64,000 nucleotides of DNA from Anaerolineae bacterium (GTDB lineage: Bacteria; Chloroflexota; Anaerolineae; Aggregatilineales; Phototrophicaceae): positions 124,001-188,000 of the forward strand of contig JAHDWN010000006.1 of assembly GCA_023382675.1 (NCBI GenBank). Reading direction: 5' to 3'. The notes under the pieces were generated by a model that saw only the letters and a list, made by a program, of their open reading frames with translations, was not told where the DNA came from and searched no databases. Within the stretch, counting starts at the first letter, position 1; each line of letters opens with the position of its first letter. Positions 1 to 64,000 of this stretch are shown one piece after another. The translations under genes and the position numbers were made by a program.

Positions 1-32
1 CCGACCGCCAACGCGATTAACAACGGATCCAT
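1..32 (-). CDS. Start of an unidentified gene running off the left edge (partial)
   Basis: An ATG on the minus strand at 32-30 opens a frame reading MDPLLIALAV to the window edge, so only about ten residues are visible. An AAGG-containing purine stretch lies about 7 bases upstream, and the gene follows the DUF5989-like gene by only 9 bases, as expected for the next cistron of the carbamoyltransferase cluster. The hydrophobic start suggests a membrane segment. In related clusters an SGNH hydrolase often occupies this place, but nothing visible here proves that. Confidence 0.35.
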   Translation of the reverse strand, partial: MDPLLIALAV

Positions 33-41
33 CACGCCGCC

Positions 42-212
42 TTAGAACAGCGGATACAGGAACGGCGCGGTCACAGGATTGCTGCCCAGGATCAACAGCA
101 GGGCGAAGATACCGATGATGATGATCATCGGCACCAACCAGTAGAGCTTTCGCCGCCATAAGAACTGCATGAGTTCTCCCCAAATTCCCAGGCGCGCTAT
201 CAAATCCCGCAT
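42..212 (-). CDS. DUF5989-like small membrane protein
   Basis: A 56-residue protein with one strong transmembrane helix (about residues 27-47), a basic stretch before it (WRRK) and a C-terminal APFLYPLF. This layout matches the small DUF5989 proteins that accompany carbamoyltransferases; the molecular role is unknown. I prefer the ATG at 212, which has GGAG nine bases upstream, over an in-frame GTG at 233. It is the third gene of a tight minus-strand cluster, 58 bases after the carbamoyltransferase. The family call rests on pattern and context. Confidence 0.7.
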   Translation of the reverse strand: MRDLIARLGIWGELMQFLWRRKLYWLVPMIIIIGIFALLLILGSNPVTAPFLYPLF

Positions 213-270
213 GTTTTCTGTCTCCACGTTCACTCACTCTACGGCACGTTGACTCATCTGCCGCATGAGT

Positions 271-2055
271 CTATTTTCTAACGACGAATGGGCCTAGCGT
301 CAGGATGTCGATGTCACTATGCTGGAATGTGTTCCAGGCATCCTGCGGCGTGTTGACGATGGGTTCTCCACGCAGGTTGAACGACGTGTTCAAAATCACT
401 GGCACGCCGGTCAGCTGCCCGAAGCGTTCGATGAGGCCATAATAGCGAGGATTGGTCTCTCGCTCAATGGTCTGCAAGCGGCCTGTGCCCATGTGACAAA
501 CCGCCTGAATCGAATCCCACTTGTCTTCCTTGACCGGCGCGACCATCAGCATGTAGCGCGGCGCTTCGTGTTCGGCCACGCCCTGATAGTCGAAATACTC
601 CGGCGCGCGATCGCGTAAAATCACCGGCGCGAACGGGCGGAACGGCTCGCGGAACTTGATCTTAGTGTTGACAACCTCTTTCATGCGCTCGAAGCGCGGG
701 TCGGCCAGGATGCTCCGGTTGCCCAGCGCGCGCGGCCCCCACTCGAAACGCCCCTGGAAGAAGCCGATCACCTTCTCATGGGTCAGGTCGTCGGCCAGCC
801 GGTCGAGCATCTTGCTGTCATCGTCGTCGTAGCGTTCGAATTTCACATCCTTTGAGCGCAGAAAATCCACAATTTCGTCGTCACTGTAGCCTTTGCCCCA
901 GTAAGCATGGGGCATGACCCATTGGCGTGGCTTGCCCAGCACCATGTGCCAGGCCCAGAGTGCCGCACCGAGTGCCCCACCGTCATCGCCTGCCGCCGGT
1001 TGGATGTAGATCTCCTCGAATGGCGTCTCGCTGAGGATGCGGTAGTTCGCTTTAGTGTTGAGCGCCACACCACCGGCCATGACCAGCTGCTTGCTGCCGG
1101 TCTGCGCGTGCAGATGCTTTGCCATCGCGATCAGCGAGTCTTCTGTCACCCGCTGGATGCTGGCGGCGATGTCGGCGTAACGCTGGTTGCGTTCCATCGC
1201 CTCGCGTTCGGCGCTGCGCTCTGGATTCGTCTTCATCGTGAAGAAGTCATCTTCCGCCGGGCGCACCGGCCCGAACAAATCGATGAAGCGCTGATTGAAG
1301 GTCTGTTCCGCCGAATATGGGAAGGCGAAGTAATCCAGATTCAGGCTGAAGCTGCCATCCTCTGGGTTGAGTATGTAGAGCTTCTGCAGCTTATCGACAT
1401 AGTTCGGCTCACCATAGGGCGACATGCCCATAACCTTGTACTCGCCGTTGTTGACACGGAAGCCGAGATAGGCCGTGAACGCCGAATAGAGCAAGCCCAG
1501 GCTGTGCGGGAAGCGCTGCTCCGCGAACAGAGTGATGTCGTTCGCGCCCTGCTCGCCTTCCCAGTAGCTGGTCGCTTTGCCAAGGGTCGTCGTCGTCCAT
1601 TCGCCCACGCCGTCAATCGTCAAGACTGCCGCCTCGCGAAACGGGCTGGCGAAAAACGCGCTCGCCGCGTGGCTCATGTGATGATCACAGAACAGAATCT
1701 TGTTGTAGTCGATGCCGACTTCTTTACCGATGACGCTCTTGATCCAGAGTTTGTCGCGGATCCAGTTGGTGAGCGCCTCGCGCCATGCCCCCGCGGATCG
1801 GGGATAAGTGCCGAGCACGCTGAGGAGGATACGCTCCAGCTTGACCAGCGGCTTTTCGTAGAAGACGACGTGTTCCAGATCGCTGCCCTGGATCCCTGCT
1901 TCACGCAGGCAGAAGGCGATGGCCTGCTCTGGAAAGCTGTTGTCGTGTTTCTTGCGCGAAAAACGTTCTTCCATCGCCGCCGCTACCAGCACGCCATCTT
2001 TCAGCAGCGCGGCAGCCGCATCGTGATAGAAGCACGAAATGCCAAGTATATACAT
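271..2055 (-). CDS. Carbamoyltransferase, NodU/CmcH family
   Basis: A 594-residue protein of full family length. It begins MYILGISCFYHDAAAALL, the typical start of the ASKHA-type (Kae1-like) domain, and carries CDHHMSHAASAFF near residue 125, which holds the metal-binding histidines. The C-terminal YrdC-like half contains GRFEWGPRALGNRSILADPR near residue 440 and ends with the NTSFNLRGEPIV block. Such enzymes transfer a carbamoyl group from carbamoyl phosphate, via carbamoyl-AMP, to hydroxyls of sugars or natural products. The flanking small membrane proteins and the nearby epimerase and SGNH hydrolase favour a glycan or glycolipid substrate, which is inference. Confidence 0.93.
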   Translation of the reverse strand: MYILGISCFYHDAAAALLKDGVLVAAAMEERFSRKKHDNSFPEQAIAFCLREAGIQGSDLEHVVFYEKPLVKLERILLSVLGTYPRSAGAWREALTNWIRDKLWIKSVIGKEVGIDYNKILFCDHHMSHAASAFFASPFREAAVLTIDGVGEWTTTTLGKATSYWEGEQGANDITLFAEQRFPHSLGLLYSAFTAYLGFRVNNGEYKVMGMSPYGEPNYVDKLQKLYILNPEDGSFSLNLDYFAFPYSAEQTFNQRFIDLFGPVRPAEDDFFTMKTNPERSAEREAMERNQRYADIAASIQRVTEDSLIAMAKHLHAQTGSKQLVMAGGVALNTKANYRILSETPFEEIYIQPAAGDDGGALGAALWAWHMVLGKPRQWVMPHAYWGKGYSDDEIVDFLRSKDVKFERYDDDDSKMLDRLADDLTHEKVIGFFQGRFEWGPRALGNRSILADPRFERMKEVVNTKIKFREPFRPFAPVILRDRAPEYFDYQGVAEHEAPRYMLMVAPVKEDKWDSIQAVCHMGTGRLQTIERETNPRYYGLIERFGQLTGVPVILNTSFNLRGEPIVNTPQDAWNTFQHSDIDILTLGPFVVRK

Positions 2056-2068
2056 GATCGGTTTTGCC

Positions 2069-2296
2069 CTACCCTTGCCGTTTCGCGGCTTCCAATTGAT
2101 GATCGACTGGCTCGCGCTGCTCCCAGTGAGGCGCGCGCGGCGTCCCTTTGAACGGATGATCGGAAAGCTGCATCAACAGCCCGAACGGCAAAATCACGGT
2201 GAAATACATCAACGTCGCGATGACACGCCCCTGCATATCGCCGAAGGTGCGTGCCATCACCGTAAAACGATCCCAGGCAAGCCGGAGGATTTCCAT
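2069..2296 (-). CDS. Small membrane protein of the carbamoyltransferase cluster
   Basis: About 75 residues, with one predicted transmembrane segment (around LMYFTVILPFGLLMQL) and a polar C-terminal tail rich in Pro, Glu and Gln. I do not recognise a named family. Short one-helix proteins of this shape do accompany carbamoyltransferase plus DUF5989 clusters. The ATG at 2296 was chosen; a TTG twelve bases earlier, hard against GGGAG, is possible. It lies 13 bases before the carbamoyltransferase start, so the two are probably cotranscribed. Confidence 0.6.
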   Translation of the reverse strand: MEILRLAWDRFTVMARTFGDMQGRVIATLMYFTVILPFGLLMQLSDHPFKGTPRAPHWEQREPVDHQLEAAKRQG

Positions 2297-2372
2297 CAAG
2301 TCAAGCAAACTCCCTGCTCAGACGAAACTGAGATGATGTTAATGGCAGCGGCGCGAATTCTCAAGCCTGCGC

Positions 2373-3704
2373 CTAGCCGCCGGTGGTCGTCACTCGCAGC
2401 AGTTCGCCTTTGTAGTCGATCAGGTAGAGTTCACCCTGCTCATCTTCACCAAACGACGTGATTTGCCGAAAACCCACGTCATTCTCAGTAATCATCCACA
2501 GCGACGACTGCCAGCGGCCTGCCGCGTTGCGATAGGCTATCCAAACTTTGCCGGCGCAGTAATCGCCGTAGAAGTAGTAACCGTTCAAATCAGGCAGCGC
2601 CGCACCCCGGTAGACGTATCCCCCGGTTACAGAACAGCCTTCAGCGTGCGAGTATTCCAGCACCGGCATCGTCACGAAGGCGTCGAGCGGCGGCGTATCC
2701 AGGCGGCGGTGAGTAGCCTCGTAGCTGCTCCAGCCGAAGTTGATACCCGCCGCCGTGCCTGCGGGCAGGTAGTCGATTTCTTCCCAGTCCCACTGCCCCA
2801 CGTCGCCGATGAGCAGGTCGCCGGTCGCGCGGTCGAAGCTGAAGCGCCATGGATTGCGCAGCCCCAACGCCCAGATTTCCGGCAGAAACGCCGGGTCACT
2901 CGCGTATAGGTTGTCCTCCGGCACGGTATACGGCAGCGTATCGACGTTGATGCGCAGCAGCTTGCCCAGGAGCAGATCCGGCTGCTGGGAGCGCGCGTTG
3001 AACTCGTTGACGTTGCCCCCGTCGCCCACACTGATGTACAGATAGCCATCCGACCCGAAGTTCAACCCGCCGCCGTTGTGATCTTCAAACGGCTGGTCGA
3101 ACGTCAGTATGACTTCCTCGGAGGTGTCGTCGGCCAGGTTCGGATCGCCCGGATCGACTCGATAGCGTGAAATGACGCTGTCGCCCGCTTTATCCGTGTA
3201 GCAGATGAAGAAGTAGCCGCTTTGCTCATAATCCGGCGGAAATGCCAGCCCAAGCAGACCTTGCTCGCTGTAGCCGCCTTCGAACAGCTTGTCCGGCAGC
3301 TTAAGCGAAATATCCAGGAAGGGATCGGGGAGCGTCATGCCATTGCTTTCGAGGATCCAGATCAGGCCTGTCTGCTCGACCACGAACAGACGCCCGCTGC
3401 CATCACCGGCATGGGTCGCATACAGCGGATTGTCGAAACCATCCGCGACCAGCTCCCACGTGTAGCTTTCACTTGTGGGCGCTGCGTCATGCGTCAGCAC
3501 GGGCGCGGCGACGGTAGGCTCTGGGATCGGTGTGGCTGCTGCGACTGATTCGACGACGGCTGGTTGTTCGCTTGTTTCTGGTGTGATGACGAACCACAGT
3601 GCTGCCAGCATCGCGAGCAGCGCCAACACGAACAGCGGCACGGCGATGGCAACACAGCCGACCGCCCACGAATAATCCTGCGACTCATTTTCATTATCAA
3701 ACAT
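2373..3704 (-). CDS. PQQ-dependent sugar (glucose/sorbosone-type) dehydrogenase, membrane-anchored
   Basis: A 443-residue protein with an N-terminal transmembrane anchor (about residues 17-37) and a Thr/Pro/Ala-rich linker, then a six-bladed beta-propeller of the soluble glucose dehydrogenase/Hhip type starting near residue 80. Family landmarks are present: NPLYATHAGDGSGRLFVVEQTG, GLLGLAFPPDY, DHNGGGLNFGSDGYLYISVGDGG, IWALGLRNPWRFSFDRATGDLLIGDVGQ and the GINFGWSSYE block. Members oxidise aldose sugars outside the membrane using PQQ, although several homologues have unknown substrates. The ATG at 3704 has AGGAAC a few bases upstream. It is separated from the carbamoyltransferase cluster by 76 bases and may be a separate unit. 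Confidence 0.88.
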   Translation of the reverse strand: MFDNENESQDYSWAVGCVAIAVPLFVLALLAMLAALWFVITPETSEQPAVVESVAAATPIPEPTVAAPVLTHDAAPTSESYTWELVADGFDNPLYATHAGDGSGRLFVVEQTGLIWILESNGMTLPDPFLDISLKLPDKLFEGGYSEQGLLGLAFPPDYEQSGYFFICYTDKAGDSVISRYRVDPGDPNLADDTSEEVILTFDQPFEDHNGGGLNFGSDGYLYISVGDGGNVNEFNARSQQPDLLLGKLLRINVDTLPYTVPEDNLYASDPAFLPEIWALGLRNPWRFSFDRATGDLLIGDVGQWDWEEIDYLPAGTAAGINFGWSSYEATHRRLDTPPLDAFVTMPVLEYSHAEGCSVTGGYVYRGAALPDLNGYYFYGDYCAGKVWIAYRNAAGRWQSSLWMITENDVGFRQITSFGEDEQGELYLIDYKGELLRVTTTGG

Positions 3705-3831
3705 GGAACTGTTCCTGACACCTGTTCCCCGTGCGGGGCATGGCGTTATCGGGTTGCTATTGGTGCGATTCTATCAACGGGATTAGAATTGCCAAGCGTA
3801 TGCTACCTATAGCACGTTCAAGGATTGTTTC

Positions 3832-4644
3832 GTGCAACGCAAACTGCATGTCTTCTTTCGCTGGCTCGGCCTCATGACTATCACGCTGGCCGCTGCCTGC
3901 TCGGGCCAGGCGTCGCCAACCGCGACACCCATTCCGCCAACACCCTTACCGTTGCCCACGCCCGTTGAATCGAATGCCGCCTGGACGCCGGTTTTCGCGA
4001 CCTTCGATGATATTGAAATGGCGTTTGTGCCCGCTGGCTGCTTTACCATGGGGCACGACGAAGGCCGCCGCGATCAGCGCCCGGAACACCAAATCTGTTT
4101 CGATCAGCCCTTCTGGATCGGGCGCTACGAGATCACCAATGCTGAATATGGTTCGTCCGGCGCGTTCGCAGGCGATCGGCGCCCGCGCGAGAATCTCACC
4201 TGGTTCGAGGCGCGCGATTTTTGCGCCACGCATGGCCTGCGCCTGCCCACCGAAGCCGAGTGGGAATACGCCGCCCGTGGCCCCGATAGCCTGCTCTATC
4301 CCTGGGGTAATGATCTGATCGAAGCGAATCTGGTCTTCGAGCGCAACAATAATGCTCAGACCGCCGATGTCGGCAGCCTTTCGGCGGGCGTGTCCTGGGT
4401 CGGTGCGTTCGATATGGCGGGCAATGTCGCTGAGTGGACATCGTCGCTCTACGAAGCCTACCCTTACGATGCGGCTGATGGCCGCGAGAACCCGGACGAT
4501 GCGGAAACGCCGCGTGTGACACGTGGGCCGCTTGGCGGTTACGTCGAATTCAGCGGCAGTCTGCCCTTCCGTGTCCGGCGCGCCCCCGGCGACCGTGACT
4601 GGTTCATCGGTTTCCGCTGCGCCCGCGCTGCGGAACCGGGCTGA
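3832..4644 (+). CDS. SUMF1/formylglycine-generating-enzyme-like lipoprotein
   Basis: 270 residues starting at GTG. A signal peptide ends in a lipobox-like LAAAC, followed by a Thr/Pro-rich linker. The rest is an FGE-sulfatase (SUMF1-type, C-type-lectin-like) domain with FVPAGCFTMG, YEITNAEY, LRLPTEAEWEYAARG, YPWGND, FDMAGNVAEWTSS and a final GFRCAR. True formylglycine-generating enzymes use a Cys pair near the C terminus; this copy lacks an obvious pair and has a shortened C-terminal part, so it may be a binding or scaffold member rather than a sulfatase activator. The next gene starts 5 bases downstream, which suggests coupling. Confidence 0.85.
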   Translation: MQRKLHVFFRWLGLMTITLAAACSGQASPTATPIPPTPLPLPTPVESNAAWTPVFATFDDIEMAFVPAGCFTMGHDEGRRDQRPEHQICFDQPFWIGRYEITNAEYGSSGAFAGDRRPRENLTWFEARDFCATHGLRLPTEAEWEYAARGPDSLLYPWGNDLIEANLVFERNNNAQTADVGSLSAGVSWVGAFDMAGNVAEWTSSLYEAYPYDAADGRENPDDAETPRVTRGPLGGYVEFSGSLPFRVRRAPGDRDWFIGFRCARAAEPG

Positions 4645-4648
4645 TCCT

Positions 4649-5995
4649 ATGCCGAGCCGGTTTCTCGCGATCATCTGGGGACTGCTGGCGGCGCTGGCAG
4701 TCTTCTTCGGCATTCGTACCTTTCTTGATTTCGAGCTAAACCCGCCCGTTATCGCCGCCCTCGTGGCGCTGGTGCTGGCAACGCTGGCGGCGATCTTCGT
4801 CCCAGCCGTGCGCCGCCTGCTCAGGCAGCTTCTGGAGCGCCTGCGCGCCGCGCCTGCGCTCTACTGGCTGGTGCTGCTCGTCTATCTTGTCCTCTGGATC
4901 TCGCGCTGGTTGGTGCTTTACCAGCCGACCGCTGGCTGGTGGATATCGTCTATCGAGTTCGCCTATTTCTTCACCGGCCTGTGGGGCTTGCTCTTTCTGC
5001 TGGCCTATGGTTTCTCATCTACCCAGGCGCGCACCATGGCGCAGAAGCTGGGCAAGAGCCGTCTGACTGGCCTGCTCATCACCCTGACCACTATCCTCGT
5101 CATCTTCTTCCTCACCGAAGCCTACCTGCGTATCTTCTACATCACGACTGATGGCTATGGTTTCACGGCCATGAACTACCACTGGTACAAGAACTACGGC
5201 TGGGCGCAGGATAACTCACTTGGCTATCGGGATAATGAGCCGCGCCCGGATGCGCCCGGCCTGATCCGTATCGCCGTCGTCGGCGATTCCTTCGCCATGG
5301 GCCATGGCATCAACAACCTCGACGACACCTTCGCCCAGATTCTTGAGCGCCGCCTGGGTGATTGCTGCGATGTCAATCTGCTGGCAGAGTCCGGCTGGGA
5401 TACCGATCTTGAACTCCCCTATCTCGAACAGTATCCCTACCCGCCCAACATCGTCATCCTCAGCTACTACCTGAACGACATCGACTATCTGCTCACGGAT
5501 ACCGCGCAAGACCCGAACGCCAACTTCGCCTTCGTCAAAGACCCTAGCCTGAGCTGGTTCGTGCTCAACTTCTTCGTGCCCAACTATCTCTACTACAACC
5601 TGCTTCAATTCACGTCGCAGACGCGGGCGCAGGCATTCGTTGGCGATCTGGCGTCTGCCTACGACAACGAGCAAGATTGGGATGAGCAGCGCTTCCGGCT
5701 CAATCAGATCGTCGATTGGACACAGGCGCGCGACATGCAGCTGATCGTGATCGTCTGGCCGCACATCACTGCTATCGATTACTCACAATCCGCCATCACA
5801 AAGGTGCAAGAGGTTTTCGAAGCGCGCGCTGTCCCGGTGGTCGATATGTCGGGCATCTTGCGCGAATACCCGCTGAATCAGCTGGTCGTCAATCGTTTTG
5901 ACGCGCATCCCAGTGTTCTGTCTCACCGGCTGGCGGCGGACGCGCTCGAACCCACCGTGCGCGAGGCGCTGAGTCACATCGAGCAAGCTGGATGA
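4649..5995 (+). CDS. Membrane-bound SGNH/GDSL hydrolase
   Basis: 448 residues from the ATG at 4649; the frame is open upstream, but the earlier part overlaps the preceding gene. Several transmembrane helices fill residues 1 to about 170. The SGNH hydrolase part follows, with VVGDSFAMG near residue 210 (block I), SYYLNDID near 273 (block III Asn) and DAHPS near 417 (catalytic Asp-His). The family includes esterases and O-acyl-transferring or de-acylating enzymes that act on polysaccharides. Its place between a SUMF1-like lipoprotein and a sugar epimerase suggests cell-surface glycan modification, which is inference. Confidence 0.87.
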   Translation: MPSRFLAIIWGLLAALAVFFGIRTFLDFELNPPVIAALVALVLATLAAIFVPAVRRLLRQLLERLRAAPALYWLVLLVYLVLWISRWLVLYQPTAGWWISSIEFAYFFTGLWGLLFLLAYGFSSTQARTMAQKLGKSRLTGLLITLTTILVIFFLTEAYLRIFYITTDGYGFTAMNYHWYKNYGWAQDNSLGYRDNEPRPDAPGLIRIAVVGDSFAMGHGINNLDDTFAQILERRLGDCCDVNLLAESGWDTDLELPYLEQYPYPPNIVILSYYLNDIDYLLTDTAQDPNANFAFVKDPSLSWFVLNFFVPNYLYYNLLQFTSQTRAQAFVGDLASAYDNEQDWDEQRFRLNQIVDWTQARDMQLIVIVWPHITAIDYSQSAITKVQEVFEARAVPVVDMSGILREYPLNQLVVNRFDAHPSVLSHRLAADALEPTVREALSHIEQAG

Positions 5996-6023
5996 CTCGT
6001 CCATCAAGGGGGAACCAACGCTT

Positions 6024-6980
6024 ATGAAAACCGTGCTTGTGACAGGCGCTGCCGGCTTCATCGGCAGTCATGTGGTCGATGCGCTGCTGGCGCGTGATTA
6101 CGCCGTCGTCGCCCTCGATAATCTGAGCACCGGCGACCGCAGCCGCCTCGATGGCCGTGCGCATTTTCTCCTCGGCGATGTCCGCAATCCAGACGACATC
6201 GCGCGCGCCTTCGAGCGGCCCGTGGATGTCGTCATCCACATCGCCGGACAGGCGTCGATCAGCCTGTCGTTTCAAGATCCATCCAACGATCTGACGGTCA
6301 ACACCCTGGGCACGATCAACATGCTCCAGGCGAGCCTGGCGCACAATGTGCCGCGCTTTCTCTTCGCCAGTTCGATGACCATCTACGGCAACCCGGAGGT
6401 CGTGCCCACGCCGGAGAATGCCGAAATCGCGCCTGTCTCCTACTACGCGGTGACGAAATATGCTGCCGAACGCTACGTGCATCTCACGGCGGCCCGGCGC
6501 GATCTCACCACGCCGTTTGACGTGACGTCGTTCCGCATGTTCAACGTCTACGGCGAGCGGCAAAGCCTCACTAATCCCTACCAGGGCGTGCTGGCGATCT
6601 TTATCGGGCGGCTGCTGCGCGGCGAAGAAATTGTCATTCATTCCGACGGCGAGCAGTCCCGCGATTTCGTCTATGTCACCGATGTGGCCCGTGCCTGGGT
6701 CGATGCCATCGATGCGCCCGCGACCTTCGGCCAGGTCATTAACCTGGGCACCGGCACGCCGACGACCGTCAATCAACTCTGCGACGCCGTGCTCAGCGCC
6801 AATGGACAGTCGCGCGCGACCTACCCGGTGCGTTATGCCGCTGCACAGCTTGGTGATCTGCGCGCATCCGGCGCGGACATCACGCGTGCACGCGAACTGC
6901 TCGGCTGGGAGCCGCAGATTCGCCTGGAAGATGGGATGCGGCGCACCGTCGAGTGGGCGATGACGGCGATCAAGCGCTAG
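6024..6980 (+). CDS. NAD-dependent sugar-nucleotide epimerase/dehydratase (GalE-like)
   Basis: 318 residues, a complete extended short-chain dehydrogenase. It has the Rossmann motif TGAAGFIGSH at residues 7-16, the acidic cofactor selector in LDNLSTG, a catalytic Ser in FASSMTIYG near 117 and the YxxxK pair in SYYAVTKYAAERY near 140. The region FRMFNVYGERQ and the REILLGW-like C terminus fit UDP-glucose 4-epimerase or a related UDP-sugar epimerase; exact substrate cannot be read. It follows the SGNH hydrolase by 28 bases and is probably in the same unit. Confidence 0.9.
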   Translation: MKTVLVTGAAGFIGSHVVDALLARDYAVVALDNLSTGDRSRLDGRAHFLLGDVRNPDDIARAFERPVDVVIHIAGQASISLSFQDPSNDLTVNTLGTINMLQASLAHNVPRFLFASSMTIYGNPEVVPTPENAEIAPVSYYAVTKYAAERYVHLTAARRDLTTPFDVTSFRMFNVYGERQSLTNPYQGVLAIFIGRLLRGEEIVIHSDGEQSRDFVYVTDVARAWVDAIDAPATFGQVINLGTGTPTTVNQLCDAVLSANGQSRATYPVRYAAAQLGDLRASGADITRARELLGWEPQIRLEDGMRRTVEWAMTAIKR

Positions 6981-6989
6981 CGCGCGATC

Positions 6990-7011
6990 AAAAAAGGGGC
7001 CACGCGGCCCC
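6990..7011 (-). terminator. Rho-independent terminator of the 7041-7511 gene
   Basis: A 6-bp GC stem (GGGGCC at 6996-7001 with GGCCCC at 7006-7011) and a four-base loop, followed on the minus strand by six T. It lies 30 bases past the stop of the minus-strand gene and also just after the stop of the plus-strand epimerase, where the T-run is missing, so it acts mainly for the minus strand. Confidence 0.8.
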
Positions 7012-7040
7012 TCAATGATGTGCTTGTTGGATTATCGTGC

Positions 7041-7511
7041 CTATGAACCGGGCACAAACGAGCTTTCAGTGCGCTGGTCTGCCGGGCATCCCTGCCAGAT
7101 CGTGACGTAGATCTTGCCGTCCTCGGCGGGGCCAGCGTTGACCTGTAATTCACCTGTCGTCAACTGATAGAGGAAGATCGCATCTCCCGACGTGATGAGC
7201 GTGTTCTCTTCCGGCGCTTCCGGCAGGTCGGCGAGATCTCTGGAGGTCACGCGCCAGGCACGGCGGCCCGGGCTGCCATTGCTCTGCATCCGGTAGGCAT
7301 CAATGTAGCACACGTCACCGCGCTCATAGGTATAAATGCCGTAGAACTGAATCCCCTGGCAGTTGATGCGTTTATCGCTTGGACAATCGCACGGGTTACA
7401 GGCTTCGGCTGTGCCCGATGGTGCAGCGGTAAACGCGGCCACGCCGCCCGCGAAGATCGCCAGCGTGCTGATAAGCGGCAGCAATCGGATGAGAAGTTTG
7501 CGCAGTGGCAT
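7041..7511 (-). CDS. Hypothetical secreted Cys-containing protein
   Basis: 156 residues with an N-terminal signal peptide (basic RKLLIRLLP, then a hydrophobic stretch to about residue 30). Right after it comes a small cysteine cluster (CNPCDCPSDKRINC), followed by a probably beta-rich remainder without other recognised motifs. I do not recognise the family. The cysteines near the cleavage site could bind metal or form disulphides outside the cell. GAGG lies upstream of the ATG, and a good terminator follows. Confidence 0.65.
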   Translation of the reverse strand: MPLRKLLIRLLPLISTLAIFAGGVAAFTAAPSGTAEACNPCDCPSDKRINCQGIQFYGIYTYERGDVCYIDAYRMQSNGSPGRRAWRVTSRDLADLPEAPEENTLITSGDAIFLYQLTTGELQVNAGPAEDGKIYVTIWQGCPADQRTESSFVPGS

Positions 7512-7588
7512 GAACGACCCCTATTCCTCGCAGAAATTGTGAAAGACTGAACAGATGCCATTCTAACAGAGGCAAATATTCTTAGCCA

Positions 7589-9811
7589 TTAAGAATTCTC
7601 AGCGTAGGTGAAGCGTATCCAATCGACCGCGATTGCCAGCTTGCGCGGATCGGCGCTCTGGCCGATCTCTGCCGGGATGATTGTGCCGTCGTAGATCAAT
7701 TCGACTTCGACATGCTTCCCCGCGCCGATGACATCCGCCGGGATGGTGAATGTGTAGACGCCGAGTGTATCAGGTACGACGGTGACTGTCTCGTCCAGTC
7801 GCTGCCCGTTGACGGCGATGCGCAGGCTGCGCGGCTCCCAGAATGCCTGGGCAGCCAGTTCTAATTGATATTCGCCCGGCGGCAGATCGACGTAGAGCTT
7901 GCTCGTCGGATATTCGCCTGTCCAGCGCCAGCGTGTCGCGCCGATGTCCTCCTGCCAGTGCCAGCCCCAGCCGATGAAACGCTCGTCGCCTGCTACGCCC
8001 ATGTCGATCTCGTAGACGCCAGGCGCGGTTTCGGGTGGCGTGCGTGCCGGGCAGCCGTCCGGGTGCCATGCTGTCCGGTAGACAATCGCATCGCGCTCGA
8101 TGGCATATGGGCACACCAGGTCGTCCTGAGAATTAAAGAAGCCGACGATTTCCTGGAGTGTTGGCCCTGGGCCGGGGATAAACTGCGTGTGAATAACGAA
8201 ATAGCCAATCGGCCAGCCAGAGATGCGCTCCTGCATCTGTTCGCGCACCGTTTCCGGCTCGACCAGTCGGCGCTGGCCGAGCCATGCCATCATCGCGTCC
8301 TGCGTCTCCATCCATAGGTAATGCCATGGATCGACGCGCGAGATGTGGCTGTTGACCATCCGTTTGCCATGAATGATGCCGTACCACTGGAGCGCGACCC
8401 ATTCGCTCCTGCCGACGATGCCCTCGCCGCTGGAGCCGGCCGTCGGGATCTCTACCACGACGTAATCGTAGTCCTCCTGTCCCATCGTTCTGTAGAAGTC
8501 GTATGCGGGTGGGATCGGTTGCAGCGGCACGGGGCGCAGCACACGCGAGTCGAGCATCACGAGCAGGATCAACAGGCTGGCGAACAGGTAACGATACTGT
8601 TGTCGTCTGGGCAGATATGGCGACAGACTGATGCCGATGAACACCAGCGCTGGAAACATGAACACGTTGACGAAGCGTTCCGGGTAGCGGAAGGTGCCGC
8701 CGAGCAGATTGTGCAGCCAGACATACGGCATCGGGATCGTCACGCCCAGGATGTCGATGCTTGCGCCTGCGGAGAGCACCAGCGGCGGAATCGCCGTGGC
8801 GAACCAGAACCATCGGGAAGGCTCGCCCGTGGGTGTTGCGTTGGTGCGCTTGCGCAAACTGATAACGAGTGCCAGCAGGAACACAGGCAGCAGAATCGCG
8901 CCCAGTGAAATACTCACGCCATCCTCTAGCCGCCAGAAGTAGCCGTTCGGGAATAGAATCGATGGCGCGCGCTCGGCGGGCGTCGTTGCCAGTACGCCGC
9001 GGTCGTATGTGAGCAGATATGGTATTGGTCCCGCTATCCATAAGAGGATGAGCGCGATGGTGATGCTCGCTAGTCCGTAGATGCTCAATGTTACGCGCTT
9101 GAGCCAGGTGCGTGCCTGGAGCAGTGTCCACAAGCCGTAAGGAAGGATTAAGAACGCCAGGAACAGCGGATATTGCAGATCGGTGAGTGTCATGCCCCAG
9201 AGGGCGGCGCTTAGTAAAAGTGCCCAAATGCCTGCGCGCGTGTGTGCGCCGCGCTCATAGTTTTGTGCAATTTGTTGCCATGTGAGTAGTGCGATTGGCA
9301 GCCACCACCATCCCATCAGATTGATGGTTGTCCATTTGCTGCTCCAGAACATCAGGCTGCTGCTCTGTGTGATCAGGCCGCCGGTGATGGCGATGAGCGG
9401 CGTGCTGTGGAAGTGTCTTAGGAGTGCGTAGGTGGTCAGGCCGAGTAGTGTGTGTCCGGTGAGCATGATGAGGATCATGCCGGTGATGGTCTGCGATGAG
9501 TCCCCTGCTGCGCGCCAGGTGGGGAACCAGGCGGTGCTGAGGGTGTGGAGGCTGAGATTGTTGATCGTTGGGTTGAGCAGGTAGTTGGTTTGGTAGATGG
9601 TCGCGCCGTTTTGCATCTGGTAGTTGATCCACCAGAGGTTCCAGTGGAAGTGATAGTAGTCGGTGGTGACGGGTTGTTCTGGGTCGCCTGGGATGTGTGT
9701 ATTGCTGTGGAGGATGGGGTTGGAAAGTTGTAACGTCGCGGTCGTGAGAAATAGGATTATTGGGAGTATGTGTGTTAGCTTGGGTCTGTTACTTGGCTTT
9801 GTTTTTGTCAT
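7589..9811 (-). CDS. Large polytopic membrane protein with C-terminal extracellular domain (paralogue 1)
   Basis: 740 residues: about ten transmembrane helices over the first 440 residues, then an extracytoplasmic part ending in a beta-sandwich-like domain (about residues 610-740). The layout resembles YfhO or GT-C-type membrane glycosyltransferase proteins, but no firm catalytic motif was seen, so the function is unassigned. A clear paralogue lies at 30271-32493; the two share the whole C-terminal domain, including DERFIGWGWHWQED and IGQSADPRKL. The first 200 codons (roughly 9200-9811) have a base composition very unlike the rest, with A/C-ending codons and little G. Confidence 0.75.
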   Translation of the reverse strand: MTKTKPSNRPKLTHILPIILFLTTATLQLSNPILHSNTHIPGDPEQPVTTDYYHFHWNLWWINYQMQNGATIYQTNYLLNPTINNLSLHTLSTAWFPTWRAAGDSSQTITGMILIMLTGHTLLGLTTYALLRHFHSTPLIAITGGLITQSSSLMFWSSKWTTINLMGWWWLPIALLTWQQIAQNYERGAHTRAGIWALLLSAALWGMTLTDLQYPLFLAFLILPYGLWTLLQARTWLKRVTLSIYGLASITIALILLWIAGPIPYLLTYDRGVLATTPAERAPSILFPNGYFWRLEDGVSISLGAILLPVFLLALVISLRKRTNATPTGEPSRWFWFATAIPPLVLSAGASIDILGVTIPMPYVWLHNLLGGTFRYPERFVNVFMFPALVFIGISLSPYLPRRQQYRYLFASLLILLVMLDSRVLRPVPLQPIPPAYDFYRTMGQEDYDYVVVEIPTAGSSGEGIVGRSEWVALQWYGIIHGKRMVNSHISRVDPWHYLWMETQDAMMAWLGQRRLVEPETVREQMQERISGWPIGYFVIHTQFIPGPGPTLQEIVGFFNSQDDLVCPYAIERDAIVYRTAWHPDGCPARTPPETAPGVYEIDMGVAGDERFIGWGWHWQEDIGATRWRWTGEYPTSKLYVDLPPGEYQLELAAQAFWEPRSLRIAVNGQRLDETVTVVPDTLGVYTFTIPADVIGAGKHVEVELIYDGTIIPAEIGQSADPRKLAIAVDWIRFTYAENS

Positions 9812-10004
9812 GACTATGCGAAATCACCGATCAAAAATGAGGAGGCACCGATTTGCCCTGGTGATAGTCAGAATCCGCCTCGATCTGCCGCCGTCTTGGA
9901 ACGCGAATTCGGCCCCGTGATGTCGTCAAATGGCGCGTCGCCCTTGCCGGTTGCTTCCCCCTGCCCTATCGCCCGATCTATCCCCTTAAACTCGAACACG
10001 CCGA

Positions 10005-10793
10005 TCAACCGCTGTGGATAAGCGTCCCTGGCGCAGCAGCACCCGCGAGCGTCGCCGCCAGCAATCCTGGCGTCACCCCGTTCATGATCCGTATCCGCAG
10101 CCCAGGTTGCGTCTGTGCCAGCGCCACCATGTCGCGCACCTTGGTCTCCATCCCGCCCGTCACGTCCGTGCCCGCCGAGCCGCCCAATGCTGCCTCGACA
10201 TCGGCCAGATTCGCGGGCGTGATCGCCTCGATCAGGCTGCCATCCGTCGCATAGACACCGTCGGTATTGCCCAACAGCAGAATTTCGTCCACTGGTAGAC
10301 GTCGCGCCAGGTAGAAAAAGATCGTCTCCGTCGAAACAATCGTCCCGCCGCGCATCTCGTCCAGAGCCACGTCGCCGTAGACCAGGGGTGCCAGGCCATG
10401 TGCCAGCGCCGCCCGAACTGGCGCGACCGCCATCTCGACAACGACGCCGTCGCGGCTGCGGACTGAGGCCGAGGGCTGGATGCGGATGACAGGGACACCG
10501 GCTGCCCACAGCGCTTTCGCGGTCAGGTAGTTCAACTCAGCGGCGGTGTTGGCAACCTCGGCAAAACCACGCCATTGGTCATCCGTCTGCACGCCCTGCA
10601 TCGTGCCGTGCCGTTTGGCCGCCATGTGCCCGAACGAGCCGCTGCCATGGCCGATCAAGAGCTGACGCCCAGGCTGCGCGCGTATGCCTTCAGCGATCTC
10701 CCGGCTTATGCGTGCGGTGACTTCCGGCAGAAACGCATTCTCACGTGTCTTATCCGTGATCAACGAGCCGCCCAGCTTCAGGAATGTCAGCAC
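10005..10793 (-). CDS. ipk: Isopentenyl phosphate kinase
   Basis: 262 residues of the amino-acid kinase fold. It begins VLTFLKLGGSLITDK (phosphate-binding Lys and Gly loop) and has GHGSGSFGH near residue 51, whose last His is the catalytic His typical of isopentenyl phosphate kinases. Later come LVYGDVALD, LGNTDGVY and VTGGMETKV. The enzyme phosphorylates isopentenyl phosphate to IPP. The GTG at 10793 was chosen because TTGGAGG stands eight bases before it; the frame opens 24 bases earlier with another GTG. Its partners in the alternative mevalonate route, mevalonate kinase and a decarboxylase, lie next door. Confidence 0.92.
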   Translation of the reverse strand: MLTFLKLGGSLITDKTRENAFLPEVTARISREIAEGIRAQPGRQLLIGHGSGSFGHMAAKRHGTMQGVQTDDQWRGFAEVANTAAELNYLTAKALWAAGVPVIRIQPSASVRSRDGVVVEMAVAPVRAALAHGLAPLVYGDVALDEMRGGTIVSTETIFFYLARRLPVDEILLLGNTDGVYATDGSLIEAITPANLADVEAALGGSAGTDVTGGMETKVRDMVALAQTQPGLRIRIMNGVTPGLLAATLAGAAAPGTLIHSG

Positions 10794-10942
10794 AACGACA
10801 GCCTCCAATGCGAGCACAATGCACGGCTATTGGAGCGCAAACCCGCGTGGCGCGCAACCAATTGGAAAATGAATTGTGAAACCAGATGTCAGGGATAAAG
10901 CAGCAGTTCGGCGCGCAATGAAACCGAACACTCATCACGCCC

Positions 10943-11872
10943 CTACCGCACCTCCGCCGCCCAGACTCGCACCGCACCGGCGGTTTCCAGCGCCTGGCGC
11001 ACCTGAGCCTCAGTCTCCGGCATGACCAGCGCAATCATGTTGCCGCCACGTCCGCCGCCGCTCATCTTCGCGCCGATGGCCCCGACCGCCAGCGCCGCCT
11101 GCACCAGCCGATCTAGCTCCGGCGAAGACACCGTCAGATCACGCAGCAGCCGGTGATTCTCGACCATCAGCCGTCCGGCTGCGCTCAGATCGCCTGTCTC
11201 CAGCGCCTGCCGCGCCGCCTCGACGTGCGCGCCGATGGCGTCCAGCTTCTTCTGGATGGTTTGTTTATCCTGCTCGTAAAGCTTGCGCACGTCGCCAACC
11301 GATTCGCGTGTCGGCGCACGAACACCTGTATCGCCGATCAGGAAGTGCAATGGCGTGCGCGCATGGAACGGCTCAAAATCGCTCCGGCTGCGGAACAGGA
11401 TCGGCATCTCGTAGACGATCACCGTGTTGTCAATGCCGCTCGGAGTCCCGTGATAGCGCTGCTCTGCCGCGTAGACGAGCATATTCAAATCTTCGTTCGT
11501 CAGCGTACAGCCACAGCAAGCGGTGATTGCCCGTGCCAGGGCTGCCGAAATCGCCGCGCCGCTGCCCAGCCCGCTGGCAACCGGAATATCCGAGCGCAGT
11601 TCGATGATCGCGTCGGGCGGTGTGGCATTCAAATGCCGCAGCACGCGCTGCGCCATTTCCACCAAAGAATTATCGACCTCAGCGGCCAGATCCACCGGCA
11701 GTTCGTGCCCGGTGTCAATCGCCCGGATAATCAACCCCTGTCCAGGTTCGGCGCTGCGCGTGACAGCGAATGCCCGCAAGAGCGGAACCGGGACGGCGAT
11801 GGCGGGTTTGCCATAGACGACAGCATGTTCACCATAGAGGATAATTTTGGCAGGCGCGCTGTAGATACTCAT
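10943..11872 (-). CDS. mvk: Mevalonate kinase (GHMP family)
   Basis: 309 residues. Motif 1 is [20 protein letters not shown] at the N terminus. The ATP-binding GHMP loop is [16 protein letters not shown] near residue 100, and the third motif is [15 protein letters not shown] near the C terminus. It phosphorylates mevalonate to mevalonate 5-phosphate in the cytosol. The start at 11872 overlaps the stop of the upstream UbiA gene as ATGA, so the two are translationally coupled. An isopentenyl phosphate kinase gene follows 149 bases downstream. Confidence 0.93.
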
Positions 11873-12825
11873 GATGCAGGCGCATTTGCGGCGATGGGTG
11901 CAAGGTATAGAATAATAATACAAACGATCCCCCAAAGGACGATCGAAATCTGTAGCGGGCGGTCACGCAAGACGACCTCGTCCGGCGCGCTCCCCTCACC
12001 CTTCACGTGAATCAGGTACAGGTAGCGAATGATGCCGTACCAGACGAACGGCACAGTCACCAGCGCCAGATTCGTACCCGCGAGCAGGATTGACGGCGCT
12101 TCGACGGTGTAAAACAGATACGTGAGCATTGTGCTGACGACGGAGATGCGCAGGAGTTCGTCCAGCAGCGGCAGATTGTATTCGCGCAGAGTCACGCGCG
12201 TGTTCCCGGCCTTCTCGGCCATCAGCAGGAGTTCTTGCCGCCGCTTGCCGACGATCAGGAACAACGCCAGCGTCGCCATGCAGGCATACAGCCACGGCGA
12301 AAACACCGCCACCTGCACGACCAATACCCCCGCCCCAACGCGCATGATGAAACCGAGCACGATCACGACCAGATCGATCAAGACGACGTGCTTGAGCCGG
12401 AACGAATACAGAAGCTGCATCACCAGGTAAAACGCCAGCACCACCGCAAAGGAGCGGCTCAAAGGGATCGCCAGGATGATCGCCACCAGCGGCAGGATCA
12501 CGGCGGCAGCCCGCGCCAGCGGGATTGGCAGTTGCCCGGCCGCAATGGGCCTGAATTTCTTGCGCGGATGTTGTCGATCTGCACGCACATCCACCAGGTC
12601 GTTCATGATGTAGACCGACCCCGTAATCATGCACAGGAGCACGAAGGCCAGTGTTACGCGTATGAAAGACTCGGTAATGAACAACTGTCCGTCAAAGATT
12701 ATTCCCGCATAGATAAACACATTTTTCGTCCACTGGTGTGGGCGCATTGTACGCAGAAGTGCAGGTGCAGCGCGCAAACTGTAGCTCCAATCTTGAGTTT
12801 CTCGTCGCCGGTAGGACTGCGCCAC
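11869..12825 (-). CDS. UbiA-family prenyltransferase, decaprenyl-phosphate phosphoribosyltransferase-like
   Basis: 318 residues with eight or nine transmembrane helices. The first Asp-rich motif is [13 protein letters not shown], preceded by [15 protein letters not shown], the signature opening of the DPPR-synthase branch that joins PRPP-ribose to polyprenyl phosphate. Coupling by ATGA overlap to mevalonate kinase puts it in isoprenoid use. The likely role is to make a polyprenyl-phosphoribose glycan donor or another prenylated lipid; exact acceptor is inference. The start is a GTG at 12825 without a strong ribosome site; an internal ATG at 12747, just before the conserved region, is an alternative. 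Confidence 0.85.
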
Positions 12826-12994
12826 AGCCGGTTTGTGTGATCGCTATCCGTTTATTGTATCATCGGGTAAGCCAACGCACTTGCCTACGTTCACGGCGAA
12901 ACGTCGCCAAATCGCATCCCAACAACCCCAAGTATTCCACGATTGCGCGCGTTTGGATATGCCCTTCACCCGCAAAACGACCGCTGCGCGCCAA

Positions 12995-13023
12995 CTGCCA
13001 ATAGCACGCAAATTTAGTATAAT
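12995..13023 (+). promoter_or_regulatory. Promoter of the decarboxylase gene
   Basis: A perfect TATAAT at 13018-13023 with CTGCCA at 12995-13000 (4 of 6 to TTGACA) and 17-base spacing. Transcription would begin near 13030, before the GTG start at 13058. This argues against a longer N-terminal extension even though the frame is open upstream. Confidence 0.6.
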
Positions 13024-13057
13024 CAGTCCTTTCCTGCTCACCACGGAGTTGAACAGC

Positions 13058-14035
13058 GTGCATCAGGCCACCGCTCGCGCGCACCCCAACATTGCCTTCA
13101 TCAAATACTGGGGCAATCGTGACTCACATTTGCGCTTGCCCGCCAGCTCATCGATCAGCATGAATCTTGACGGTCTCTTCACCGAAACAACCGTCCAGTG
13201 GAGCGCCCGGCAGACCTCTGACACTTTTGTGCTCAACGGCGCTGCGCAGTTCGGCGCGCCGCTCACGCGCGTCAGCGCCCACATGGATCATCTGCGCCAG
13301 CGGTTGAACATTATCGACAAAGCGCACGTTGAATCCGCCAACAACTTCCCCACCGGTGCCGGGGTCGCCTCGTCGGCTGCAGCCTTCGCCGCGCTCACCG
13401 TGGCCGCGGTCGTCGCTGCCGGCGATCAGTTGGATGAGCGCGAACTGACAACTCTGGCGCGCCTTGGTTCAGGCTCTGCGGCCCGTTCAGTACCCGCCGG
13501 TTACGTCGAGTGGCATACGGCCAAAACACACGAAGAATCCTATGCTGAGACGATTTTCGCGCCCGATTACTGGGATCTCGTCGATGTGGTCGCCATCGTC
13601 AACACGACGCACAAAGCCCGCGGCTCGACCGAAGGCCACAGCGCAGCGGATACGAGCGACCTCCAGCCGGCGCGGATTGCGGGCGCTGCCGGGCGGCTGG
13701 CTGCCTGCAAAACCGCCATCCGCGACCGCGATTTCGACGCGTTCGCCCAGGTGGTCGAGCACGACAGCAACCTGATGCATGCCGTTATGATGACCAGCCG
13801 CCCGCCGGTGTTCTACTGGCAGCCAGCGTCGCTCGCGCTTATGCAGCGCGTGCGTGATCTGCGCGCCGATGGCGTGCGCGTGTGCTATACGCTGGACGCA
13901 GGCCCGAACGTTCATTGTATTTGCGTAAGAGACGATGCCGCCGAGGTAAAAGCGGCGCTCGATGGCATGTCAGAAGTGATAGAAACACTCACTGCTCCCG
14001 CTGGCGGCGGCGTTCAGATCATCGCGCGTAGATGA
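13058..14035 (+). CDS. Diphosphomevalonate or phosphomevalonate decarboxylase (GHMP family)
   Basis: 325 residues from a GTG at 13058 with GGAG ten bases upstream. Landmarks are AHPNIAFIKYWGNRD at the N terminus, PASSSISMNL, and the GHMP loop PTGAGVASSAAAFAAL near residue 98; the C terminus carries the LDAGPNVHCI block. Classical enzymes decarboxylate mevalonate diphosphate. In Roseiflexus the homologue accepts mevalonate 5-phosphate and gives isopentenyl phosphate. No phosphomevalonate kinase is visible here, while isopentenyl phosphate kinase is, so the phosphomevalonate activity is more likely. It is divergent from the UbiA gene. Confidence 0.9.
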   Translation: MHQATARAHPNIAFIKYWGNRDSHLRLPASSSISMNLDGLFTETTVQWSARQTSDTFVLNGAAQFGAPLTRVSAHMDHLRQRLNIIDKAHVESANNFPTGAGVASSAAAFAALTVAAVVAAGDQLDERELTTLARLGSGSAARSVPAGYVEWHTAKTHEESYAETIFAPDYWDLVDVVAIVNTTHKARGSTEGHSAADTSDLQPARIAGAAGRLAACKTAIRDRDFDAFAQVVEHDSNLMHAVMMTSRPPVFYWQPASLALMQRVRDLRADGVRVCYTLDAGPNVHCICVRDDAAEVKAALDGMSEVIETLTAPAGGGVQIIARR

Positions 14036-14053
14036 GCGCAGGCGAAGCATCGC

Positions 14054-14083
14054 TTGAACCTACATCGACTCTCCCCCTATAAT
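14054..14083 (+). promoter_or_regulatory. Promoter of the RseP-like protease gene
   Basis: TATAAT at 14078-14083 and TTGAAC at 14054-14059 with an 18-base spacer, placed 65 bases before the ATG at 14149. The hexamers are strong for a GC-rich genome. Confidence 0.55.
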
Positions 14084-14148
14084 GCGTATAGTGTCAGCCG
14101 TCTTATGCCGACGGAAGGCCAGAATTGAGCAGCTAAAGGCTATCGAGA

Positions 14149-15600
14149 ATGACAGACTTCCTTCTCAGCAACGATTTCATCACCGGCATCATCGCATTCT
14201 TGCTCGTATTGATCCCGGCGGTGATCATCCATGAGATCGGTCATTTCCTGGCCGCAAAAGCCGTAGGTATCACCATTCTGGAGTTCGGCATCGGCATGCC
14301 GCCGCGCATGGTCAAGCTCTTTACCCGTGGTGGCACCGAGTACACCCTGAACTGGCTGCCGCTCGGCGGTTTCGTCCGTCCGCTCGGCGAAGGCGTCGTC
14401 AGCCAGATGGGCGAAGAAGCGACCGAGGAAGACCGAGAAGAAGCCAAACGTCGCGGCATCGCTAACGCCAAGTCGGTCTACGAAGCGCGCCCCTGGGAAC
14501 GCATCGTCTTCATGATCGCCGGTGCGATGGCGAACTTCTTGATGGCGCTTGCGCTCTTTGCCGTCGTCGCGCTCATCGGCCTGCCGGAGATCGTCGGCGC
14601 GCGCGCACACATCGTGTACGTCGCGCCAGAGTCTTCGCTCTACGCCGCCGGGCTGCGCTCAGGCGATTTCATCGAAAAGATCGACGGCGAGAACTTCGCC
14701 GATACGGATGCACTCTTCAACCGCATGGCGAGCGCCGATGCGCCATTCCAGCTCACCGTCGCGCGCCCGGAGGGCGAATCAACGACAGCGCTCACACTTG
14801 ACGTTACCTCGCTCGCGGCGAGCGGCGAGACGACCGAAACACACCCGATCATTGGCTTCGTCGCGCCGAACTCCCCTGCTGACCGCGCCGGCCTGCAGGC
14901 GGGTGATCTCGTGCTGGCGTTTAACGGCACGCCAACCTACGTCTTCCCGGATCTGCAAGCACAGATCGCCGACAGCATCGGCGTGCGCTCGACCATTACG
15001 CTCTGGCGCGACGGCGAAACGATCGAAGCCTCGCTCGTGCCGCGCGTCAACCCACCCGAAGGCGAAGGCGCAATCGGCATCGCCTTTAGCGTCGCCGACA
15101 CGGCCATGCTCGACACGACCAATGGCCTGGCTTACACGCCCGGCCCCGACCAGCAAACCATGCAGCCACAGCCGCTGAGCGTTGCCATTCCCTATGCCTT
15201 CCAGCAGTTCGGCGAGGTCATCAATATCATCGCCAGCATCCCGGCTCAAGTTTTGCAGGGAACTGCTGACCCGAACATGCTCCGGCCTATCGGGCCGGTC
15301 GGCGTCAGCCAGGCGGGCGCGGAACTCCTGCGCGAAAGCGTCTCCGAGAACCGCCCGATGATCATCTTGAACTTCATCGCGCTCGTCAGCATCTCGTTGG
15401 GTTTGACGAACTTGCTGCCGATCCCAGCATTGGACGGTGGCCGCATTCTATTCGTCCTGCTCGAAATTGTGCGCGGGCGACCCATTTCGCCCGAACGCGA
15501 AGGGCTTGTCCATCTGGTTGGACTGGCGCTGCTGCTCTCGTTGATGGTCGTCGTGCTCATCAATGACATTGCCCATCCAGTAACCGACTTGCTGCGTTAG
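14149..15600 (+). CDS. rseP: RseP-type site-2 protease (membrane zinc metalloprotease)
   Basis: 483 residues. The zinc motif H28-E-I-G-H32 lies in the first transmembrane helix and the second zinc-ligand motif, NLLPIPALDGGRILF, near residue 425. Two PDZ-like domains sit between them (about residues 150-330). It cuts transmembrane segments of anti-sigma factors or signal peptides in the membrane. The middle part is longer than in E. coli RseP, as often seen outside Proteobacteria. A promoter with TATAAT lies upstream, and the neighbours show no sigma-factor gene, so the target is unknown. Confidence 0.9.
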   Translation: MTDFLLSNDFITGIIAFLLVLIPAVIIHEIGHFLAAKAVGITILEFGIGMPPRMVKLFTRGGTEYTLNWLPLGGFVRPLGEGVVSQMGEEATEEDREEAKRRGIANAKSVYEARPWERIVFMIAGAMANFLMALALFAVVALIGLPEIVGARAHIVYVAPESSLYAAGLRSGDFIEKIDGENFADTDALFNRMASADAPFQLTVARPEGESTTALTLDVTSLAASGETTETHPIIGFVAPNSPADRAGLQAGDLVLAFNGTPTYVFPDLQAQIADSIGVRSTITLWRDGETIEASLVPRVNPPEGEGAIGIAFSVADTAMLDTTNGLAYTPGPDQQTMQPQPLSVAIPYAFQQFGEVINIIASIPAQVLQGTADPNMLRPIGPVGVSQAGAELLRESVSENRPMIILNFIALVSISLGLTNLLPIPALDGGRILFVLLEIVRGRPISPEREGLVHLVGLALLLSLMVVVLINDIAHPVTDLLR

Positions 15601-15744
15601 CGCAAGCGGCGAGACATTCAAACACTATAGCCAATCGTGCGCCAGGCAATGACTGCCAGCGCAGCTTTCGTCGCTTTGCCAACAACCCCGCCATCCCGCG
15701 CGCAGGTATCCATTTGCTGCGTGGGACACATAAGGAGCAACACC

Positions 15745-16839
15745 ATGTCCGACTATTTCGATCCGGAACTGGACGAAGAAGAGCCATTCGAAGATGAGCC
15801 GGAAGATCGCCAGCGCCCGAACATCGCTGAGACGATCAAAACCCTCCGGGAAGCCGACGCTGGCGGTATTTACGCGGAGGTTTTCTACGGCCTGTCGGAT
15901 CTGGATCCAGCCGAAATCGCGCAGTTGCGCGATACCTGGGAAACCCTGAGCACCGACTATCGTGCCAAACTGTTGCGGCAGTTGGTTGACGTCTCGGAGA
16001 TGAACTTCGATCTCGATTACACCCCATTGGCTGCGTTCGCCCTCGAAGACGAAAACACCGATGTCCGTGCAGCCGCCGTCGAACTCCTGTGGATCGATGA
16101 AACGCTGCCCACGATGCAGCGCATGATCAATCTCGCGCTCGAAGACGACGCCGCGCCCGTGCGCGCGGCTGCGGCCAGCGCCCTGGGGCGCTTCATTCTG
16201 CTCGGCGAATACGAGGAACTGCCCGCCAGCCAGACCGATACCGCAGTCGATGCCGCGCTCAGTATCTACAACGACCACGACGAAGTGATCGAGGTACGCC
16301 GCCGCGCCCTGGAGTCGCTCGGCAATTCCAGCCACCTCGCCGTCAGCGACCTGATCGAAGAAGCCTATAACAGCAGCGAAAAACTTATGCGCGTGAGCGC
16401 CGTCTTCGCCATGGGCCGCACCAACGATCCGAAATGGGAGCCGCTCGTCCTGCGCGAACTCAACAGCGGCGATCCTGAGCTTCGCTACGAAGCGGCCCGC
16501 GCCGCCGGTGAAATCGGCCTGGAATCTGCCGTGGCAAAGCTTTCGCGCCTGGTGCACGAGGGTGACCGTGACATCAAAGAAGTCTCCATCTGGTCGCTGG
16601 GTGAAATCGCCACCAGCGCCGCCCTCGACACGCTCGACCGCCTGACCGCCGATCCGGCCTTCATCGACGACGAAGACCTGCAAGAAGCCATCGAAGATGC
16701 GCTCTTAATGGCATCACTGCCGGGCGGCGACCTGCCGTTGTTCGAGTTGGACGACGACGATCCGTTTTACGACGAAGACGAAGTCGGGGATGAATTGTTC
16801 GGCGATGACGATTTAGAGGATAATGACTATCTGAACTGA
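15745..16839 (+). CDS. HEAT-repeat protein
   Basis: 364 residues from the ATG at 15745, which has AAGGAG eight bases upstream. The protein starts with a very acidic stretch, has about six HEAT or PBS-lyase-like helical repeats (for example DVRAAAVELLW, PVRAAAASALGRF, LRYEAARAAGEIG) and ends in a highly acidic tail of Asp and Glu. Such alpha-solenoids bind partner proteins; no catalytic residues are seen. It lies 144 bases after the RseP-like gene and ends at a shared terminator. Confidence 0.82.
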   Translation: MSDYFDPELDEEEPFEDEPEDRQRPNIAETIKTLREADAGGIYAEVFYGLSDLDPAEIAQLRDTWETLSTDYRAKLLRQLVDVSEMNFDLDYTPLAAFALEDENTDVRAAAVELLWIDETLPTMQRMINLALEDDAAPVRAAAASALGRFILLGEYEELPASQTDTAVDAALSIYNDHDEVIEVRRRALESLGNSSHLAVSDLIEEAYNSSEKLMRVSAVFAMGRTNDPKWEPLVLRELNSGDPELRYEAARAAGEIGLESAVAKLSRLVHEGDRDIKEVSIWSLGEIATSAALDTLDRLTADPAFIDDEDLQEAIEDALLMASLPGGDLPLFELDDDDPFYDEDEVGDELFGDDDLEDNDYLN

Positions 16840-16890
16840 CGCCGCGCCTGCTCCCGTGCTGAGCAGAAGCCTGTGCTGCGCCAGAAACAA

Positions 16891-16917
16891 ACGAGGCGTA
16901 CACTCGGTACGCCTCGT
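16891..16917. terminator. Bidirectional terminator between convergent genes
   Basis: A perfect 11-bp stem (16891-16901 with 16907-16917) and a five-base loop between the stop of the HEAT-repeat gene and the stop of the SCP2 gene. The flanks are T-rich after the stem on the plus strand (TGTCTGT) and TTGTTT on the minus strand, so it can serve both genes. Confidence 0.75.
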
Positions 16918-16950
16918 TGTCTGTCACAATGCTGAATCGGCGAACGACGA

Positions 16951-17280
16951 CTAGCCGTTGATCATCGGCATCAACTTCAGCGCCAGCCCGGTATCCCCCT
17001 GAATTTTGATCTTGCCGGTCATGAATGCCTGCATCGGATTCAAGCCGCCGCCGATCATGGTGGCAAAATCATCCGCTGAAGCCTTTAACGTCATCTTCGG
17101 GCTTTCGACGCTGCCTTCGCCGGTCTGCACGCCGCTGGGCGCAATGCGCAGCCAGTACATGCCACCACCATCGCCAGACAGATCGAACTGGATCTCAGCA
17201 TCAATCCCGGCGACCTTTTCCGGGTCAAACCGACCGACCATGCCGTTAAAAATATCTTTGATCTGCTCGCTAGTCGCCAT
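16951..17280 (-). CDS. SCP2 sterol-carrier-domain protein
   Basis: 109 residues, a single SCP2 domain: MATSEQIKDIFNGM at the start, then the beta-sheet part with IQFDLSGDGGG, and a C-terminal MTGKIKIQGDTGLALKLM, the family's most conserved block. These small proteins bind acyl chains or other lipids in the cytosol. The ATG at 17280 has GGGAG six bases upstream; the frame extends further but without coding character. It is a monocistronic gene, divergent from the LysM/M23 gene. Confidence 0.88.
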   Translation of the reverse strand: MATSEQIKDIFNGMVGRFDPEKVAGIDAEIQFDLSGDGGGMYWLRIAPSGVQTGEGSVESPKMTLKASADDFATMIGGGLNPMQAFMTGKIKIQGDTGLALKLMPMING

Positions 17281-17407
17281 GACTCTCCCACTCCTGTCGT
17301 CGTAAAACCGTCGGGTACTTTGCCTGTCTTCGACAATGGGCATAGTATACAATCGTTGCCATGGTAACACAATCGAATCGCGATTAGAATAGCCCAACTG
17401 AAGCCCG

Positions 17408-18967
17408 ATGCCGCCTGTTGATCTCAAGTCCAAACACCTGGTGCGCCCACGCATGTTCCTCATCTGGGCGCTGTTAGTCGTGCTGCTTATTCTGGCTGCG
17501 TGTGTACGCAACCAGCCGGATGTCATCGTCATCACGGCCACCTTCCAACCCGCGCCAGTGACGACGCTCCAGCCAACGCCCAGCGCCCTCGCCGGTCAGC
17601 CGACCGCTGTCGCGGAAGCGGGCGCGGCGCGGCGCTACGTCGTTCAGCCCGGCGATACGCTCTCGCTCATCGCCGCTAACGAAGGCGTCAGCGTCGCCTT
17701 GCTCATCCAGGCGAATAACCTGACGGACCCGAATCTCCTCGAAGTCGGCCAGGAACTGCTGATCCCTGCCGGGCCAAGTCTGATCGGCAGCGATTTCGGC
17801 ATCTTGCCGGATAACCGGCTCGTGCGCGCGCCCGGCAGCGCCGCCTTCGACATCCGCGCTTTCATCAGCCAGCAGCCCGGCTACGTGCGCATCGCCACCG
17901 ATTCCGTCGATCAACGCGTCCTGACTGCCGCCGATGTCGTCGAACGCGTCGCCTTCGAATACAGCGTCGATCCGCGCCTGCTGCTGACCCTGCTCGAATA
18001 CCGCGGCCGCTGGCTGACCAACCCGACTCCCGGTGATACTCAGCGCGTTTATCCCTTGGGTGCGCCCGCATCGCCCCTCGGCTTCGACCGCAATGGCCTT
18101 TACCGCCAGCTCGCCTGGGCCGCCGATCAGCTCAACTACGGCTACTACAGCCGCAAATACCGGCGGCTGACATCGGTCGAATTTCCCGACGAAGGCATCG
18201 CGCTCCGCTTCGCTGACGGCCTTCCGTATGGCACAATCGGACTGCAATACATGCTCAGCCTCTATAACACCTATGGCGGCTGGCAGCGCGATATCAGCCC
18301 CAGCGGCGTCTACGCTACCTACCTGGCCTTGTTTGGCGACCCATTCGACGGTGCAGTCGAAACGCTCACGCCCACCGGTTTGACCCAACCCGCCCTTGTC
18401 CTGCCCTTCCCGGCAGGCGTTGAGTGGTTCTATACTGGCGGGCCGCATGGCGGTTGGGGCAGCGGCAGCGCCTGGGCAGCCGTCGATTTCGCGCCGCCGG
18501 ATGATCTGGAGACGGTCAGCTCCGCTTGTTACGTCTCACAGAACTTCGCGACGGCGGTCGCCCCCGGCGTCATCGCCCGGACAAGCGAAGGCGTCGTCGT
18601 CCTCGATCTCGATGGCGACGGCGACGAAGCGACGGGCTGGTCGATCCTCTATCTGCACGTCGCCGCCGCAGATCGCGTCCTCGGCGGCATGGTCGTCAAT
18701 CCCGGCGACAACATCGGGCGGCCATCCTGCGAGGGTGGCTTCTCCAACGGCACGCATCTGCATCTCGCTCGCCGCTATAACGGTGAGTGGATTCCCGCCG
18801 ACTGCTCGGACTGCCCACCGAACACGGCCACGCCCAACTTCGTCATGAGCGACTGGACGTTTTACGGCTATACCAACCAGGAATATCAGGGCTACACCGT
18901 CAACAGTCGCGAGCAGCGGGTCGCCGAGCAGGGACGCAACGATCCCAACAACAGAGTGATGTGGTGA
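17408..18967 (+). CDS. LysM-domain lipoprotein with M23-like peptidase domain
   Basis: 519 residues. A signal peptide ends in LILAAC (Cys32 as lipidation site); an inner ATG at 17453 would give a more usual signal length. A LysM domain (YVVQPGDTLSLIAANEGV through VGQELLIPAG) lies at about residues 77-122. The C-terminal part (about 340-490) resembles a lysostaphin-type M23 fold with the HLHLARR metal motif; an upstream HxxxD-type element is stretched (HGGWGSGSAWAAVDF), so zinc binding is likely but not certain. It probably trims or binds peptidoglycan at the cell surface. Confidence 0.8.
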   Translation: MPPVDLKSKHLVRPRMFLIWALLVVLLILAACVRNQPDVIVITATFQPAPVTTLQPTPSALAGQPTAVAEAGAARRYVVQPGDTLSLIAANEGVSVALLIQANNLTDPNLLEVGQELLIPAGPSLIGSDFGILPDNRLVRAPGSAAFDIRAFISQQPGYVRIATDSVDQRVLTAADVVERVAFEYSVDPRLLLTLLEYRGRWLTNPTPGDTQRVYPLGAPASPLGFDRNGLYRQLAWAADQLNYGYYSRKYRRLTSVEFPDEGIALRFADGLPYGTIGLQYMLSLYNTYGGWQRDISPSGVYATYLALFGDPFDGAVETLTPTGLTQPALVLPFPAGVEWFYTGGPHGGWGSGSAWAAVDFAPPDDLETVSSACYVSQNFATAVAPGVIARTSEGVVVLDLDGDGDEATGWSILYLHVAAADRVLGGMVVNPGDNIGRPSCEGGFSNGTHLHLARRYNGEWIPADCSDCPPNTATPNFVMSDWTFYGYTNQEYQGYTVNSREQRVAEQGRNDPNNRVMW

Positions 18968-19025
18968 ATGTGATGAATGTGATGTTTCTGCGTAAGCGAG
19001 CGCAGGGGGTAGTGGCTGAAGATAC

Positions 19026-19065
19026 CCCCTCCCCACACTCCCCTCCACATTGCAATGGGGAGGGG
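19026..19065. repeat. GC-rich palindromic intergenic element
   Basis: The stretch 19040-19065 is a 26-base near-perfect palindrome centred on CATTGCAATG with one mismatch pair, and the arm CCCCTCCCCA at 19026-19035 can pair instead with 19056-19065. It fits a REP-like or small hairpin repeat between the M23 and SH3 genes. No T-run follows, so it is not a standard terminator. Confidence 0.6.
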
Positions 19066-19101
19066 ACGAACCGCAGGTTCAAAGGTGGGCACAATGAGGA
19101 A

Positions 19102-19914
19102 ATGCAGGCCATTGTCTCTATCCTCCAAGTAGTGCGCCTGCTGCTCATCCTGGCGGCAGTGGCGCTGCCCCTGGTCGTGTATGCCCAGGATGCGCCGCCA
19201 GCCACGCCGATCCCGATCAACCTGGCATCCCCTACCCCACCGCCGCCAGAGCCGGGCACAATCGCAACGCCAACGTGGACGGCGACACCCGCCACCCTCG
19301 CCGTGCTCGAACCGCTGGACAGCGCCAATGTACGCGCCGAGCCGGATGTCAACGGCGCGCAGTTGGGCGTCATCCGCGCGGGTGAGGTCTACACCATTAC
19401 CGGGCGCTATTTCGAGTGGTATCAGTTCCAGTACAGCGGCTCGCCAAGCGGGCGCGCCTGGGTCTTCGGCCAGATCGTGCGCGTGACCGGCGATGAGAAC
19501 ACCATCCCCGAAATCACGCTCGAACCGCTGCCGACGCAAGACGCGGCTCAGCTCGGCGCAACCGAAACCGCCGCCGCCATCGCTCAGACACCCGGCGGCG
19601 AACTCACCGCCACCTCCGCCGCGCGCGGCATCGTCGCTACGTTCGAAATCCCTGGCATCAGCAGCGCGCCCCGCTCGGCGGATGGCACACCCCCTGCCCA
19701 GGGCGAACTGCTGCCGACCTTCACCTACCCGCCAGGCATCGCCCTCGTCCCGACCCATGCCGCCGAGAGCGCTCAGCCCACCGATGCGCCGCTGCTGGAA
19801 AACATCGAACTCAGCACCCAAGACCTGCGCAACATCCCGCCGATTGTGCCGATTGTCGTGCTTGGTGGCCTGGGGCTGGCCGGGCTGCTCCTCACGGCTT
19901 TCCGCCGCCGCTAA
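19102..19914 (+). CDS. Secreted SH3-domain protein with C-terminal membrane anchor
   Basis: About 270 residues from the ATG at 19102: a signal peptide (LLLILAAVALPLVVYA), a Pro/Thr-rich stretch and a bacterial SH3 domain (about residues 70-135, with NVRAEPDVNGAQLGVIRAGEVY). A long low-complexity Thr/Ala linker follows, then a terminal transmembrane helix with RRR at the end. It probably sits at the outer membrane surface or cell wall, tethered by its C terminus. The ribosome site GAGGA is only one base from the ATG, so the start is not certain. The gene follows the LysM/M23 gene and may serve the same envelope function. Confidence 0.75.
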   Translation: MQAIVSILQVVRLLLILAAVALPLVVYAQDAPPATPIPINLASPTPPPPEPGTIATPTWTATPATLAVLEPLDSANVRAEPDVNGAQLGVIRAGEVYTITGRYFEWYQFQYSGSPSGRAWVFGQIVRVTGDENTIPEITLEPLPTQDAAQLGATETAAAIAQTPGGELTATSAARGIVATFEIPGISSAPRSADGTPPAQGELLPTFTYPPGIALVPTHAAESAQPTDAPLLENIELSTQDLRNIPPIVPIVVLGGLGLAGLLLTAFRRR

Positions 19915-19951
19915 TACACTCACAAGGCGCGCATTGACGGTATGATTGTAG

Positions 19952-19972
19952 GGGCAAGCCGCGGGCTTGCCC
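19952..19972. repeat. REP-like hairpin
   Basis: A perfect 9-bp inverted repeat, GGGCAAGCC at 19952-19960 and GGCTTGCCC at 19964-19972, with a three-base loop, 38 bases after the SH3 gene. No U-tract follows. The shape is that of dispersed GC-rich hairpin repeats. Confidence 0.55.
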
Positions 19973-20068
19973 GCCATGCGCATGTTTCGCGAAAAGTAGA
20001 AAAGGCGCAGTACATTGAAAACTTTTCCCGGCCTTACCTGGGAGTAGATTGTCGAGACTGCCCAGGGT

Positions 20069-20332
20069 ATGAGTGATCAGCTTCAAGGCGGCCAGCATCC
20101 TCAGGTGGGGCACTGGGTACCCAGGAAGTATTTGTTGACCTTGAGCTGGTTTCCTGCGGCTGGTTATGAGATCACGCTCGTCTGCGAAGAGAATCCGGTG
20201 ACATATGGCATCTCAGTATTGAAGAAAGATGTCGGCACAGGCAGGGTCGAAGTTATCGAGCGAAAAGTTGTGGCCTTCGTTGAGGTCGCTGACGAGGTGT
20301 ATGCCTACATCACCAGATTCAACGACCCGTGA
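20069..20332 (+). CDS. Small hypothetical protein
   Basis: 87 residues without a signal peptide or membrane helix. A probably mixed alpha/beta fold can be inferred from alternating hydrophobics (GYEITLVCEENPVTYGISVL, then VIERKVVAFVEVADEVYAYI). I do not recognise the family. GC content is lower than in flanking genes. It lies convergent to tlyA, ending 27 bases before it. Coding status is plausible but unproven. Confidence 0.45.
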   Translation: MSDQLQGGQHPQVGHWVPRKYLLTLSWFPAAGYEITLVCEENPVTYGISVLKKDVGTGRVEVIERKVVAFVEVADEVYAYITRFNDP

Positions 20333-20359
20333 GGCATTTGGCCGAAAGCCATCAGCCGT

Positions 20360-21133
20360 TCACCACTCCAGCGCGCCGATCAACCGCTCAATATCCTCGC
20401 CTTCGCTCTGCCCCCAACGCAGCCAGGCGAGAAATTCAACGTTGCCCGCCGGGCCTTTCAGCGGCGAGATGATCAATCCGCCGACAGAGAAGCCGATCTC
20501 CTGAGCAGCCGTCAGCACCTCGCGCAGCACGCGGCGATGCACAGCAGGATCGCGCACGACGCCGCCTTTACCCACATCTTGTGGGCCGGCCTCGAACTGT
20601 GGCTTGATCAGAGGGATCACGTCAGCCTGGGGCTTGAGCCAGTGCTTGATCACAGGCAGAAGCAATCGCAGTGAGATGAATGAGGCGTCGATGACAGCGA
20701 TGTCAAGTGGCTCTGCCAACTGCTCGACATAGCGTGCGTTGGTGCGTTCCATGACGATTACACGTGGATTGTCGCGCAGGCTTAGGGCGATCTGGCCGTA
20801 GCCGACATCGAGGGCATAGACTCTGGCTGCGCCATGTTGGATCAGGCAGTCGGTGAAGCCGCCGGTGCTTGCGCCGATGTCTGCGGCTATCTTCTCCTCT
20901 ATGACTATAGGAAAGGCGTCCAGCGCCGCCGCCAGCTTATCGCCGCCCCGGCTGACGAAGCGCGGCTTGCTGATCGCCTCGATAGCAGCGTCGGCGCGTA
21001 CCGGCGTCCCCGGCTTGTCGACGCGCTCGCCATCGACGCGGATCTCGCCCGCCATGATCATCGCGCGTGCCTTCTCCCGGCTCGGCGCTAGCCCACGCTC
21101 ATGGACGAGAATATCAAGCCGCTGCTTGGCCAC
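20360..21133 (-). CDS. tlyA: TlyA-family rRNA 2'-O-methyltransferase
   Basis: 257 residues. An N-terminal S4 RNA-binding domain ([22 protein letters not shown] through KPG) is followed by an FtsJ-like methyltransferase domain with the SAM loop [13 protein letters not shown] near residue 85 and VIDASFISL near 150. TlyA methylates cytidines of 16S and 23S rRNA and affects capreomycin sensitivity in mycobacteria. The start is a GTG with GGGGAG five bases upstream. It has no close operon partner. Confidence 0.92.
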
Positions 21134-21200
21134 TGAAGCTCCCCAGAGGGCAATCCCGAAACCGGTTGGGCACTTTGCGCAGCTTTGATCCTGAAGACTC

Positions 21201-21246
21201 GCTCCTCATCACCTCATTCCTCGTTACTCATCACTCGTCACCTGCC
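21201..21246. repeat. Intergenic word repeat, family A
   Basis: A low-complexity stretch made of short words such as CATCACTC and ATTCCTCGTTACTCATC, lying 7 bases past the stop of the 21253-23553 gene. Positions 21213-21234 are identical over 22 bases to 23688-23709. Read in the sense of the preceding gene (minus strand), that 22-mer carries stop codons in all three frames. Confidence 0.7.
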
Positions 21247-21252
21247 TCCCCC

Positions 21253-23553
21253 TCACCCCCGCGACAGGTAAATCGTCATGTCAATCGGAAGCGGCGTATC
21301 GCGCTCAATCAGGATGCCGTCTGCCTGAATCGGCAGATAGCCCTCCGCGATCACAACCACACTGTACGGCGCGTCGTAGGCCAGCGAGCGGTCGATCTGA
21401 AAGCGCCCTTCCCTATCGGTCACGGCCAGCGCGAACACCTGATCCATACTGCGTGTCTCCAGGAAATCCGCTACCGAGTACAGATCGCTGATCAGGATGA
21501 AGCTCACCCCGGCGATGCCCTCGTTCGTGGCCGCATCCAGGATTTGACCGCGCATCTGAATGCCTTCCGCCTGCGCAAACGGATCGATCGGCAACTGGCC
21601 GATGCCGACCCGCGCCTGCGCCTGTGCCAGCCGCACCGGGCCGACCAGCAGCTCGAACGAATACGTGCCGTCCGGGATGCCTTCGGGATTCGACAGCCTG
21701 ACGACATAATTCTGCCCATCCTGATCCAGCAACCACGGCTGCGTCTGTTCGTAGAAGACACTGCCATCCACCAGCCAGCGCAGCGTCCACAGCATGCCGG
21801 GCGCGAAACTTTGCCAGTCGAACACCCCATAGAGCGTCTCCGTGCCTGCGCTCAGGCTGTTGACGCCCGGCGCTGCCGCCGCTTCCTGCACAGAGTCCGC
21901 GCTGCTGAAATGGGCGTCGAGGAACGCCTGCGGCAGCACGCCCTGGAACGCTCCGGCAATCGTGAAGTCCGCCGTCGCGCTCAATCTGCCCTCGATGTAC
22001 AACTCCAGGCGATAATCACCGGGCAGCAGGCCGTTCGCATCCTGGATGCTGATGTTTTTCGCGCCGCTCGCGCCATCGTCCCAAACCGTCTCGGTACGCG
22101 CGATCTCGCGCCCTCGGTAATACCAGATCTGCGCCCACGGCGTCTCATTAGCGAGGTTGCGATAGATGAACGTTGCGTTGGCGATGTTGCCCGTCGGCAG
22201 CACGTAACCATTGCCGGAGATGTTCCCGCGCGCATCGACCAGCCCGAAGATCACGTCGGTGAACTGAGGCCCCTCCGGCGGTGCACCGCCCACGCTCAAA
22301 CGCGCCGTCTCCAGCGGGATGTTGTCCGCCAGCAGCGTGAACTCGTAGACCCCATTGGCGAGCGGCTGGCCGCTGCTGCCGATATACCACATGCCGCGCT
22401 GTCCCCCGCTCCAGCGTACCGGCGATAGGCTGAAGATCTGGTTGGGCACGCCGTCCGTTGTCACGCGCAGTTCATAGACCGTATTCGGCGTCATGTTTTC
22501 GTAATCGAAGAACAGATACAGGCTGGTGCTGCCCGCTGGCAGAGACCGGATGACCGAACTCGGCATCCCATCGTCATTGACCGACGGCGCAAAGAACAGA
22601 CGCCGGAACGCAGGCGCGTCCGGTGTGTCCGTGTCGGCCAACGCCGCCGGGCGCTCGCTCAGGTTTTCCAGTTGCAGTCCCAACTGCGCCGCGCGGATCA
22701 ACGGGCGCGCATAGTTCGATGGGCGCAGCATGTTGATCGTGCCGCCGGTTGGAATGCACAGGTCGCTGCTGTTGATCAGATCGTCGCGGTTGGTGTCTTG
22801 CAGCGTGACGCAGGTTGCCCCCGGCAGCGAGGATGCAATCGGCGCGGTCGTCGGGATGCCGATCAACTGACTGCTCCGGTTGTACGCGCCGCCGCCGCTC
22901 ATCGTCGCCGGCACATTCCGGCTCGCCTTGAACCACGAGCGCGCCCCGGCGCTCGGTTCGGCCACGAACGCCACCACCGTGCTCGTCTCCGCCGCCACCG
23001 GGTCATTGCCTACGCCCGGATAACCGACAATCGTCACCGTCTCATCGAGATTGACCGTGGACGGATTCGCCACTTCGACGAACGGCAGCGCCAGTGTGTC
23101 GCGCGCGATCAAACGGCCATCATACTCGCGGTTGATGCGCAGCAGTGCCAGATCCAGCCCGGTGTTGCTCTGGACGATCTCGGCGCGGTAGCGCGGCACG
23201 GGCGGCGCATCCGGCGAGACGGTCAGCGCGACGATCAGCGTTTCGCCGGGGCAGTTCGGCCCGGTCACCGTGCTGTGTGCGTTCGTCAGGATCAGGCCGT
23301 CACGGCTCACAATCGTGCCGGAGCTGAAGCAGGTGATGTTCAGGTTATCGCCGACATTCTGCGCCTGCAGGATGAAGACTGTCGCCTGCTCGATGCGCTC
23401 CAGGTCGATACCGCTCGTGACCGGGGTGGCTGGAGTCGGCTGTTCATCCTGCGCCCACACGCCGCCCACCAGAGCCGCACACAACACGAGCACTATCACC
23501 GCCCGCGCGCCGCGTATCATCACGTCCGTCCTACGCCGCATACATCTCACCAT
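21253..23553 (-). CDS. Secreted trypsin-like serine protease with C-terminal beta domains
   Basis: 766 residues with a signal peptide ending near VGGVWA. The protease domain (about residues 45-270) has TNAHSTV (His), NTGLDLALLRI (Asp) and PATMSGGGAYN (Ser in place of the usual GNSGG context). Long beta-rich repeats follow, then a terminal carboxypeptidase-regulatory-like domain (QMRGQILDAATNEGIAGVSFILI). It probably acts outside the cell, with the C-terminal modules for binding. Alternative starts exist at the 5th and 12th codons. A second family member lies at 41801-43429. Confidence 0.82.
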   Translation of the reverse strand: MVRCMRRRTDVMIRGARAVIVLVLCAALVGGVWAQDEQPTPATPVTSGIDLERIEQATVFILQAQNVGDNLNITCFSSGTIVSRDGLILTNAHSTVTGPNCPGETLIVALTVSPDAPPVPRYRAEIVQSNTGLDLALLRINREYDGRLIARDTLALPFVEVANPSTVNLDETVTIVGYPGVGNDPVAAETSTVVAFVAEPSAGARSWFKASRNVPATMSGGGAYNRSSQLIGIPTTAPIASSLPGATCVTLQDTNRDDLINSSDLCIPTGGTINMLRPSNYARPLIRAAQLGLQLENLSERPAALADTDTPDAPAFRRLFFAPSVNDDGMPSSVIRSLPAGSTSLYLFFDYENMTPNTVYELRVTTDGVPNQIFSLSPVRWSGGQRGMWYIGSSGQPLANGVYEFTLLADNIPLETARLSVGGAPPEGPQFTDVIFGLVDARGNISGNGYVLPTGNIANATFIYRNLANETPWAQIWYYRGREIARTETVWDDGASGAKNISIQDANGLLPGDYRLELYIEGRLSATADFTIAGAFQGVLPQAFLDAHFSSADSVQEAAAAPGVNSLSAGTETLYGVFDWQSFAPGMLWTLRWLVDGSVFYEQTQPWLLDQDGQNYVVRLSNPEGIPDGTYSFELLVGPVRLAQAQARVGIGQLPIDPFAQAEGIQMRGQILDAATNEGIAGVSFILISDLYSVADFLETRSMDQVFALAVTDREGRFQIDRSLAYDAPYSVVVIAEGYLPIQADGILIERDTPLPIDMTIYLSRG

Positions 23554-23682
23554 CTACTCATTCCAGCACCCGCCGGACGTTAAGACGCCCGGCTAGTGCA
23601 AATCAAGCGCACTGAAGGCGCTATCAAGACGATATTTGGAATCCACAATAATCTCGTTGCCGCATCCAGCATCGCATTCCTT

Positions 23683-23737
23683 CATCACTCATTCCTCGTT
23701 ACTCATCACCTGTCCAAGTACCGAGCACTGAGCACCC
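23683..23737. repeat. Intergenic word repeat, families A and B
   Basis: Contains the 22-base family A word at 23688-23709, identical to 21213-21234, and the family B word GAGCACTGAGCACC at 23723-23736, also present near 30234-30247. It begins 8 bases past the stop of the 23745-24359 gene on the minus strand. Confidence 0.7.
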
Positions 23738-23744
23738 ATCTCCC

Positions 23745-24359
23745 CTAAAACTCCAGACTCTCCAAAAACCGATCCATGACCGGGCGCTGCTCCTCGAAAA
23801 CACTCGCATCCGCCAGGAACGACAGAATTACCGCCTGCCCCTGACGAATTGCGATCACGTCGAAGCCTTCGACAATCGACGGCAGCGTCTGCAAGATCGG
23901 GCTGACCTCGACGTTGACGTAGGTATACGTGACTGCCGTCGCTGGGGTGTCGTCCGGCAGCGTGTACGCGTCGTCAATCTCCAGGATCCGATAGCCTGTC
24001 AGGGTGTTGCCCCGGTCGAGCGACAGCGCATCGACCAGATTGCGCGTCGTCGTGCTCAAGGATACCGGCTGTGTATCGACCACAATCGACGTTTTGAAGC
24101 CGATCCGCGCCATATCACGCACGCGGAATACGTAGGGGCCGTCGCTGTCGATGACCCAGGTCATCGGATACGCGGCGCGGATACCCGAAGTCACATCGCT
24201 GTAATTGGTCGTCGCGTTGATCGTACTGTCGCGCAGATTGATGGCAATGATCAGACACAGCAGCCCATACAGCAGTACAAAATAGTGGCTCCACCGCTGG
24301 CGCAGCGTCCCCTGCTCTTCTTGCCGTCCGATCTCGACAAGGGTCGGCGTCGTCATCAT
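23745..24359 (-). CDS. Hypothetical single-pass membrane protein
   Basis: 204 residues with one transmembrane helix near residues 26-44 (YFVLLYGLLCLIIAINL) and a mostly extracytoplasmic C-terminal part. No recognised family. Its ATG follows the TAG of the PrsW-like gene without a gap, with AGGGGG as ribosome site, so the two form an operon and may act together at the membrane. Confidence 0.7.
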   Translation of the reverse strand: MMTTPTLVEIGRQEEQGTLRQRWSHYFVLLYGLLCLIIAINLRDSTINATTNYSDVTSGIRAAYPMTWVIDSDGPYVFRVRDMARIGFKTSIVVDTQPVSLSTTTRNLVDALSLDRGNTLTGYRILEIDDAYTLPDDTPATAVTYTYVNVEVSPILQTLPSIVEGFDVIAIRQGQAVILSFLADASVFEEQRPVMDRFLESLEF

Positions 24360-25316
24360 CTACCCCCTGAGCAGCCGTTCGCGCTCGCGCCGCTCGCTGT
24401 TGACGATCAACAGCGCCACGATCAGGCCAGTCGCGGCCAGCACGCCCACGTCAACCGCCAGCCCGATCAGGGGCGACGGCGCGCTCACCGTCAGCCCCAG
24501 CCGGGCATTGACCAGCGCCGCGCGCAGGGTTGTAGTCACTCCATAGATGAGCGCCGCCAGCGCCACCGACAGCACGAGCAGAAACGCGGTCGGCGTCCCC
24601 AGGCGCGCTTCGCCCAGGCCATAGCCGACGATGAAGCTCGGCGCGAAACTCAGGGCCACCCAGTTGAAGACGGCAAAGGCCGCTGCGGGCGGCGCGGATG
24701 CCCCATTCAACGCCTCGTTCAGTGCGAACACAGTCGCATAGCCGACCGCCGCCGCGCCAACGTACGCCAGCGCATCCGCACGCACGCGCAGCCAGTTCTC
24801 CCAGGCCAACGAGCGCACCACCAGATACGTGACGATCTCTTGCAGCGCGCCCAGCGTTACCGTGAAACCGACGATGCGCGTCACCGGGTCTGCCGCGGGC
24901 AGCCAGCGTTCCACCTGGAATACGCTACCGATCAAGGGCAGTGCCGCGCCGCTCGCCGCCAGCGCCGCGACGATCAGCACCGTTTCCAGGCCGACGCGCG
25001 GCTCGGTTGATCGACGTTCCGGCAGCCACGAAAACAGGAACCACAACCCCAGCGGCAGCAGCGCCAGCGCCACGTGTGCAGGCAGATAGAGCGTGCGCGG
25101 CAGGCGCAGCCCCAGCAGATCGGTCACGTACAGCGCAATCGTGACCGCGCCTAACACGCCGAACTGAAGCGCGAAATTACGCCAGACGCGCGCGTAGGGA
25201 TAAGTCGGCGTCTCATCAGACGGCGGAGTGATCAAACGGGGGACAGTCGCACGCACTCGACAGTGTACTCCTGCATGAGCTTCGGCTATACTCGCACGTA
25301 TCGTAGCGGATAGCAT
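24360..25316 (-). CDS. PrsW-like polytopic membrane protein
   Basis: Up to 318 residues with eight or so transmembrane helices. The centre has LGALQEIVTYLVVRSLAWENW and ADALAYVGAAAVGYATVFALNEAL, which resemble the EE and GFA..EN motifs of PrsW-type intramembrane metalloproteases, with partial loss of the acidic pairs (one E and one NE remain). The catalytic state is therefore uncertain. The start is an ATG at 25316, only 38 bases from the divergent ABC gene; a GTG at 25256 would leave room for promoters and is a good alternative. Confidence 0.62.
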   Translation of the reverse strand: MLSATIRASIAEAHAGVHCRVRATVPRLITPPSDETPTYPYARVWRNFALQFGVLGAVTIALYVTDLLGLRLPRTLYLPAHVALALLPLGLWFLFSWLPERRSTEPRVGLETVLIVAALAASGAALPLIGSVFQVERWLPAADPVTRIVGFTVTLGALQEIVTYLVVRSLAWENWLRVRADALAYVGAAAVGYATVFALNEALNGASAPPAAAFAVFNWVALSFAPSFIVGYGLGEARLGTPTAFLLVLSVALAALIYGVTTTLRAALVNARLGLTVSAPSPLIGLAVDVGVLAATGLIVALLIVNSERRERERLLRG

Positions 25317-25354
25317 TCACCGTTACGAGTGTCATTCTCACTGATGGGAAGACC

Positions 25355-26956
25355 ATGCCAGGTAAACCTCGTCTGATTGCACTGCCAATCGTGTGTCTGT
25401 TTCTGCTCGTCGCCTGCGCCCCGGCGCTGGGTGCGCAGTCCACGCCCGGCAACCGTATCGTCTACGGCCTGAGCTTCGAGCCAAGCGGGATCGACCCGCA
25501 CATCAATGCCTCCGCCGAACTCGGCATCCCGCTGCGCCAGGTCTACGACACGCTCGTCTACCGCGACCCAACCACCGGCGAATTCGTGCCCGGTCTGGCC
25601 GAATCGTGGGAAATTTCGACTGACGGCACGCGCTACACCTTCCACCTCAGACAGGGCGTCACCTTCCACGACGGCACGCCGTTCAATGCCCAGGCTGTCG
25701 CCGCCAATCTCGACCGCATCCTTGACCCCGACGTAGCCTCACAAAAAGCCATCTTCATGCTTGGCCCGTTCGCCGATTACGAAATCGTCGATGATTACAC
25801 GATCACGCTCATCCTGGCGCAGGCCTACGCACCGCTGCTCGATTCGCTCAGTCAGGTCTACCTCGGCATCGCCAGCCCAACCGCGCTGCAAGCCGTCTCG
25901 CGCGAACGTTACCAGTTCCATCAGGTCGGCACCGGCCCGTATGAATTCGTCGAATATGTGCCCGGCGACCGCATCGTCATCCACCGCAGCCCGAATTATG
26001 CCTGGGGGCCATCGTTCTACCAGCCGCCCGCGGAGAACGCCATCGATGAGGTCGAATTCCGCTTCCTGACAGATGCGAGTGCGCGCGCCCTGGCGCTGGA
26101 AGCCGGTGATGTACAGGTCGTCGGCGAAATTCTGCCGACCGATGCCCGCGCCCTCGCGACCGAGGGCGGCATCCAGATCATCCAGGTCGGCATCCCCGGC
26201 CAGCCGCTTCAGTTCTTGATGAACACGACCCGCTTCCCCACCGGCGATCGTGCCATACGTCAGGCGTTGATCACGGGCACGAACCGCGAGGCCATCAGCG
26301 CCGCCATCTTCCAGCGCTTTTCACCCGCCGCCTGGGGGCCGCTCTCCGCTGCGACACCGTTTTATTTCTCACAGCTTCAGGGTGTCTTTAGCTACAGCCT
26401 GGCCGACGCGCAGGCGCTGCTAACCCAGGCGGGCTACACCGACGCCGACGAAGACACCTATCTCGACGCTGACGGTGGCGACCTGACCGTTCGCGTCATC
26501 GTGCCGCCCTGGGGGCAAATCCCGGACGTGGCACAGCTTCTGGCCGATCAATGGCGGCAGCTCGGCATCCGCACCGAGCTAATCCCCGTGCCCACGCGCG
26601 GCGCGCTCTTCGAGGAGGTCGGCAAGGGCGAATTCAATCTCGTCGCCTGGTATGATTTCGGCGCAGACCCCGCCCTGCTCAACCAGTATTACCTGAGCGA
26701 TGGCACGCTCAACTGGACGGGCTACACCAACGCGACGCTAGACGGCTTGCTTATCCAGGCAGTGGCCACGACCGATCCAGGATCGCGCGCCGCGCTCTAC
26801 GCGCAAGTCCAGCAGATCATCATGCAAGAGGCGCTCATCCTGCCGATCCGCGATTACGTCAATCTCAATGGGGCGAGCACGCGCATCCAGAACCTGCACT
26901 TCGACCGCTACGGCTGGTTCCCGCTGCTGCCGAACGCCGCGTATGTAGGCGGATGA
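25355..26956 (+). CDS. ABC transporter substrate-binding lipoprotein (peptide/nickel type)
   Basis: 533 residues. A signal peptide ends in the lipobox LLVAC. The SBP_bac_5 fold follows: GLSFEPSGIDPHINASAELG, VYDTLVYRDPTTGEFVPGLAESWE, FHLRQGVTFHDGTPFNAQAV, VGTGPYEFVEYVPGDRIVIHR and the C-terminal domain. Such proteins capture peptides, nickel or other ligands outside the membrane. GGGAAG precedes the ATG, and a TATACT near 25287 may be its -10. The first permease gene overlaps its stop by 4 bases. Confidence 0.93.
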   Translation: MPGKPRLIALPIVCLFLLVACAPALGAQSTPGNRIVYGLSFEPSGIDPHINASAELGIPLRQVYDTLVYRDPTTGEFVPGLAESWEISTDGTRYTFHLRQGVTFHDGTPFNAQAVAANLDRILDPDVASQKAIFMLGPFADYEIVDDYTITLILAQAYAPLLDSLSQVYLGIASPTALQAVSRERYQFHQVGTGPYEFVEYVPGDRIVIHRSPNYAWGPSFYQPPAENAIDEVEFRFLTDASARALALEAGDVQVVGEILPTDARALATEGGIQIIQVGIPGQPLQFLMNTTRFPTGDRAIRQALITGTNREAISAAIFQRFSPAAWGPLSAATPFYFSQLQGVFSYSLADAQALLTQAGYTDADEDTYLDADGGDLTVRVIVPPWGQIPDVAQLLADQWRQLGIRTELIPVPTRGALFEEVGKGEFNLVAWYDFGADPALLNQYYLSDGTLNWTGYTNATLDGLLIQAVATTDPGSRAALYAQVQQIIMQEALILPIRDYVNLNGASTRIQNLHFDRYGWFPLLPNAAYVGG

Positions 26957-27873
26957 ACGGAACTGCCCGACGGGCACTCGCCGCCGTCTTCACGCTGTGG
27001 CTGGCGGCGACGCTCGTCTTCTTTGCGCTGCGGCTGCTGCCGGGGGATGGGCTGCTCACCCAACTGATCGAGAGCGGCGCGTCCCCGGCGACGATTGCCG
27101 AACGCCGCGCCGCGCTGGGGTTGGATCAGCCTGCCTTCATCCAGTACACGCACTTCCTCGGATCGCTGATCACAGGCGATCTCGGCGTGTCACTCCTGAC
27201 CGGCCAGCCGGTCGCAGAACTCATCGCGCAGCAGCTTGGCGCGACGGCTGAACTCGCGCTGGCCAGCCTGAGCGTCGCCGTTGCTGCCGGCCTGGCGCTG
27301 GGGACAGTCGCCGCCCTGGGCAGCCGCGTGATCCGCAGATTGGCCGATGCCTTGCTCGCTTTCGCCCTCAGCGCGCCCGTCTACTGGACTGGAACACTCG
27401 CGATCTTCATCTTCACCGCCCGGTTGGGCCTGCTCCCGAGCGGCGGCGCAGGTCGCTTGAGCCAGCTCGTGCTGCCGGCCTTGGTGCTTGGCCTTCAGCT
27501 TGCGGGTGGCATTGGCCGCGTTACTCAGGCATCCTTCTCCGAGACGAAGATTCAACCTCACGTGCAAACCGCGCACACCAAAGGCCTGCGCAGCTCAACG
27601 GTTCTCCTCCGCCACATCGCCCGCCCTGCCCTGCCCGCCATCATCGGCCAGATCGGCATCCAGGCCGCATTCTTGCTCGGCGGCGCGGTCGTCACCGAGT
27701 CGATCTTCTCGCGCCCTGGCATCGGGCGGCTGCTACTCGACGCGACGCTGCGTCAGGACTATCCGATCGTTCAGGGCATCATCATCTGGGCAGCGGCGGT
27801 GGTCGTCATCGTCAATCTACTGGTGGATTTCGCCATTGCGCTGGCCGATCCGCGCGTGCGGGAGGGCACATGA
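26953..27873 (+). CDS. ABC transporter permease, DppB type
   Basis: 306 residues with six transmembrane helices. The N-terminal LAATLVFFALRLLPGDG block is typical of DppB/OppB. The EAA-like loop that contacts the ATPase is QTAHTKGLRSSTVLLRHIARPALP near residue 210. The start overlaps the upstream stop as ATGA, with AGGCGG as ribosome site. It works with the DppC-type permease that follows. Confidence 0.92.
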   Translation: MNGTARRALAAVFTLWLAATLVFFALRLLPGDGLLTQLIESGASPATIAERRAALGLDQPAFIQYTHFLGSLITGDLGVSLLTGQPVAELIAQQLGATAELALASLSVAVAAGLALGTVAALGSRVIRRLADALLAFALSAPVYWTGTLAIFIFTARLGLLPSGGAGRLSQLVLPALVLGLQLAGGIGRVTQASFSETKIQPHVQTAHTKGLRSSTVLLRHIARPALPAIIGQIGIQAAFLLGGAVVTESIFSRPGIGRLLLDATLRQDYPIVQGIIIWAAAVVVIVNLLVDFAIALADPRVREGT

Positions 27874-28706
27874 AAGCCGCACTCCGTCCCCGCCGCCTGC
27901 CCTGGCGCACCGTTCTGATCCTGGCGGTGATCGCTTTCTTCTTCATCGCGCCAGCCTTCGCGCCCTATGATCCGATGGCGACTGACGTCGACGCGCAGTT
28001 CGCGCCGCCCGGCCTGCCCTATCTCCTTGGCACCGATCAGTTCGGGCGCGACGTGCTGAGCCGGATGCTCTACGGCGGTCAGCGCACACTCGCCATCGCT
28101 CTCACAGCCGCAGCGCTCGCTCTGATCGTTGGCGTGCCGCTCGGCTTGCTGGCTGCCTGGCAGCCGCCGCTCGGTCGGCGCAGGCCCCTGGGCTGGCTGC
28201 CCCACCTGCTCAACAGTGTGATCGAGGCAACGTTTGCGCTGCCCGGCTTGCTCCTGGCGCTGGTCGTGATCACGCTGCTCGGCAGTGGCCCAGTCTCGGT
28301 TGCTATCGCCGCAGGCATCAGCCAGATTGCGCCGGTCGCCCGCCTGACACAGATTGCTGGGCGCGGCGTGCTCGCGTCACCCTACGTCGAGGCGGCGCGG
28401 GCGCTGGGCGCGCGGGAACGCCGTGTGCTCCTCCGGCATACACTGCCCAATATCGCCATGCACGTCGCGGCGGCAGCGATCCTTGCCTTCAGCTACAGCC
28501 TGCTCAACAGCGCAGCGCTCACGTTTCTGGGATTGGGCGGCGCGCTCGGTGAGCCGGATTGGGGGGCGATGCTTTACGATGGGCGGCAGGCGTTCCGCAT
28601 TGCGCCCTGGATCAGCATTGCGCCGGGCGTCGCGATCACGCTCATGGTCTGGTTCGCGGATCGCCTGGGTACATCTCTGACTATGCGAAGAAATGGCAGC
28701 GCATAA
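27870..28706 (+). CDS. ABC transporter permease, DppC type
   Basis: 278 residues with about six transmembrane helices. Family marks are FAPYDPMATDVDAQFAPPG, LLGTDQFGRDVLSRMLYGGQRTL and the EAA loop EAARALGARERRVLLRHTLPN near residue 175. The start overlaps the DppB-type stop by 4 bases (ATGA) and has GGAGG upstream. No ATPase genes follow; the next gene, an amidase, is on the other strand. Confidence 0.92.
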   Translation: MKAALRPRRLPWRTVLILAVIAFFFIAPAFAPYDPMATDVDAQFAPPGLPYLLGTDQFGRDVLSRMLYGGQRTLAIALTAAALALIVGVPLGLLAAWQPPLGRRRPLGWLPHLLNSVIEATFALPGLLLALVVITLLGSGPVSVAIAAGISQIAPVARLTQIAGRGVLASPYVEAARALGARERRVLLRHTLPNIAMHVAAAAILAFSYSLLNSAALTFLGLGGALGEPDWGAMLYDGRQAFRIAPWISIAPGVAITLMVWFADRLGTSLTMRRNGSA

Positions 28707-28721
28707 CGCGCTAGGGAGAGA

Positions 28722-30152
28722 TCAATCAGGCTTGCCGGTTAGCCCATTGTCCTGGCTCGCAATCTTATCAGGGTAGGTCCACCCGATCATCTTTTCCAGG
28801 ACTTGCGCGACTTGCAAAGCCACACGGTCAAAGAACGGCCGGGCAACGATCTGCACCCCGACCGGCAACCCCAGGCTATCGCGCCCACCCGGCAGACTGA
28901 GCGCCGGGAAACCGGTCATATTGAAAGCGGCCGCAAAGCGGGACAGCGACGCCCGACCGGCTTCCATCTCCGCGGCATTCGCCAAGCGCGGCGCGGTCAT
29001 CGGCGTCGACGGCACAATCAATGCGTCGAGGCTCATGGCGTCGAAGTAGTCCAGCAACTGCCGGATCGCGATCACCTGGACACGCCGCGCATTCGCATAC
29101 TCAACCGCAGTGTTGCTGCGCCCATTCAGCAAGCGCGTGCGGACATCCGGGCTGAAGTCCTCCGGCGTCGTCGCCAACCGTTCGGCATACAACGCCGCTC
29201 CCTCGGCCTCCATGATGATGCGGCTCGGCGGGCGCACCTCCGCCAGAAAGCCCAGGTCAATATCGATCACGTCCGCTCCGGCCTGCCGCAGCCAATCCGC
29301 CGTCGCGTCGATCACGGCCAGCACGTCGTCCGTCGCATCTCGGAAGTAAGCATCACGCGCCACGCCAAGGGTCATGCCGCGCAGATCGTCGCGCATGTTC
29401 ACCTGAACCGGCCCACCCGACCGCACCATCAGCAGATCCTGCGGATCGTGTCCGCTGATCACGTCGAACAGCAACGCGATATCCGCCGCCGTGCGCGCCA
29501 TCGGCCCGGCATGATCCAACGACCAGGCTAACGGCATGACCCCACGTGTGCTGACAATGCCATAGGTCGGCTTCAACCCCACCACCCCACACAACGAGGC
29601 GGGGGTGCGGATTGAGCCGCGTGAATCGCTGCCGAGCGACCCCATACACAGCCCTGCCGCCAGCGCCGCCGCGCTCCCGCCCGATGAACCGCCGGGGATG
29701 CGTGACGTGTCCCACGGGTTGCGGCACGTGCCGTAATAGGGATTGTCGTTGGTTACTCCTAGAGCGATCTCATGCTGATTCAGCTTGCCCAGCAGAATCA
29801 CCCCCGCGGCCTTCAATTGGGCGACCACGAAGGCGTCCTCTGCCGGGACATGATCGGCCAGGAAGCGCGCGCCCATCGTCGTGCGCACACCCGCGGTCTC
29901 GAAGACATCCTTGAGCGCAATCGGAATGCCGTGCAGCGACCCGCGATAAGCGCCGCGCGCGATCTCGGCTTCGGCCTGCCGCGCCGCCGCCAGGGCACTA
30001 TCCGCTGTCAGCGTGATGAAGGCGTTCAACAGCGGATCGACCTGCGCGATTCGGTCGAGGTGTGCCTGTGTCAGTTCCACTGGCGACAGCTTCCGTGCCT
30101 CAATCAGCGCCGCCGCCTCGATGATTGTCGTCCGCGTTACGTCTGTTGGCAT
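28722..30152 (-). CDS. Amidase signature family enzyme (GatA-like)
   Basis: 476 residues. The Ser-cisSer-Lys triad can be placed: Lys in PIALKDVFET near residue 79, the Gly/Ser block PGGSSGGSAAALAAG near 155, and the nucleophile Ser in GSDSRGSIRTPAS near 178. The ATG at 30152 has AGGGAG six bases upstream and was preferred to two earlier in-frame starts. The family splits amides, or serves in transamidation as GatA. No gatB or gatC genes are visible, so a stand-alone amidase, perhaps linked to the adjacent ABC importer, is likelier. Confidence 0.88.
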   Translation of the reverse strand: MPTDVTRTTIIEAAALIEARKLSPVELTQAHLDRIAQVDPLLNAFITLTADSALAAARQAEAEIARGAYRGSLHGIPIALKDVFETAGVRTTMGARFLADHVPAEDAFVVAQLKAAGVILLGKLNQHEIALGVTNDNPYYGTCRNPWDTSRIPGGSSGGSAAALAAGLCMGSLGSDSRGSIRTPASLCGVVGLKPTYGIVSTRGVMPLAWSLDHAGPMARTAADIALLFDVISGHDPQDLLMVRSGGPVQVNMRDDLRGMTLGVARDAYFRDATDDVLAVIDATADWLRQAGADVIDIDLGFLAEVRPPSRIIMEAEGAALYAERLATTPEDFSPDVRTRLLNGRSNTAVEYANARRVQVIAIRQLLDYFDAMSLDALIVPSTPMTAPRLANAAEMEAGRASLSRFAAAFNMTGFPALSLPGGRDSLGLPVGVQIVARPFFDRVALQVAQVLEKMIGWTYPDKIASQDNGLTGKPD

Positions 30153-30218
30153 TGCATACTCCCTCGTATCCCGCGCCATATAACATCCGCGCTTCGGTAA
30201 GTCCTGCTCCCGTATACG

Positions 30219-30270
30219 GAGCACCGAGTACCTAGCACTGAGCACCGAGCACCCGATACCTCATTGCGCA
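30219..30270. repeat. Intergenic word repeat, families A and B
   Basis: A stretch of repeated words including TAGCACTGAGCACC and CATCACTCATCACTGG. It runs up to the stop of the 30271-32493 gene (minus strand). The words recur at 23683-23737 and 21201-21246. Confidence 0.65.
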
Positions 30271-32493
30271 TCACTCATCACTGGCTACCGCCAGCCTCAC
30301 CCAATCGACGGCAATCGACAGCTTGCGCGGGTCGGCGCTCTGGCCGACCTCCGCCGGGACGATCACGGCGTCATAGCCCAGCGTGATCTCGACGTGCTGA
30401 CCGTCGCCGATAGCATCCGCGGGCACGTCGAAGGCGAATTCTTGCAGCGCATCCGTATCAACTGTCACCACGTCGCCCACCACCTCGCCATTGACCAGAA
30501 CCGTAAGCTGCCGTGGCTCCCAGAACGCCTGCGCCGCGACCGTCAATCGGTAAGCGCCGGGCGGAAGATCGACGTACAGCCGCGCTTCGGGATACTCGCC
30601 AGCCCAGCGCCAGTGCGTCGCCCCGACGTCCTCCTGCCAGTGCCAGCCCCAGCCGATGAAACGCTCGTCGCCCGACGCGCCCAGATCGATTTCATAGACA
30701 CCGGGCGCGGTTTCTGACGGCGTGCGCGGGAGGCAGCCATCAGGGTGCCAGCGCGTGCGATAGACGACTGCCGCGCCCTCGATCCACATCGGGCACAGCA
30801 GATCGTCAAGCTGGTTGAAGTAGCCGATGATCTCCTGCGGCGTCGCCGTATTCTGGCCGATGTCGTCCGTGTGCAGAACGATGTAGCCAATCGGCCAGCC
30901 GTAAATGCGCTCGCGCAGCAGCGGCTCGACCGCCCCCGGATCGAGAAACACGCGCTGCCCCAGCCAGCTCAAGAGCGGATCGCCCGTCTCGATGTAGTAG
31001 AACTGGATCGCCCGCTGGCTGCCGATCAGGACTTCGCCCGTGCCCATCCCTGTCGGCGCTTCGACCACCACGTAATCGTCGTAAGGCGGTCCCTGCTCCG
31101 CGCCCATCGCCCGGTAGAAGTCGTAGTCCGGCAGCACCGCGTCGAGCGGGCGCGTCTCGAACAGCCGCACGCTGATCGCCAGCAGCAGCAGCGCCGCCAC
31201 CCCACCCCATAGGCGCACGGGCAGCGACACACGCCGTCGCCTCAGCAGCAACGTCCAGGTCAGGGCGATGAACGCCACGCCCGCGAGCACACCGATGGGC
31301 GCGAGTCGCCACGGCATTCGGAACATGCCGCTCGTCAGGTCGTAGAGCCAGATGAACGGCAGCGTCACCTGCGCGCCGCCCACGTACAGATATGGCCCCA
31401 TGGCGAAGATCAGCGGCGGGATCGCCACCGCCAGCCAGAACCAGCGCAGCCAGCGCGGGCGGCCAATAGCAGACAATCTCGTGCCAGTTGCAAGCCGCGC
31501 CAGCGCCCAGATCGCCGTCAGCAGCAGCAAGAGCGGGAAGAACGCCCCCAGCGATGGCTGATCCCACTGCCACCACTCCCGCGCCATGCTCAGGAAGCCC
31601 GCCGGGAATGGGATGCCGGGCCGATCCGACGCCGGGCCGGGCACGAGTTCACCCTGGAAGCGCGCGATGTAGGGCAGCGGCCCGGCGAACCACATCAGGC
31701 TCAGGCCGACGGCCACCGCGACCAGCCCGGAGATCGCCAGCCAGGCGCGCCCCTGCCAGCGCTCACGCGGTGACATCGAAACGCCCGGCAGCCCGCCAAT
31801 CAGCAGCGTCAGCACCCCATAGGGCACGACCACCGCCGCCGCGAAGATCGGAAACTGGAGATCGGTCAGCAGCAGCCCCCAGAGCGCGACGCCGAAGACA
31901 ACACCCCATGCCAGCGCCGCCCATGGCCGCGCCAATCCGCGCCCGGCAGCCGACGCCGTGCGCACGATCTGCCGCCACAGCAGCAGCAGCCCCGGCAGCC
32001 AGAACCAATCCATCAGATTCAAATGCGTGTTGTAGTAGAAATAGCGGCTGATCGGCAGCGTTTGCAGCACCAGCCCGCCGAGCAGCGCCAGCGCCGGCGC
32101 AGCCCCTTCCGTGCGCAGCCAGGCGAAGGTCAGATAGCCGTTGAGCACGCACGCGAGCGTGATGATGACGTTGACCACCGTCAGCGTACCGGCGAGCGGC
32201 TCTAACAGCGCCCAGAGCGGATACCAGAACGCCGTCAGCGCGTGATAGCCGTAGTTGCTCAGCGCCGGGAACATGGCGAAGTCGTTCAGATAGACGTTCA
32301 GCCCCGGCGTCTGGAAGACGTGGCGGATGAACCAGAAGTTCCAGTTGTAGTTGAACCAGTCATACCCGGCGACGCGCACACCGTTATACGCCCACAGCGG
32401 GTGCAGCAGAATGACCGCCATGCCGACAAATGCCGCCAGCGCCACCCCATGCAGCCGCCGCTCACGTGCCGCTCTCATCGTTGTCTGTGCCAT
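30271..32493 (-). CDS. Large polytopic membrane protein with C-terminal extracellular domain (paralogue 2)
   Basis: 740 residues, about ten transmembrane helices followed by an extracytoplasmic region and a beta-sandwich-like end. It is the paralogue of the 7589-9811 gene, and 45 bases in the C-terminal domain (30628-30672) match 7946-7990 exactly. Base use is GC-rich throughout, unlike the 5' part of its partner. The ATG at 32493 shares one base with the PadR stop (TGATG). Function is unassigned; a YfhO-like or GT-C glycosyltransferase is possible. Confidence 0.78.
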   Translation of the reverse strand: MAQTTMRAARERRLHGVALAAFVGMAVILLHPLWAYNGVRVAGYDWFNYNWNFWFIRHVFQTPGLNVYLNDFAMFPALSNYGYHALTAFWYPLWALLEPLAGTLTVVNVIITLACVLNGYLTFAWLRTEGAAPALALLGGLVLQTLPISRYFYYNTHLNLMDWFWLPGLLLLWRQIVRTASAAGRGLARPWAALAWGVVFGVALWGLLLTDLQFPIFAAAVVVPYGVLTLLIGGLPGVSMSPRERWQGRAWLAISGLVAVAVGLSLMWFAGPLPYIARFQGELVPGPASDRPGIPFPAGFLSMAREWWQWDQPSLGAFFPLLLLLTAIWALARLATGTRLSAIGRPRWLRWFWLAVAIPPLIFAMGPYLYVGGAQVTLPFIWLYDLTSGMFRMPWRLAPIGVLAGVAFIALTWTLLLRRRRVSLPVRLWGGVAALLLLAISVRLFETRPLDAVLPDYDFYRAMGAEQGPPYDDYVVVEAPTGMGTGEVLIGSQRAIQFYYIETGDPLLSWLGQRVFLDPGAVEPLLRERIYGWPIGYIVLHTDDIGQNTATPQEIIGYFNQLDDLLCPMWIEGAAVVYRTRWHPDGCLPRTPSETAPGVYEIDLGASGDERFIGWGWHWQEDVGATHWRWAGEYPEARLYVDLPPGAYRLTVAAQAFWEPRQLTVLVNGEVVGDVVTVDTDALQEFAFDVPADAIGDGQHVEITLGYDAVIVPAEVGQSADPRKLSIAVDWVRLAVASDE

Positions 32494-32831
32494 CAATCGC
32501 GACTCTCGTTCAGGTGACGCGCGGCCAGATCGACCAGGCTGCGCAAACGCCGGTACTCCGTCAGCATCATCGTCCGGCCATCCGCCGTCAGCCGGTAGGC
32601 CTTGCGCCCGCGCGGCGCGCGCTCAGTCTCAACCGGCTCGATCCAGCCGTCGGCCAGCAGCCGCTTGATCGCGCCGAAGAGTGTGCCCGTGCTCAGGCGG
32701 ATGCGCCGGCTGCTCAGCGCCTCGACCTCCTGGATGATGGCATAGCCATGCTTCGGCCCCGGCGCGAGGCTGAGCAAAATGTAGAACGTCGCTTCGGATA
32801 GAGGTGCCTTCGGATACATTACCGCCCACAA
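32493..32831 (-). CDS. PadR-family transcriptional regulator
   Basis: About 112 residues. A winged-helix PadR domain: SEATFYILLSLAPGPKHGYAIIQEVE, then LSTGTLFGAIKRLLADGWIE and RGRKAYRLTADGR, the wing and its Tyr-rich turn. PadR regulators usually bind dyads next to their own promoter; one is seen at 32846-32862. The gene is cotranscribed with the large membrane protein, which is thus its probable target. The start may be the ATG at 32819, four codons in. Confidence 0.9.
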   Translation of the reverse strand: MWAVMYPKAPLSEATFYILLSLAPGPKHGYAIIQEVEALSSRRIRLSTGTLFGAIKRLLADGWIEPVETERAPRGRKAYRLTADGRTMMLTEYRRLRSLVDLAARHLNESRD

Positions 32832-32845
32832 TTCATCAAGCCAAT

Positions 32846-32862
32846 ATGTCGCACTACGACAT
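32846..32862. promoter_or_regulatory. Candidate PadR operator
   Basis: A perfect dyad ATGTCG-CACTA-CGACAT, 15 bases before the PadR start. The ATGT...ACAT ends are the PadR hallmark (here with nine bases between). A second ATGTCGCA follows at 32861-32868. It is well placed for autoregulation. Confidence 0.65.
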
Positions 32863-32997
32863 GTCGCACAGAATCACACTGTCCGTAAGCCTACTGCCCT
32901 CGCGCCCAGACTGCAAGCCTTTCCCTGCCCCGTAGGTGACAAAACACGAGTACACTGAAAAACAAGGTGCCCGCGCTTGGGGGAAAGTTCGTACACA

Positions 32998-33264
32998 ATG
33001 TCGCTGATAGAGGACTTGTTTGCCGGGTTTCTCTATGCTGGACTTGCGACGTTATTTGCCCTTGTTGTGTGGGGCGGACTGATTTTCTGGAGAGCGGATG
33101 GCAGAATTCCTGTGGGTTTCCCTAAGATCAGGTACATTGAACCGCCGCAGAAAATGAAACCGTATCAGACAGTTGGACAAAAGGTTTTCGGAGCAATATC
33201 GATGGTGGTTGGCGCAGCGGGTGTCGTGAGTTCTCTTGTCGGTTTCTTGAATACCCTGAGTTGA
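32998..33264 (+). CDS. Small membrane protein, unknown
   Basis: About 88 residues with two hydrophobic helices (LYAGLATLFALVVWGGLIFW, then the C-terminal AISMVVGAAGVVSSLVGFL). No known family. The frame also opens at a TTG at 32977. GC content is clearly lower than in the surroundings, shared with the next gene, so the pair could be acquired DNA. The ribosome site is poor. Confidence 0.55.
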   Translation: MSLIEDLFAGFLYAGLATLFALVVWGGLIFWRADGRIPVGFPKIRYIEPPQKMKPYQTVGQKVFGAISMVVGAAGVVSSLVGFLNTLS

Positions 33265-33288
33265 CTGTGCGCAGTCGGGATTATTGGA

Positions 33289-33672
33289 ATGACTGAGCTA
33301 TTCAAACACATAGTTGTCGTGGTCACTGGATCTCTTCTGATATTCAATGGCATCAGAATCATTAGGGAAGGCCGGTTTGAGATAGGCATTGGCGGACGAG
33401 CAACATCTCGGCCCCTCTTGGTGCTACCGATAAAAGGAACGGGAGCGCTGGCAGTTGGTGTTTCCAGCATCATCAGCGGCTTAGCAACGCTCGTCTTTTT
33501 AGCGCTGACGGTTGTTGCGCCGGATCAAGTTTCCCTAGATACCTCTTTTTCGATTGGCATTTTGGCCGTCGGTGGCATGCTGTTGGTGGGCCTAATGATC
33601 GGATTTGTCCTGCAACTCATTGAGGAATTGATCACCGTCGTTGGAAAGAATAGTGGGAAGAACCGTGACTAG
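33289..33672 (+). CDS. Small polytopic membrane protein, unknown
   Basis: 127 residues with three probable helices (HIVVVVTGSLLIFNG, GALAVGVSSIISGLATLVFLAL, IGILAVGGMLLVGLMIGFVL). It follows the previous small membrane protein by 24 bases on the same strand and likewise has lower GC and mixed codon use. The C terminus is basic (KNSGKNRD). I do not recognise the family. Confidence 0.6.
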   Translation: MTELFKHIVVVVTGSLLIFNGIRIIREGRFEIGIGGRATSRPLLVLPIKGTGALAVGVSSIISGLATLVFLALTVVAPDQVSLDTSFSIGILAVGGMLLVGLMIGFVLQLIEELITVVGKNSGKNRD

Positions 33673-33850
33673 CTTTCACTCTTGAAAAGGCGCGCCGGAC
33701 GAGCTAATGACCTTGGCACGTTTGTCCCGTCCCCTTTCTTTGCGCTTTTGCGCCTTCGCGGTTCAATTCTTTTTCTCCCGCAATTTCCGCCCGCCCCACT
33801 GCGTCCTGCGCGCCCCAGCAATGCAAATTCTCACTCCTCTGAGCATTCGA

Positions 33851-33896
33851 TTGACATAATTATGCTCACGGTGATAAACTTTTTCATCACGTGAGC
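33851..33896 (+). promoter_or_regulatory. Promoter and operator of the SufR-like gene
   Basis: A perfect TTGACA at 33851-33856 precedes a weak -10 (GATAAA or TAAACT near 33873-33880). Overlapping it is an inverted repeat: GCTCACGGTGAT at 33864-33875 against ATCACGTGAGC at 33886-33896. The dyad covers the -10, so a bound repressor would block transcription. The right-hand half-site recurs at the next promoter. Confidence 0.65.
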
Positions 33897-33915
33897 AGGT
33901 TCGAAGTGTGATGAC

Positions 33916-34554
33916 ATGCAGCAGACGAGGCAGTTTATCCTCGACATTTTGCGCGAACATGGAGAAGCCACCGTCGATGAAATCGTCGATAAGCTCCAGG
34001 AGCGCCGGGGCAAACTCATCACACCGGTGACGGTTCGCCATCACATCAATTTGCTCCAGGCCGAAGAACTCGTTACCTCGCCCGAACTGCGCCGCCGCAC
34101 CTCCCCCGGCCGGCCGCAGCACGTCTATGCCCTGACGGACAAGGCGCGCGATCACTTTCCGCAGAACTACGAGCGCCTCGTCGCCGGCCTCGTCCGCCAG
34201 ATCGAGCGGACGCTGCCACGCGAGACGGTCAACGTCATCTTCGAAGGTATTGCTGACCAGATGGCCGAGGATGTGCCGCCCATCGAGTCAGCCACACTCG
34301 ACGAGCGCATCGCGGCGACCGTTCAGTATCTGAATGAGCACGGCTACAGCGCCGAGTGGGAGGCCTGCGACGAGGGTTTCATCCTGCGCACGCGCAACTG
34401 CCCCTATCATCAGGTCGCCGAAGCGACCGAAGCACTCTGCATCATGGACATGCGCCTGGTCTCGTCACTGCTCGGCGTCGTGCCGCGCCGCATCTCCCAC
34501 GCTGCCAATGGCGATCGCGACTGCGCCTATCTCATCCCCTTCGCGAGCCAATAA
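33916..34554 (+). CDS. SufR-like iron-sulfur winged-helix regulator
   Basis: 212 residues. An N-terminal winged helix (RQFILDILREHGEATVDEIVDKL, then TPVTVRHHINLLQAEELV, RTSPGRPQHVYALT) is followed by a C-terminal domain with Cys151, Cys162 (in NCPYHQVAEA), Cys175 and Cys203 (in RDCAYLI). The CPY and C-terminal Cys arrangement fits SufR-type repressors that carry an Fe-S cluster and control Fe-S assembly genes. An A-type Fe-S carrier follows, which supports this. The operator overlaps its own promoter. Confidence 0.82.
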   Translation: MQQTRQFILDILREHGEATVDEIVDKLQERRGKLITPVTVRHHINLLQAEELVTSPELRRRTSPGRPQHVYALTDKARDHFPQNYERLVAGLVRQIERTLPRETVNVIFEGIADQMAEDVPPIESATLDERIAATVQYLNEHGYSAEWEACDEGFILRTRNCPYHQVAEATEALCIMDMRLVSSLLGVVPRRISHAANGDRDCAYLIPFASQ

Positions 34555-34556
34555 AA

Positions 34557-34604
34557 CTCATCACCATGAGAAAAATTGACAGTCATAATAACTGATGCTA
34601 AGAT
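34557..34604 (+). promoter_or_regulatory. Promoter and operator of the A-type carrier gene
   Basis: The dyad CTCAT-CACC-ATGAG lies at 34557-34570. TTGACA at 34576-34581 and TAAGAT at 34599-34604 have a 17-base spacer, and TGC before the -10 makes it extended. CATCACCATGAG resembles CATCACGTGAG in the regulator's own operator, suggesting common control. Confidence 0.65.
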
Positions 34605-34642
34605 AACGAAATCTGACGTAAATTAAAGTAAAGGGACGCGCC

Positions 34643-35074
34643 ATGGCGGTCAATGAGCCTATCTCCATCCAGCCAGAAGCCGAGACGATTGATGAAGAAA
34701 TGATTCTCGTCGTCACGCCTGCGGCGAGCCAGATGATCAAGAATCTGCTTGAACAGCGGAACATCACTGACCACGCGCTGCGTGTCTTCGTGAGCGGCGG
34801 TGGCTGCTCCGGCTTGCAGTATGGCATGGCTTTCGAACCCGCCCCGCGTGAATTCGACGCCGTTGTCGAGAGCGATGGCGTGCGCCTGGTTGTCGATCCG
34901 ACCAGCCTGCTCTATCTGCGCGGCGCAGTCATCGACTACATCGACAGCCTGATGGGCGGTGGTTTCCGCATCGACAACCCCAACGCCGTTTCGACCTGTG
35001 GCTGCGGCCACTCGTTCAAGACCGGCGACAGCGGCGAGGCCAGCGCCTCCGGCTGCGGCTCCTGCAGCCACTAG
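34643..35074 (+). CDS. A-type iron-sulfur carrier (HesB/IscA family)
   Basis: 143 residues. The three cluster ligands are present: Cys55 in SGGGCSG and Cys119/Cys121 in TCGCG, with the family core ILVVTPAASQMIKNLLEQ before them. A Cys/Ser-rich tail (ASGCGSCSH) adds two more cysteines. The protein accepts and passes Fe-S clusters in the cytosol. It has its own promoter with a half-site shared with the SufR-like gene, AAGGGA before the ATG and a terminator after it. Confidence 0.92.
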   Translation: MAVNEPISIQPEAETIDEEMILVVTPAASQMIKNLLEQRNITDHALRVFVSGGGCSGLQYGMAFEPAPREFDAVVESDGVRLVVDPTSLLYLRGAVIDYIDSLMGGGFRIDNPNAVSTCGCGHSFKTGDSGEASASGCGSCSH

Positions 35075-35094
35075 AGCGCTTCAGACGAACCACG

Positions 35095-35119
35095 AACGGG
35101 GATGCAATGCGTCCCCGTT
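35095..35119 (+). terminator. Terminator of the A-type carrier gene
   Basis: An 8-bp stem (AACGGGGA at 35095-35102 with TCCCCGTT at 35112-35119) and a nine-base loop, followed by TTGATT, 20 bases after the stop codon. Confidence 0.75.
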
Positions 35120-35137
35120 TTGATTCTCCACGCAAAA

Positions 35138-35171
35138 GCAAATTAGCGGGTTAGCAGATTAGCGAATTAGC
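35138..35171 (+). repeat. Period-8 repeat with stop codons (family C), copy 1
   Basis: 34 bases in which TTAG recurs exactly every 8 bases four times, so stops fall in all three frames. It matches 61206-61239 in inverted orientation with one difference. Because ATTAGC reverses to GCTAAT, the other strand also carries stops every 8 bases. Confidence 0.75.
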
Positions 35172-35311
35172 GCGGAAGCTTTTAGCCCATAGCCTTTGGC
35201 TGAAAGCAGAGAGCGAATTGACAGACAGGCCAAAGACCGAAAGCCGACTGCCCCAAGTGAATTAGCGATTTGCCACGCCCGCGTGTCCACTGTCCGGCTA
35301 AAGGCCAAAAA

Positions 35312-35335
35312 GCCAATAGCTGACCGCCGAAAGCC
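35312..35335 (-). repeat. 24-base repeat (family D), copy 1
   Basis: On the minus strand this reads as the same 24-base word seen at 49251-49274 and 61142-61165, with about two differences. It contains CGGCGGTCAGCTATTGGC. Confidence 0.6.
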
Positions 35336-35370
35336 AACCCCCAACCGCCAATACCCAACAGCCACCGATC

Positions 35371-35379
35371 TGCTATACT
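35371..35379 (+). promoter_or_regulatory. Extended -10 promoter of typA
   Basis: TGC followed by TATACT at 35374-35379, the extended -10 form; no clear -35 hexamer. It lies 43 bases before the typA start. Confidence 0.45.
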
Positions 35380-35422
35380 GCTGTACGGCACACACACACA
35401 TACCAACGGTACCGGCACACCT

Positions 35423-37225
35423 ATGGATCGTCAGCACATCCGCAACTTCTCGATTATCGCCCACATCGACCACGGCAAGAGCACCCTCGCCGACCGGCTG
35501 CTCCAACTCACCCACACGGTCGATGAGCGCAATATGCACGAACAGCTCCTCGACGACATGGAACTTGAGCGCGAGCGCGGTGTCACCATCAAAGCCTCCG
35601 CCGTGCGCATGAACTACACCGCCAACAGCGGCGATACCTACGAGATCAACCTGATCGACACACCTGGCCACGTCGATTTCACCTACGAAGTCAGCCGCGC
35701 GCTGCAATCGTGCGAGGGCGCGGTGCTCGTGGTCGATGCCAGCCAGGGCATCGAGGCGCAAACGCTCGCCAACGTCTATCTCGCGCTGGAACAAGACCTG
35801 GAGATTATCCCGGTCATCAACAAGATCGACCTCCCCGCTGCCCGCCCGGATGTCATCGCCGAAGAAATCCGCGACCTGCTCGGCATCCCGGAAGAGGACA
35901 TCCTGCGCATCTCCGCCAAAAGCGGCATCGGCGTCCAGGACGTGCTCGAAGCGGTCATCCAGCGCGTGCCACCGCCCAAGGGCGATCACGAAGCGCCGCT
36001 GCGGGCGCTCGTCTTCGATTCGCACTACGACTCCTATAAAGGCGTCGTCGCCTACGTCCGCGTCTTCGATGGTGTGCTCGATAAGCGCGCCCAACTCAAG
36101 CTGATGTCCACCGACGCGCGCTTTGAGCCGGTCGAGGTCGGCGTCTTCACCCCGGCCATGCGCCCGATTGACGTGCTGGAAGCGGGCGAGGTCGGCTACG
36201 TGGCGACCGGCTTCAAGACCGTGCGCGAGTGCCGCGTCGGCGATACGCTCACCACGCATCACAATGGCGCAGAAGCACCGCTGCCCGGCTATGCTCCGGC
36301 CAAACCGATGGTCTTTGCCGGTTTCTACCCGACCGATAATGACGATTACGGCGAACTCCGCGACGCGCTCGAAAAGCTCCAGCTTAACGATGCCTCGCTC
36401 GTCTACGAGCCGGAAACGTCACAGGCGCTCAACTTCGGCTTCCGCGTCGGCTTCCTCGGCTTGTTCCACATGGAGATCATCCAGGAGCGGCTCGAACGCG
36501 AGTACGAACTCGACATCCTCGCGACCGCGCCGAGCGTGGAATACCAGGTCATCCTGCGCAGCGGCGAGATGATCGCCATCGACAGCCCGGCCTTCTTGCC
36601 CGACGAGAGCACCATCGAGGAGATCCGCGAGCCGTGGATGAAGATCCAGGTCTACACACCGGAAGACTACATCGGCGCGCTCATGGATCTCGTCATGAAG
36701 AAGCGCGGCGAATACGTCACCATGGAGTATCTCGATAAGTCGCGCGTCGTGCTGCACTACAAGCTGCCGCTCTCGGAGCTGATCATCGATTTTTACGACA
36801 AGCTCAAGAGCACGACCAAAGGCTACGCCAGCCTCGACTACCAGTTCGACGATTACCGTGCGGGCGATCTCGTCAAGCTCGACATCCTCGTCAACGGCGA
36901 GCCGGTCGATGCCCTCGCCATGATCATCCACCGCGAAGGCTCGTACTTCAAAGGCCAGCGGCTCGTCAGCAAGCTCAAGGAGCTGATCCCGCGCCAGCAG
37001 TTCACCGTGCCGATCCAGGCCGCCATCGGCAAGAAGATCATCTCGCGTGCGGATGTCAAAGCCGTGCGTAAAGACGTGCTCGCCAAATGCTATGGCGGCG
37101 ATGTCACCCGCAAGCGCAAGCTGCTCGAAAAGCAGAAAAAAGGCAAGAAGCGCATGAAGATGGTCGGCGCGGTCGAAGTGCCGCAGGAAGCCTTCATGGC
37201 GCTCCTCAGCCTGGACGAGGAATGA
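35423..37225 (+). CDS. typA: Ribosome-associated GTPase TypA/BipA
   Basis: 600 residues, full length. GTPase motifs: AHIDHGKST at about residues 11-19, the switch region with [18 protein letters not shown] near 78, NKIDLP near 133 and SAKSG near 168. The EF-G-like domains II, III and V and the TypA-specific C-terminal domain with [19 protein letters not shown] follow. It assists ribosome assembly and stress adaptation. The start at 35423 lacks a strong ribosome site. Gene order gives no further clue. Confidence 0.96.
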
Positions 37226-37259
37226 CGAATGATGGTATCTACCCCATTCGCCTGAATCC

Positions 37260-39656
37260 TCAGTCCAAGAGCCGAATCTGACAGAGATAGGCGCGATGCG
37301 GAACTGAACCACTGATCGGGTCGATGGCGCCGATGCCGATGAGCAAGTTGAAGTTGGCGCCATCCGGGCCGAACGGATCGTAACCGGGAGCGCCAATCTC
37401 AGGTGCAGCCTGCCACCAGCCATGCTGACCACAGACGACATTCGGCTTCAGCGTATCGTTCAGCACAGCCCGTGCCCGGACGCGGCCTTCAGGCGACTCA
37501 ATGTACACCCAGTCGCCCGGACGGATGCCCCGCTCGGCTGCAGCCATCGGATGCAGTTCAACCTCCGGGTCGCGGGCCTTTCGTCGCAGGCTGGGCAGGG
37601 CACGATGCTGGGTTTCACAAAACAAGCCATTCTTGGCACAGGTCAGGATCAACGGGTAGCGCTCGGCCAAATCGGGTCGCGATATTGGCCCTACCAGCGG
37701 CTCCGCAAATTCAGGCAGCGGTGGGTAGCCGTGTTCCAACATCGTCTCTGAGTACAGTTCGATCTTGTGGGTCGGTGTGTTGAAGCCTCGGGGTCGACCG
37801 TCGACCTGTTCAGCAAACTTGCGATAGCGCGTTGGAGGGGCGGCATGTATACCGCCCGGCTGCTCGCGTAGCGCGGTCAGGGCTATGCCAGACGGGCCAA
37901 GTTGGTAGCGATATGCCGCTTCAATGTCGCCCTCCCAGAAGTGAGCGCCAAGCCCAAGCCGCTGCGCCAGGTTGAAGACGATCTGGGTATCGGAGCGCAC
38001 CTCGCCCTGAGGTTCAGCCATGCGCTGGCGCAGTTGGACGAGGGATTGCGCGTCGGCACTTATCTCGAATCCAATCTTGAGGGCTTCGCGCTCGAAGGCA
38101 CTCGCGACTGGCAGGACGACGTCGGCCAATTCGGCCGTTGGATTCATAAAGAGGTCGGCGTGAACGTAGAAGTCGAGCGCTGCCAGGGCCTCGCGTCCCC
38201 GTTGCACGTCGGCGTGTGCGAGCAGCAGGTTGGCGCCGAAACCCACCAGCCCGCGTACCGGGTACGGCTTCTGCTCCAGAATGCCTCGGTAAAGATCGTC
38301 CGAGGTCACATGCCCCCAACGTGAAGGGCCAAGCGGACGCTCCGACAGTCCAAGGGTCTTCGCGCGCTGCGCCGCCGCCATCAATTCCATCCCGGTGACG
38401 TTGGCCGTGGGCACAGCGGCGAAGAGGACGTTGCCGCCGAGGCTGTCGAAGCTGCCGGTCAGCGCATAGAGCTGGGCAATAGCCCGCGCGATTTGGGTGG
38501 AGTTCGTCTGCATCTCGACGCCGCTCCAGGCATAGTAAGCCATCGGTCGTGCCTCCCACAGCATCTGGGCTGTAGCTTCGACCTGGTTTCGGTCAACGCC
38601 GGAAATCGCTTCCACCTCCTCCGGTGGATAACGACGGCAGAGGTCCGCGGTGAGCTGGAATGCCGGATGGCAAACGACCTGGCCCGTCAGCAGCTCAATC
38701 TGGTATTGGCCGAAAAGAGCCACATCGGATTGTTCACCTTCATAGGTGCCTGTGGTGGGATCATAAATGATCGGACGTCCGAGTGCCTCGTTCCAGGCGA
38801 CGTACTTCTGGGCACTGCCCTCCACAGCCAGATCGCGCTGAGTGAGTAGGCGTCCATTGTCCGAACGCACAAGCAGCGGACCGTTCGTCCACTCACGCAC
38901 AAATTCGCGATCATACCAGCCGCGCGCAATCATGACGTTGGCAATCCCCAGCGCGAGCGCCGCGTCGGTGCCTGGCCGAACCTGAAGCCATAGGTCCGCC
39001 TTCTTGGCAATACCTGTCCGGCGTGGGTCGACCACAATCAAACGCGCCCCGCGTTTGACCGCCTCGACGGTGGCTGTCGCGTGGGCCAGCCGAGCCACAT
39101 TTGGGTTGTAGCCCCAGAACAAAATACAGCCAGCGTTCTCCAGATCGGGCAGGTAAGCTCCGGGTACCGGCGCGCCGAAGGTGTATTGGGTGGCCTGATA
39201 CCGTCCCCACCCGCACAACTCCATCGAGTAACACAAGTTCGGACTCCCGAATGCATTCATCAGGCGCTGAATCCAGACGACAGAGTCGTCTGAGGCCGAT
39301 GTCGAGGGGGAAACCGCGCTGAAGACGACGCTCTCCGGGCCATGGGTTTCGGCGATGCTGCGCAGGTTGGCTGCCACCAGGTCCAGCGCTTCATCCCAAG
39401 TGATCCGCTGCCAGCCTGGATCGGGATCGCCCTTCGGTCGCGTCCGTTTCAAAGGATAGTGCAAGTGGTCTGCATGGTAGACGAGTTCTGGTGCCGCGCG
39501 CCCTTTGGCGCAAAGCGCTTTGCCGGTCGGGTGCGACGGATCAGGTTCGAGCGCAACAAAACGACCATCCTCAATCACGGCAATCGCACCACAGCGCGAG
39601 ACACACAAAGCGCAGTAGCCCGGAAGCCGTTGGCTAGACTGCTCATCTGCTAACAT
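37260..39656 (-). CDS. Molybdopterin oxidoreductase, DMSO-reductase superfamily (catalytic subunit)
   Basis: 798 residues. The N terminus has a [4Fe-4S] motif: Cys15-x2-Cys18-x3-Cys22 and a fourth Cys in GKALCAKG. The likely Mo or W ligand is the Cys in SMELCGWGRY near residue 147. Cofactor-binding blocks include GYNPNVARL, VVDPRRTGIAKKADLWLQVRPGTDAALALG and the C-terminal dinucleotide-binding domain (PGDWVYIESPEGRVRARA). Candidates are thiosulfate, polysulfide, formate or arsenic-type enzymes; the substrate cannot be read. The ATG at 39656 has TTGGAG seven bases upstream. No Fe-S or membrane subunit is next to it. Confidence 0.88.
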   Translation of the reverse strand: MLADEQSSQRLPGYCALCVSRCGAIAVIEDGRFVALEPDPSHPTGKALCAKGRAAPELVYHADHLHYPLKRTRPKGDPDPGWQRITWDEALDLVAANLRSIAETHGPESVVFSAVSPSTSASDDSVVWIQRLMNAFGSPNLCYSMELCGWGRYQATQYTFGAPVPGAYLPDLENAGCILFWGYNPNVARLAHATATVEAVKRGARLIVVDPRRTGIAKKADLWLQVRPGTDAALALGIANVMIARGWYDREFVREWTNGPLLVRSDNGRLLTQRDLAVEGSAQKYVAWNEALGRPIIYDPTTGTYEGEQSDVALFGQYQIELLTGQVVCHPAFQLTADLCRRYPPEEVEAISGVDRNQVEATAQMLWEARPMAYYAWSGVEMQTNSTQIARAIAQLYALTGSFDSLGGNVLFAAVPTANVTGMELMAAAQRAKTLGLSERPLGPSRWGHVTSDDLYRGILEQKPYPVRGLVGFGANLLLAHADVQRGREALAALDFYVHADLFMNPTAELADVVLPVASAFEREALKIGFEISADAQSLVQLRQRMAEPQGEVRSDTQIVFNLAQRLGLGAHFWEGDIEAAYRYQLGPSGIALTALREQPGGIHAAPPTRYRKFAEQVDGRPRGFNTPTHKIELYSETMLEHGYPPLPEFAEPLVGPISRPDLAERYPLILTCAKNGLFCETQHRALPSLRRKARDPEVELHPMAAAERGIRPGDWVYIESPEGRVRARAVLNDTLKPNVVCGQHGWWQAAPEIGAPGYDPFGPDGANFNLLIGIGAIDPISGSVPHRAYLCQIRLLD

Positions 39657-39696
39657 CTGGATACTCCAATGCCTTTTTCGCATCACCATCACCCAG

Positions 39697-39712
39697 AGAG
39701 ATTATAATCTCT
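39697..39712. promoter_or_regulatory. Palindromic operator/-10 of the molybdopterin oxidoreductase
   Basis: A perfect 16-base palindrome, AGAGATTATAATCTCT, with TATAAT in its centre, 41 bases before the start. A bound dimer would cover the -10. A looser dyad TTGTG...CACAA lies upstream at 39736-39760. Confidence 0.55.
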
Positions 39713-39901
39713 TCAAGTAAGATTTGTGCTAGTAGTTGTGAGAAGACAGATTTCACACAATGCCTGCCATTTTCACATAGACAATTCTTCATCGAGCGCC
39801 TTCGTCTCGCATGCCTCATCACCTTTGTATGTACCGTGAAAGGTGATCTGTGTACGATGTACCGCAGACCGAGCACTCTTTCTTGAAGGGGGAGAGACAC
39901 C

Positions 39902-40330
39902 ATGACCGAGGCTTTCATATTCACCGTGACCGACGACGCGCCGCTCAGTGACCGCGATGCCATCCGCCAGGGCATCGACGACTACAACAAGCAGTTCGTC
40001 GGCCACGAACATTACCAGCCGCTCTATATCCTCATGCGCGACGACAAAGGCGAGATCGTCGGTGGCCTGGTCGGCGCGACCTACTGGGCGTGGCTCTACG
40101 TGCGCTTTCTCTGGATCAGCGATGCGCTGCGCGGCCAGGGGCACGGCTCGCGCATCATGCAGTTGGCCGAGGAAGAAGCCAAGCGCCGCGGCTGCACAGA
40201 CGTCCATCTGGACATCTATGATTTTGAGTCGCTCAGCTTTTACCGCAAGTTGGGGTACGGTGTCTGGGGGCGTCTTGACGGCATCCCCGAAGGCTACATG
40301 CGTTACTTTCTGAAGAAGAACCTCACCTGA
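39902..40330 (+). CDS. GNAT N-acetyltransferase (paralogue 1)
   Basis: 142 residues with the GNAT core: VGGLVGATYWAWLYVRFLWISDALRGQGHGSRIMQLAEEEAKRRG, where RGQGHGS is the acetyl-CoA pyrophosphate loop near residue 79. It ends in FYRKLGYGVWGRLDGIPEGYMRYFLKKNL. The substrate is unknown. A close relative lies at 43520-43978; both share LKK-type ends. GGGGAGA precedes the ATG. Confidence 0.9.
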   Translation: MTEAFIFTVTDDAPLSDRDAIRQGIDDYNKQFVGHEHYQPLYILMRDDKGEIVGGLVGATYWAWLYVRFLWISDALRGQGHGSRIMQLAEEEAKRRGCTDVHLDIYDFESLSFYRKLGYGVWGRLDGIPEGYMRYFLKKNLT

Positions 40331-40352
40331 TACGCGAGACTCGCGGGACGGC

Positions 40353-41540
40353 TTACGGTTGGCGTTGTCCCGGCGCAGCACGCGCAGCCAACGCCACAGC
40401 GATCATCTGCCGGTGGCCTTCGACGTAGCTCGCTTCAGAGAAAAATTCTTGTGCGAATGCGCGTGCGCGCGCACCCATCGCTTCGATATTGGGATCGCGC
40501 AGCACCGCCTCCAGCGCAGCACATAACGCTTGCGCATCGCCCGCAGGCACCAGATAGCCGTTCTCACCCTCACGGATCACTTCGGGCGTGCCGCTCACCC
40601 GGGTGCCGATGACGGGCGTGCCGCACATCATCGCTTCGACCAGCACGCGCGCCAACCCTTCCGAGTAGGACGGCAGCACGAGCACCCGCGCTCGCCCCAT
40701 ATAGCGCGCCAACTCGTCACGCGAGACTTCGCCGGCGAACACAACACGATCGCGCAGCCCCAGCCGTTCGACTTGCGCCCGGAGCTGCTGCGCATATTCC
40801 ACATTGTCCGGTTTGCCGACGAGATACAGCCGAGCCTGCTCGGACACGTGCGCAGCACAGGCAAACGCATCGATCAAGACATCGACCGCCTTGCGCGGGA
40901 TCAGCACCCCGGCGTAAACCACATCCTGCGTCTGGCTCAAGGGGCACGTGCGCGGCGTTTCCTGGAAAGTCTGGCTGTCGACCCAGGCCATGAATTGAAA
41001 CAACGTTGTTTCGGGAGCCAGGGTTTCGATCTGTTCCCTGGCCGTATTCGACACCGCTCGCAGCACGTCGGCATGGCGCAGCGCATAGGCCGCGCTCGCT
41101 GCCATCAGCCGTTTGTAGAGCGATGTCGAGACGACTCGGCGCTGCTGAAACAGCGAGACAACAAAATCGCCATGATTTTCGACCACCAGCGCCAGGCGCA
41201 GGCCGAAGAAGCGCACAAGCTGCTTGACGAACGCGCCGATCGCGCCTTCGTATGGGCTTTGCGCGATGACGACGCGCACGCGATGGCGCCAGACGATCCA
41301 CAAGAGAACCATTGGCGCGAACGCGAACATGGTGAGATGACGCAGGAGCGCCAACGGGAACTCCGGCAGCAGATAGAAATGCGCGCTCTGTGTGAAACGG
41401 CGTGGACGCAGTCCGGTGGCGAAGCCGATCACCCAGAGATCGGCCAGAGGAGCCAATGCCGTCCATTTGCGAGCCTGATCGCCGCTCAATGGCTGGGCAT
41501 AGCGTGTACCGCCCAGCCAACAGACGCGCGTCCGCTCCAC
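40353..41540 (-). CDS. Family 4 glycosyltransferase
   Basis: About 395 residues of GT-B fold. The C-terminal half has VVYAGVLIPRKAVDVLIDAF, LYLVGKPDN, VVFAGEVSRDELARYM and the E-x7-E motif SEGLARVLVEAMMCGTPVIGTRVSGTPEVI. It moves a sugar from an activated donor onto a lipid-linked or surface glycan. The start is a GTG at 41540 or a TTG at 41543, both behind AAGGAGG. The gene stands alone between two plus-strand genes. Confidence 0.9.
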   Translation of the reverse strand: MERTRVCWLGGTRYAQPLSGDQARKWTALAPLADLWVIGFATGLRPRRFTQSAHFYLLPEFPLALLRHLTMFAFAPMVLLWIVWRHRVRVVIAQSPYEGAIGAFVKQLVRFFGLRLALVVENHGDFVVSLFQQRRVVSTSLYKRLMAASAAYALRHADVLRAVSNTAREQIETLAPETTLFQFMAWVDSQTFQETPRTCPLSQTQDVVYAGVLIPRKAVDVLIDAFACAAHVSEQARLYLVGKPDNVEYAQQLRAQVERLGLRDRVVFAGEVSRDELARYMGRARVLVLPSYSEGLARVLVEAMMCGTPVIGTRVSGTPEVIREGENGYLVPAGDAQALCAALEAVLRDPNIEAMGARARAFAQEFFSEASYVEGHRQMIAVALAARAAPGQRQP

Positions 41541-41800
41541 CAACTTCGGCCTCCTTCGCCTGGCGCACCAACCGGCTACAGCGTAACAGAGTGAGGATCA
41601 AAACTCAATGTCGCGCATTCACGTAGGTATGGTTCTGACTTTTGGCAGCGCAAATGATGAGCGAACCCGGCACTTGGACAGACGCCGGAACTTGAGGTGC
41701 AGCCAATGCTGATCTTAAGATGCACGCAGTTCAAAATCGCCATATAATTTCAATGTAATCTGCGTGTTCATCAATGCATGAAAATAATGTAGGAGGACTA

Positions 41801-43429
41801 ATGTTCTTGAGAGCACGTTTGCCACGCCCTATCAGCCTGGTCGTGGCACTCATCCTGGTGGGCGTTCTGTTATCGGGCAGCCTTGTCTCCGCCCAACGTC
41901 TCGACCCGGAAGTGATGGATCTCTTAAGCCAGAGTGTCGTTCAGATTGTCACATTGTCAGGTGGCGAGCCGGTCAGCACCGGTTCGGGCACCATCGTTGA
42001 TCGTACCGGTGTCATCTTCACCAACCGCCACGTGGTGGAAGGCGGCGACGACTACGCCATCATGCTCCTGGAAGATGTCAACGAGCAGCCGGTGCTGCGT
42101 TATTATGCGACCGTCACGTCGGCGTTCAATGAAGCCGATTTCGCCATCCTGCAAATCAACCGCAATGAAAACCGCAGCGTCATCCTGCCCGGCTCGCTCG
42201 ATCTCCCCTTCATCGACCCACTCTCAGCCGCTGAACAGCTCGACATTTCGCGCGGCGACACCGTCTGGATTCTCGGCTATCCAGGCATCGGCGGCGGCTA
42301 CCTCGCGCTGACCAGCGGCACAATTGCGACCGTCGAAAACGGCGAGATCGGCGGCGAGCGTATGCCTGTCAACCTGACGACCGACGCCGAGATTGCGCCC
42401 GGTAACAGCGGCGGCCTGGCCGTGAACTCCGAGGGCACGCCCGTTGGTATTCCGACGCGCGTCTTCGGCGAAGAACGCACCGGTGGCCGTCTCGGCGGCA
42501 TCCTGCCCTTTGGCGCGCTCCTGGCCCTGATCCAATCCGGCGCAGCGACGACCGGCAATCTCGGCCAGCCCCAGGCGCAGACCGGCGGTGAAACGCAGCC
42601 TCCGCAGCAGCAACAGCAGCAACCCCCGCAAACCACCACCCTTGCGCCGCCTCTCAACATCACTTGCGACAGCGGCGAAGCCATCACCAATGGCGTCAGC
42701 GTCACGGTCGTCAGTATGCGCAGCGGCTTCTCCTACACGGCAACCGTCCTCGGCCTCGGCGATTTCGATCCCGTGCTCGCCGTCGCTAATCCGGATCGCT
42801 CCAGCGGCCTGTGCCAGGATGACAGCGGTGTTTCGACCAATTTCGGTGTCAATCTGCCCGGCCTCGGTGTCGTTCGCGCCAATAGCACCACGCCGCAGAT
42901 CGATTTCTCGCAGAGCGGCTCCAACATGGGCGACATCGATCTGATCGTCGGCGGTTACGACGGCATGAGCGGCGAGTTCCTGCTCATCCTCGAAGGCATG
43001 GCCGTCACCCAGGCAGACAACGCTGGCGACCCCTTCTCCGTGATGCTGAACTCAAGCCTGGTGAATTCCGGCGTACCGCTGTCCGTTTACATGATCGGCG
43101 CGGAATCGTCGCTCGACCCGCTCATGCGCATCATCGACGCCGATTTCAATCCCGTTACCGATGCCGATGGGGTGGAAATCCAGTGTGATGACGCTGGCGA
43201 TGCCGAACTCTGCTGGGATCAGGGCGACCGGCTGGCAGGCTCGCAGATGGCAATTCGCAATGGCAACTTCACTGCCGACGAATACGACGCCATGATCCGC
43301 GTCAATCCGCAGGCCGCCGTTGACGCTGGCTTTACGTACATCAACTACCTGATGACCAGCTACCAGCGCGAAACCCTGGGCCGCTACAGCATCGTCTTCC
43401 ACATAGGCGTTGCCCCGGCTGGCGGCTAA
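41801..43429 (+). CDS. Secreted trypsin-like serine protease (second copy)
   Basis: 542 residues from the ATG at 41801 with AGGAGG five bases upstream. A signal peptide ends near SLVSAQ. The catalytic triad is complete: TNRHVVEGG (His), NEADFAILQI (Asp) and APGNSGGLAVN (Ser). A Gln/Pro/Thr linker (about residues 260-285) leads to a beta-rich C-terminal region. It lacks the carboxypeptidase-regulatory-like domain of the 21253 protein. A TATAAT at 41743-41748 may be its -10, and a strong terminator follows. Confidence 0.88.
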   Translation: MFLRARLPRPISLVVALILVGVLLSGSLVSAQRLDPEVMDLLSQSVVQIVTLSGGEPVSTGSGTIVDRTGVIFTNRHVVEGGDDYAIMLLEDVNEQPVLRYYATVTSAFNEADFAILQINRNENRSVILPGSLDLPFIDPLSAAEQLDISRGDTVWILGYPGIGGGYLALTSGTIATVENGEIGGERMPVNLTTDAEIAPGNSGGLAVNSEGTPVGIPTRVFGEERTGGRLGGILPFGALLALIQSGAATTGNLGQPQAQTGGETQPPQQQQQQPPQTTTLAPPLNITCDSGEAITNGVSVTVVSMRSGFSYTATVLGLGDFDPVLAVANPDRSSGLCQDDSGVSTNFGVNLPGLGVVRANSTTPQIDFSQSGSNMGDIDLIVGGYDGMSGEFLLILEGMAVTQADNAGDPFSVMLNSSLVNSGVPLSVYMIGAESSLDPLMRIIDADFNPVTDADGVEIQCDDAGDAELCWDQGDRLAGSQMAIRNGNFTADEYDAMIRVNPQAAVDAGFTYINYLMTSYQRETLGRYSIVFHIGVAPAGG

Positions 43430-43470
43430 CTCCCCCATTTGCACGAGCGCCCGCGCTCAGGCACAATCGA

Positions 43471-43498
43471 AGGCGACTCGGCTGCGAGTCGCCTTTTT
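43471..43498 (+). terminator. Terminator of the secreted protease gene
   Basis: A perfect 10-bp stem (AGGCGACTCG at 43471-43480 with CGAGTCGCCT at 43485-43494) and a four-base loop followed by TTTT. Confidence 0.9.
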
Positions 43499-43519
43499 GA
43501 TTGCGAACGGCCACCTACC

Positions 43520-43978
43520 ATGCCCGATCTCACCCTATCCCTGACCAACACGCCCGAAGACAGCGACGTGCAGCAAGTGCAGGCCGGGCTGGCCGCCTAC
43601 AATGGACAGCATGCGGAACCTGACGGCTACGAACCGCTGTGCATTTTCCTGCGCGATCCTGCGGGCAAGCTTGTCGGCGGGTTGTTGGGCAACACCTATT
43701 GGGGCTGGCTGAACATCAGCATCTTGTGGCTGCGCGACGACGTGCGCCAGGGTGGCTATGGCAAGCGCATGGTGCAGCTGGCCGAGGCGGAGGCTGTCCG
43801 GCGCGGCTGCCAGGCTGCCCACGTCGATACACTCGACTTTCAAGCGCCGGATTTCTATCGCAAGCTCGGTTACACCGTCTGGGGACAGCTTGACGATCTA
43901 CCGCCGGGGCACACGCGCTATTTCCTCAAAAAGACACTGCCTGGGCCAGATGCGTCACCCGCTCACGGCGTCGATTGA
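43520..43978 (+). CDS. GNAT N-acetyltransferase (paralogue 2)
   Basis: 152 residues from the ATG at 43520, just after the terminator. GNAT core: VGGLLGNTYWGWLNISILWLRDDVRQGGYGKRMVQLAEAEAVRRG, with the acetyl-CoA loop RQGGYGK. It is similar along its whole length to the protein at 39902-40330, about 45-50% identical by eye. Its 3' end overlaps the convergent PRTase-like gene by 16 bases. The substrate is unknown. Confidence 0.85.
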   Translation: MPDLTLSLTNTPEDSDVQQVQAGLAAYNGQHAEPDGYEPLCIFLRDPAGKLVGGLLGNTYWGWLNISILWLRDDVRQGGYGKRMVQLAEAEAVRRGCQAAHVDTLDFQAPDFYRKLGYTVWGQLDDLPPGHTRYFLKKTLPGPDASPAHGVD

Positions 43979-44550
43979 AGGCCCAGCCAGGCACGTACGG
44001 CCGCCGCCTGCCCCACGGGAATTTTGCCCTGCGCAGCATAATTATCCACCGCTTGCGTGAGATGCACCAGTGCTGCCGTGTCGCCCGTCAGCGCCAACCC
44101 ACGCGCATCCAGCAGCGCCAGCACACCCGCCGTCTCCAGGCCGACACGCCGCGCGCCCTGCACCCATGGCAGCGCGAGCATATCACCATCCAGCACCGTC
44201 GTGACCAGCAGCGTCTTGTGGCCGATGTCATACGCGCCGACCAGATCATCCACCGGCGGCTGGCCGACGCCCCGGCTGTAGACGAGCGGGATACCCGTGC
44301 GCAGCGCCAACGCTACCCCGAATGGCAGCGCGGCCACGTCGCACAGCAGCCGGACGTAATCACCCGCGCGCAACCGCGCCTCCGCCGCATCGACACAGGC
44401 TGCCAGCACGTCGGGATACGAGGCCAGCAGCTCGAAGCGCGTCAGGAACGGACGCCGCCTGCCACCCCCGGCGTCGAAGTCGCCGAATTGCAGCAGCCCC
44501 GCCTCAGCGAACAGATCGAGCAGCGTATCCACCTGGGTTCGTTCAGGCAT
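43963..44550 (-). CDS. Orotate-phosphoribosyltransferase-like protein with altered PRPP motif
   Basis: 195 residues from the ATG at 44550. The layout follows PyrE: LLDLFAEAGLLQFGDFDAGGGRRRPFLTRFELLASYPDVL at the start, then LPFGVALALRTGIPLVYSR and DLVGAYDIGHKTLLVTTV. In active PyrE the PRPP loop after the hydrophobic strand reads like VEDVITTGG; here the place holds VTTVLDGD, so two acidic residues and the TTGG turn are lost or moved. It is probably non-catalytic or changed in specificity. The gene overlaps the upstream OMP-decarboxylase-like gene by 8 bases. Confidence 0.6.
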   Translation of the reverse strand: MPERTQVDTLLDLFAEAGLLQFGDFDAGGGRRRPFLTRFELLASYPDVLAACVDAAEARLRAGDYVRLLCDVAALPFGVALALRTGIPLVYSRGVGQPPVDDLVGAYDIGHKTLLVTTVLDGDMLALPWVQGARRVGLETAGVLALLDARGLALTGDTAALVHLTQAVDNYAAQGKIPVGQAAAVRAWLGLQSTP

Positions 44551-45142
44551 CGCCCATCTCCAGCAGCCGCGCCCGCGCCGCCTGAGCGAAATCCTCGCCC
44601 CGGCTCGCAGAGACGGCCTCATCACCGCCAAGCAGGATGTTGGCCTGCATAGCCTTCGCCACAACGGTGAGCCATGCGCGCTCACCAACAACCGTCAGCC
44701 GAGAGCCAGCCCACTCCGGCACGCCAACCACGAACACACCCGCCTCGTGCTGCGCCGCGTACACATCGACCAGCGCCGGATCGCTGACCGTCACCCCATC
44801 GACGGCAAAAGCGGTTTCTCCGCAGGCTGTGAGGTAGCCCGCCGACGCCAGCGGCCCGTGCAAGACGGTCAGCACGTCGCCACCCGCATTCGCGTAATGG
44901 ATCGTCCGCTCCAGCGCGACGACGCCTGGCGCGCCCAACGCCATGTACGCCGCCAGGTCGAAGACGTAAGCACAGGCAAGATCACGCGTCGCGCTGATGA
45001 TCGCCTTGCCGAAGGGTAAGAACGGATCGTCATAGCGCAGCATCGGCAGCGGCAGCGCGGCCAGCCGTGGGCTGAGCCAGAGGCCGCGCGCAGCTGCTTT
45101 CTGTTCCAGGATCGCCCGCAGCCGCGCCGAAAACACAGTCAT
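44543..45142 (-). CDS. OMP-decarboxylase-like (PyrF fold) protein lacking catalytic residues
   Basis: 199 residues. It resembles type 2 PyrF: DPFLPFGKAIISATRDLACAYVFDLAAYMALGAPGVVALERTI fits the segment around the first barrel strands, FAVDGVTVSD fits the DAVTV strand and EAGVFVVG the GVFVL strand. At the place of the catalytic DAKRGDIG block stands VLHGPLASAGYL, and the substrate Lys of the KPQ strand is absent. It is also shorter than true PyrF (about 270). Start ATG 45142; a GTG/ATG pair at 45160/45157 is possible. Confidence 0.55.
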   Translation of the reverse strand: MTVFSARLRAILEQKAAARGLWLSPRLAALPLPMLRYDDPFLPFGKAIISATRDLACAYVFDLAAYMALGAPGVVALERTIHYANAGGDVLTVLHGPLASAGYLTACGETAFAVDGVTVSDPALVDVYAAQHEAGVFVVGVPEWAGSRLTVVGERAWLTVVAKAMQANILLGGDEAVSASRGEDFAQAARARLLEMGDA

Positions 45143-45143
45143 G

Positions 45144-46367
45144 CTAACCGCGCCCATCACTGCTGCGCGCCATCTGCCAGGCCATGCTCAGCGCCCAGGT
45201 GCCGCTCCACTGCTGCGCCACCTCGGACTGGCTGCCGAAGCCATACGCCCGCGAGCGCACGTTGTCACCCAGACAGACGGCAAAGGCGCTGCCCTCGTCG
45301 CTGTCCGCACGGTCATCCTCGCGCGCCGGATCGCTCAGCACCGCGATCCCGACTCGATCCGGCGCTTCGCTCGCCAGCCGCCGCGCAATCTGCTCAGCGC
45401 GCAGTCGCAGCGGCGATCCAGTGTCATCCAGTTCATCAGGATGCTCAAACCGCTCCGCCAGCGCCACCCGGTCAGCATGACCCGCCCGCGCCATTCGCTG
45501 TTGGATCGAACCGGGCACACCGGCCTCGACCACCGCCAGCTGCAATCCGCGCATTTCCAGAGCCGCCGCCACTGCGTCTTCCAGCGTATCGCCGTCCACC
45601 CCAAAGATGAAATCGCCGACGCGCTCGCGGATCTGCGCTTCGATCTGCGCGATCATCGCGTCAGCTTCTGCCTCGCTGTCCGCCTTGGCCGTGATGCGCA
45701 CATCCACCTGCCCGGAATGCGCCGCCAGCCCGACCGTCGGATTCATCATCTCAAGCAGATCACTGCCGAGCCGATCATCCAGGGTGCTCTCGCCGATGCC
45801 AGCCGTCTTGAGCACGTGCGCCTTGATGATCGCCAGACCATAGCGCTCGCGCAGGAACGGGATTACCGATTTCTCCGTCAGATACTTCATCTCGCGCGGC
45901 ACCCCCGGCAGGCTGATGATCACCCTGCCCTCGTGTTCGACGATGAAGGCCGGCGCTGTCCCAACGGGGTTTTCGATGACCGTCGCCTGATCCGGCAGAA
46001 ACGCCTGCCGTTTGTTATTATCGGTCATGTGGGCGCGGAAACCGGCGAAGCGCTCGGCGATTTTATCCAGCAGCGCCTGATGAAACACCAGCGTTCGCCC
46101 CGTCGCGCGCGCCACCGCCTGGCGCGTCATATCATCGACCGTGGGACCGAGTCCGCCACAGGTGATGACTACTTGCGCCCGGCCCAGCGCATTCTCAATT
46201 GTCTCGGCAATCCGTATTTCGTTGTCGCCGACGGAGGTCATATAATACAGGTTGATCCCAATCCCGCGCAGCCGCTGCGCCAGATACACTGAGTTCGTAT
46301 CTGTGATTTCACCCAACAGAATTTCCGTGCCGATGGCTATTATCTCAGCATTGACTTGACTGGCCAT
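45144..46367 (-). CDS. CinA-family protein with intact MoCF domain and diverged C-terminal domain
   Basis: 407 residues. The N-terminal MoCF (COG1058) domain is complete: AEIIAIGTEILLGEITDTNS, VGDNEIRI, VITCGGLGPTVDDMTR and NPVGTAPAF with SLPGVPREMKYL. The middle KH-like part follows. The C-terminal domain should hold the nicotinamide-nucleotide amidase motif AESCTGG; at its place is VVEAGVPGS, and the later GavSe region is also missing. Pyrophosphatase activity of the N-terminal part may remain; the deamidase function is probably lost. The next gene begins within a few bases of the stop. Confidence 0.83.
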   Translation of the reverse strand: MASQVNAEIIAIGTEILLGEITDTNSVYLAQRLRGIGINLYYMTSVGDNEIRIAETIENALGRAQVVITCGGLGPTVDDMTRQAVARATGRTLVFHQALLDKIAERFAGFRAHMTDNNKRQAFLPDQATVIENPVGTAPAFIVEHEGRVIISLPGVPREMKYLTEKSVIPFLRERYGLAIIKAHVLKTAGIGESTLDDRLGSDLLEMMNPTVGLAAHSGQVDVRITAKADSEAEADAMIAQIEAQIRERVGDFIFGVDGDTLEDAVAAALEMRGLQLAVVEAGVPGSIQQRMARAGHADRVALAERFEHPDELDDTGSPLRLRAEQIARRLASEAPDRVGIAVLSDPAREDDRADSDEGSAFAVCLGDNVRSRAYGFGSQSEVAQQWSGTWALSMAWQMARSSDGRG

Positions 46368-46555
46368 GAATTTACGTCCTTTATCGAAATCGCGCCGTAA
46401 AACCCCGACGTTTACATCTGGGGATATAAGGCGAGAACTTGTTAGGCATTTGACAGCTCCTTTGGGCTATACTTGATTTAATTCGACTGGACAATCACTA
46501 CACAAGCCTGTGATGGGATGGTGGCGGAAAAAGTCCAGCGCGGCTCTTTAACAAC
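46368..46555. other. Gene-free stretch upstream of the CinA-like gene and the hairpin region
   Basis: No credible coding frame. A perfect TTGACA stands at 46450-46455 and TATACT at 46469-46474, but the 12-base spacing is too short for a normal promoter. The minus-strand promoter of the CinA-like gene should lie here, but I cannot place it. Confidence 0.4.
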
Positions 46556-46754
46556 TGAATGTCGGGCGTTGGGATGGGTAGTCCATCCCGTAAAACATTC
46601 AACGCACCCAAGAGAGAACCGGACATTGAGCAGTCCTTAAACACTCAATCCGCTGGGGCATCAGCGGACTACACGAGCGGCAGTCAGACGTGCTTCGGCA
46701 CGCAGCCGTGTTGACAGTAGCAGCCCCCGCCTTTAGGCGTCGGGAGTATGTCAC
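46556..46754 (+). ncRNA. Row of hairpins ending in an IS200/IS605-like right end (candidate remnant or structured RNA)
   Basis: Four hairpins in order: a long one with TGAATGT (46556-46562) pairing ACATTCA (46595-46601) around GGGATGG/CCATCCC (46571-46577, 46583-46589); TCCGCTG/CAGCGGA at 46649-46655 and 46662-46668; CGTGC-TTCG-GCACG at 46689-46702; and CGCC-TTTA-GGCG in a C-rich/G-rich frame at 46724-46746. The last hairpin plus GGGAGTATGTCAC is like the right end next to tnpB genes of IS200/IS605 elements, where the omega RNA scaffold ends. No tnpA or tnpB is present. Element identity is by memory of such ends, so tentative. Confidence 0.4.
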
Positions 46755-46775
46755 ATGAGAATTCTTGCGAGTTGC

Positions 46776-46803
46776 TTGCAAATTTGGACAGGTACACTAT
46801 AAT
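46776..46803 (+). promoter_or_regulatory. Promoter of the ABC ATPase gene
   Basis: A perfect TATAAT at 46798-46803 and TTGCAA at 46776-46781 with a 16-base spacer. It lies just after the hairpin row and about 115 bases before the GTG start, leaving a roughly 105-base leader. Confidence 0.55.
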
Positions 46804-46917
46804 CCCGCTCAAATTGTTTGATCTGGCGTCAGCGCAATTTCTTTGTGCAGGTTATACAGACGCCCTATTTGTGACTGCTCGTCGATAACCGTCCTATTCT
46901 GTCCCGGAGGCAAAATC

Positions 46918-48063
46918 GTGGCAAGCCTGACTTTCCGACATGTATACAAACGCTTCGCTGGCAACGTGGTCGCAGTTCGTGATTTCGATATCGAGGTTGC
47001 GGACAAGGAATTTTTGGTACTGGTTGGTCCATCCGGCTGCGGTAAATCCACGACGCTGCGTATGCTCGCGGGCCTAGAGGAAATCTCTGAAGGAGAAATC
47101 CTGATCGGTGATCGCGTGGTCAACAACGTCGCCCCGAAAGATCGCGATGTGGCGATGGTGTTCCAGAGCTACGCCCTCTACCCGCACATGACCGTCTACG
47201 AAAACATGGCCTTTGGTTTGCGTCTGCGCAAGACCCCCAAGCAGGTCATCGACCAGCGCGTGCGCGAAGCGGCCAAGAGCCTCGGCATCGAGCACCTGCT
47301 TGACCGCCGTCCGCGCCAGCTTTCCGGTGGTCAGCGCCAGCGCGTCGCCGTCGGTCGTGCCATCGTCCGTGAGCCGCAGGTCTTCTTGATGGATGAGCCG
47401 CTCTCGAACCTGGACGCCAAGCTGCGCGTTGAAGCCCGTTCGTTCATCAGCAAGCTGCACCAGCGCCTGGGCACGACGTTCGTCTACGTCACCCACGACC
47501 AGGTGGAAGCCATGACGATGGGTACGCGCATTTGCGTCATGAGCGCCGGCGAAATCCAGCAGACCGACACGCCCTTCAATCTTTACCACAACCCGCGCAA
47601 CCTGTTTGTCGCCGGTTTCATCGGCAGCCCGTCGATGAACTTCTTCGACGGCACCGTCAAGCTGGAAGGCGGCGCGATGAAGATCGAAACCGCCAGCTTC
47701 ACGATCACGCTGCCGCCGGCGAAAGCCGCGCTGTACCAGGCGGTCAACAACGAGCGCGTGACCCTGGGTATTCGCCCAGAAGATGTCCACGACTCCGAGT
47801 ATCAGCCGGGCGGCATCACCCCGGCGGTCGTCGAGGCCAATGTCGAGGTGGTCGAGCAAATGGGTAACGAAATGATCCTCTATCTGGAAGATCAGGGCAA
47901 GTCCTATATCTCCCGCACCGACCCGCGCACCAAGGCCACCGTTGGCAAGCGCATGAACTTCGTGTTCAATCTGGACAATCTCCACTTGTTCGATGCCCAG
48001 TCGGAGCTATCGCTCGCTTACGAATCGAAGCAAAAAGAAGCTGCGGTCGCAATGGCAAAATAG
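46918..48063 (+). CDS. ABC transporter ATP-binding protein, MalK/UgpC type
   Basis: 381 residues from a GTG at 46918 with GGAGG seven bases before it. Walker A is GPSGCGKST near residue 37, the Q-loop lies in VFQSYALYPHM, the signature is LSGGQRQRVAVGRAI near 134 and Walker B is VFLMDEPLSNLD, followed by YVTHDQ. The C-terminal OB-type (TOBE) regulatory domain includes LGIRPEDVHD. No permease or binding-protein genes adjoin, so it probably energises several sugar importers, as MsmK does. It has its own promoter and terminator. Confidence 0.93.
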   Translation: MASLTFRHVYKRFAGNVVAVRDFDIEVADKEFLVLVGPSGCGKSTTLRMLAGLEEISEGEILIGDRVVNNVAPKDRDVAMVFQSYALYPHMTVYENMAFGLRLRKTPKQVIDQRVREAAKSLGIEHLLDRRPRQLSGGQRQRVAVGRAIVREPQVFLMDEPLSNLDAKLRVEARSFISKLHQRLGTTFVYVTHDQVEAMTMGTRICVMSAGEIQQTDTPFNLYHNPRNLFVAGFIGSPSMNFFDGTVKLEGGAMKIETASFTITLPPAKAALYQAVNNERVTLGIRPEDVHDSEYQPGGITPAVVEANVEVVEQMGNEMILYLEDQGKSYISRTDPRTKATVGKRMNFVFNLDNLHLFDAQSELSLAYESKQKEAAVAMAK

Positions 48064-48076
48064 ACACGGACGTAAC

Positions 48077-48107
48077 AGGGCCTGGTTTTCACCAGGCCCT
48101 TTCATTT
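48077..48107 (+). terminator. Terminator of the ABC ATPase gene
   Basis: AGGGCCTGG at 48077-48085 pairs with CCAGGCCCT at 48092-48100 around a six-base T-rich loop, followed by TTCATTT, 13 bases after the stop. Confidence 0.85.
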
Positions 48108-48182
48108 CGCATATGTGCACCTGCAGGGTTGCCGCTGCCTATCATCTATCATCCGATATTCATCCAGTATCATCCCTCCGCT

Positions 48183-48191
48183 TGCTATAAT
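48183..48191 (+). promoter_or_regulatory. Extended -10 promoter of the CelD-like gene
   Basis: TGC then a perfect TATAAT at 48186-48191, the extended -10 form, 41 bases before the GTG. No -35 hexamer is seen. Confidence 0.5.
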
Positions 48192-48231
48192 CGCAGCGTG
48201 TTAGCCCGCATCCTGGCGAAGGAACTTCCTT

Positions 48232-49248
48232 GTGCATCTCAAAACCTACGATAACATCGACTCTCTTCGTGAGCTAGAGCACGAGTGGAATGAACTGCTC
48301 GAACGCAGCTATGCCAACCGCATTTTCAGCACCTTTGAATGGCAGCTCACCTGGCTGGAAGCCTACCGCCCGGACGAGATCTGGGTTATCACCTGCCGCG
48401 ATCAGCAGGGCAAGCTGATCGGCATTGCCCCTTGGTTCGTCGAGATCCGCCCGGACGAGCGCGTCGTGCGCAGCATCGGCTGTGTGGATGTGACCGACTA
48501 TGTCGATTTGATCGTGGATCGCAACTGGATCGAGCCGGTGCTGCGGCTGTTCGCGGCTCAGATGATCGAAAATCACAGTCGTTACGACCGTGTCAACCTG
48601 TGTAACATCCCCGAAGGCTCGCCAACGCTCGATCATTTCGCCCAGCACATGGGAGAATGCGGCTTCACGACCGAACTCGAATTTCAGGAAGTCTGTCCGG
48701 TCATCGAGCTGCCGGACACCTGGGAAGGCTATCTTGAGCGCCTGGACAAGAAGAACCGCCACGAACTGCGCCGCAAACTGCGCCGTGCCGAAGGCGAAAC
48801 CCAATCGCTCGACTGGTACATTGTTGGCCCCGAACACGACCTCCAGAAGGAGCTGGACGCCTTCCTCGAACTGATGGCCGCCAGCCAGCCAGCCAAAGCC
48901 GCATTCCTCAGTGATGCCCGCAACCGGGCGTTCTTCCAGAGCCTGACCGAACGCACCTACGCGCGCGGCTGGCTCCAGCTCGACTTCCTGGTCGCCGATG
49001 GTGTACGCGTCGCCGCCTACTACAACTTCGCCTATAACGGCAACATCCAGGTTTACAACTCCGGCCTGCTGCCGTCCAGATACGGGCAGATCAGCCCTGG
49101 CATTGTCCTAGTCGCCTACAACATCCGCCACGCCATCGAACAGGGGCGGCATCTGTTCGACTTCCTGCGCGGCAACGAGGAATACAAATATCGCCTGGGC
49201 GCAAAAGACACCCGCATCTTTAAGCTCAAGGCGCAGGCCGCCGCGTAA
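48232..49248 (+). CDS. CelD/BcsL-family GNAT acetyltransferase
   Basis: 338 residues from a GTG at 48232 with AAGGAA seven bases upstream. Two tandem GNAT-like halves: the N-terminal one with NRIFSTFEWQLTWLEAY and the CelD-type acyltransferase block KKNRHELRRKLRRAEGE near residue 180, then VAAYYNFAYNGNIQVYNSGLLPSRYGQISPGIVLVAYNIRHAIEQGRHLFDFLRGNEEYKYRLGA, the conserved C-terminal stretch. Family members act in polysaccharide or cell-wall acylation; the substrate is unknown. It is monocistronic. Confidence 0.88.
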   Translation: MHLKTYDNIDSLRELEHEWNELLERSYANRIFSTFEWQLTWLEAYRPDEIWVITCRDQQGKLIGIAPWFVEIRPDERVVRSIGCVDVTDYVDLIVDRNWIEPVLRLFAAQMIENHSRYDRVNLCNIPEGSPTLDHFAQHMGECGFTTELEFQEVCPVIELPDTWEGYLERLDKKNRHELRRKLRRAEGETQSLDWYIVGPEHDLQKELDAFLELMAASQPAKAAFLSDARNRAFFQSLTERTYARGWLQLDFLVADGVRVAAYYNFAYNGNIQVYNSGLLPSRYGQISPGIVLVAYNIRHAIEQGRHLFDFLRGNEEYKYRLGAKDTRIFKLKAQAAA

Positions 49249-49250
49249 CG

Positions 49251-49274
49251 GGCTGTCGGCGGTCAGCTATCGGC
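49251..49274 (+). repeat. 24-base repeat (family D), copy 2
   Basis: Starts two bases after the stop of the CelD-like gene. It is identical to 61142-61165 except for one base and is related to 35312-35335 on the minus strand. Confidence 0.7.
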
Positions 49275-49323
49275 TTGTACGCGCACAGTGTCCGGCGCAT
49301 CTTCCAACGCTATGTAGGCACAA

Positions 49324-50541
49324 TCATCCTGCCCGCGAGGCGATAATATGCGCGGCGAGGTATTCCGCATCCTCGCCGACACCGCCCACCAGCCCGGATT
49401 TTTGCTTGAATAGATACGGCATCCCGATGAAATACAGCCCCGGATAGGCCGTCACTCCGCGCTGCGTGATCGGGAAGCCATCGTCGTCGGTCACGGGCAG
49501 TTTGACCAGGTTGTAGTCGAAAGCAAACCCCGTCGCCCAGACAACGCTGTGGATGCCTGCCGCCTGCAAATCGAGTGCGAGCATTTCCGGCTGATCGTAG
49601 GCATCGCGCAGTTGCGGCACGTCCTCGGTAGGCAAGCCAGGCTGGTGCGCCTCGATGTAGTTGTCCACGGCTTTCAGGAACTGCGCTTCAAGCTGATCCG
49701 TTTTTGTCAGGCTGTCACGCAAGTCCGGCGCAAGAATGAGCTTGCCGTCGCGCACGTCCTGCACGTGGCCGAGTAGAGTCACGCCATCGCGCGCAAACTG
49801 ATGCAGATTCAGGTTATGCCCGCCGTGCGCGCCCGATACCTGGGGATTGCCCGCGAATTTGGCTTTTGGCGACGGCAGCTTGTCCGGCGTGCGATCCAAC
49901 ATGCCGATCTTGTCCGCCCAATAGAAAGCATCGTAGCCCCGATAGCGGCGCGGCACGCGCGCCATAACGCTTACTGCCAAATACACCTGCCGCCCACTCT
50001 GGTAGAGTTCCTCAGCGATCTGGCAGCCGGACTGGCCGCTGCCGACCACCAACACCGCGCCCGATGGCAAATTCTCTGGATTGCGATAGTGCATCGAATG
50101 AAGCTGCACGATGTCGTCGGGCAGTTTGGCGCCGCAAACCGGGATCTTCGGGCGCTGGAACAAGCCCGTGGCAATGACGACGTTCTCCGCCTCCAGCGTC
50201 GTTCCGTCGGCGACATGCACGCGATAGCCCGCTGCTGCTGGCTCGACCGCCGTCATCCGCACGTTGTAGCGCACCGGCAGGTCGAACGTGCGCGCGTATT
50301 GCTCAAAATAGGCGACGATTTCATCGCGGGCGAGGTAGCCGTCCGGGTCGCCGGGTGATTTCAACCCAGGCAGTTCAGTCATGTTGTTGGGCGTGACGAA
50401 GGTGAACGAGTCCCAGCGATCGCGCCAGGCGCTGCCAGCCTGTGCCGCCCGTTCCAGCACCACGTGCTCATGCGCCTGCTTCGTCAGGAAATAGCTCAGC
50501 GCCAGCCCGGCCTGACCGCCGCCGACGATTATCGTCTTCAT
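49324..50541 (-). CDS. Flavin-containing monooxygenase/FAD-dependent oxidoreductase
   Basis: 405 residues. It begins MKTIIVGGGQAGLALSYFL (FAD-binding Gly motif). It has the second dinucleotide-binding motif VVGSGQSGCQIAEEL near residue 160 and VVIATGLFQRPKIP near 125, followed by the C-terminal VVWATGFAFDY. This is the CzcO/YhcP-type flavin monooxygenase layout; NADPH supplies electrons and the substrate is unknown. The ATG at 50541 has GGGGGGAA upstream. Confidence 0.9.
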   Translation of the reverse strand: MKTIIVGGGQAGLALSYFLTKQAHEHVVLERAAQAGSAWRDRWDSFTFVTPNNMTELPGLKSPGDPDGYLARDEIVAYFEQYARTFDLPVRYNVRMTAVEPAAAGYRVHVADGTTLEAENVVIATGLFQRPKIPVCGAKLPDDIVQLHSMHYRNPENLPSGAVLVVGSGQSGCQIAEELYQSGRQVYLAVSVMARVPRRYRGYDAFYWADKIGMLDRTPDKLPSPKAKFAGNPQVSGAHGGHNLNLHQFARDGVTLLGHVQDVRDGKLILAPDLRDSLTKTDQLEAQFLKAVDNYIEAHQPGLPTEDVPQLRDAYDQPEMLALDLQAAGIHSVVWATGFAFDYNLVKLPVTDDDGFPITQRGVTAYPGLYFIGMPYLFKQKSGLVGGVGEDAEYLAAHIIASRAG

Positions 50542-50610
50542 CGCGCAGTTCCCCCCGCTGTGGTGCATTCCCACGACCCCGAACAGAACAGTCCGGCCAT
50601 AACGAAACAA

Positions 50611-50633
50611 CGACCCGCATTTCTGGCGGGTCG
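50611..50633 (-). terminator. Hairpin, probable terminator of the cupredoxin gene
   Basis: An 8-bp stem (CGACCCGC at 50611-50618 with GCGGGTCG at 50626-50633) and a seven-base loop. On the minus strand TTGTTTCG follows, so it probably stops transcripts coming from the cupredoxin gene, 150 bases upstream. It could also be a leader hairpin of the flavin gene. Confidence 0.5.
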
Positions 50634-50783
50634 CTCACGTGAATCAACATTAGCCACATGCTACGCGCGTGTCAAGATCGTTGACACAATACGCCCTGGA
50701 GCCTATTCGCTACCTACTGCGTCGCCATCGTCCTCAATGATTCCGAGCACAGGCGAACTGCTCATACATGTTTCACGTATATC

Positions 50784-51380
50784 TCAATTGATAACGACCG
50801 GCAGGTGCATGCCTAGCTCATAGTGATCGGGAGCACCTTCGACAGTACTCCCATCAGCGCCGAGGATGGGTGCGAAACAGCCAATCTGCCATTCACCTGC
50901 CCATGCTTCCGGGACGACGAATTCGAGGGTGAGGCTTTGCCCAGGATGCAGTTCCAACGCCAATAAGCCCTCTGCCACCACCGCAAAGCGCTCGCCAGCC
51001 ATTTCGCCATTGACGACAAGATCCGCGTGCTCGAACAACCTGGTTGCGAAGCCATGATCCATATGCCCCCCGCCCATGGCGCCCATATCGCCGTGCTCCC
51101 CGCCCATGTCCATGCCTGCATCTTCTTCCATCAGGTCCTGGCCAAACATCACCTCATGATAGAGCGCGCCTTCGTTGCTGAACGTGACGGCATAGCTTTG
51201 ACCAGCGGTTAGCTCGAGGGAAGCGCCGGGGTCTTGATCTTCAACTTGAAAAGCGTATTCACTCAAAATCACCTTGATATCATGGGCATCTTCGTCCGCC
51301 AAAACCGTTCCGGCCATGATTGCTGAAAGCGCGACCACAATCAGCACTGCCCAAACCCATCGTTTTCGCAGCCTCGTCAT
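50784..51380 (-). CDS. Secreted cupredoxin with His/Met-rich loop
   Basis: 198 residues with a signal peptide (to about residue 28). The plastocyanin-like fold has ligands in the right places: His75 in ALYHEV, Cys168 in IGCFAP, His186 and Met191. Between the strands lies an inserted loop rich in Met and His (MEEDAGMDMGGEHGDMGAMGGGHMDHG, about residues 84-110), typical of copper binding or transfer. It would carry electrons or deliver copper outside the cell. AGGAGG precedes the ATG. The next upstream gene is a P-type ATPase of the Ca type. Confidence 0.85.
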   Translation of the reverse strand: MTRLRKRWVWAVLIVVALSAIMAGTVLADEDAHDIKVILSEYAFQVEDQDPGASLELTAGQSYAVTFSNEGALYHEVMFGQDLMEEDAGMDMGGEHGDMGAMGGGHMDHGFATRLFEHADLVVNGEMAGERFAVVAEGLLALELHPGQSLTLEFVVPEAWAGEWQIGCFAPILGADGSTVEGAPDHYELGMHLPVVIN

Positions 51381-51471
51381 CTCTCCTCCTCATATTTCAC
51401 TCGAGCCGCTCGCTCGCCATCTGGATATTAGCTTGAGTGAGCGAATGTCGTCAACGCTCTACTCCAACCAC

Positions 51472-51510
51472 AAAAAAGCCGCCTACCCCACATGGTGAGG
51501 CGGCGGCTTT
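51472..51510 (-). terminator. Terminator of the P-type ATPase gene
   Basis: A 9-bp stem (AAAGCCGCC at 51475-51483 with GGCGGCTTT at 51502-51510), followed on the minus strand by a T-run, 24 bases past the ATPase stop. Confidence 0.85.
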
Positions 51511-51533
51511 CTCTAACGACAAATTGAACGGCG

Positions 51534-54395
51534 TTATTTGAGCACGCCGCGGCGGATGAGCAGCTTTTCCAGCTCGACGACGATGAACACGACCGTGCTC
51601 AAGACCATACACAGCACGAGCTGCGAGCCGGTCAGCGGGTTCGTGCCGAAGATACGGTTGAAGAACGGCAAGTAGACCGCCAGCAGCTGCACGACAACTG
51701 TGAAGACGATTGCGCCCAGCAGCAGCGGGTTACTGAAGAACGGCAGCGTGAAGGTCGACTCGCGGTGCGAACGCAGCCCCCAGGCGTGTCCCATCTGGGC
51801 AATGGTGAGGAAGATGAAGACCATTGTATTCCAGGCCGGGTTGCCATTGGCGGCAAGCAGGTTATTGCTCCACGCCCAGTAGCCGAGGGCGATACCCGTC
51901 AGGCCAAGCGTCAAACCGACAATAGCGATGTGCCGTGTCATACCCAGCCCGAACATACTCATCGATGGCGGGTATGGTTTACGCTTCATCGCATTGCGTT
52001 CGCCCTGCTCAACACCGAGTGCCAGCGCTGGCACACCATCCGTGATCAGGTTCATCCACAGGATTTGCAGCGTCGTCAGCGGCAGCGTCATGCCGCTGAT
52101 CAACTGCGTCATGATCAGCACAATCAATTCGCCGGTGTTGCTCGCCACCAGGTATTTGATGAAACGGCGGACGTTCTCGAAGATCGTGCGCCCTTCCTCG
52201 ACCGCGCTGACGATGGTGGCGAAGTTGTCGTCCAGGATGACCATGCTCGACGCTTCTTTAGACACCGCCGTGCCGGTGATGCCCATCGCCACGCCGATGT
52301 CGGCCTTCTTGAGCGCGGGCGCGTCGTTAACGCCGTCGCCCGTCATCGCCACGATGTGGCCTTTGGATTGCAGCGCACGCACGATGCGGAGCTTGTGCTC
52401 CGGCGCAACGCGCGCGAACACAGGTACCTCATCGACAATCTGTTCCAGCTTTTCCTGCGGCATCGTTTGCAGATCACGACCGGTGACAACGCGATCTTCT
52501 TCGTTGGCAATGTCAAGTTCGCGAGCGATGCTGAAGGCGGTCATCGGATGATCGCCCGTGATCATGACTGGGCGAATACCGGCTTCGCGCGCAGTCGCGA
52601 CGGCGACCTTGACCTCCGGGCGCGGCGGATCGTTAATGCCCACCATGCCGAGAAAGATCAGTTTCTGTTCGATGTCATCGACCGTCACCGGGTCCGGCAT
52701 TTCCTTCAGGCGGCGGAAGCCCATACCAAGGACTCGCAAGCCGTCCTTTGCCAGTCTGTCGTTCGATTCGAGGATGCGTTCGCGCCATTCCGGCGTCATC
52801 GGCGCGGGCGCGCCGTCAATCCAGACGCGGTCGCAGACATCCAGAATGCTATCGACGCCGCCCTTGGTCACCGCCACCCATTGCGCTTCGGTGCTGATCA
52901 TCAATTCCTCGATGACCTTGTTGATCAGGCGCTCTTCCTGGGTTTGCCCCTCGAAAGGCGCACTCAAATGAATGGTCGACATCCGTTTACGTTCGGACGA
53001 GAACGGTACTTCGGCGACCCGCGGGAACATCTCGTCAAGATGTGTCTTGAACAACTTGTAGCGTGCGGCAGCGACGACCAGCGCGCCCTCGGTTGGATCA
53101 CCAATGGCGCGGTAGTTGCGGTCGCCGGAGGCTTCGTCCTGAAGGATGGCGTCATTGCAGAGCGCATTGCCGGTCAACAGCATCGCCTGCGCCACGTTCG
53201 GCGGCGGCGTCGAGCCATTGCGCGAAAGCAGCATCATGCGGCCATCATCGACGACTTCTTCGAGCGAGGAGACATTCCCTGCCACGTCGATCAGGCGCAC
53301 GGTCATGCGGTTTTCGGTCAGCGTGCCAGTCTTGTCCGAGCAGATCGTCGTCACCGAACCGAGCGTTTCGACGGCGGGCAGCTTGCGGATGAGCGCGCGG
53401 CGGCGCAGCATCCGTTGAGCACCGAGCGCCAGCGCCACAGTCACGACCGCGGGCAGGCCTTCCGGCACGACGGCAACGGCAATCGAAACTGCTGTCAGCA
53501 GTACCGACTCTTCGTTTGATCCTGCGTCACTCGGCGGCAACAGCGGCTGGCCGGTCAGGATGCCGACGATGAGGGCGAAGATCATGACGCCAACAGCCAG
53601 CCGGAAGAGCGCCACGCCGACCTCGGCCATTCGCTTCTGCATCGGCGTCTGTTCTTCTTCGACGGACTGAATCAGGTCAGCGATGCGCCCTAATTCGGTC
53701 TTCATGCCCGTTTCAACAATGACGGCGGTCCCTCTACCATAAGTCACCGCCGTCCCCATATAGACCATGTTTTCCCGGTCGCCGACTTGCGCGTCCGCGC
53801 TCTCCAATGCGCGTATCTTCTTGTCAACCGGCTGCGATTCGCCGGTCAGCGCGGCTTCTGCGACCTGAAGGTTAGCGGCTTCGACCAGTCGCCCATCGGC
53901 GGGGACAATGCTGCCCGCTTCCAACAGCACCACGTCACCGGGCACCAGGAAACGCGACTCGATGTCCATCACCTGCCCGTCACGACGGACGCGCACCAGC
54001 GGCGCGGCCATCTTCTTGAGGGCGGCCATCGCCTGTTCAGCGCGATATTCCTGGCTGACGCCGAGGATGGCGTTGATGACGACGATAGCGAGAATGGCGA
54101 TCACACTGTCGAACTTGCCGAGAAAAATGGAAATTGCCGCTGCGCCCAACAAGAGGAGCACCAGCGGATTGGTCAACTGCTCCCAAAGGATAGCCCAGGG
54201 GCTTTTCACACCCTTATCGATCAGTTCATTCGGCCCGTACTGCGCGAAGCGCTGGTCAGCGACCGTCTGTGAAAGTCCTGTCGCGATCCGGGTGTCTAAA
54301 CGGCGAAGCACTTCATCTGGTTCCAGCATGAACCAGGCCGATTCGCTGCCGGGAGTAGTCGTAGTTGCGTCATCGGGTTTTGTGTTTACAGCCAT
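51534..54395 (-). CDS. Calcium-type P-type ATPase
   Basis: 953 residues from the ATG at 54395 with GGAG five bases upstream. N-terminal cation-ATPase domain, then the TGES actuator motif ([10 protein letters not shown]) near residue 185, the phosphorylation site [10 protein letters not shown] near 352, KRMSTIHL (nucleotide domain), [25 protein letters not shown] near 690 and ten helices, of which the last six lie after residue 740. The [20 protein letters not shown] segment is typical of SERCA/PMR-like Ca pumps. It exports Ca2+, or Mn2+, at the membrane. A good terminator follows. Confidence 0.94.
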
Positions 54396-54820
54396 AGCAT
54401 CTCCAAAGACACGTGTACATAGACGCAGCGTCAAACGGACGTGCGGCAAAACGGACATCCAATAACAAAAACGGGAAATATGATACACGTTGTTGCTTGC
54501 ACCTTAACACGGCAACCCCAATTTCTAAGCCCCTAATTATGCGGGGTTGTTGGCTCAATAATTAAGGAATCATTGTGAAATGCGGCGAAATCAACGATAA
54601 GAAGGGAAAGAATGGCGAACATTGGGGGCGCAGCCGCGGTGCCCACACTGTTCGTGAGCCGCACAACTAGAGAATTACACTTTTGTGATGTCAGGTCGGG
54701 AGCAGCGCTGTGCGGAGAACCGAGGCGATTTTGAGGGAAGATTTATGAATGTAAGCTTAGAAATTCACCCTCTTTGCCCCTCCCCAATCCGCTCCATATG
54801 ACATCCGTCACCTGGAATTC
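54396..54820. other. Gene-free stretch between the ATPase and ccm genes
   Basis: About 425 bases without a credible gene. It has the promoter side of the ATPase on the left, AT-rich words near 54530-54570, and an unremarkable middle. I found no RNA gene; a stretch near 54690 that recalls SRP RNA was checked and rejected. Confidence 0.5.
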
Positions 54821-54891
54821 TTGACGTAGATCAATGTCAGACTTGCCCGCGGACTGATAACCTGTGCATAATCTGCTTGACCGCAGATCAA
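54821..54891 (+). promoter_or_regulatory. FNR/FixK-type box and promoter of the ccm operon
   Basis: TTGACGTAGATCAA at 54821-54834 is the reverse complement of TTGATCTACGTCAA, a canonical FNR/FixK box. CATAAT at 54867-54872 is the likely -10 with no good -35, as expected for an activated promoter. A second near-box with a five-base gap, TTGAC-CGCAG-ATCAA, lies at 54877-54891, near the expected transcription start. Confidence 0.7.
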
Positions 54892-54910
54892 GAAACAGCG
54901 GGGGGAAAAC

Positions 54911-55432
54911 ATGGCTGAAATCACCTGGGAAAAGCGGCAGGTCAGTTCTGAACGCCGGGGCGTTAGCCCGGACCGATGGAAGTTCTTCGTCGGTGGTGGC
55001 TTAATGCTGTTGGCGGTCGTCTATTTGATCGTGGCGGGGACGGGCGCAGGCGCGCGTTACTTCATCACGATTGATGAACTGCTGACCAATCCCGAATATG
55101 TCGGGCAGACAGTGCGCATCACCGGCGCTGTCGATGGTGACACGATTGTCTACGACGCACAGAATCTTGTCATCGACTTCACCATCGCCAACATGCCCGA
55201 TGCCTTCGATGACCTGGCGCTCGCACTGCATAATGCGGTTAACGATCCAACCGCCAGCCGCCTGAGTGTTCACGTCGAAAACCAGGTCAAGCCCGATTTG
55301 CTTCAACACGAAGCCCAGGCCATCCTGACCGGCACGCTGGGTACGGATGGTGTCTTCCGCGCGACCGAGCTTCTGCTCAAGTGCCCAAGCCGCTACGAAG
55401 AAAGCGTCCCGGCACAGGCAGAGGGGGTCTGA
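54911..55432 (+). CDS. ccmE: CcmE-type haem chaperone with CxxxY motif
   Basis: 173 residues. One N-terminal transmembrane helix (residues 27-44) is followed by an OB-fold: YFITIDELLTNPEYVGQTVRITGAV, then the strand GTLGTDGVFRATELLLKC. The haem-attaching residue is usually His in HxxxY; here it is Cys158 with Tyr162 (CPSRY). Such CxxxY forms are known from Desulfovibrio and archaea. It takes haem from the CcmABCD side and passes it to CcmF. GGGGGAAA precedes the ATG. First gene of the ccm operon. Confidence 0.9.
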   Translation: MAEITWEKRQVSSERRGVSPDRWKFFVGGGLMLLAVVYLIVAGTGAGARYFITIDELLTNPEYVGQTVRITGAVDGDTIVYDAQNLVIDFTIANMPDAFDDLALALHNAVNDPTASRLSVHVENQVKPDLLQHEAQAILTGTLGTDGVFRATELLLKCPSRYEESVPAQAEGV

Positions 55433-55437
55433 GATCC

Positions 55438-57516
55438 ATGCTGGCCGAAATTGGCGTTTCAACAACCTTTCTTGCCTTCGTCGCCGCGCTCTACGCGCTG
55501 GTGATGTCGCTCTGGGGCGCACGCACACGCTCTGAGGGCAAGGTCCTGAGCGCTCGCAATGCAGTCTTCGTCGCCTTCGTGCTGCTGTTGGCCGCCTGCG
55601 TAGTGCTCGTGATCGCCCTGGTGCGCGAGGATTATCAGATCAGCTACGTCTGGTCGGTGAGCAACCCGTCAATGCCGTTGTTCTTCCGCATCACAGCGCT
55701 CTGGGGTTCGCAGGCCGGTTCGCTGCTGTTCTGGTCGCTCCTGCTGGCGGCCTTCGCTGCCGGTGCGGTCTGGCTCAACTGGCACAACAACCGGCGTCTG
55801 ATGCCCTACGTGATCGCGTACAGCATGGCGACGCTGGCCTTCTTTCTGTTCCTATCTATCTTTATTGAGAATCCCTTCAACCGTTACTGGTTCGTGGGCC
55901 AAGAGACACTGGAGACGGCGCTCATTCCTGCGGGCGGCGTCGCGCCGAGCGACGCGCTCCTGCGAGACAGCGCCAATGGGCTGAATCCCCTGCTGCGTCA
56001 CTTCGGCATGGCGATTCACCCGCCGATGCTCTACCTGGGCTTCGTCGGTTTCCTGGTGCCGTTCGCCTTCGCCATGGCGGCGCTGGCCTCCGGCGACCTG
56101 TCGACCAACTGGATTCGCGCGTCGCGCCGCTGGGCGCTGGCCGCGTGGCTGTTCCTCAGTCTGGGCTTGATCCTGGGTGGGCGCTGGGCCTACGACGTAC
56201 TCGGTTGGGGTGGCTATTGGGGCTGGGACCCGGTCGAAAATGCGGCCTTCCTGCCCTGGTTGATCGGCACCGCCTTTTTGCACAGCGTCATGATCCAGGA
56301 AAAGCGCGGGATGCTGAAAACGTGGAACATGTTCCTCGTCATCGGCACCTTCTCCGCGGTGATCTTCGGCACGTTCGCCACGCGCAGCGGCCTTGTCGAG
56401 AGCGTCCACAGCTTCGCCCGCAGCGAAATCGGCTTCCCGATGTTCGCCTTCTGGTTCGGCATGACGATCATCTCGGTCTGGCTGATTTTGTGGCGGCGCA
56501 GTCGTGGCGAACTCCGCGACGAACACGCCTTCGCCAACATCTTCAGCCGCGAGTCGCTGTTCGTGCTCAATAACCTGGTGTTTGTCGCATTGTTCATCGC
56601 CATCTTCTGGGGCAGCTTCGGTTCGCCGATTGTCTCCGAGTTGTTCCTGAACGCGAATATCACCCTGGGCACGGAGTACTTCCAGCTCGTCACACCGCCG
56701 CTGTTCGCCGCACTCTTCATCTTGATGGGCATCGCGCCGCTGTCCGCGTGGGGCGCAACCTCGCTGCGGCGACTGGGAAGATCAGCCTTGGTGCCACTCG
56801 TTCTGGCACTCGCGTCGTTGATCGTGTTCGTTTTGATGGGCATGACCATGCCTGTGGCGCTGATCGGCTATGGCATTGTGGTCTTCGCTGGCTGGGTCGC
56901 CATCTACGAGACCTACCGCGCGCTGATGGCGCGGGTTCGCCAGCAAGGTGAGAACCCCATCCAGGCGTTCTTTGCCCTGCTCCGGCGCAACCCGCGCCGC
57001 TACGGTGGCTATCTGATCCACCTGGGCGTGACGGTGATTGGCATCGGCGTGCTCGGCAGTACGCTGTTCCAGCAGGAAACACAGCAAACACTGCGAGTCG
57101 GCCAATCGATGGAGATCGCGGGCTACACGGTGCGCTATGACGGCTTCGCCGCCGGCCAGATCTCCGAGGACGGGCGCGTGATGGACATCGCGACGCTGAC
57201 GGTACTGCGTGACGGCCAGGAGCTGCAAACGCTGCGCCCGCGGCGGGATTTCTTCCCGAACGTCCAGGATATGAACACGATGACCATCGCTGCTTCGCGC
57301 AGCACGCTGCAGGACGATGTTTACACGTTGCTCGTGGACTGGGAGATGACGCCAACCGAGGAGGCGGCGACATTCAAGGTCTACGTCAATCCGCTCGTCA
57401 ATCTCATCTGGTGGGGTGGCTTCGTGCTGATCGCCGGTACGCTGGCGGCAACGTGGAGCGGTGATACCCTGCCCGCGCGCAGTCGCAAGAGTTTGATGGT
57501 GGGAGCGACCGCATGA
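55438..57516 (+). CDS. ccmF: Cytochrome c maturation haem lyase subunit CcmF
   Basis: 692 residues with about fifteen transmembrane helices. The WWD-type haem motif is GWGGYWGWDPVENAAFLPWL near residue 256, preceded by MLYLGFVG. It joins haem to apocytochrome c on the outer side with CcmH. The start ATG at 55438 lies 5 bases after the ccmE stop. A C-terminal periplasmic loop with the usual motif FFPNVQDMNTMTIAASRSTLQDDVY is present. Confidence 0.94.
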   Translation: MLAEIGVSTTFLAFVAALYALVMSLWGARTRSEGKVLSARNAVFVAFVLLLAACVVLVIALVREDYQISYVWSVSNPSMPLFFRITALWGSQAGSLLFWSLLLAAFAAGAVWLNWHNNRRLMPYVIAYSMATLAFFLFLSIFIENPFNRYWFVGQETLETALIPAGGVAPSDALLRDSANGLNPLLRHFGMAIHPPMLYLGFVGFLVPFAFAMAALASGDLSTNWIRASRRWALAAWLFLSLGLILGGRWAYDVLGWGGYWGWDPVENAAFLPWLIGTAFLHSVMIQEKRGMLKTWNMFLVIGTFSAVIFGTFATRSGLVESVHSFARSEIGFPMFAFWFGMTIISVWLILWRRSRGELRDEHAFANIFSRESLFVLNNLVFVALFIAIFWGSFGSPIVSELFLNANITLGTEYFQLVTPPLFAALFILMGIAPLSAWGATSLRRLGRSALVPLVLALASLIVFVLMGMTMPVALIGYGIVVFAGWVAIYETYRALMARVRQQGENPIQAFFALLRRNPRRYGGYLIHLGVTVIGIGVLGSTLFQQETQQTLRVGQSMEIAGYTVRYDGFAAGQISEDGRVMDIATLTVLRDGQELQTLRPRRDFFPNVQDMNTMTIAASRSTLQDDVYTLLVDWEMTPTEEAATFKVYVNPLVNLIWWGGFVLIAGTLAATWSGDTLPARSRKSLMVGATA

Positions 57517-57586
57517 GTATGCACAATCGTCAGATACAGGTCTTCTCTCCCCCCCTGTACCTGTTGAGACGCTTGTGTCCGTCGGT

Positions 57587-57609
57587 GGGGGTGCGGGCAA
57601 CCGCCCCCC
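57587..57609 (+). other. Stable hairpin between ccmF and ccmH
   Basis: GGGGG-T-GCGG, a GCAA (GNRA) loop, then CCGC-C-CCCC, a stem with one mismatch, in the 119 bases between ccmF and the likely ccmH start. It has no T-run. It could slow or protect the transcript, or lower ccmH expression. Confidence 0.55.
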
Positions 57610-57635
57610 TGCCGCGGAAAAGCGTCAGCCGGGAG

Positions 57636-58133
57636 ATGATCATTCGTAGTTTGTGGGTTCTGCTCGCCGTCGCCTTTGTCCTCGCGACACCGGCGTCGGC
57701 GCAGGACTCGACTATCACCGACGACCAGGTCAACGCCGTCGCTTCGGAAATGTACTGCCCTGTCTGCGAAAACATCCCGCTGGATGCGTGTGCGACGCAG
57801 GCCTGCGCCGACTGGCGACAGGAAATCCGCGACATGCTCGGCGAGGGTTATACCTCCGACGAGGTCAAGGCGGACTTTGTCCGTCGCTTTGGCGACCGCG
57901 TCGTCGGCACGCCGCTCGACCCGACCTTACGCGCGCTCTCTGTCGTGACGCCCTATGTGTTGGCTGGGCTGGCACTGATTGCCGCCGTGTGGACAGTTCT
58001 GCGCTGGCGCATGGGTGTGAAATCAAGCGCAGCCGGCGTGCCGGAGTTCAACGCACCACCAACGCCGGAAACCGAAAGCGACAGCCTGCGCGCTCGCCTT
58101 GAACGTGATGTAGCCGGAGGCACTGGACTATGA
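57636..58133 (+). CDS. ccmH: CcmH/CycL-type thioredoxin-fold-associated subunit
   Basis: About 165 residues: a signal peptide (WVLLAVAFVLATPASAQ), then the redox motif in MYCPVCENIPLDAC near residue 41, the ACADWRQEIRDMLGEGYTSDEV helices and a C-terminal transmembrane helix (VLAGLALIAAVWTVL). It reduces the CxxCH site of apocytochrome c for haem ligation. The frame opens earlier, with an ATG at 57513 that overlaps ccmF by 4 bases, but that extension lacks signal character and includes the hairpin. Confidence 0.85.
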   Translation: MIIRSLWVLLAVAFVLATPASAQDSTITDDQVNAVASEMYCPVCENIPLDACATQACADWRQEIRDMLGEGYTSDEVKADFVRRFGDRVVGTPLDPTLRALSVVTPYVLAGLALIAAVWTVLRWRMGVKSSAAGVPEFNAPPTPETESDSLRARLERDVAGGTGL

Positions 58134-58738
58134 GTACCGCCGAAAACCTCGACAAACTGAACACCATCGACGAAACGTCACAGTCGAACGCAACCGAGGA
58201 AATGACACAACCTCAGAAGCGCGGCATGAGCTTTGGCTCGATCTTCCTGATTGCCGCCATCGTGCTGGTCGGCGTCGTCATCGCCGTGCAGCTTGCGCGG
58301 CAGAGCGCCGGTCAACCGACGAGCGGCGTCGCGCCGGACTTCTCGCTGACGACGTTTGACGGGCAAGAGCTGCGGCTCTCCGATTTGCGGGGCAAAGTCG
58401 TGTTCATCAATTTCTGGGCGAGCTGGTGCGGCCCCTGCCGCGACGAAGCGCCGGAACTGCGCGCCGCCTGGGAACAATATCAAGTACGCGACGATGTGAT
58501 CTTCATTGGCATCGCTTATGCTGACCGGGACGAGCGCTCGCTCGAATTCCTCGACGAGTTCGGGATAACCTACCCGAACGGTCCTGACCTGGGCACGCGC
58601 ATCTCCGATATGTATGCCATTCGCGGCGTGCCGGAGAGCTTCGTCATCGGCAAGGATGGCAAGATCGTCGAGTTCATCTATGCCGGCGTGACTCAGGCGC
58701 GTCTCAACCAGATCATCAATCCGCTGCTGGAAGGTTAG
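58130..58738 (+). CDS. TlpA/ResA/CcmG-type thioredoxin-like protein
   Basis: 202 residues with one N-terminal transmembrane helix (about 36-56) and a thioredoxin fold outside. The active site is [19 protein letters not shown] near residue 100, followed by the cis-Pro loop region GVPESF near 166. It keeps CcmH or apocytochrome reduced. It overlaps ccmH by 4 bases (ATGA). Confidence 0.93.
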
Positions 58739-58739
58739 C

Positions 58740-59126
58740 ATGAGCACGACAGGCATTCTCGTTTCGTTGATTATTCTCGTCGCCGCCGTTGTCTGGATCG
58801 CTCTGCCGCTGCGGCGTGCGCGCAACCTGCCGTCCGCGACGCTGACGCCACAGGAACAACTGGTCGCGGTGTACGAGCGCGTCGTCGCCCGCATCCGCGA
58901 CCTAGATGAAGACTACGCCAGCGGCAAGCTGCTCGAAGAAGACTACACGAGCGAACGCACGGTGCTGGCCGAGCGCGGCGTTCAGATATTGCAGACGTTG
59001 GAAGCGGATAAGCCAGCGGCTTCGTCCGGCGGCGCCAAGGCGGACATCGACACCGAACTTGACAAGGCCATTGAAGCGGCCATCCGCCGCGCGGCGCACG
59101 CACGTGGGACAAAAGCGGCGACCTGA
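58740..59126 (+). CDS. CcmI N-terminal-like protein
   Basis: 128 residues: one N-terminal helix (GILVSLIILVAAVVWIAL), then a helical part with ARIRDLDEDYASGKLLEEDYTSERTVL, the typical leucine-zipper-like region of CcmI, without a TPR part. It probably helps CcmF/H assemble. It starts one base after the previous stop. Confidence 0.72.
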   Translation: MSTTGILVSLIILVAAVVWIALPLRRARNLPSATLTPQEQLVAVYERVVARIRDLDEDYASGKLLEEDYTSERTVLAERGVQILQTLEADKPAASSGGAKADIDTELDKAIEAAIRRAAHARGTKAAT

Positions 59127-59273
59127 TAGAGTCGAATAAATCAATCGGCGTGTGTCATCTATTCAACCACAGCGTGGACAGACATGACCGCGCCGGATCT
59201 CGGACAGCGCTGCGCCGCGCTGCAAATTTGGGGGGAAGCGGCGCAAATAATCAGAAATGAGGAGATTTTTCTG

Positions 59274-60038
59274 ATGGCTACGATTAATCGGACGCTGCCG
59301 CTGGCGGGCGGAGAGCAGACTGTCAGGCCGAGCAGCACCAGGACGATGATCCTGCGTGTGCTGACCGTGCTGGCACTGATCGGGCTGGCAATCACACTCT
59401 ACATGTCGCTCGTGTGGGTGGGCGCAGATGCCACACAGGGCGACGTGCAGCGCATTTTCTACACCCACGTCGCGACCTTCTCCGGCGCGGCAGTGGCCTT
59501 CTCGGCGACGGTCATCGGCGGTATCCTCTACCTGCGCACACGCAACCCGAAGTGGGATACGCTGGCGCTGGCGGGCGTCGAAGTCGGCTTCACCCTGTCG
59601 CTGATCACGACCGTGACCGGCTCGATCTGGTCGCGCCCGACCTGGAACACCTGGTGGACGTGGGACCCGCGCCTGACCTCGATCACGATCATGGTGCTGA
59701 CCTACGCGGCGTACCTGATGCTGCGCTCGGCGATTGAGAGCGGCGAGAAGCGGCGCGCGATTGCGTCGGTCTACGGCATCCTGGCAATGGGCACGGTCAT
59801 CTTCACCTTCATGGTCATCCGCATCCGCCCGGACACGATCCACCCCGCAGTCATCGGCACGGAGTCGGCCAGCGCGCAGGGCGGTTTCGCCATGAGCGAC
59901 TCGATGCGCACGACCCTGGCGGTGGCGAGCATGGTCTGGTCGGTGCTGCTGGCCCCGACGCTGATGTGGTGGCGCATCCGCCTGGAAAACCTGAAGGATT
60001 ACGCCGAACGCTTGCGTGTTCAAACCTACGAAAGCTGA
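59274..60038 (+). CDS. ccmC: Haem exporter subunit CcmC
   Basis: 254 residues with six transmembrane helices. The WWD motif is WTWDPRLTSITIMVLTY near residue 126. The two axial His are in FYTHVATF and DTIHPAVIG. It loads haem onto CcmE in the membrane. The ATG at 59274 has GAGGAG nine bases upstream. A 147-base gap separates it from the CcmI-like gene. Confidence 0.92.
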   Translation: MATINRTLPLAGGEQTVRPSSTRTMILRVLTVLALIGLAITLYMSLVWVGADATQGDVQRIFYTHVATFSGAAVAFSATVIGGILYLRTRNPKWDTLALAGVEVGFTLSLITTVTGSIWSRPTWNTWWTWDPRLTSITIMVLTYAAYLMLRSAIESGEKRRAIASVYGILAMGTVIFTFMVIRIRPDTIHPAVIGTESASAQGGFAMSDSMRTTLAVASMVWSVLLAPTLMWWRIRLENLKDYAERLRVQTYES

Positions 60039-60133
60039 TTCACAAGCCATTAACCCAAAGCCTTTAGCCATTAGTTCCGAACTAGAAGCGGCCCGGCTAA
60101 AGGCTAAGAGCTGCCTAAAACAGGGACTCAACC

Positions 60134-60274
60134 ATGCCTGATACAACTTCTTATCTGATTCTCGGCCTCGTGGCCTTCACCGTCATCTTTGGCGGCTTCG
60201 TGCTCAGCCTGCTGGTACGCTTCAACAGCGCGCGCAAGGACATCACCAGCCTTGAGACGCTGGCGAAAGAATAG
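60134..60274 (+). CDS. ccmD: CcmD-like small membrane protein
   Basis: 46 residues: MPDTTSYLILGLVAFTVIFGG, one transmembrane helix, then a basic and polar tail (VRFNSARKDITSLETLAKE). Size, single helix, cationic flank and position just after ccmC fit CcmD, which helps release haem-loaded CcmE. Sequence conservation in CcmD is low, so the call leans on context. No classic ribosome site is seen before the ATG. Confidence 0.68.
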   Translation: MPDTTSYLILGLVAFTVIFGGFVLSLLVRFNSARKDITSLETLAKE

Positions 60275-60323
60275 CCACTGACAGTTGAGGGACACTGGGC
60301 AGGCAAAGAACGCAGTACAGGAA

Positions 60324-61130
60324 ATGACACCAGCAGCAGCGACACGCACACGCCCGGCCTGGGTCAGCCTCGCGCTCCCGGCACAGCACGGCGGCTGGGG
60401 CTTCTGGTTCGAACCGGCGCTGGCAGGCTTGATCGCCGCGCCGTCGGCGGCAGGGCTGTGGCTGGCGCTGGCCGGTCTGGGCGCGCTTTTGCTGCATCAC
60501 CCGCTGATGGTGGCGTATAAAGACCTGCGCCGGGGGCGGACGTTCGCCCGAACGCGGACGGCCATGCTGCTCGCGGGCATCTATGCGCTGATCATGCTGG
60601 CTGCCTTCTGGATAGCCTACACACAGGCGGGCGAGGTTTTCTTGCCCGCCCTGCTGATCGCCCTGCCCTTCGCGCTGGTCTACTTCTGGCACGACCTGCG
60701 CAACGATGCGCGCTCGGTCGTTGCCGAAGTCTGCGGCGTCATCGCCTTCGCCGCCCTCGCCCCGGCCTGCGGGCTGGCGGCTGGCTGGTCAGCACTCCCG
60801 GCGCTGGTGCTCTGGGCGCTGATCATCGTGCGTGCGATCACATCGATCCTCTATATTCGTGAGCGGCTGCGGCTGGAAAAAGGCAAGACGGCCAATCGCG
60901 CGCTCGTGCATGGCGCACACGTCGTCGGCCTGCTGGTCATTGCCGGGCTGGCGGCGGCGGGCATTGCGCCGTGGCTGCCGTTGATCGCCGGCGCGCTGCT
61001 GGCGGTGCGTGCGCTCCTCGGCCTCTCGGAGCGGCGGCGGAGTGTGCCGCCCAAGATCCTCGGCTTTCGCGAAATCGCCTATGGCACTATTTTCGCCCTG
61101 CTGACCGGCATCGGCTACCGGATGATGTGA
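60324..61130 (+). CDS. YwiC-like membrane protein
   Basis: 268 residues with eight or so helices. The N-terminal LALPAQHGGWGFWFEPALAGL is the hallmark of the YwiC-like family, whose function is not established. The ATG at 60324 follows AGGAA closely; the frame also opens at a TTG at 60285. It is the next gene after ccmD and probably belongs to the ccm transcript. Confidence 0.85.
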   Translation: MTPAAATRTRPAWVSLALPAQHGGWGFWFEPALAGLIAAPSAAGLWLALAGLGALLLHHPLMVAYKDLRRGRTFARTRTAMLLAGIYALIMLAAFWIAYTQAGEVFLPALLIALPFALVYFWHDLRNDARSVVAEVCGVIAFAALAPACGLAAGWSALPALVLWALIIVRAITSILYIRERLRLEKGKTANRALVHGAHVVGLLVIAGLAAAGIAPWLPLIAGALLAVRALLGLSERRRSVPPKILGFREIAYGTIFALLTGIGYRMM

Positions 61131-61141
61131 GGGCGGCTGTT

Positions 61142-61165
61142 GGCTGTCGGCGGTCGGCTATCGGC
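61142..61165 (+). repeat. 24-base repeat (family D), copy 3
   Basis: Eleven bases after the YwiC-like stop, with one difference from 49251-49274. Surrounding bases also repeat the words GGCTGT and CGGTC. Confidence 0.7.
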
Positions 61166-61205
61166 CTTCACCTTTAGATTGACAGCGACGGGCCAGAAGC
61201 TCCAG

Positions 61206-61239
61206 GCTAATTCGCTAATCTGCTAGCCCGCTAATTTGC
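61206..61239 (-). repeat. Period-8 repeat with stop codons (family C), copy 2
   Basis: The inverted copy of 35138-35171, with one difference in 34 bases. On the plus strand TAA, TAA, TAG and TAA come every 8 bases, so all frames are closed after the YwiC-like gene; the minus strand has TTAG with the same period. Confidence 0.75.
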
Positions 61240-61337
61240 TCCGTACAAAATCCCCCCAAGTCTGGGTGTGCCCACAGACCCTGCCCACAGGTTACGATCT
61301 GTATAACGATATCTTTGATCGTGATCGGCGAACGCAG

Positions 61338-61568
61338 ATGAAGCGCACGAATCAAGAGGTCGCACAGGAAATATACGCCGGGCTGCTTTCCGCAGACAGG
61401 CTCGACCGCATCCTCGCCATCCACATTCTGGGTGACTGTGGCGATGAGGACGCGCTCCAGGTCCTGCGGGCACATCGCGCGCAGTTATGCGCAGAAGCAG
61501 AAGCCGTGCAGCAGGCGATTGCGCAGCTAGAACAGCGGCTGACGACTCGGCAGCCTGTCGAAACCTGA
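61338..61568 (+). CDS. Small hypothetical helical protein
   Basis: 76 residues starting MKRTNQEVAQEIYAGL. A single HEAT-like helix pair (DRILAIHILGDCGDEDALQVL) is followed by a heptad-like C-terminal helix (EAEAVQQAIAQLEQRL), suggesting a coiled coil. No known family. It ends 15 bases before the convergent SIS gene. Confidence 0.6.
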   Translation: MKRTNQEVAQEIYAGLLSADRLDRILAIHILGDCGDEDALQVLRAHRAQLCAEAEAVQQAIAQLEQRLTTRQPVET

Positions 61569-61583
61569 CCGCGCCATGAGCGC

Positions 61584-62204
61584 CTATTCTTCGGCGGGCT
61601 TGAGGTTGCGCGCTAGTTCTTGCGCCCCGCCGAGCGGGTGCGTCTGCTGCATCTGCGCCAGATCGAACCCGCGCAGCCGCTTTGCCATCAACGTCAGCGC
61701 ATCGCCGAACGCCCCGTGCGCCAGCGTGCTCCCGAACGGCAGCAGCCCTTCGCCCTCGCCTTCCTTATCGACCGGCAGCTCGATCACCAGATGGCTGAGC
61801 TGCGCCAGTTCCGACTCCGGCTCGGCGGTGACGCAGAGGATGCCAGCACCGCGATCCCGGCAGATGCGCGCGAATTGATTGATGTCTGCGCTCTTACCCG
61901 CCTTCGAGAAGACGATCAGCACGTCACCGGGCGCGGCCAGAGCCGCCTCGCCGTGCAAGGCATCGCTCGGCGTGATGTGAAAGGCCGCCATGCCGCAGGT
62001 CGCGAGCAGATGCGCCAGCCGCTTCGCCATCGCGCCGGACGTGCCCGCGCCGGTCACATAAATACGCCCTGAACAGCCTGCCACCATATGCACGGCACGC
62101 ACGAACTGCTCGTCGAGATACTCGGCGACATTCGCGACCGCCGCGCCCTCGGCATGAATCAATGCACGCGCTTGCGTCAGAAGACTGTCATCACTGATTA
62201 TCAC
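61584..62204 (-). CDS. SIS-domain sugar-phosphate isomerase (KpsF/GutQ- or PHI-like)
   Basis: 206 residues from a GTG at 62204 with GGAGG six bases upstream. The SIS core is IYVTGAGTSGAMAKRLAHLLATCGM, then SDALHGEAALAAPGDVLIVFSKAGKSADI, and a late THPLGGAQEL resembling the HPGG motif of arabinose-5-phosphate isomerases. There are no CBS domains. It could isomerise a keto/aldo sugar phosphate; exact substrate is unknown. Confidence 0.82.
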   Translation of the reverse strand: MIISDDSLLTQARALIHAEGAAVANVAEYLDEQFVRAVHMVAGCSGRIYVTGAGTSGAMAKRLAHLLATCGMAAFHITPSDALHGEAALAAPGDVLIVFSKAGKSADINQFARICRDRGAGILCVTAEPESELAQLSHLVIELPVDKEGEGEGLLPFGSTLAHGAFGDALTLMAKRLRGFDLAQMQQTHPLGGAQELARNLKPAEE

Positions 62205-62330
62205 CGTTTGCCTCCACGTCAACTGCGACACATCCTCAATCTCATTGTAACGAGCAGTAACAGTCTCAGCGTACCAAGAAGTGATAACTGACACTGTGAA
62301 GGGTGACATTTGGGCAATTAACGTATCCGA

Positions 62331-63713
62331 TCAAATCTGTCCCGTCGCGCCCCAGTGCTCAAGAAGCTGCTGATAAGCCGGATCGGCGTAGCGTTCCAGG
62401 CGGAAGGCGGGCGCGTAATGTGGCAGCGATTCGCCCGTGATGTGTGCCGCCAGGAGTTCCGCCGCGCCGTTCGCCACCTGCATCCCAAAGCCGCCGATGC
62501 CGCCAAAGATGAACGCGCCCGCGACCGGCAGCGGGCCGACCAGCGGACGGTTCTCGCGTGTGCGCGTGTAGTAGCCGCCATCTACGAACGGCTTCGGCAT
62601 CTGTCCGAGATAGGTCGAAAGCGCCGGGATAACCGTGGCGAGGCCGCGCAGGACGATTTCCGGGTGCTCGCTGTCCTGGACAATCGGGAAAGTCGTGTCC
62701 ACAGGCGGCGTGTGATAGGGGTACTGCATGAGCAGGATGTCGCTGTCGCCCGCGCCTTCCGGGCGTCCATGGACACCGGCTGGCAGTTCTTCCACCAGCC
62801 AGCGGGTATCCTCGGATTCGGCCAGCATCGCGCGCTCTTCGTCCGTCCACGGCAGCCGGACCGGGTCCTGCCAGATGAGCAGCGGCATATCGCGCGGCAC
62901 GACGCGCAGGTGATCGGTGATCGTGACTTTGAAGTGCAGTTCGCTGAAGACCGGCAGTTCGACGCCGATCATGCGGGCGACATCCGCCTGCATCGGCCCG
63001 GCAGCATCGACCAACACCGGCGTCGAGATCGTCAGTGTCCCGCCCGTCGTGCTGACCTTGACCGCGCTGACATGCCCAGCCTGCAAAATGATGTCATCGA
63101 CCTTGCCTTCGACCACCTGCGCGCCGTGTTCGCGCGCCTGTTCCAGCATATACATGCCGAACTGCTGCGCGCCGAACCAGCCGCAGCGCCGCGCGTGGAC
63201 GGTCGCAATCGCGCGATCGGTCAGAAACGGGAAGTACTGGCGGATCAGCTTCTGGCTGAGAAAGATGTCTGCGCCGGTCGGCGCGTCGAAGACATCGTGG
63301 TCGCGCGTTGGGATGTAGGTCGGGTCACTGGCCTCGCCCTGGTAGATGCGTAGCGGCCCCGCGCCCAGGCGTGTGCTCTCCTCCGCGCTGGCGATCATCT
63401 GCCCAGCCTTCTCCGGGTCGGCGGTCGCGAACAGATAGCCGGAGCGATTCATATGCAGACGACCGGGCGCTTCCTGAAGCAGCTTTTCCAGCAGGTCGAT
63501 GCTGCGGTTCATCAGGCTGACCATGGAGTCATCCGGCCCCGGCCACCAGTTGCGATAACCCTCGAACGACTTGTCGCTCGTCAGCGTCAGCGGCGGCAGC
63601 GGATCGACGAGGACGACATTGCGCAGGCCGCGTTTGACGACGAGTTCGTAGGCCGTCGTCACCCCCGCGATGCCTGCGCCACAAATGACGACATCGGCGG
63701 TCATCTGACTCAT
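62331..63713 (-). CDS. FAD-dependent oxidoreductase, DAO/sarcosine-oxidase-beta type
   Basis: 460 residues. The N-terminal FAD motif is DVVICGAGIAGVTTAYEL, then SFEGYRNWWPGPDDSMVSLMNRSIDLL; the C-terminal block is RENRPLVGPLPVAGAFIFGGIGGFGMQVANGAAEL. It oxidises an amine or amino-acid-like substrate. The ATG has GGAG seven bases upstream and overlaps the stop of the hydantoinase B gene by 4 bases (ATGA), so both are cotranscribed. Confidence 0.88.
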   Translation of the reverse strand: MSQMTADVVICGAGIAGVTTAYELVVKRGLRNVVLVDPLPPLTLTSDKSFEGYRNWWPGPDDSMVSLMNRSIDLLEKLLQEAPGRLHMNRSGYLFATADPEKAGQMIASAEESTRLGAGPLRIYQGEASDPTYIPTRDHDVFDAPTGADIFLSQKLIRQYFPFLTDRAIATVHARRCGWFGAQQFGMYMLEQAREHGAQVVEGKVDDIILQAGHVSAVKVSTTGGTLTISTPVLVDAAGPMQADVARMIGVELPVFSELHFKVTITDHLRVVPRDMPLLIWQDPVRLPWTDEERAMLAESEDTRWLVEELPAGVHGRPEGAGDSDILLMQYPYHTPPVDTTFPIVQDSEHPEIVLRGLATVIPALSTYLGQMPKPFVDGGYYTRTRENRPLVGPLPVAGAFIFGGIGGFGMQVANGAAELLAAHITGESLPHYAPAFRLERYADPAYQQLLEHWGATGQI

Positions 63714-64000
63714 GATTGCGCTCCATTCTGCTTGAGATTTGCGCGCTGTTCGGCAGTCGCGCGCTCGTCAATCGTCCATTGATCGAGGTCGATGATGACC
63801 CCATAGCTGTCCCTGGCCGCTTCCGGCGAGATGTAGCCCTGGCGCACGTCTCGCAGCACCTGTGCCGGGTCGCGTTCGAGCGGCGAGTAGAAGCCGCCGC
63901 CGCCCGGCAGGCGCAGCGTCGCCGTCTGGCCCGGCTGGAGCGTGTACTTGCTCTTGGGGTGCGGCTGCGTGCCATCGGAGAGCGTCACCGCGCCCGTTTG
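63710..64000 (-). CDS. Hydantoinase B/oxoprolinase family, C-terminal end (partial)
   Basis: The last 96 residues before the stop are visible; the frame runs off the right edge. The end has PHPKSKYTLQPGQTATLRLPGGGGFYSPLERDPAQVLRDVRQGYISPEAARDSYGV, the typical C terminus of HyuB, which hydrolyses hydantoin or 5-oxoproline rings with HyuA. The partner hyuA would lie beyond the edge. Coupled to the FAD oxidoreductase. Confidence 0.9.
   Translation of the reverse strand, partial: QTGAVTLSDGTQPHPKSKYTLQPGQTATLRLPGGGGFYSPLERDPAQVLRDVRQGYISPEAARDSYGVIIDLDQWTIDERATAEQRANLKQNGAQS

Follow-up and report, generated by a model that had tools for sequence, protein, structure and literature searches.

A cinA-like gene followed by pyrF-like and pyrE-like genes with missing catalytic motifs in Chloroflexota

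Why should a bacterium keep, behind a gene of the cinA family, two genes that resemble those of the UMP-making enzymes PyrF and PyrE and lack their key motifs? The question is raised by a stretch of 64,000 nucleotides, referred to here as the window (positions 124001-188000 of contig C6 in G000, a draft genome of 6.4 Mb that is 96.5% complete), in which a minus-strand run of three genes, designated cinA', pyrF' and pyrE', occupies positions 43963-46367 exactly. An initial annotation had described all three products as degenerate homologues that keep their family folds, had attributed this to joint loss of the catalytic motifs, and had proposed a new job such as nucleotide sensing or scaffolding rather than decay. 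The three genes and the motif strings quoted for them are indeed present, and the features of the locus are as follows.

45144-46367, minus strand: cinA', 407 aa; COG1058 (MoCF) domain and KH domain intact, PncC/CinA C-terminal domain degenerate. In the protein, the MoCF ADP-ribose pyrophosphatase domain covers residues ~6-175, the KH domain 184-256 (with the GIGES loop) and the C-terminal domain ~262-407.
44543-45142, minus strand: pyrF', 199 aa; predicted OMP-decarboxylase-like pseudoenzyme (TIGR02127 match, AlphaFold2 model, PDB 3r89).
43963-44550, minus strand: pyrE', 195 aa; predicted orotate-PRTase-like pseudoenzyme without the PRPP loop (PRK13809, AlphaFold2 model, PDB 3qw4).
44543-44550, minus strand: overlap of the pyrF' stop and the pyrE' start, 8 nt.

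The starts of pyrF' (ATG at 45142) and pyrE' (ATG at 44550) are backed by homologues, the 242-aa open reading frame of the latter beginning too far upstream. A gap of 1 nt lies between cinA' and pyrF', and near-overlapping spacing recurs in the about 25-33 orthologous loci in which it was measured.

Predicted folds and lost residues of PyrF' and PyrE'

The PyrF' and PyrE' families are without a Pfam model; neither the window proteins nor any of 26 orthologues gave a Pfam match. In single-sequence profile searches, PyrF' matched TIGR02127 weakly (E = 2.6e-6; 26.8 bits, below the equivalog cut-off of 110.6 bits), and PyrE' was likewise a weak match to PRK13809 (E = 4.3e-6). Their folds were predicted with confidence by AlphaFold2 from the window protein and its relatives (pLDDT 95.4 and pTM 0.92 for PyrF'; 92.0 and 0.87 for PyrE'). 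The best PDB matches of the PyrF' model are OMP decarboxylases (OMPDCs; Z 17-20), with 3r89 at Z = 19.9 and rmsd 2.4 over 187 residues, and orotate phosphoribosyltransferases (OPRTs) top the ranking for the PyrE' model, which superposes on the OPRT domain of Leishmania UMP synthase (3qw4) with Z = 22.2 and rmsd 2.5 over 185 residues. The claim that the family folds are kept is thus borne out by the models. In secondary structure, the PyrF' model has five (beta-alpha) units followed by three strands without helices between them, and the latter stretch may be a remodelled version of the barrel's second half.

For PyrF', residues were compared between 39 family members and 39 canonical PyrF sequences, the canonical set being nearly all from the same phylum, judging by record titles. 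Of the 39 canonical proteins, 36-38 retain the GLD Asp, the YKPN Lys and each residue of the D-K-D block (YKPN Lys, 37/39; D, K and D of D-x-K-x-x-D, 38/39, 36/39 and 36/39); these residues are gone in nearly all 39 PyrF' proteins, where the YKPN Lys position holds Val, Leu or Met and the D-K-D positions hold mostly His, mostly Pro, and mostly Ser, Gly or Thr. H95 replaces the catalytic Asp in 32/39, the Asp being retained in the other seven, and P97 replaces the Lys in 31/39; the C-terminal phosphate-site block is mostly missing. The protein shares with type-2 OMPDCs (TIGR02127; PDB 3r89, 3v75, 4mjz) the fold, the N-terminal half of the sequence and the DxPxLP and GAAG..ALER segments, but it is shorter, lacks the catalytic Asp and Lys, and has a short beta stretch in place of the C-terminal phosphate-site half. 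Judged by these alignments, PyrF' is an OMPDC-like protein without the residues for the OMPDC reaction.

For PyrE', 35 family members were set against 24 canonical PyrE sequences. In 23-24 of the 24 canonical proteins the PRPP loop (DDLxTxG) carries its two Asp and its Gly, the loop Lys is present, and so are the Ser, Tyr, Asp and Arg of the first substrate segment (SG..SP.Y.D.R); none of these residues is conserved in PyrE'. The likeness to the 3qw4 domain is therefore one of fold, whereas the PRPP loop, the catalytic loop Lys and the substrate segment are absent, and PyrE' is by the same comparison an OPRT-like protein without the residues for the OPRT reaction. Two PyrE' genes bear traces of the PRPP loop and appear to be intermediates: L184:4675-5238 (TDLLTDGAAE) and L177:4629-5177 (TDVLSDGVAE).

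Motif loss is thus family-wide in both proteins. The phosphate- and nucleotide-contacting residues are those that were lost, and sensing of the old ligands is for this reason disfavoured. A different possibility is that PyrF' and/or PyrE' catalyse some new reaction, in pockets remodelled at the strand ends that once carried the catalytic residues. Near-invariant residues at or beside the lost positions speak for it, namely F61 (35/39), H95, P97, F98 (36/39) and Y103 (36/39) in PyrF' and a new string, GAYDIGH, in PyrE' (Y107, D108 and H111 in 32-33 of 35). However, these residues are largely hydrophobic and could merely fill an emptied pocket, a metal or phosphate motif was not seen, and the position of H95 is still Asp in some members, so that a new activity seems unlikely.

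Intact and degenerate domains of CinA'

For CinA', the N-terminal half departs from the picture of a wholly degenerate protein. The window protein matches PF00994 (E = 3.7e-37) and the KH family PF18146 (E = 4.8e-24), and both were found in 32/32 orthologues, PF02464 in 0/32. In Thermus thermophilus CinA, Mg and ADP-ribose are bound by E12, D20, D45, D76, E156 and E187 (PMC4246079); the aligned residues of CinA' are E15, D23, D48, D79, E159 and E193, unchanged across the 32 orthologues. Since these residues match the Thermus enzyme and are invariant, the N-terminal half is probably an active ADP-ribose pyrophosphatase. The view that all three proteins are degenerate consequently holds for PyrF', PyrE' and the amidase domain of CinA', and fails for the pyrophosphatase site and the KH loop of the latter, which are invariant.

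The C-terminal domain presents the opposite case. Thermus CinA (COG1058-KH-PncC) and CinA' share their domain order, their pyrophosphatase residues and the KH-domain loop GIGES (PMC4246079), but the amidase domain of CinA' lacks AESCTGG, YxNxxK and S/TGIAGP, and PF02464 is blind to it in the 32 orthologues; AESCTGG is absent from every CinA' orthologue C-terminus examined. Descent of this domain from PncC is nevertheless indicated by two comparisons: the C-terminus of the CinA' orthologue in genome G041 matches PF02464 over positions 3-151 with 27.9 bits, above the cut-off, and alignment of the C-terminal domain with the own PncC by hhalign gives E = 6e-4, against 0.2-0.8 for 20 shuffles. A stand-alone PncC with AESCTGG is encoded in the window's genome, and 51/61 genomes have PF02464 matches besides the one in CinA' of G041, most of these genomes thus holding an intact PncC as a separate protein. 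A similar arrangement is known from E. coli YfaY (CinA lineage 2.2.1.2), in which MoCF is fused to an inactive PncC domain while a separate active PncC is present (PMC3855486). YfaY, however, belongs to another lineage and keeps a motif remnant with the consensus SEAACGG, where CinA' has EAGI, and only CinA' precedes pyrF'-pyrE'.

Distribution, selection and the pyrimidine pathway

In family f1, to which the window belongs, PyrF' was detected in 25/37 genomes and PyrE' in 23/37, or 24 when a PyrE' cut at the contig end of G034 is counted, weaker canonical matches having been set apart by score. The two co-occur among the 37 genomes (Fisher p about 0.01, with G034 counted as present and phylogeny ignored). 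The same three-gene order recurs in most f1 loci fetched, with a divergent ABC ATPase gene on one side of cinA'-pyrF'-pyrE' and a convergent lepA on the other, and it was seen again in contigs of a second collection; a scan of GTDB contigs, partly overlapping the genomes searched earlier, recovered 39 loci encoding PyrF', and at 33 of these CinA' comes first. In f1 and several other lineages, a position next to cinA' is the rule. Variants occur within the order: families f3 and f8 have cinA'-pyrE' without PyrF', f7 has PyrF' away from cinA', and f2, f4 and f6 have CinA' with a degenerate C-terminus and no pyr pair. In the class beyond the order, PyrE-like matches score below about 113 bits, and those inspected are canonical. 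One locus, L167, lies on a contig titled Pleurocapsa minor, a cyanobacterium (JAHHHY010000001), yet carries a Chloroflexota cinA'-pyrF' and probably stems from a mislabelled bin.

Loss of the amidase motif in CinA' is order-wide and includes families in which the pyr pair is absent. The amidase domain therefore probably decayed before the pair joined, and the loss was stepwise rather than joint, contrary to what had been proposed. When canonical homologues are included in the tree, a split with support 1.0 separates PyrE' from them. The unrooted PyrF' tree likewise has one clade (support 1.0), except for the partial sequence L189, which fell just below the score cut for the pseudo-PyrF label and hence was labelled canonical; a first rooted PyrF tree was uninformative, its outgroup being poor. 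These trees point to a single origin for PyrF' and a single origin for PyrE'.

Could the pair simply be decaying remnants of a UMP-synthase locus? The lost catalytic motifs would agree with this, as would faster divergence (mean distance 0.60-0.63, versus 0.31 for the CinA' N-domain) and a stop within the aligned stretch reported for G024 and a few others. However, between G000 and G002, at dS 0.7-0.9, dN/dS is 0.27 for pyrF' and 0.24 for pyrE', compared with 0.20 for the C-terminus and 0.08 for the N-terminus of cinA', which indicates that PyrF' and PyrE' are under purifying selection; their reading frames are maintained over about 20 genera, and the near-overlapping starts are retained. With dN/dS, synteny and conserved frames against it, decay is the least credible of the explanations considered. 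The suggestion of a new job in place of decay thus gains from the conserved operon, the selection ratios, the confident predicted folds, the single clades and the intact PncC encoded elsewhere.

With regard to the pathway itself, canonical PyrF, PyrE and PyrB were sought in the draft genome of the window and none was found, so that of the separate intact genes asked about, pncC is present and canonical pyrE and pyrF were not detected. Because PyrB is among those not found, the pyrimidine pathway appears to be lost in this genome. The only PF00215 match there is not PyrF, being hexulose-6-phosphate-synthase-like and adjoining a gene for a SIS isomerase; the two genes (L001:1495-2682 on contig C9) may form a ribulose monophosphate pathway pair. 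Upp-like and other PRTs are present, as judged by eye. In G002, which is without a detected canonical type-2 PyrF, a dihydroorotate dehydrogenase match of 256 bits was noted (C58:129699-130577, L106), the corresponding matches in its genus-mates being weaker.

The lack of canonical PyrE and PyrF in the window's genome might suggest that PyrF' and PyrE' replace them, with residues that have migrated still supporting both the OMPDC and the OPRT reaction. The residue counts make this highly improbable, since the proteins have lost the residues for catalysis and phosphate contact together with the phosphate-site sequence at the C-terminus; moreover, the pathway itself appears to be gone, and canonical PyrF also occurs in 12 of the 25 f1 genomes that hold PyrF'. 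Presence of PyrF' is unassociated with that of canonical PyrF (p = 0.73), and the pair accordingly neither replaces the UMP pathway nor depends on it. The order of the two genes does recall UMP synthases, as had been pointed out: canonical PyrF and PyrE of the class are often fused in the PyrF-PyrE order, for instance in G042 as a single 602-aa frame.

Possible roles of the pyr pair

Pseudoenzymes are in general common. A stable bacterial operon that holds two predicted pseudoenzymes of consecutive pathway steps beside a half-dead bifunctional enzyme is unusual, as is retention of the pair even where the pathway appears lost. That a disarmed pair of UMP-making enzymes is kept behind a half-disarmed gene of NAD recycling suggests reuse for another job. 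A literature search, including CinA with OPRT in Chloroflexi, found no description of the pair, and one on Aggregatilineales with pyrimidine or auxotrophy found nothing related.

The reading that we prefer, tentatively and as a real possibility short of a probable one, has PyrF' and PyrE' as non-catalytic partner subunits of an active CinA' pyrophosphatase, held through its dead amidase domain; it is preferred because adjacency is the rule and the dead domain of the third protein could serve as a dock. CinA' would act on ADP-ribose or a related dinucleotide, PyrF' and PyrE' would dock onto it, most likely at the degenerate C-terminal domain, and, once docked, they would adjust its activity or fix where it takes place, for instance through an effect on an open/closed movement. 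Such a movement is known for Thermus CinA. As to history, the amidase domain of CinA may have degenerated first, since the stand-alone PncC covers the NMN-amidase step; a duplicated pyrF-pyrE pair would then have landed behind cinA, lost catalysis and been retained as partner proteins. A more specific version, in which PyrF' and PyrE' as a pseudo-UMP synthase form a heteromeric complex that regulates the ADP-ribose pyrophosphatase by docking on a third, dead domain, is rather doubtful; if true, two dead enzymes of pyrimidine synthesis would be control subunits of NAD/ADP-ribose turnover. In principle this resembles the trypanosome AdoMetDC prozyme, a pseudoenzyme activator in which a dead homologue is retained as partner subunit (PMC5201418). 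In that case, however, the partner of the prozyme is a homologous active enzyme, whereas CinA' is not a homologue of PyrF' or PyrE'.

Distance matrices corrected for the CinA' N-terminus gave partial r of 0.37-0.48 when PyrF', PyrE' and the CinA' C-terminus were compared with one another, values that are not clearly above those with the neighbours LepA and ABC ATPase; because these correlate as well, the correlations are unspecific and are not taken as evidence of contact. Against the subunit reading, PyrF' or PyrE' stands alone in some genomes, and PyrF' lies off cinA' in one family. The same family, together with the occurrence of CinA' without the pair elsewhere, would fit PyrF' and PyrE' being ligand sensors or scaffolds independent of CinA', with the operon reflecting shared transcription only. 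Such independence is improbable given the prevailing adjacency in f1 and several other lineages.

Should the partner-subunit reading hold, the locus would offer a natural case of enzymes turning into partner proteins, with readable intermediates in L184 (traces of the PRPP loop) and G041 (amidase domain). For annotation, pathway calls in Chloroflexota should not take these genes for pyrF, pyrE or pncC.

PADLOC profiles of known anti-phage defence proteins gave no match. Upstream of cinA', the non-coding region 46430-46780 (minus strand) gave no Rfam family at the gathering threshold and bears a hairpin-like string, CTCCCGACGCCTAAAGGCGGGGGCTGC, which we take to resemble the ends of IS200/IS605 (TnpB) elements. 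On the other side, a GNAT acetyltransferase gene (43439-43978, plus strand) is convergent with pyrE' and shares 16 bases with its end, and a second homologue lies close by, both in the window's genome and in G002 (cluster 23).
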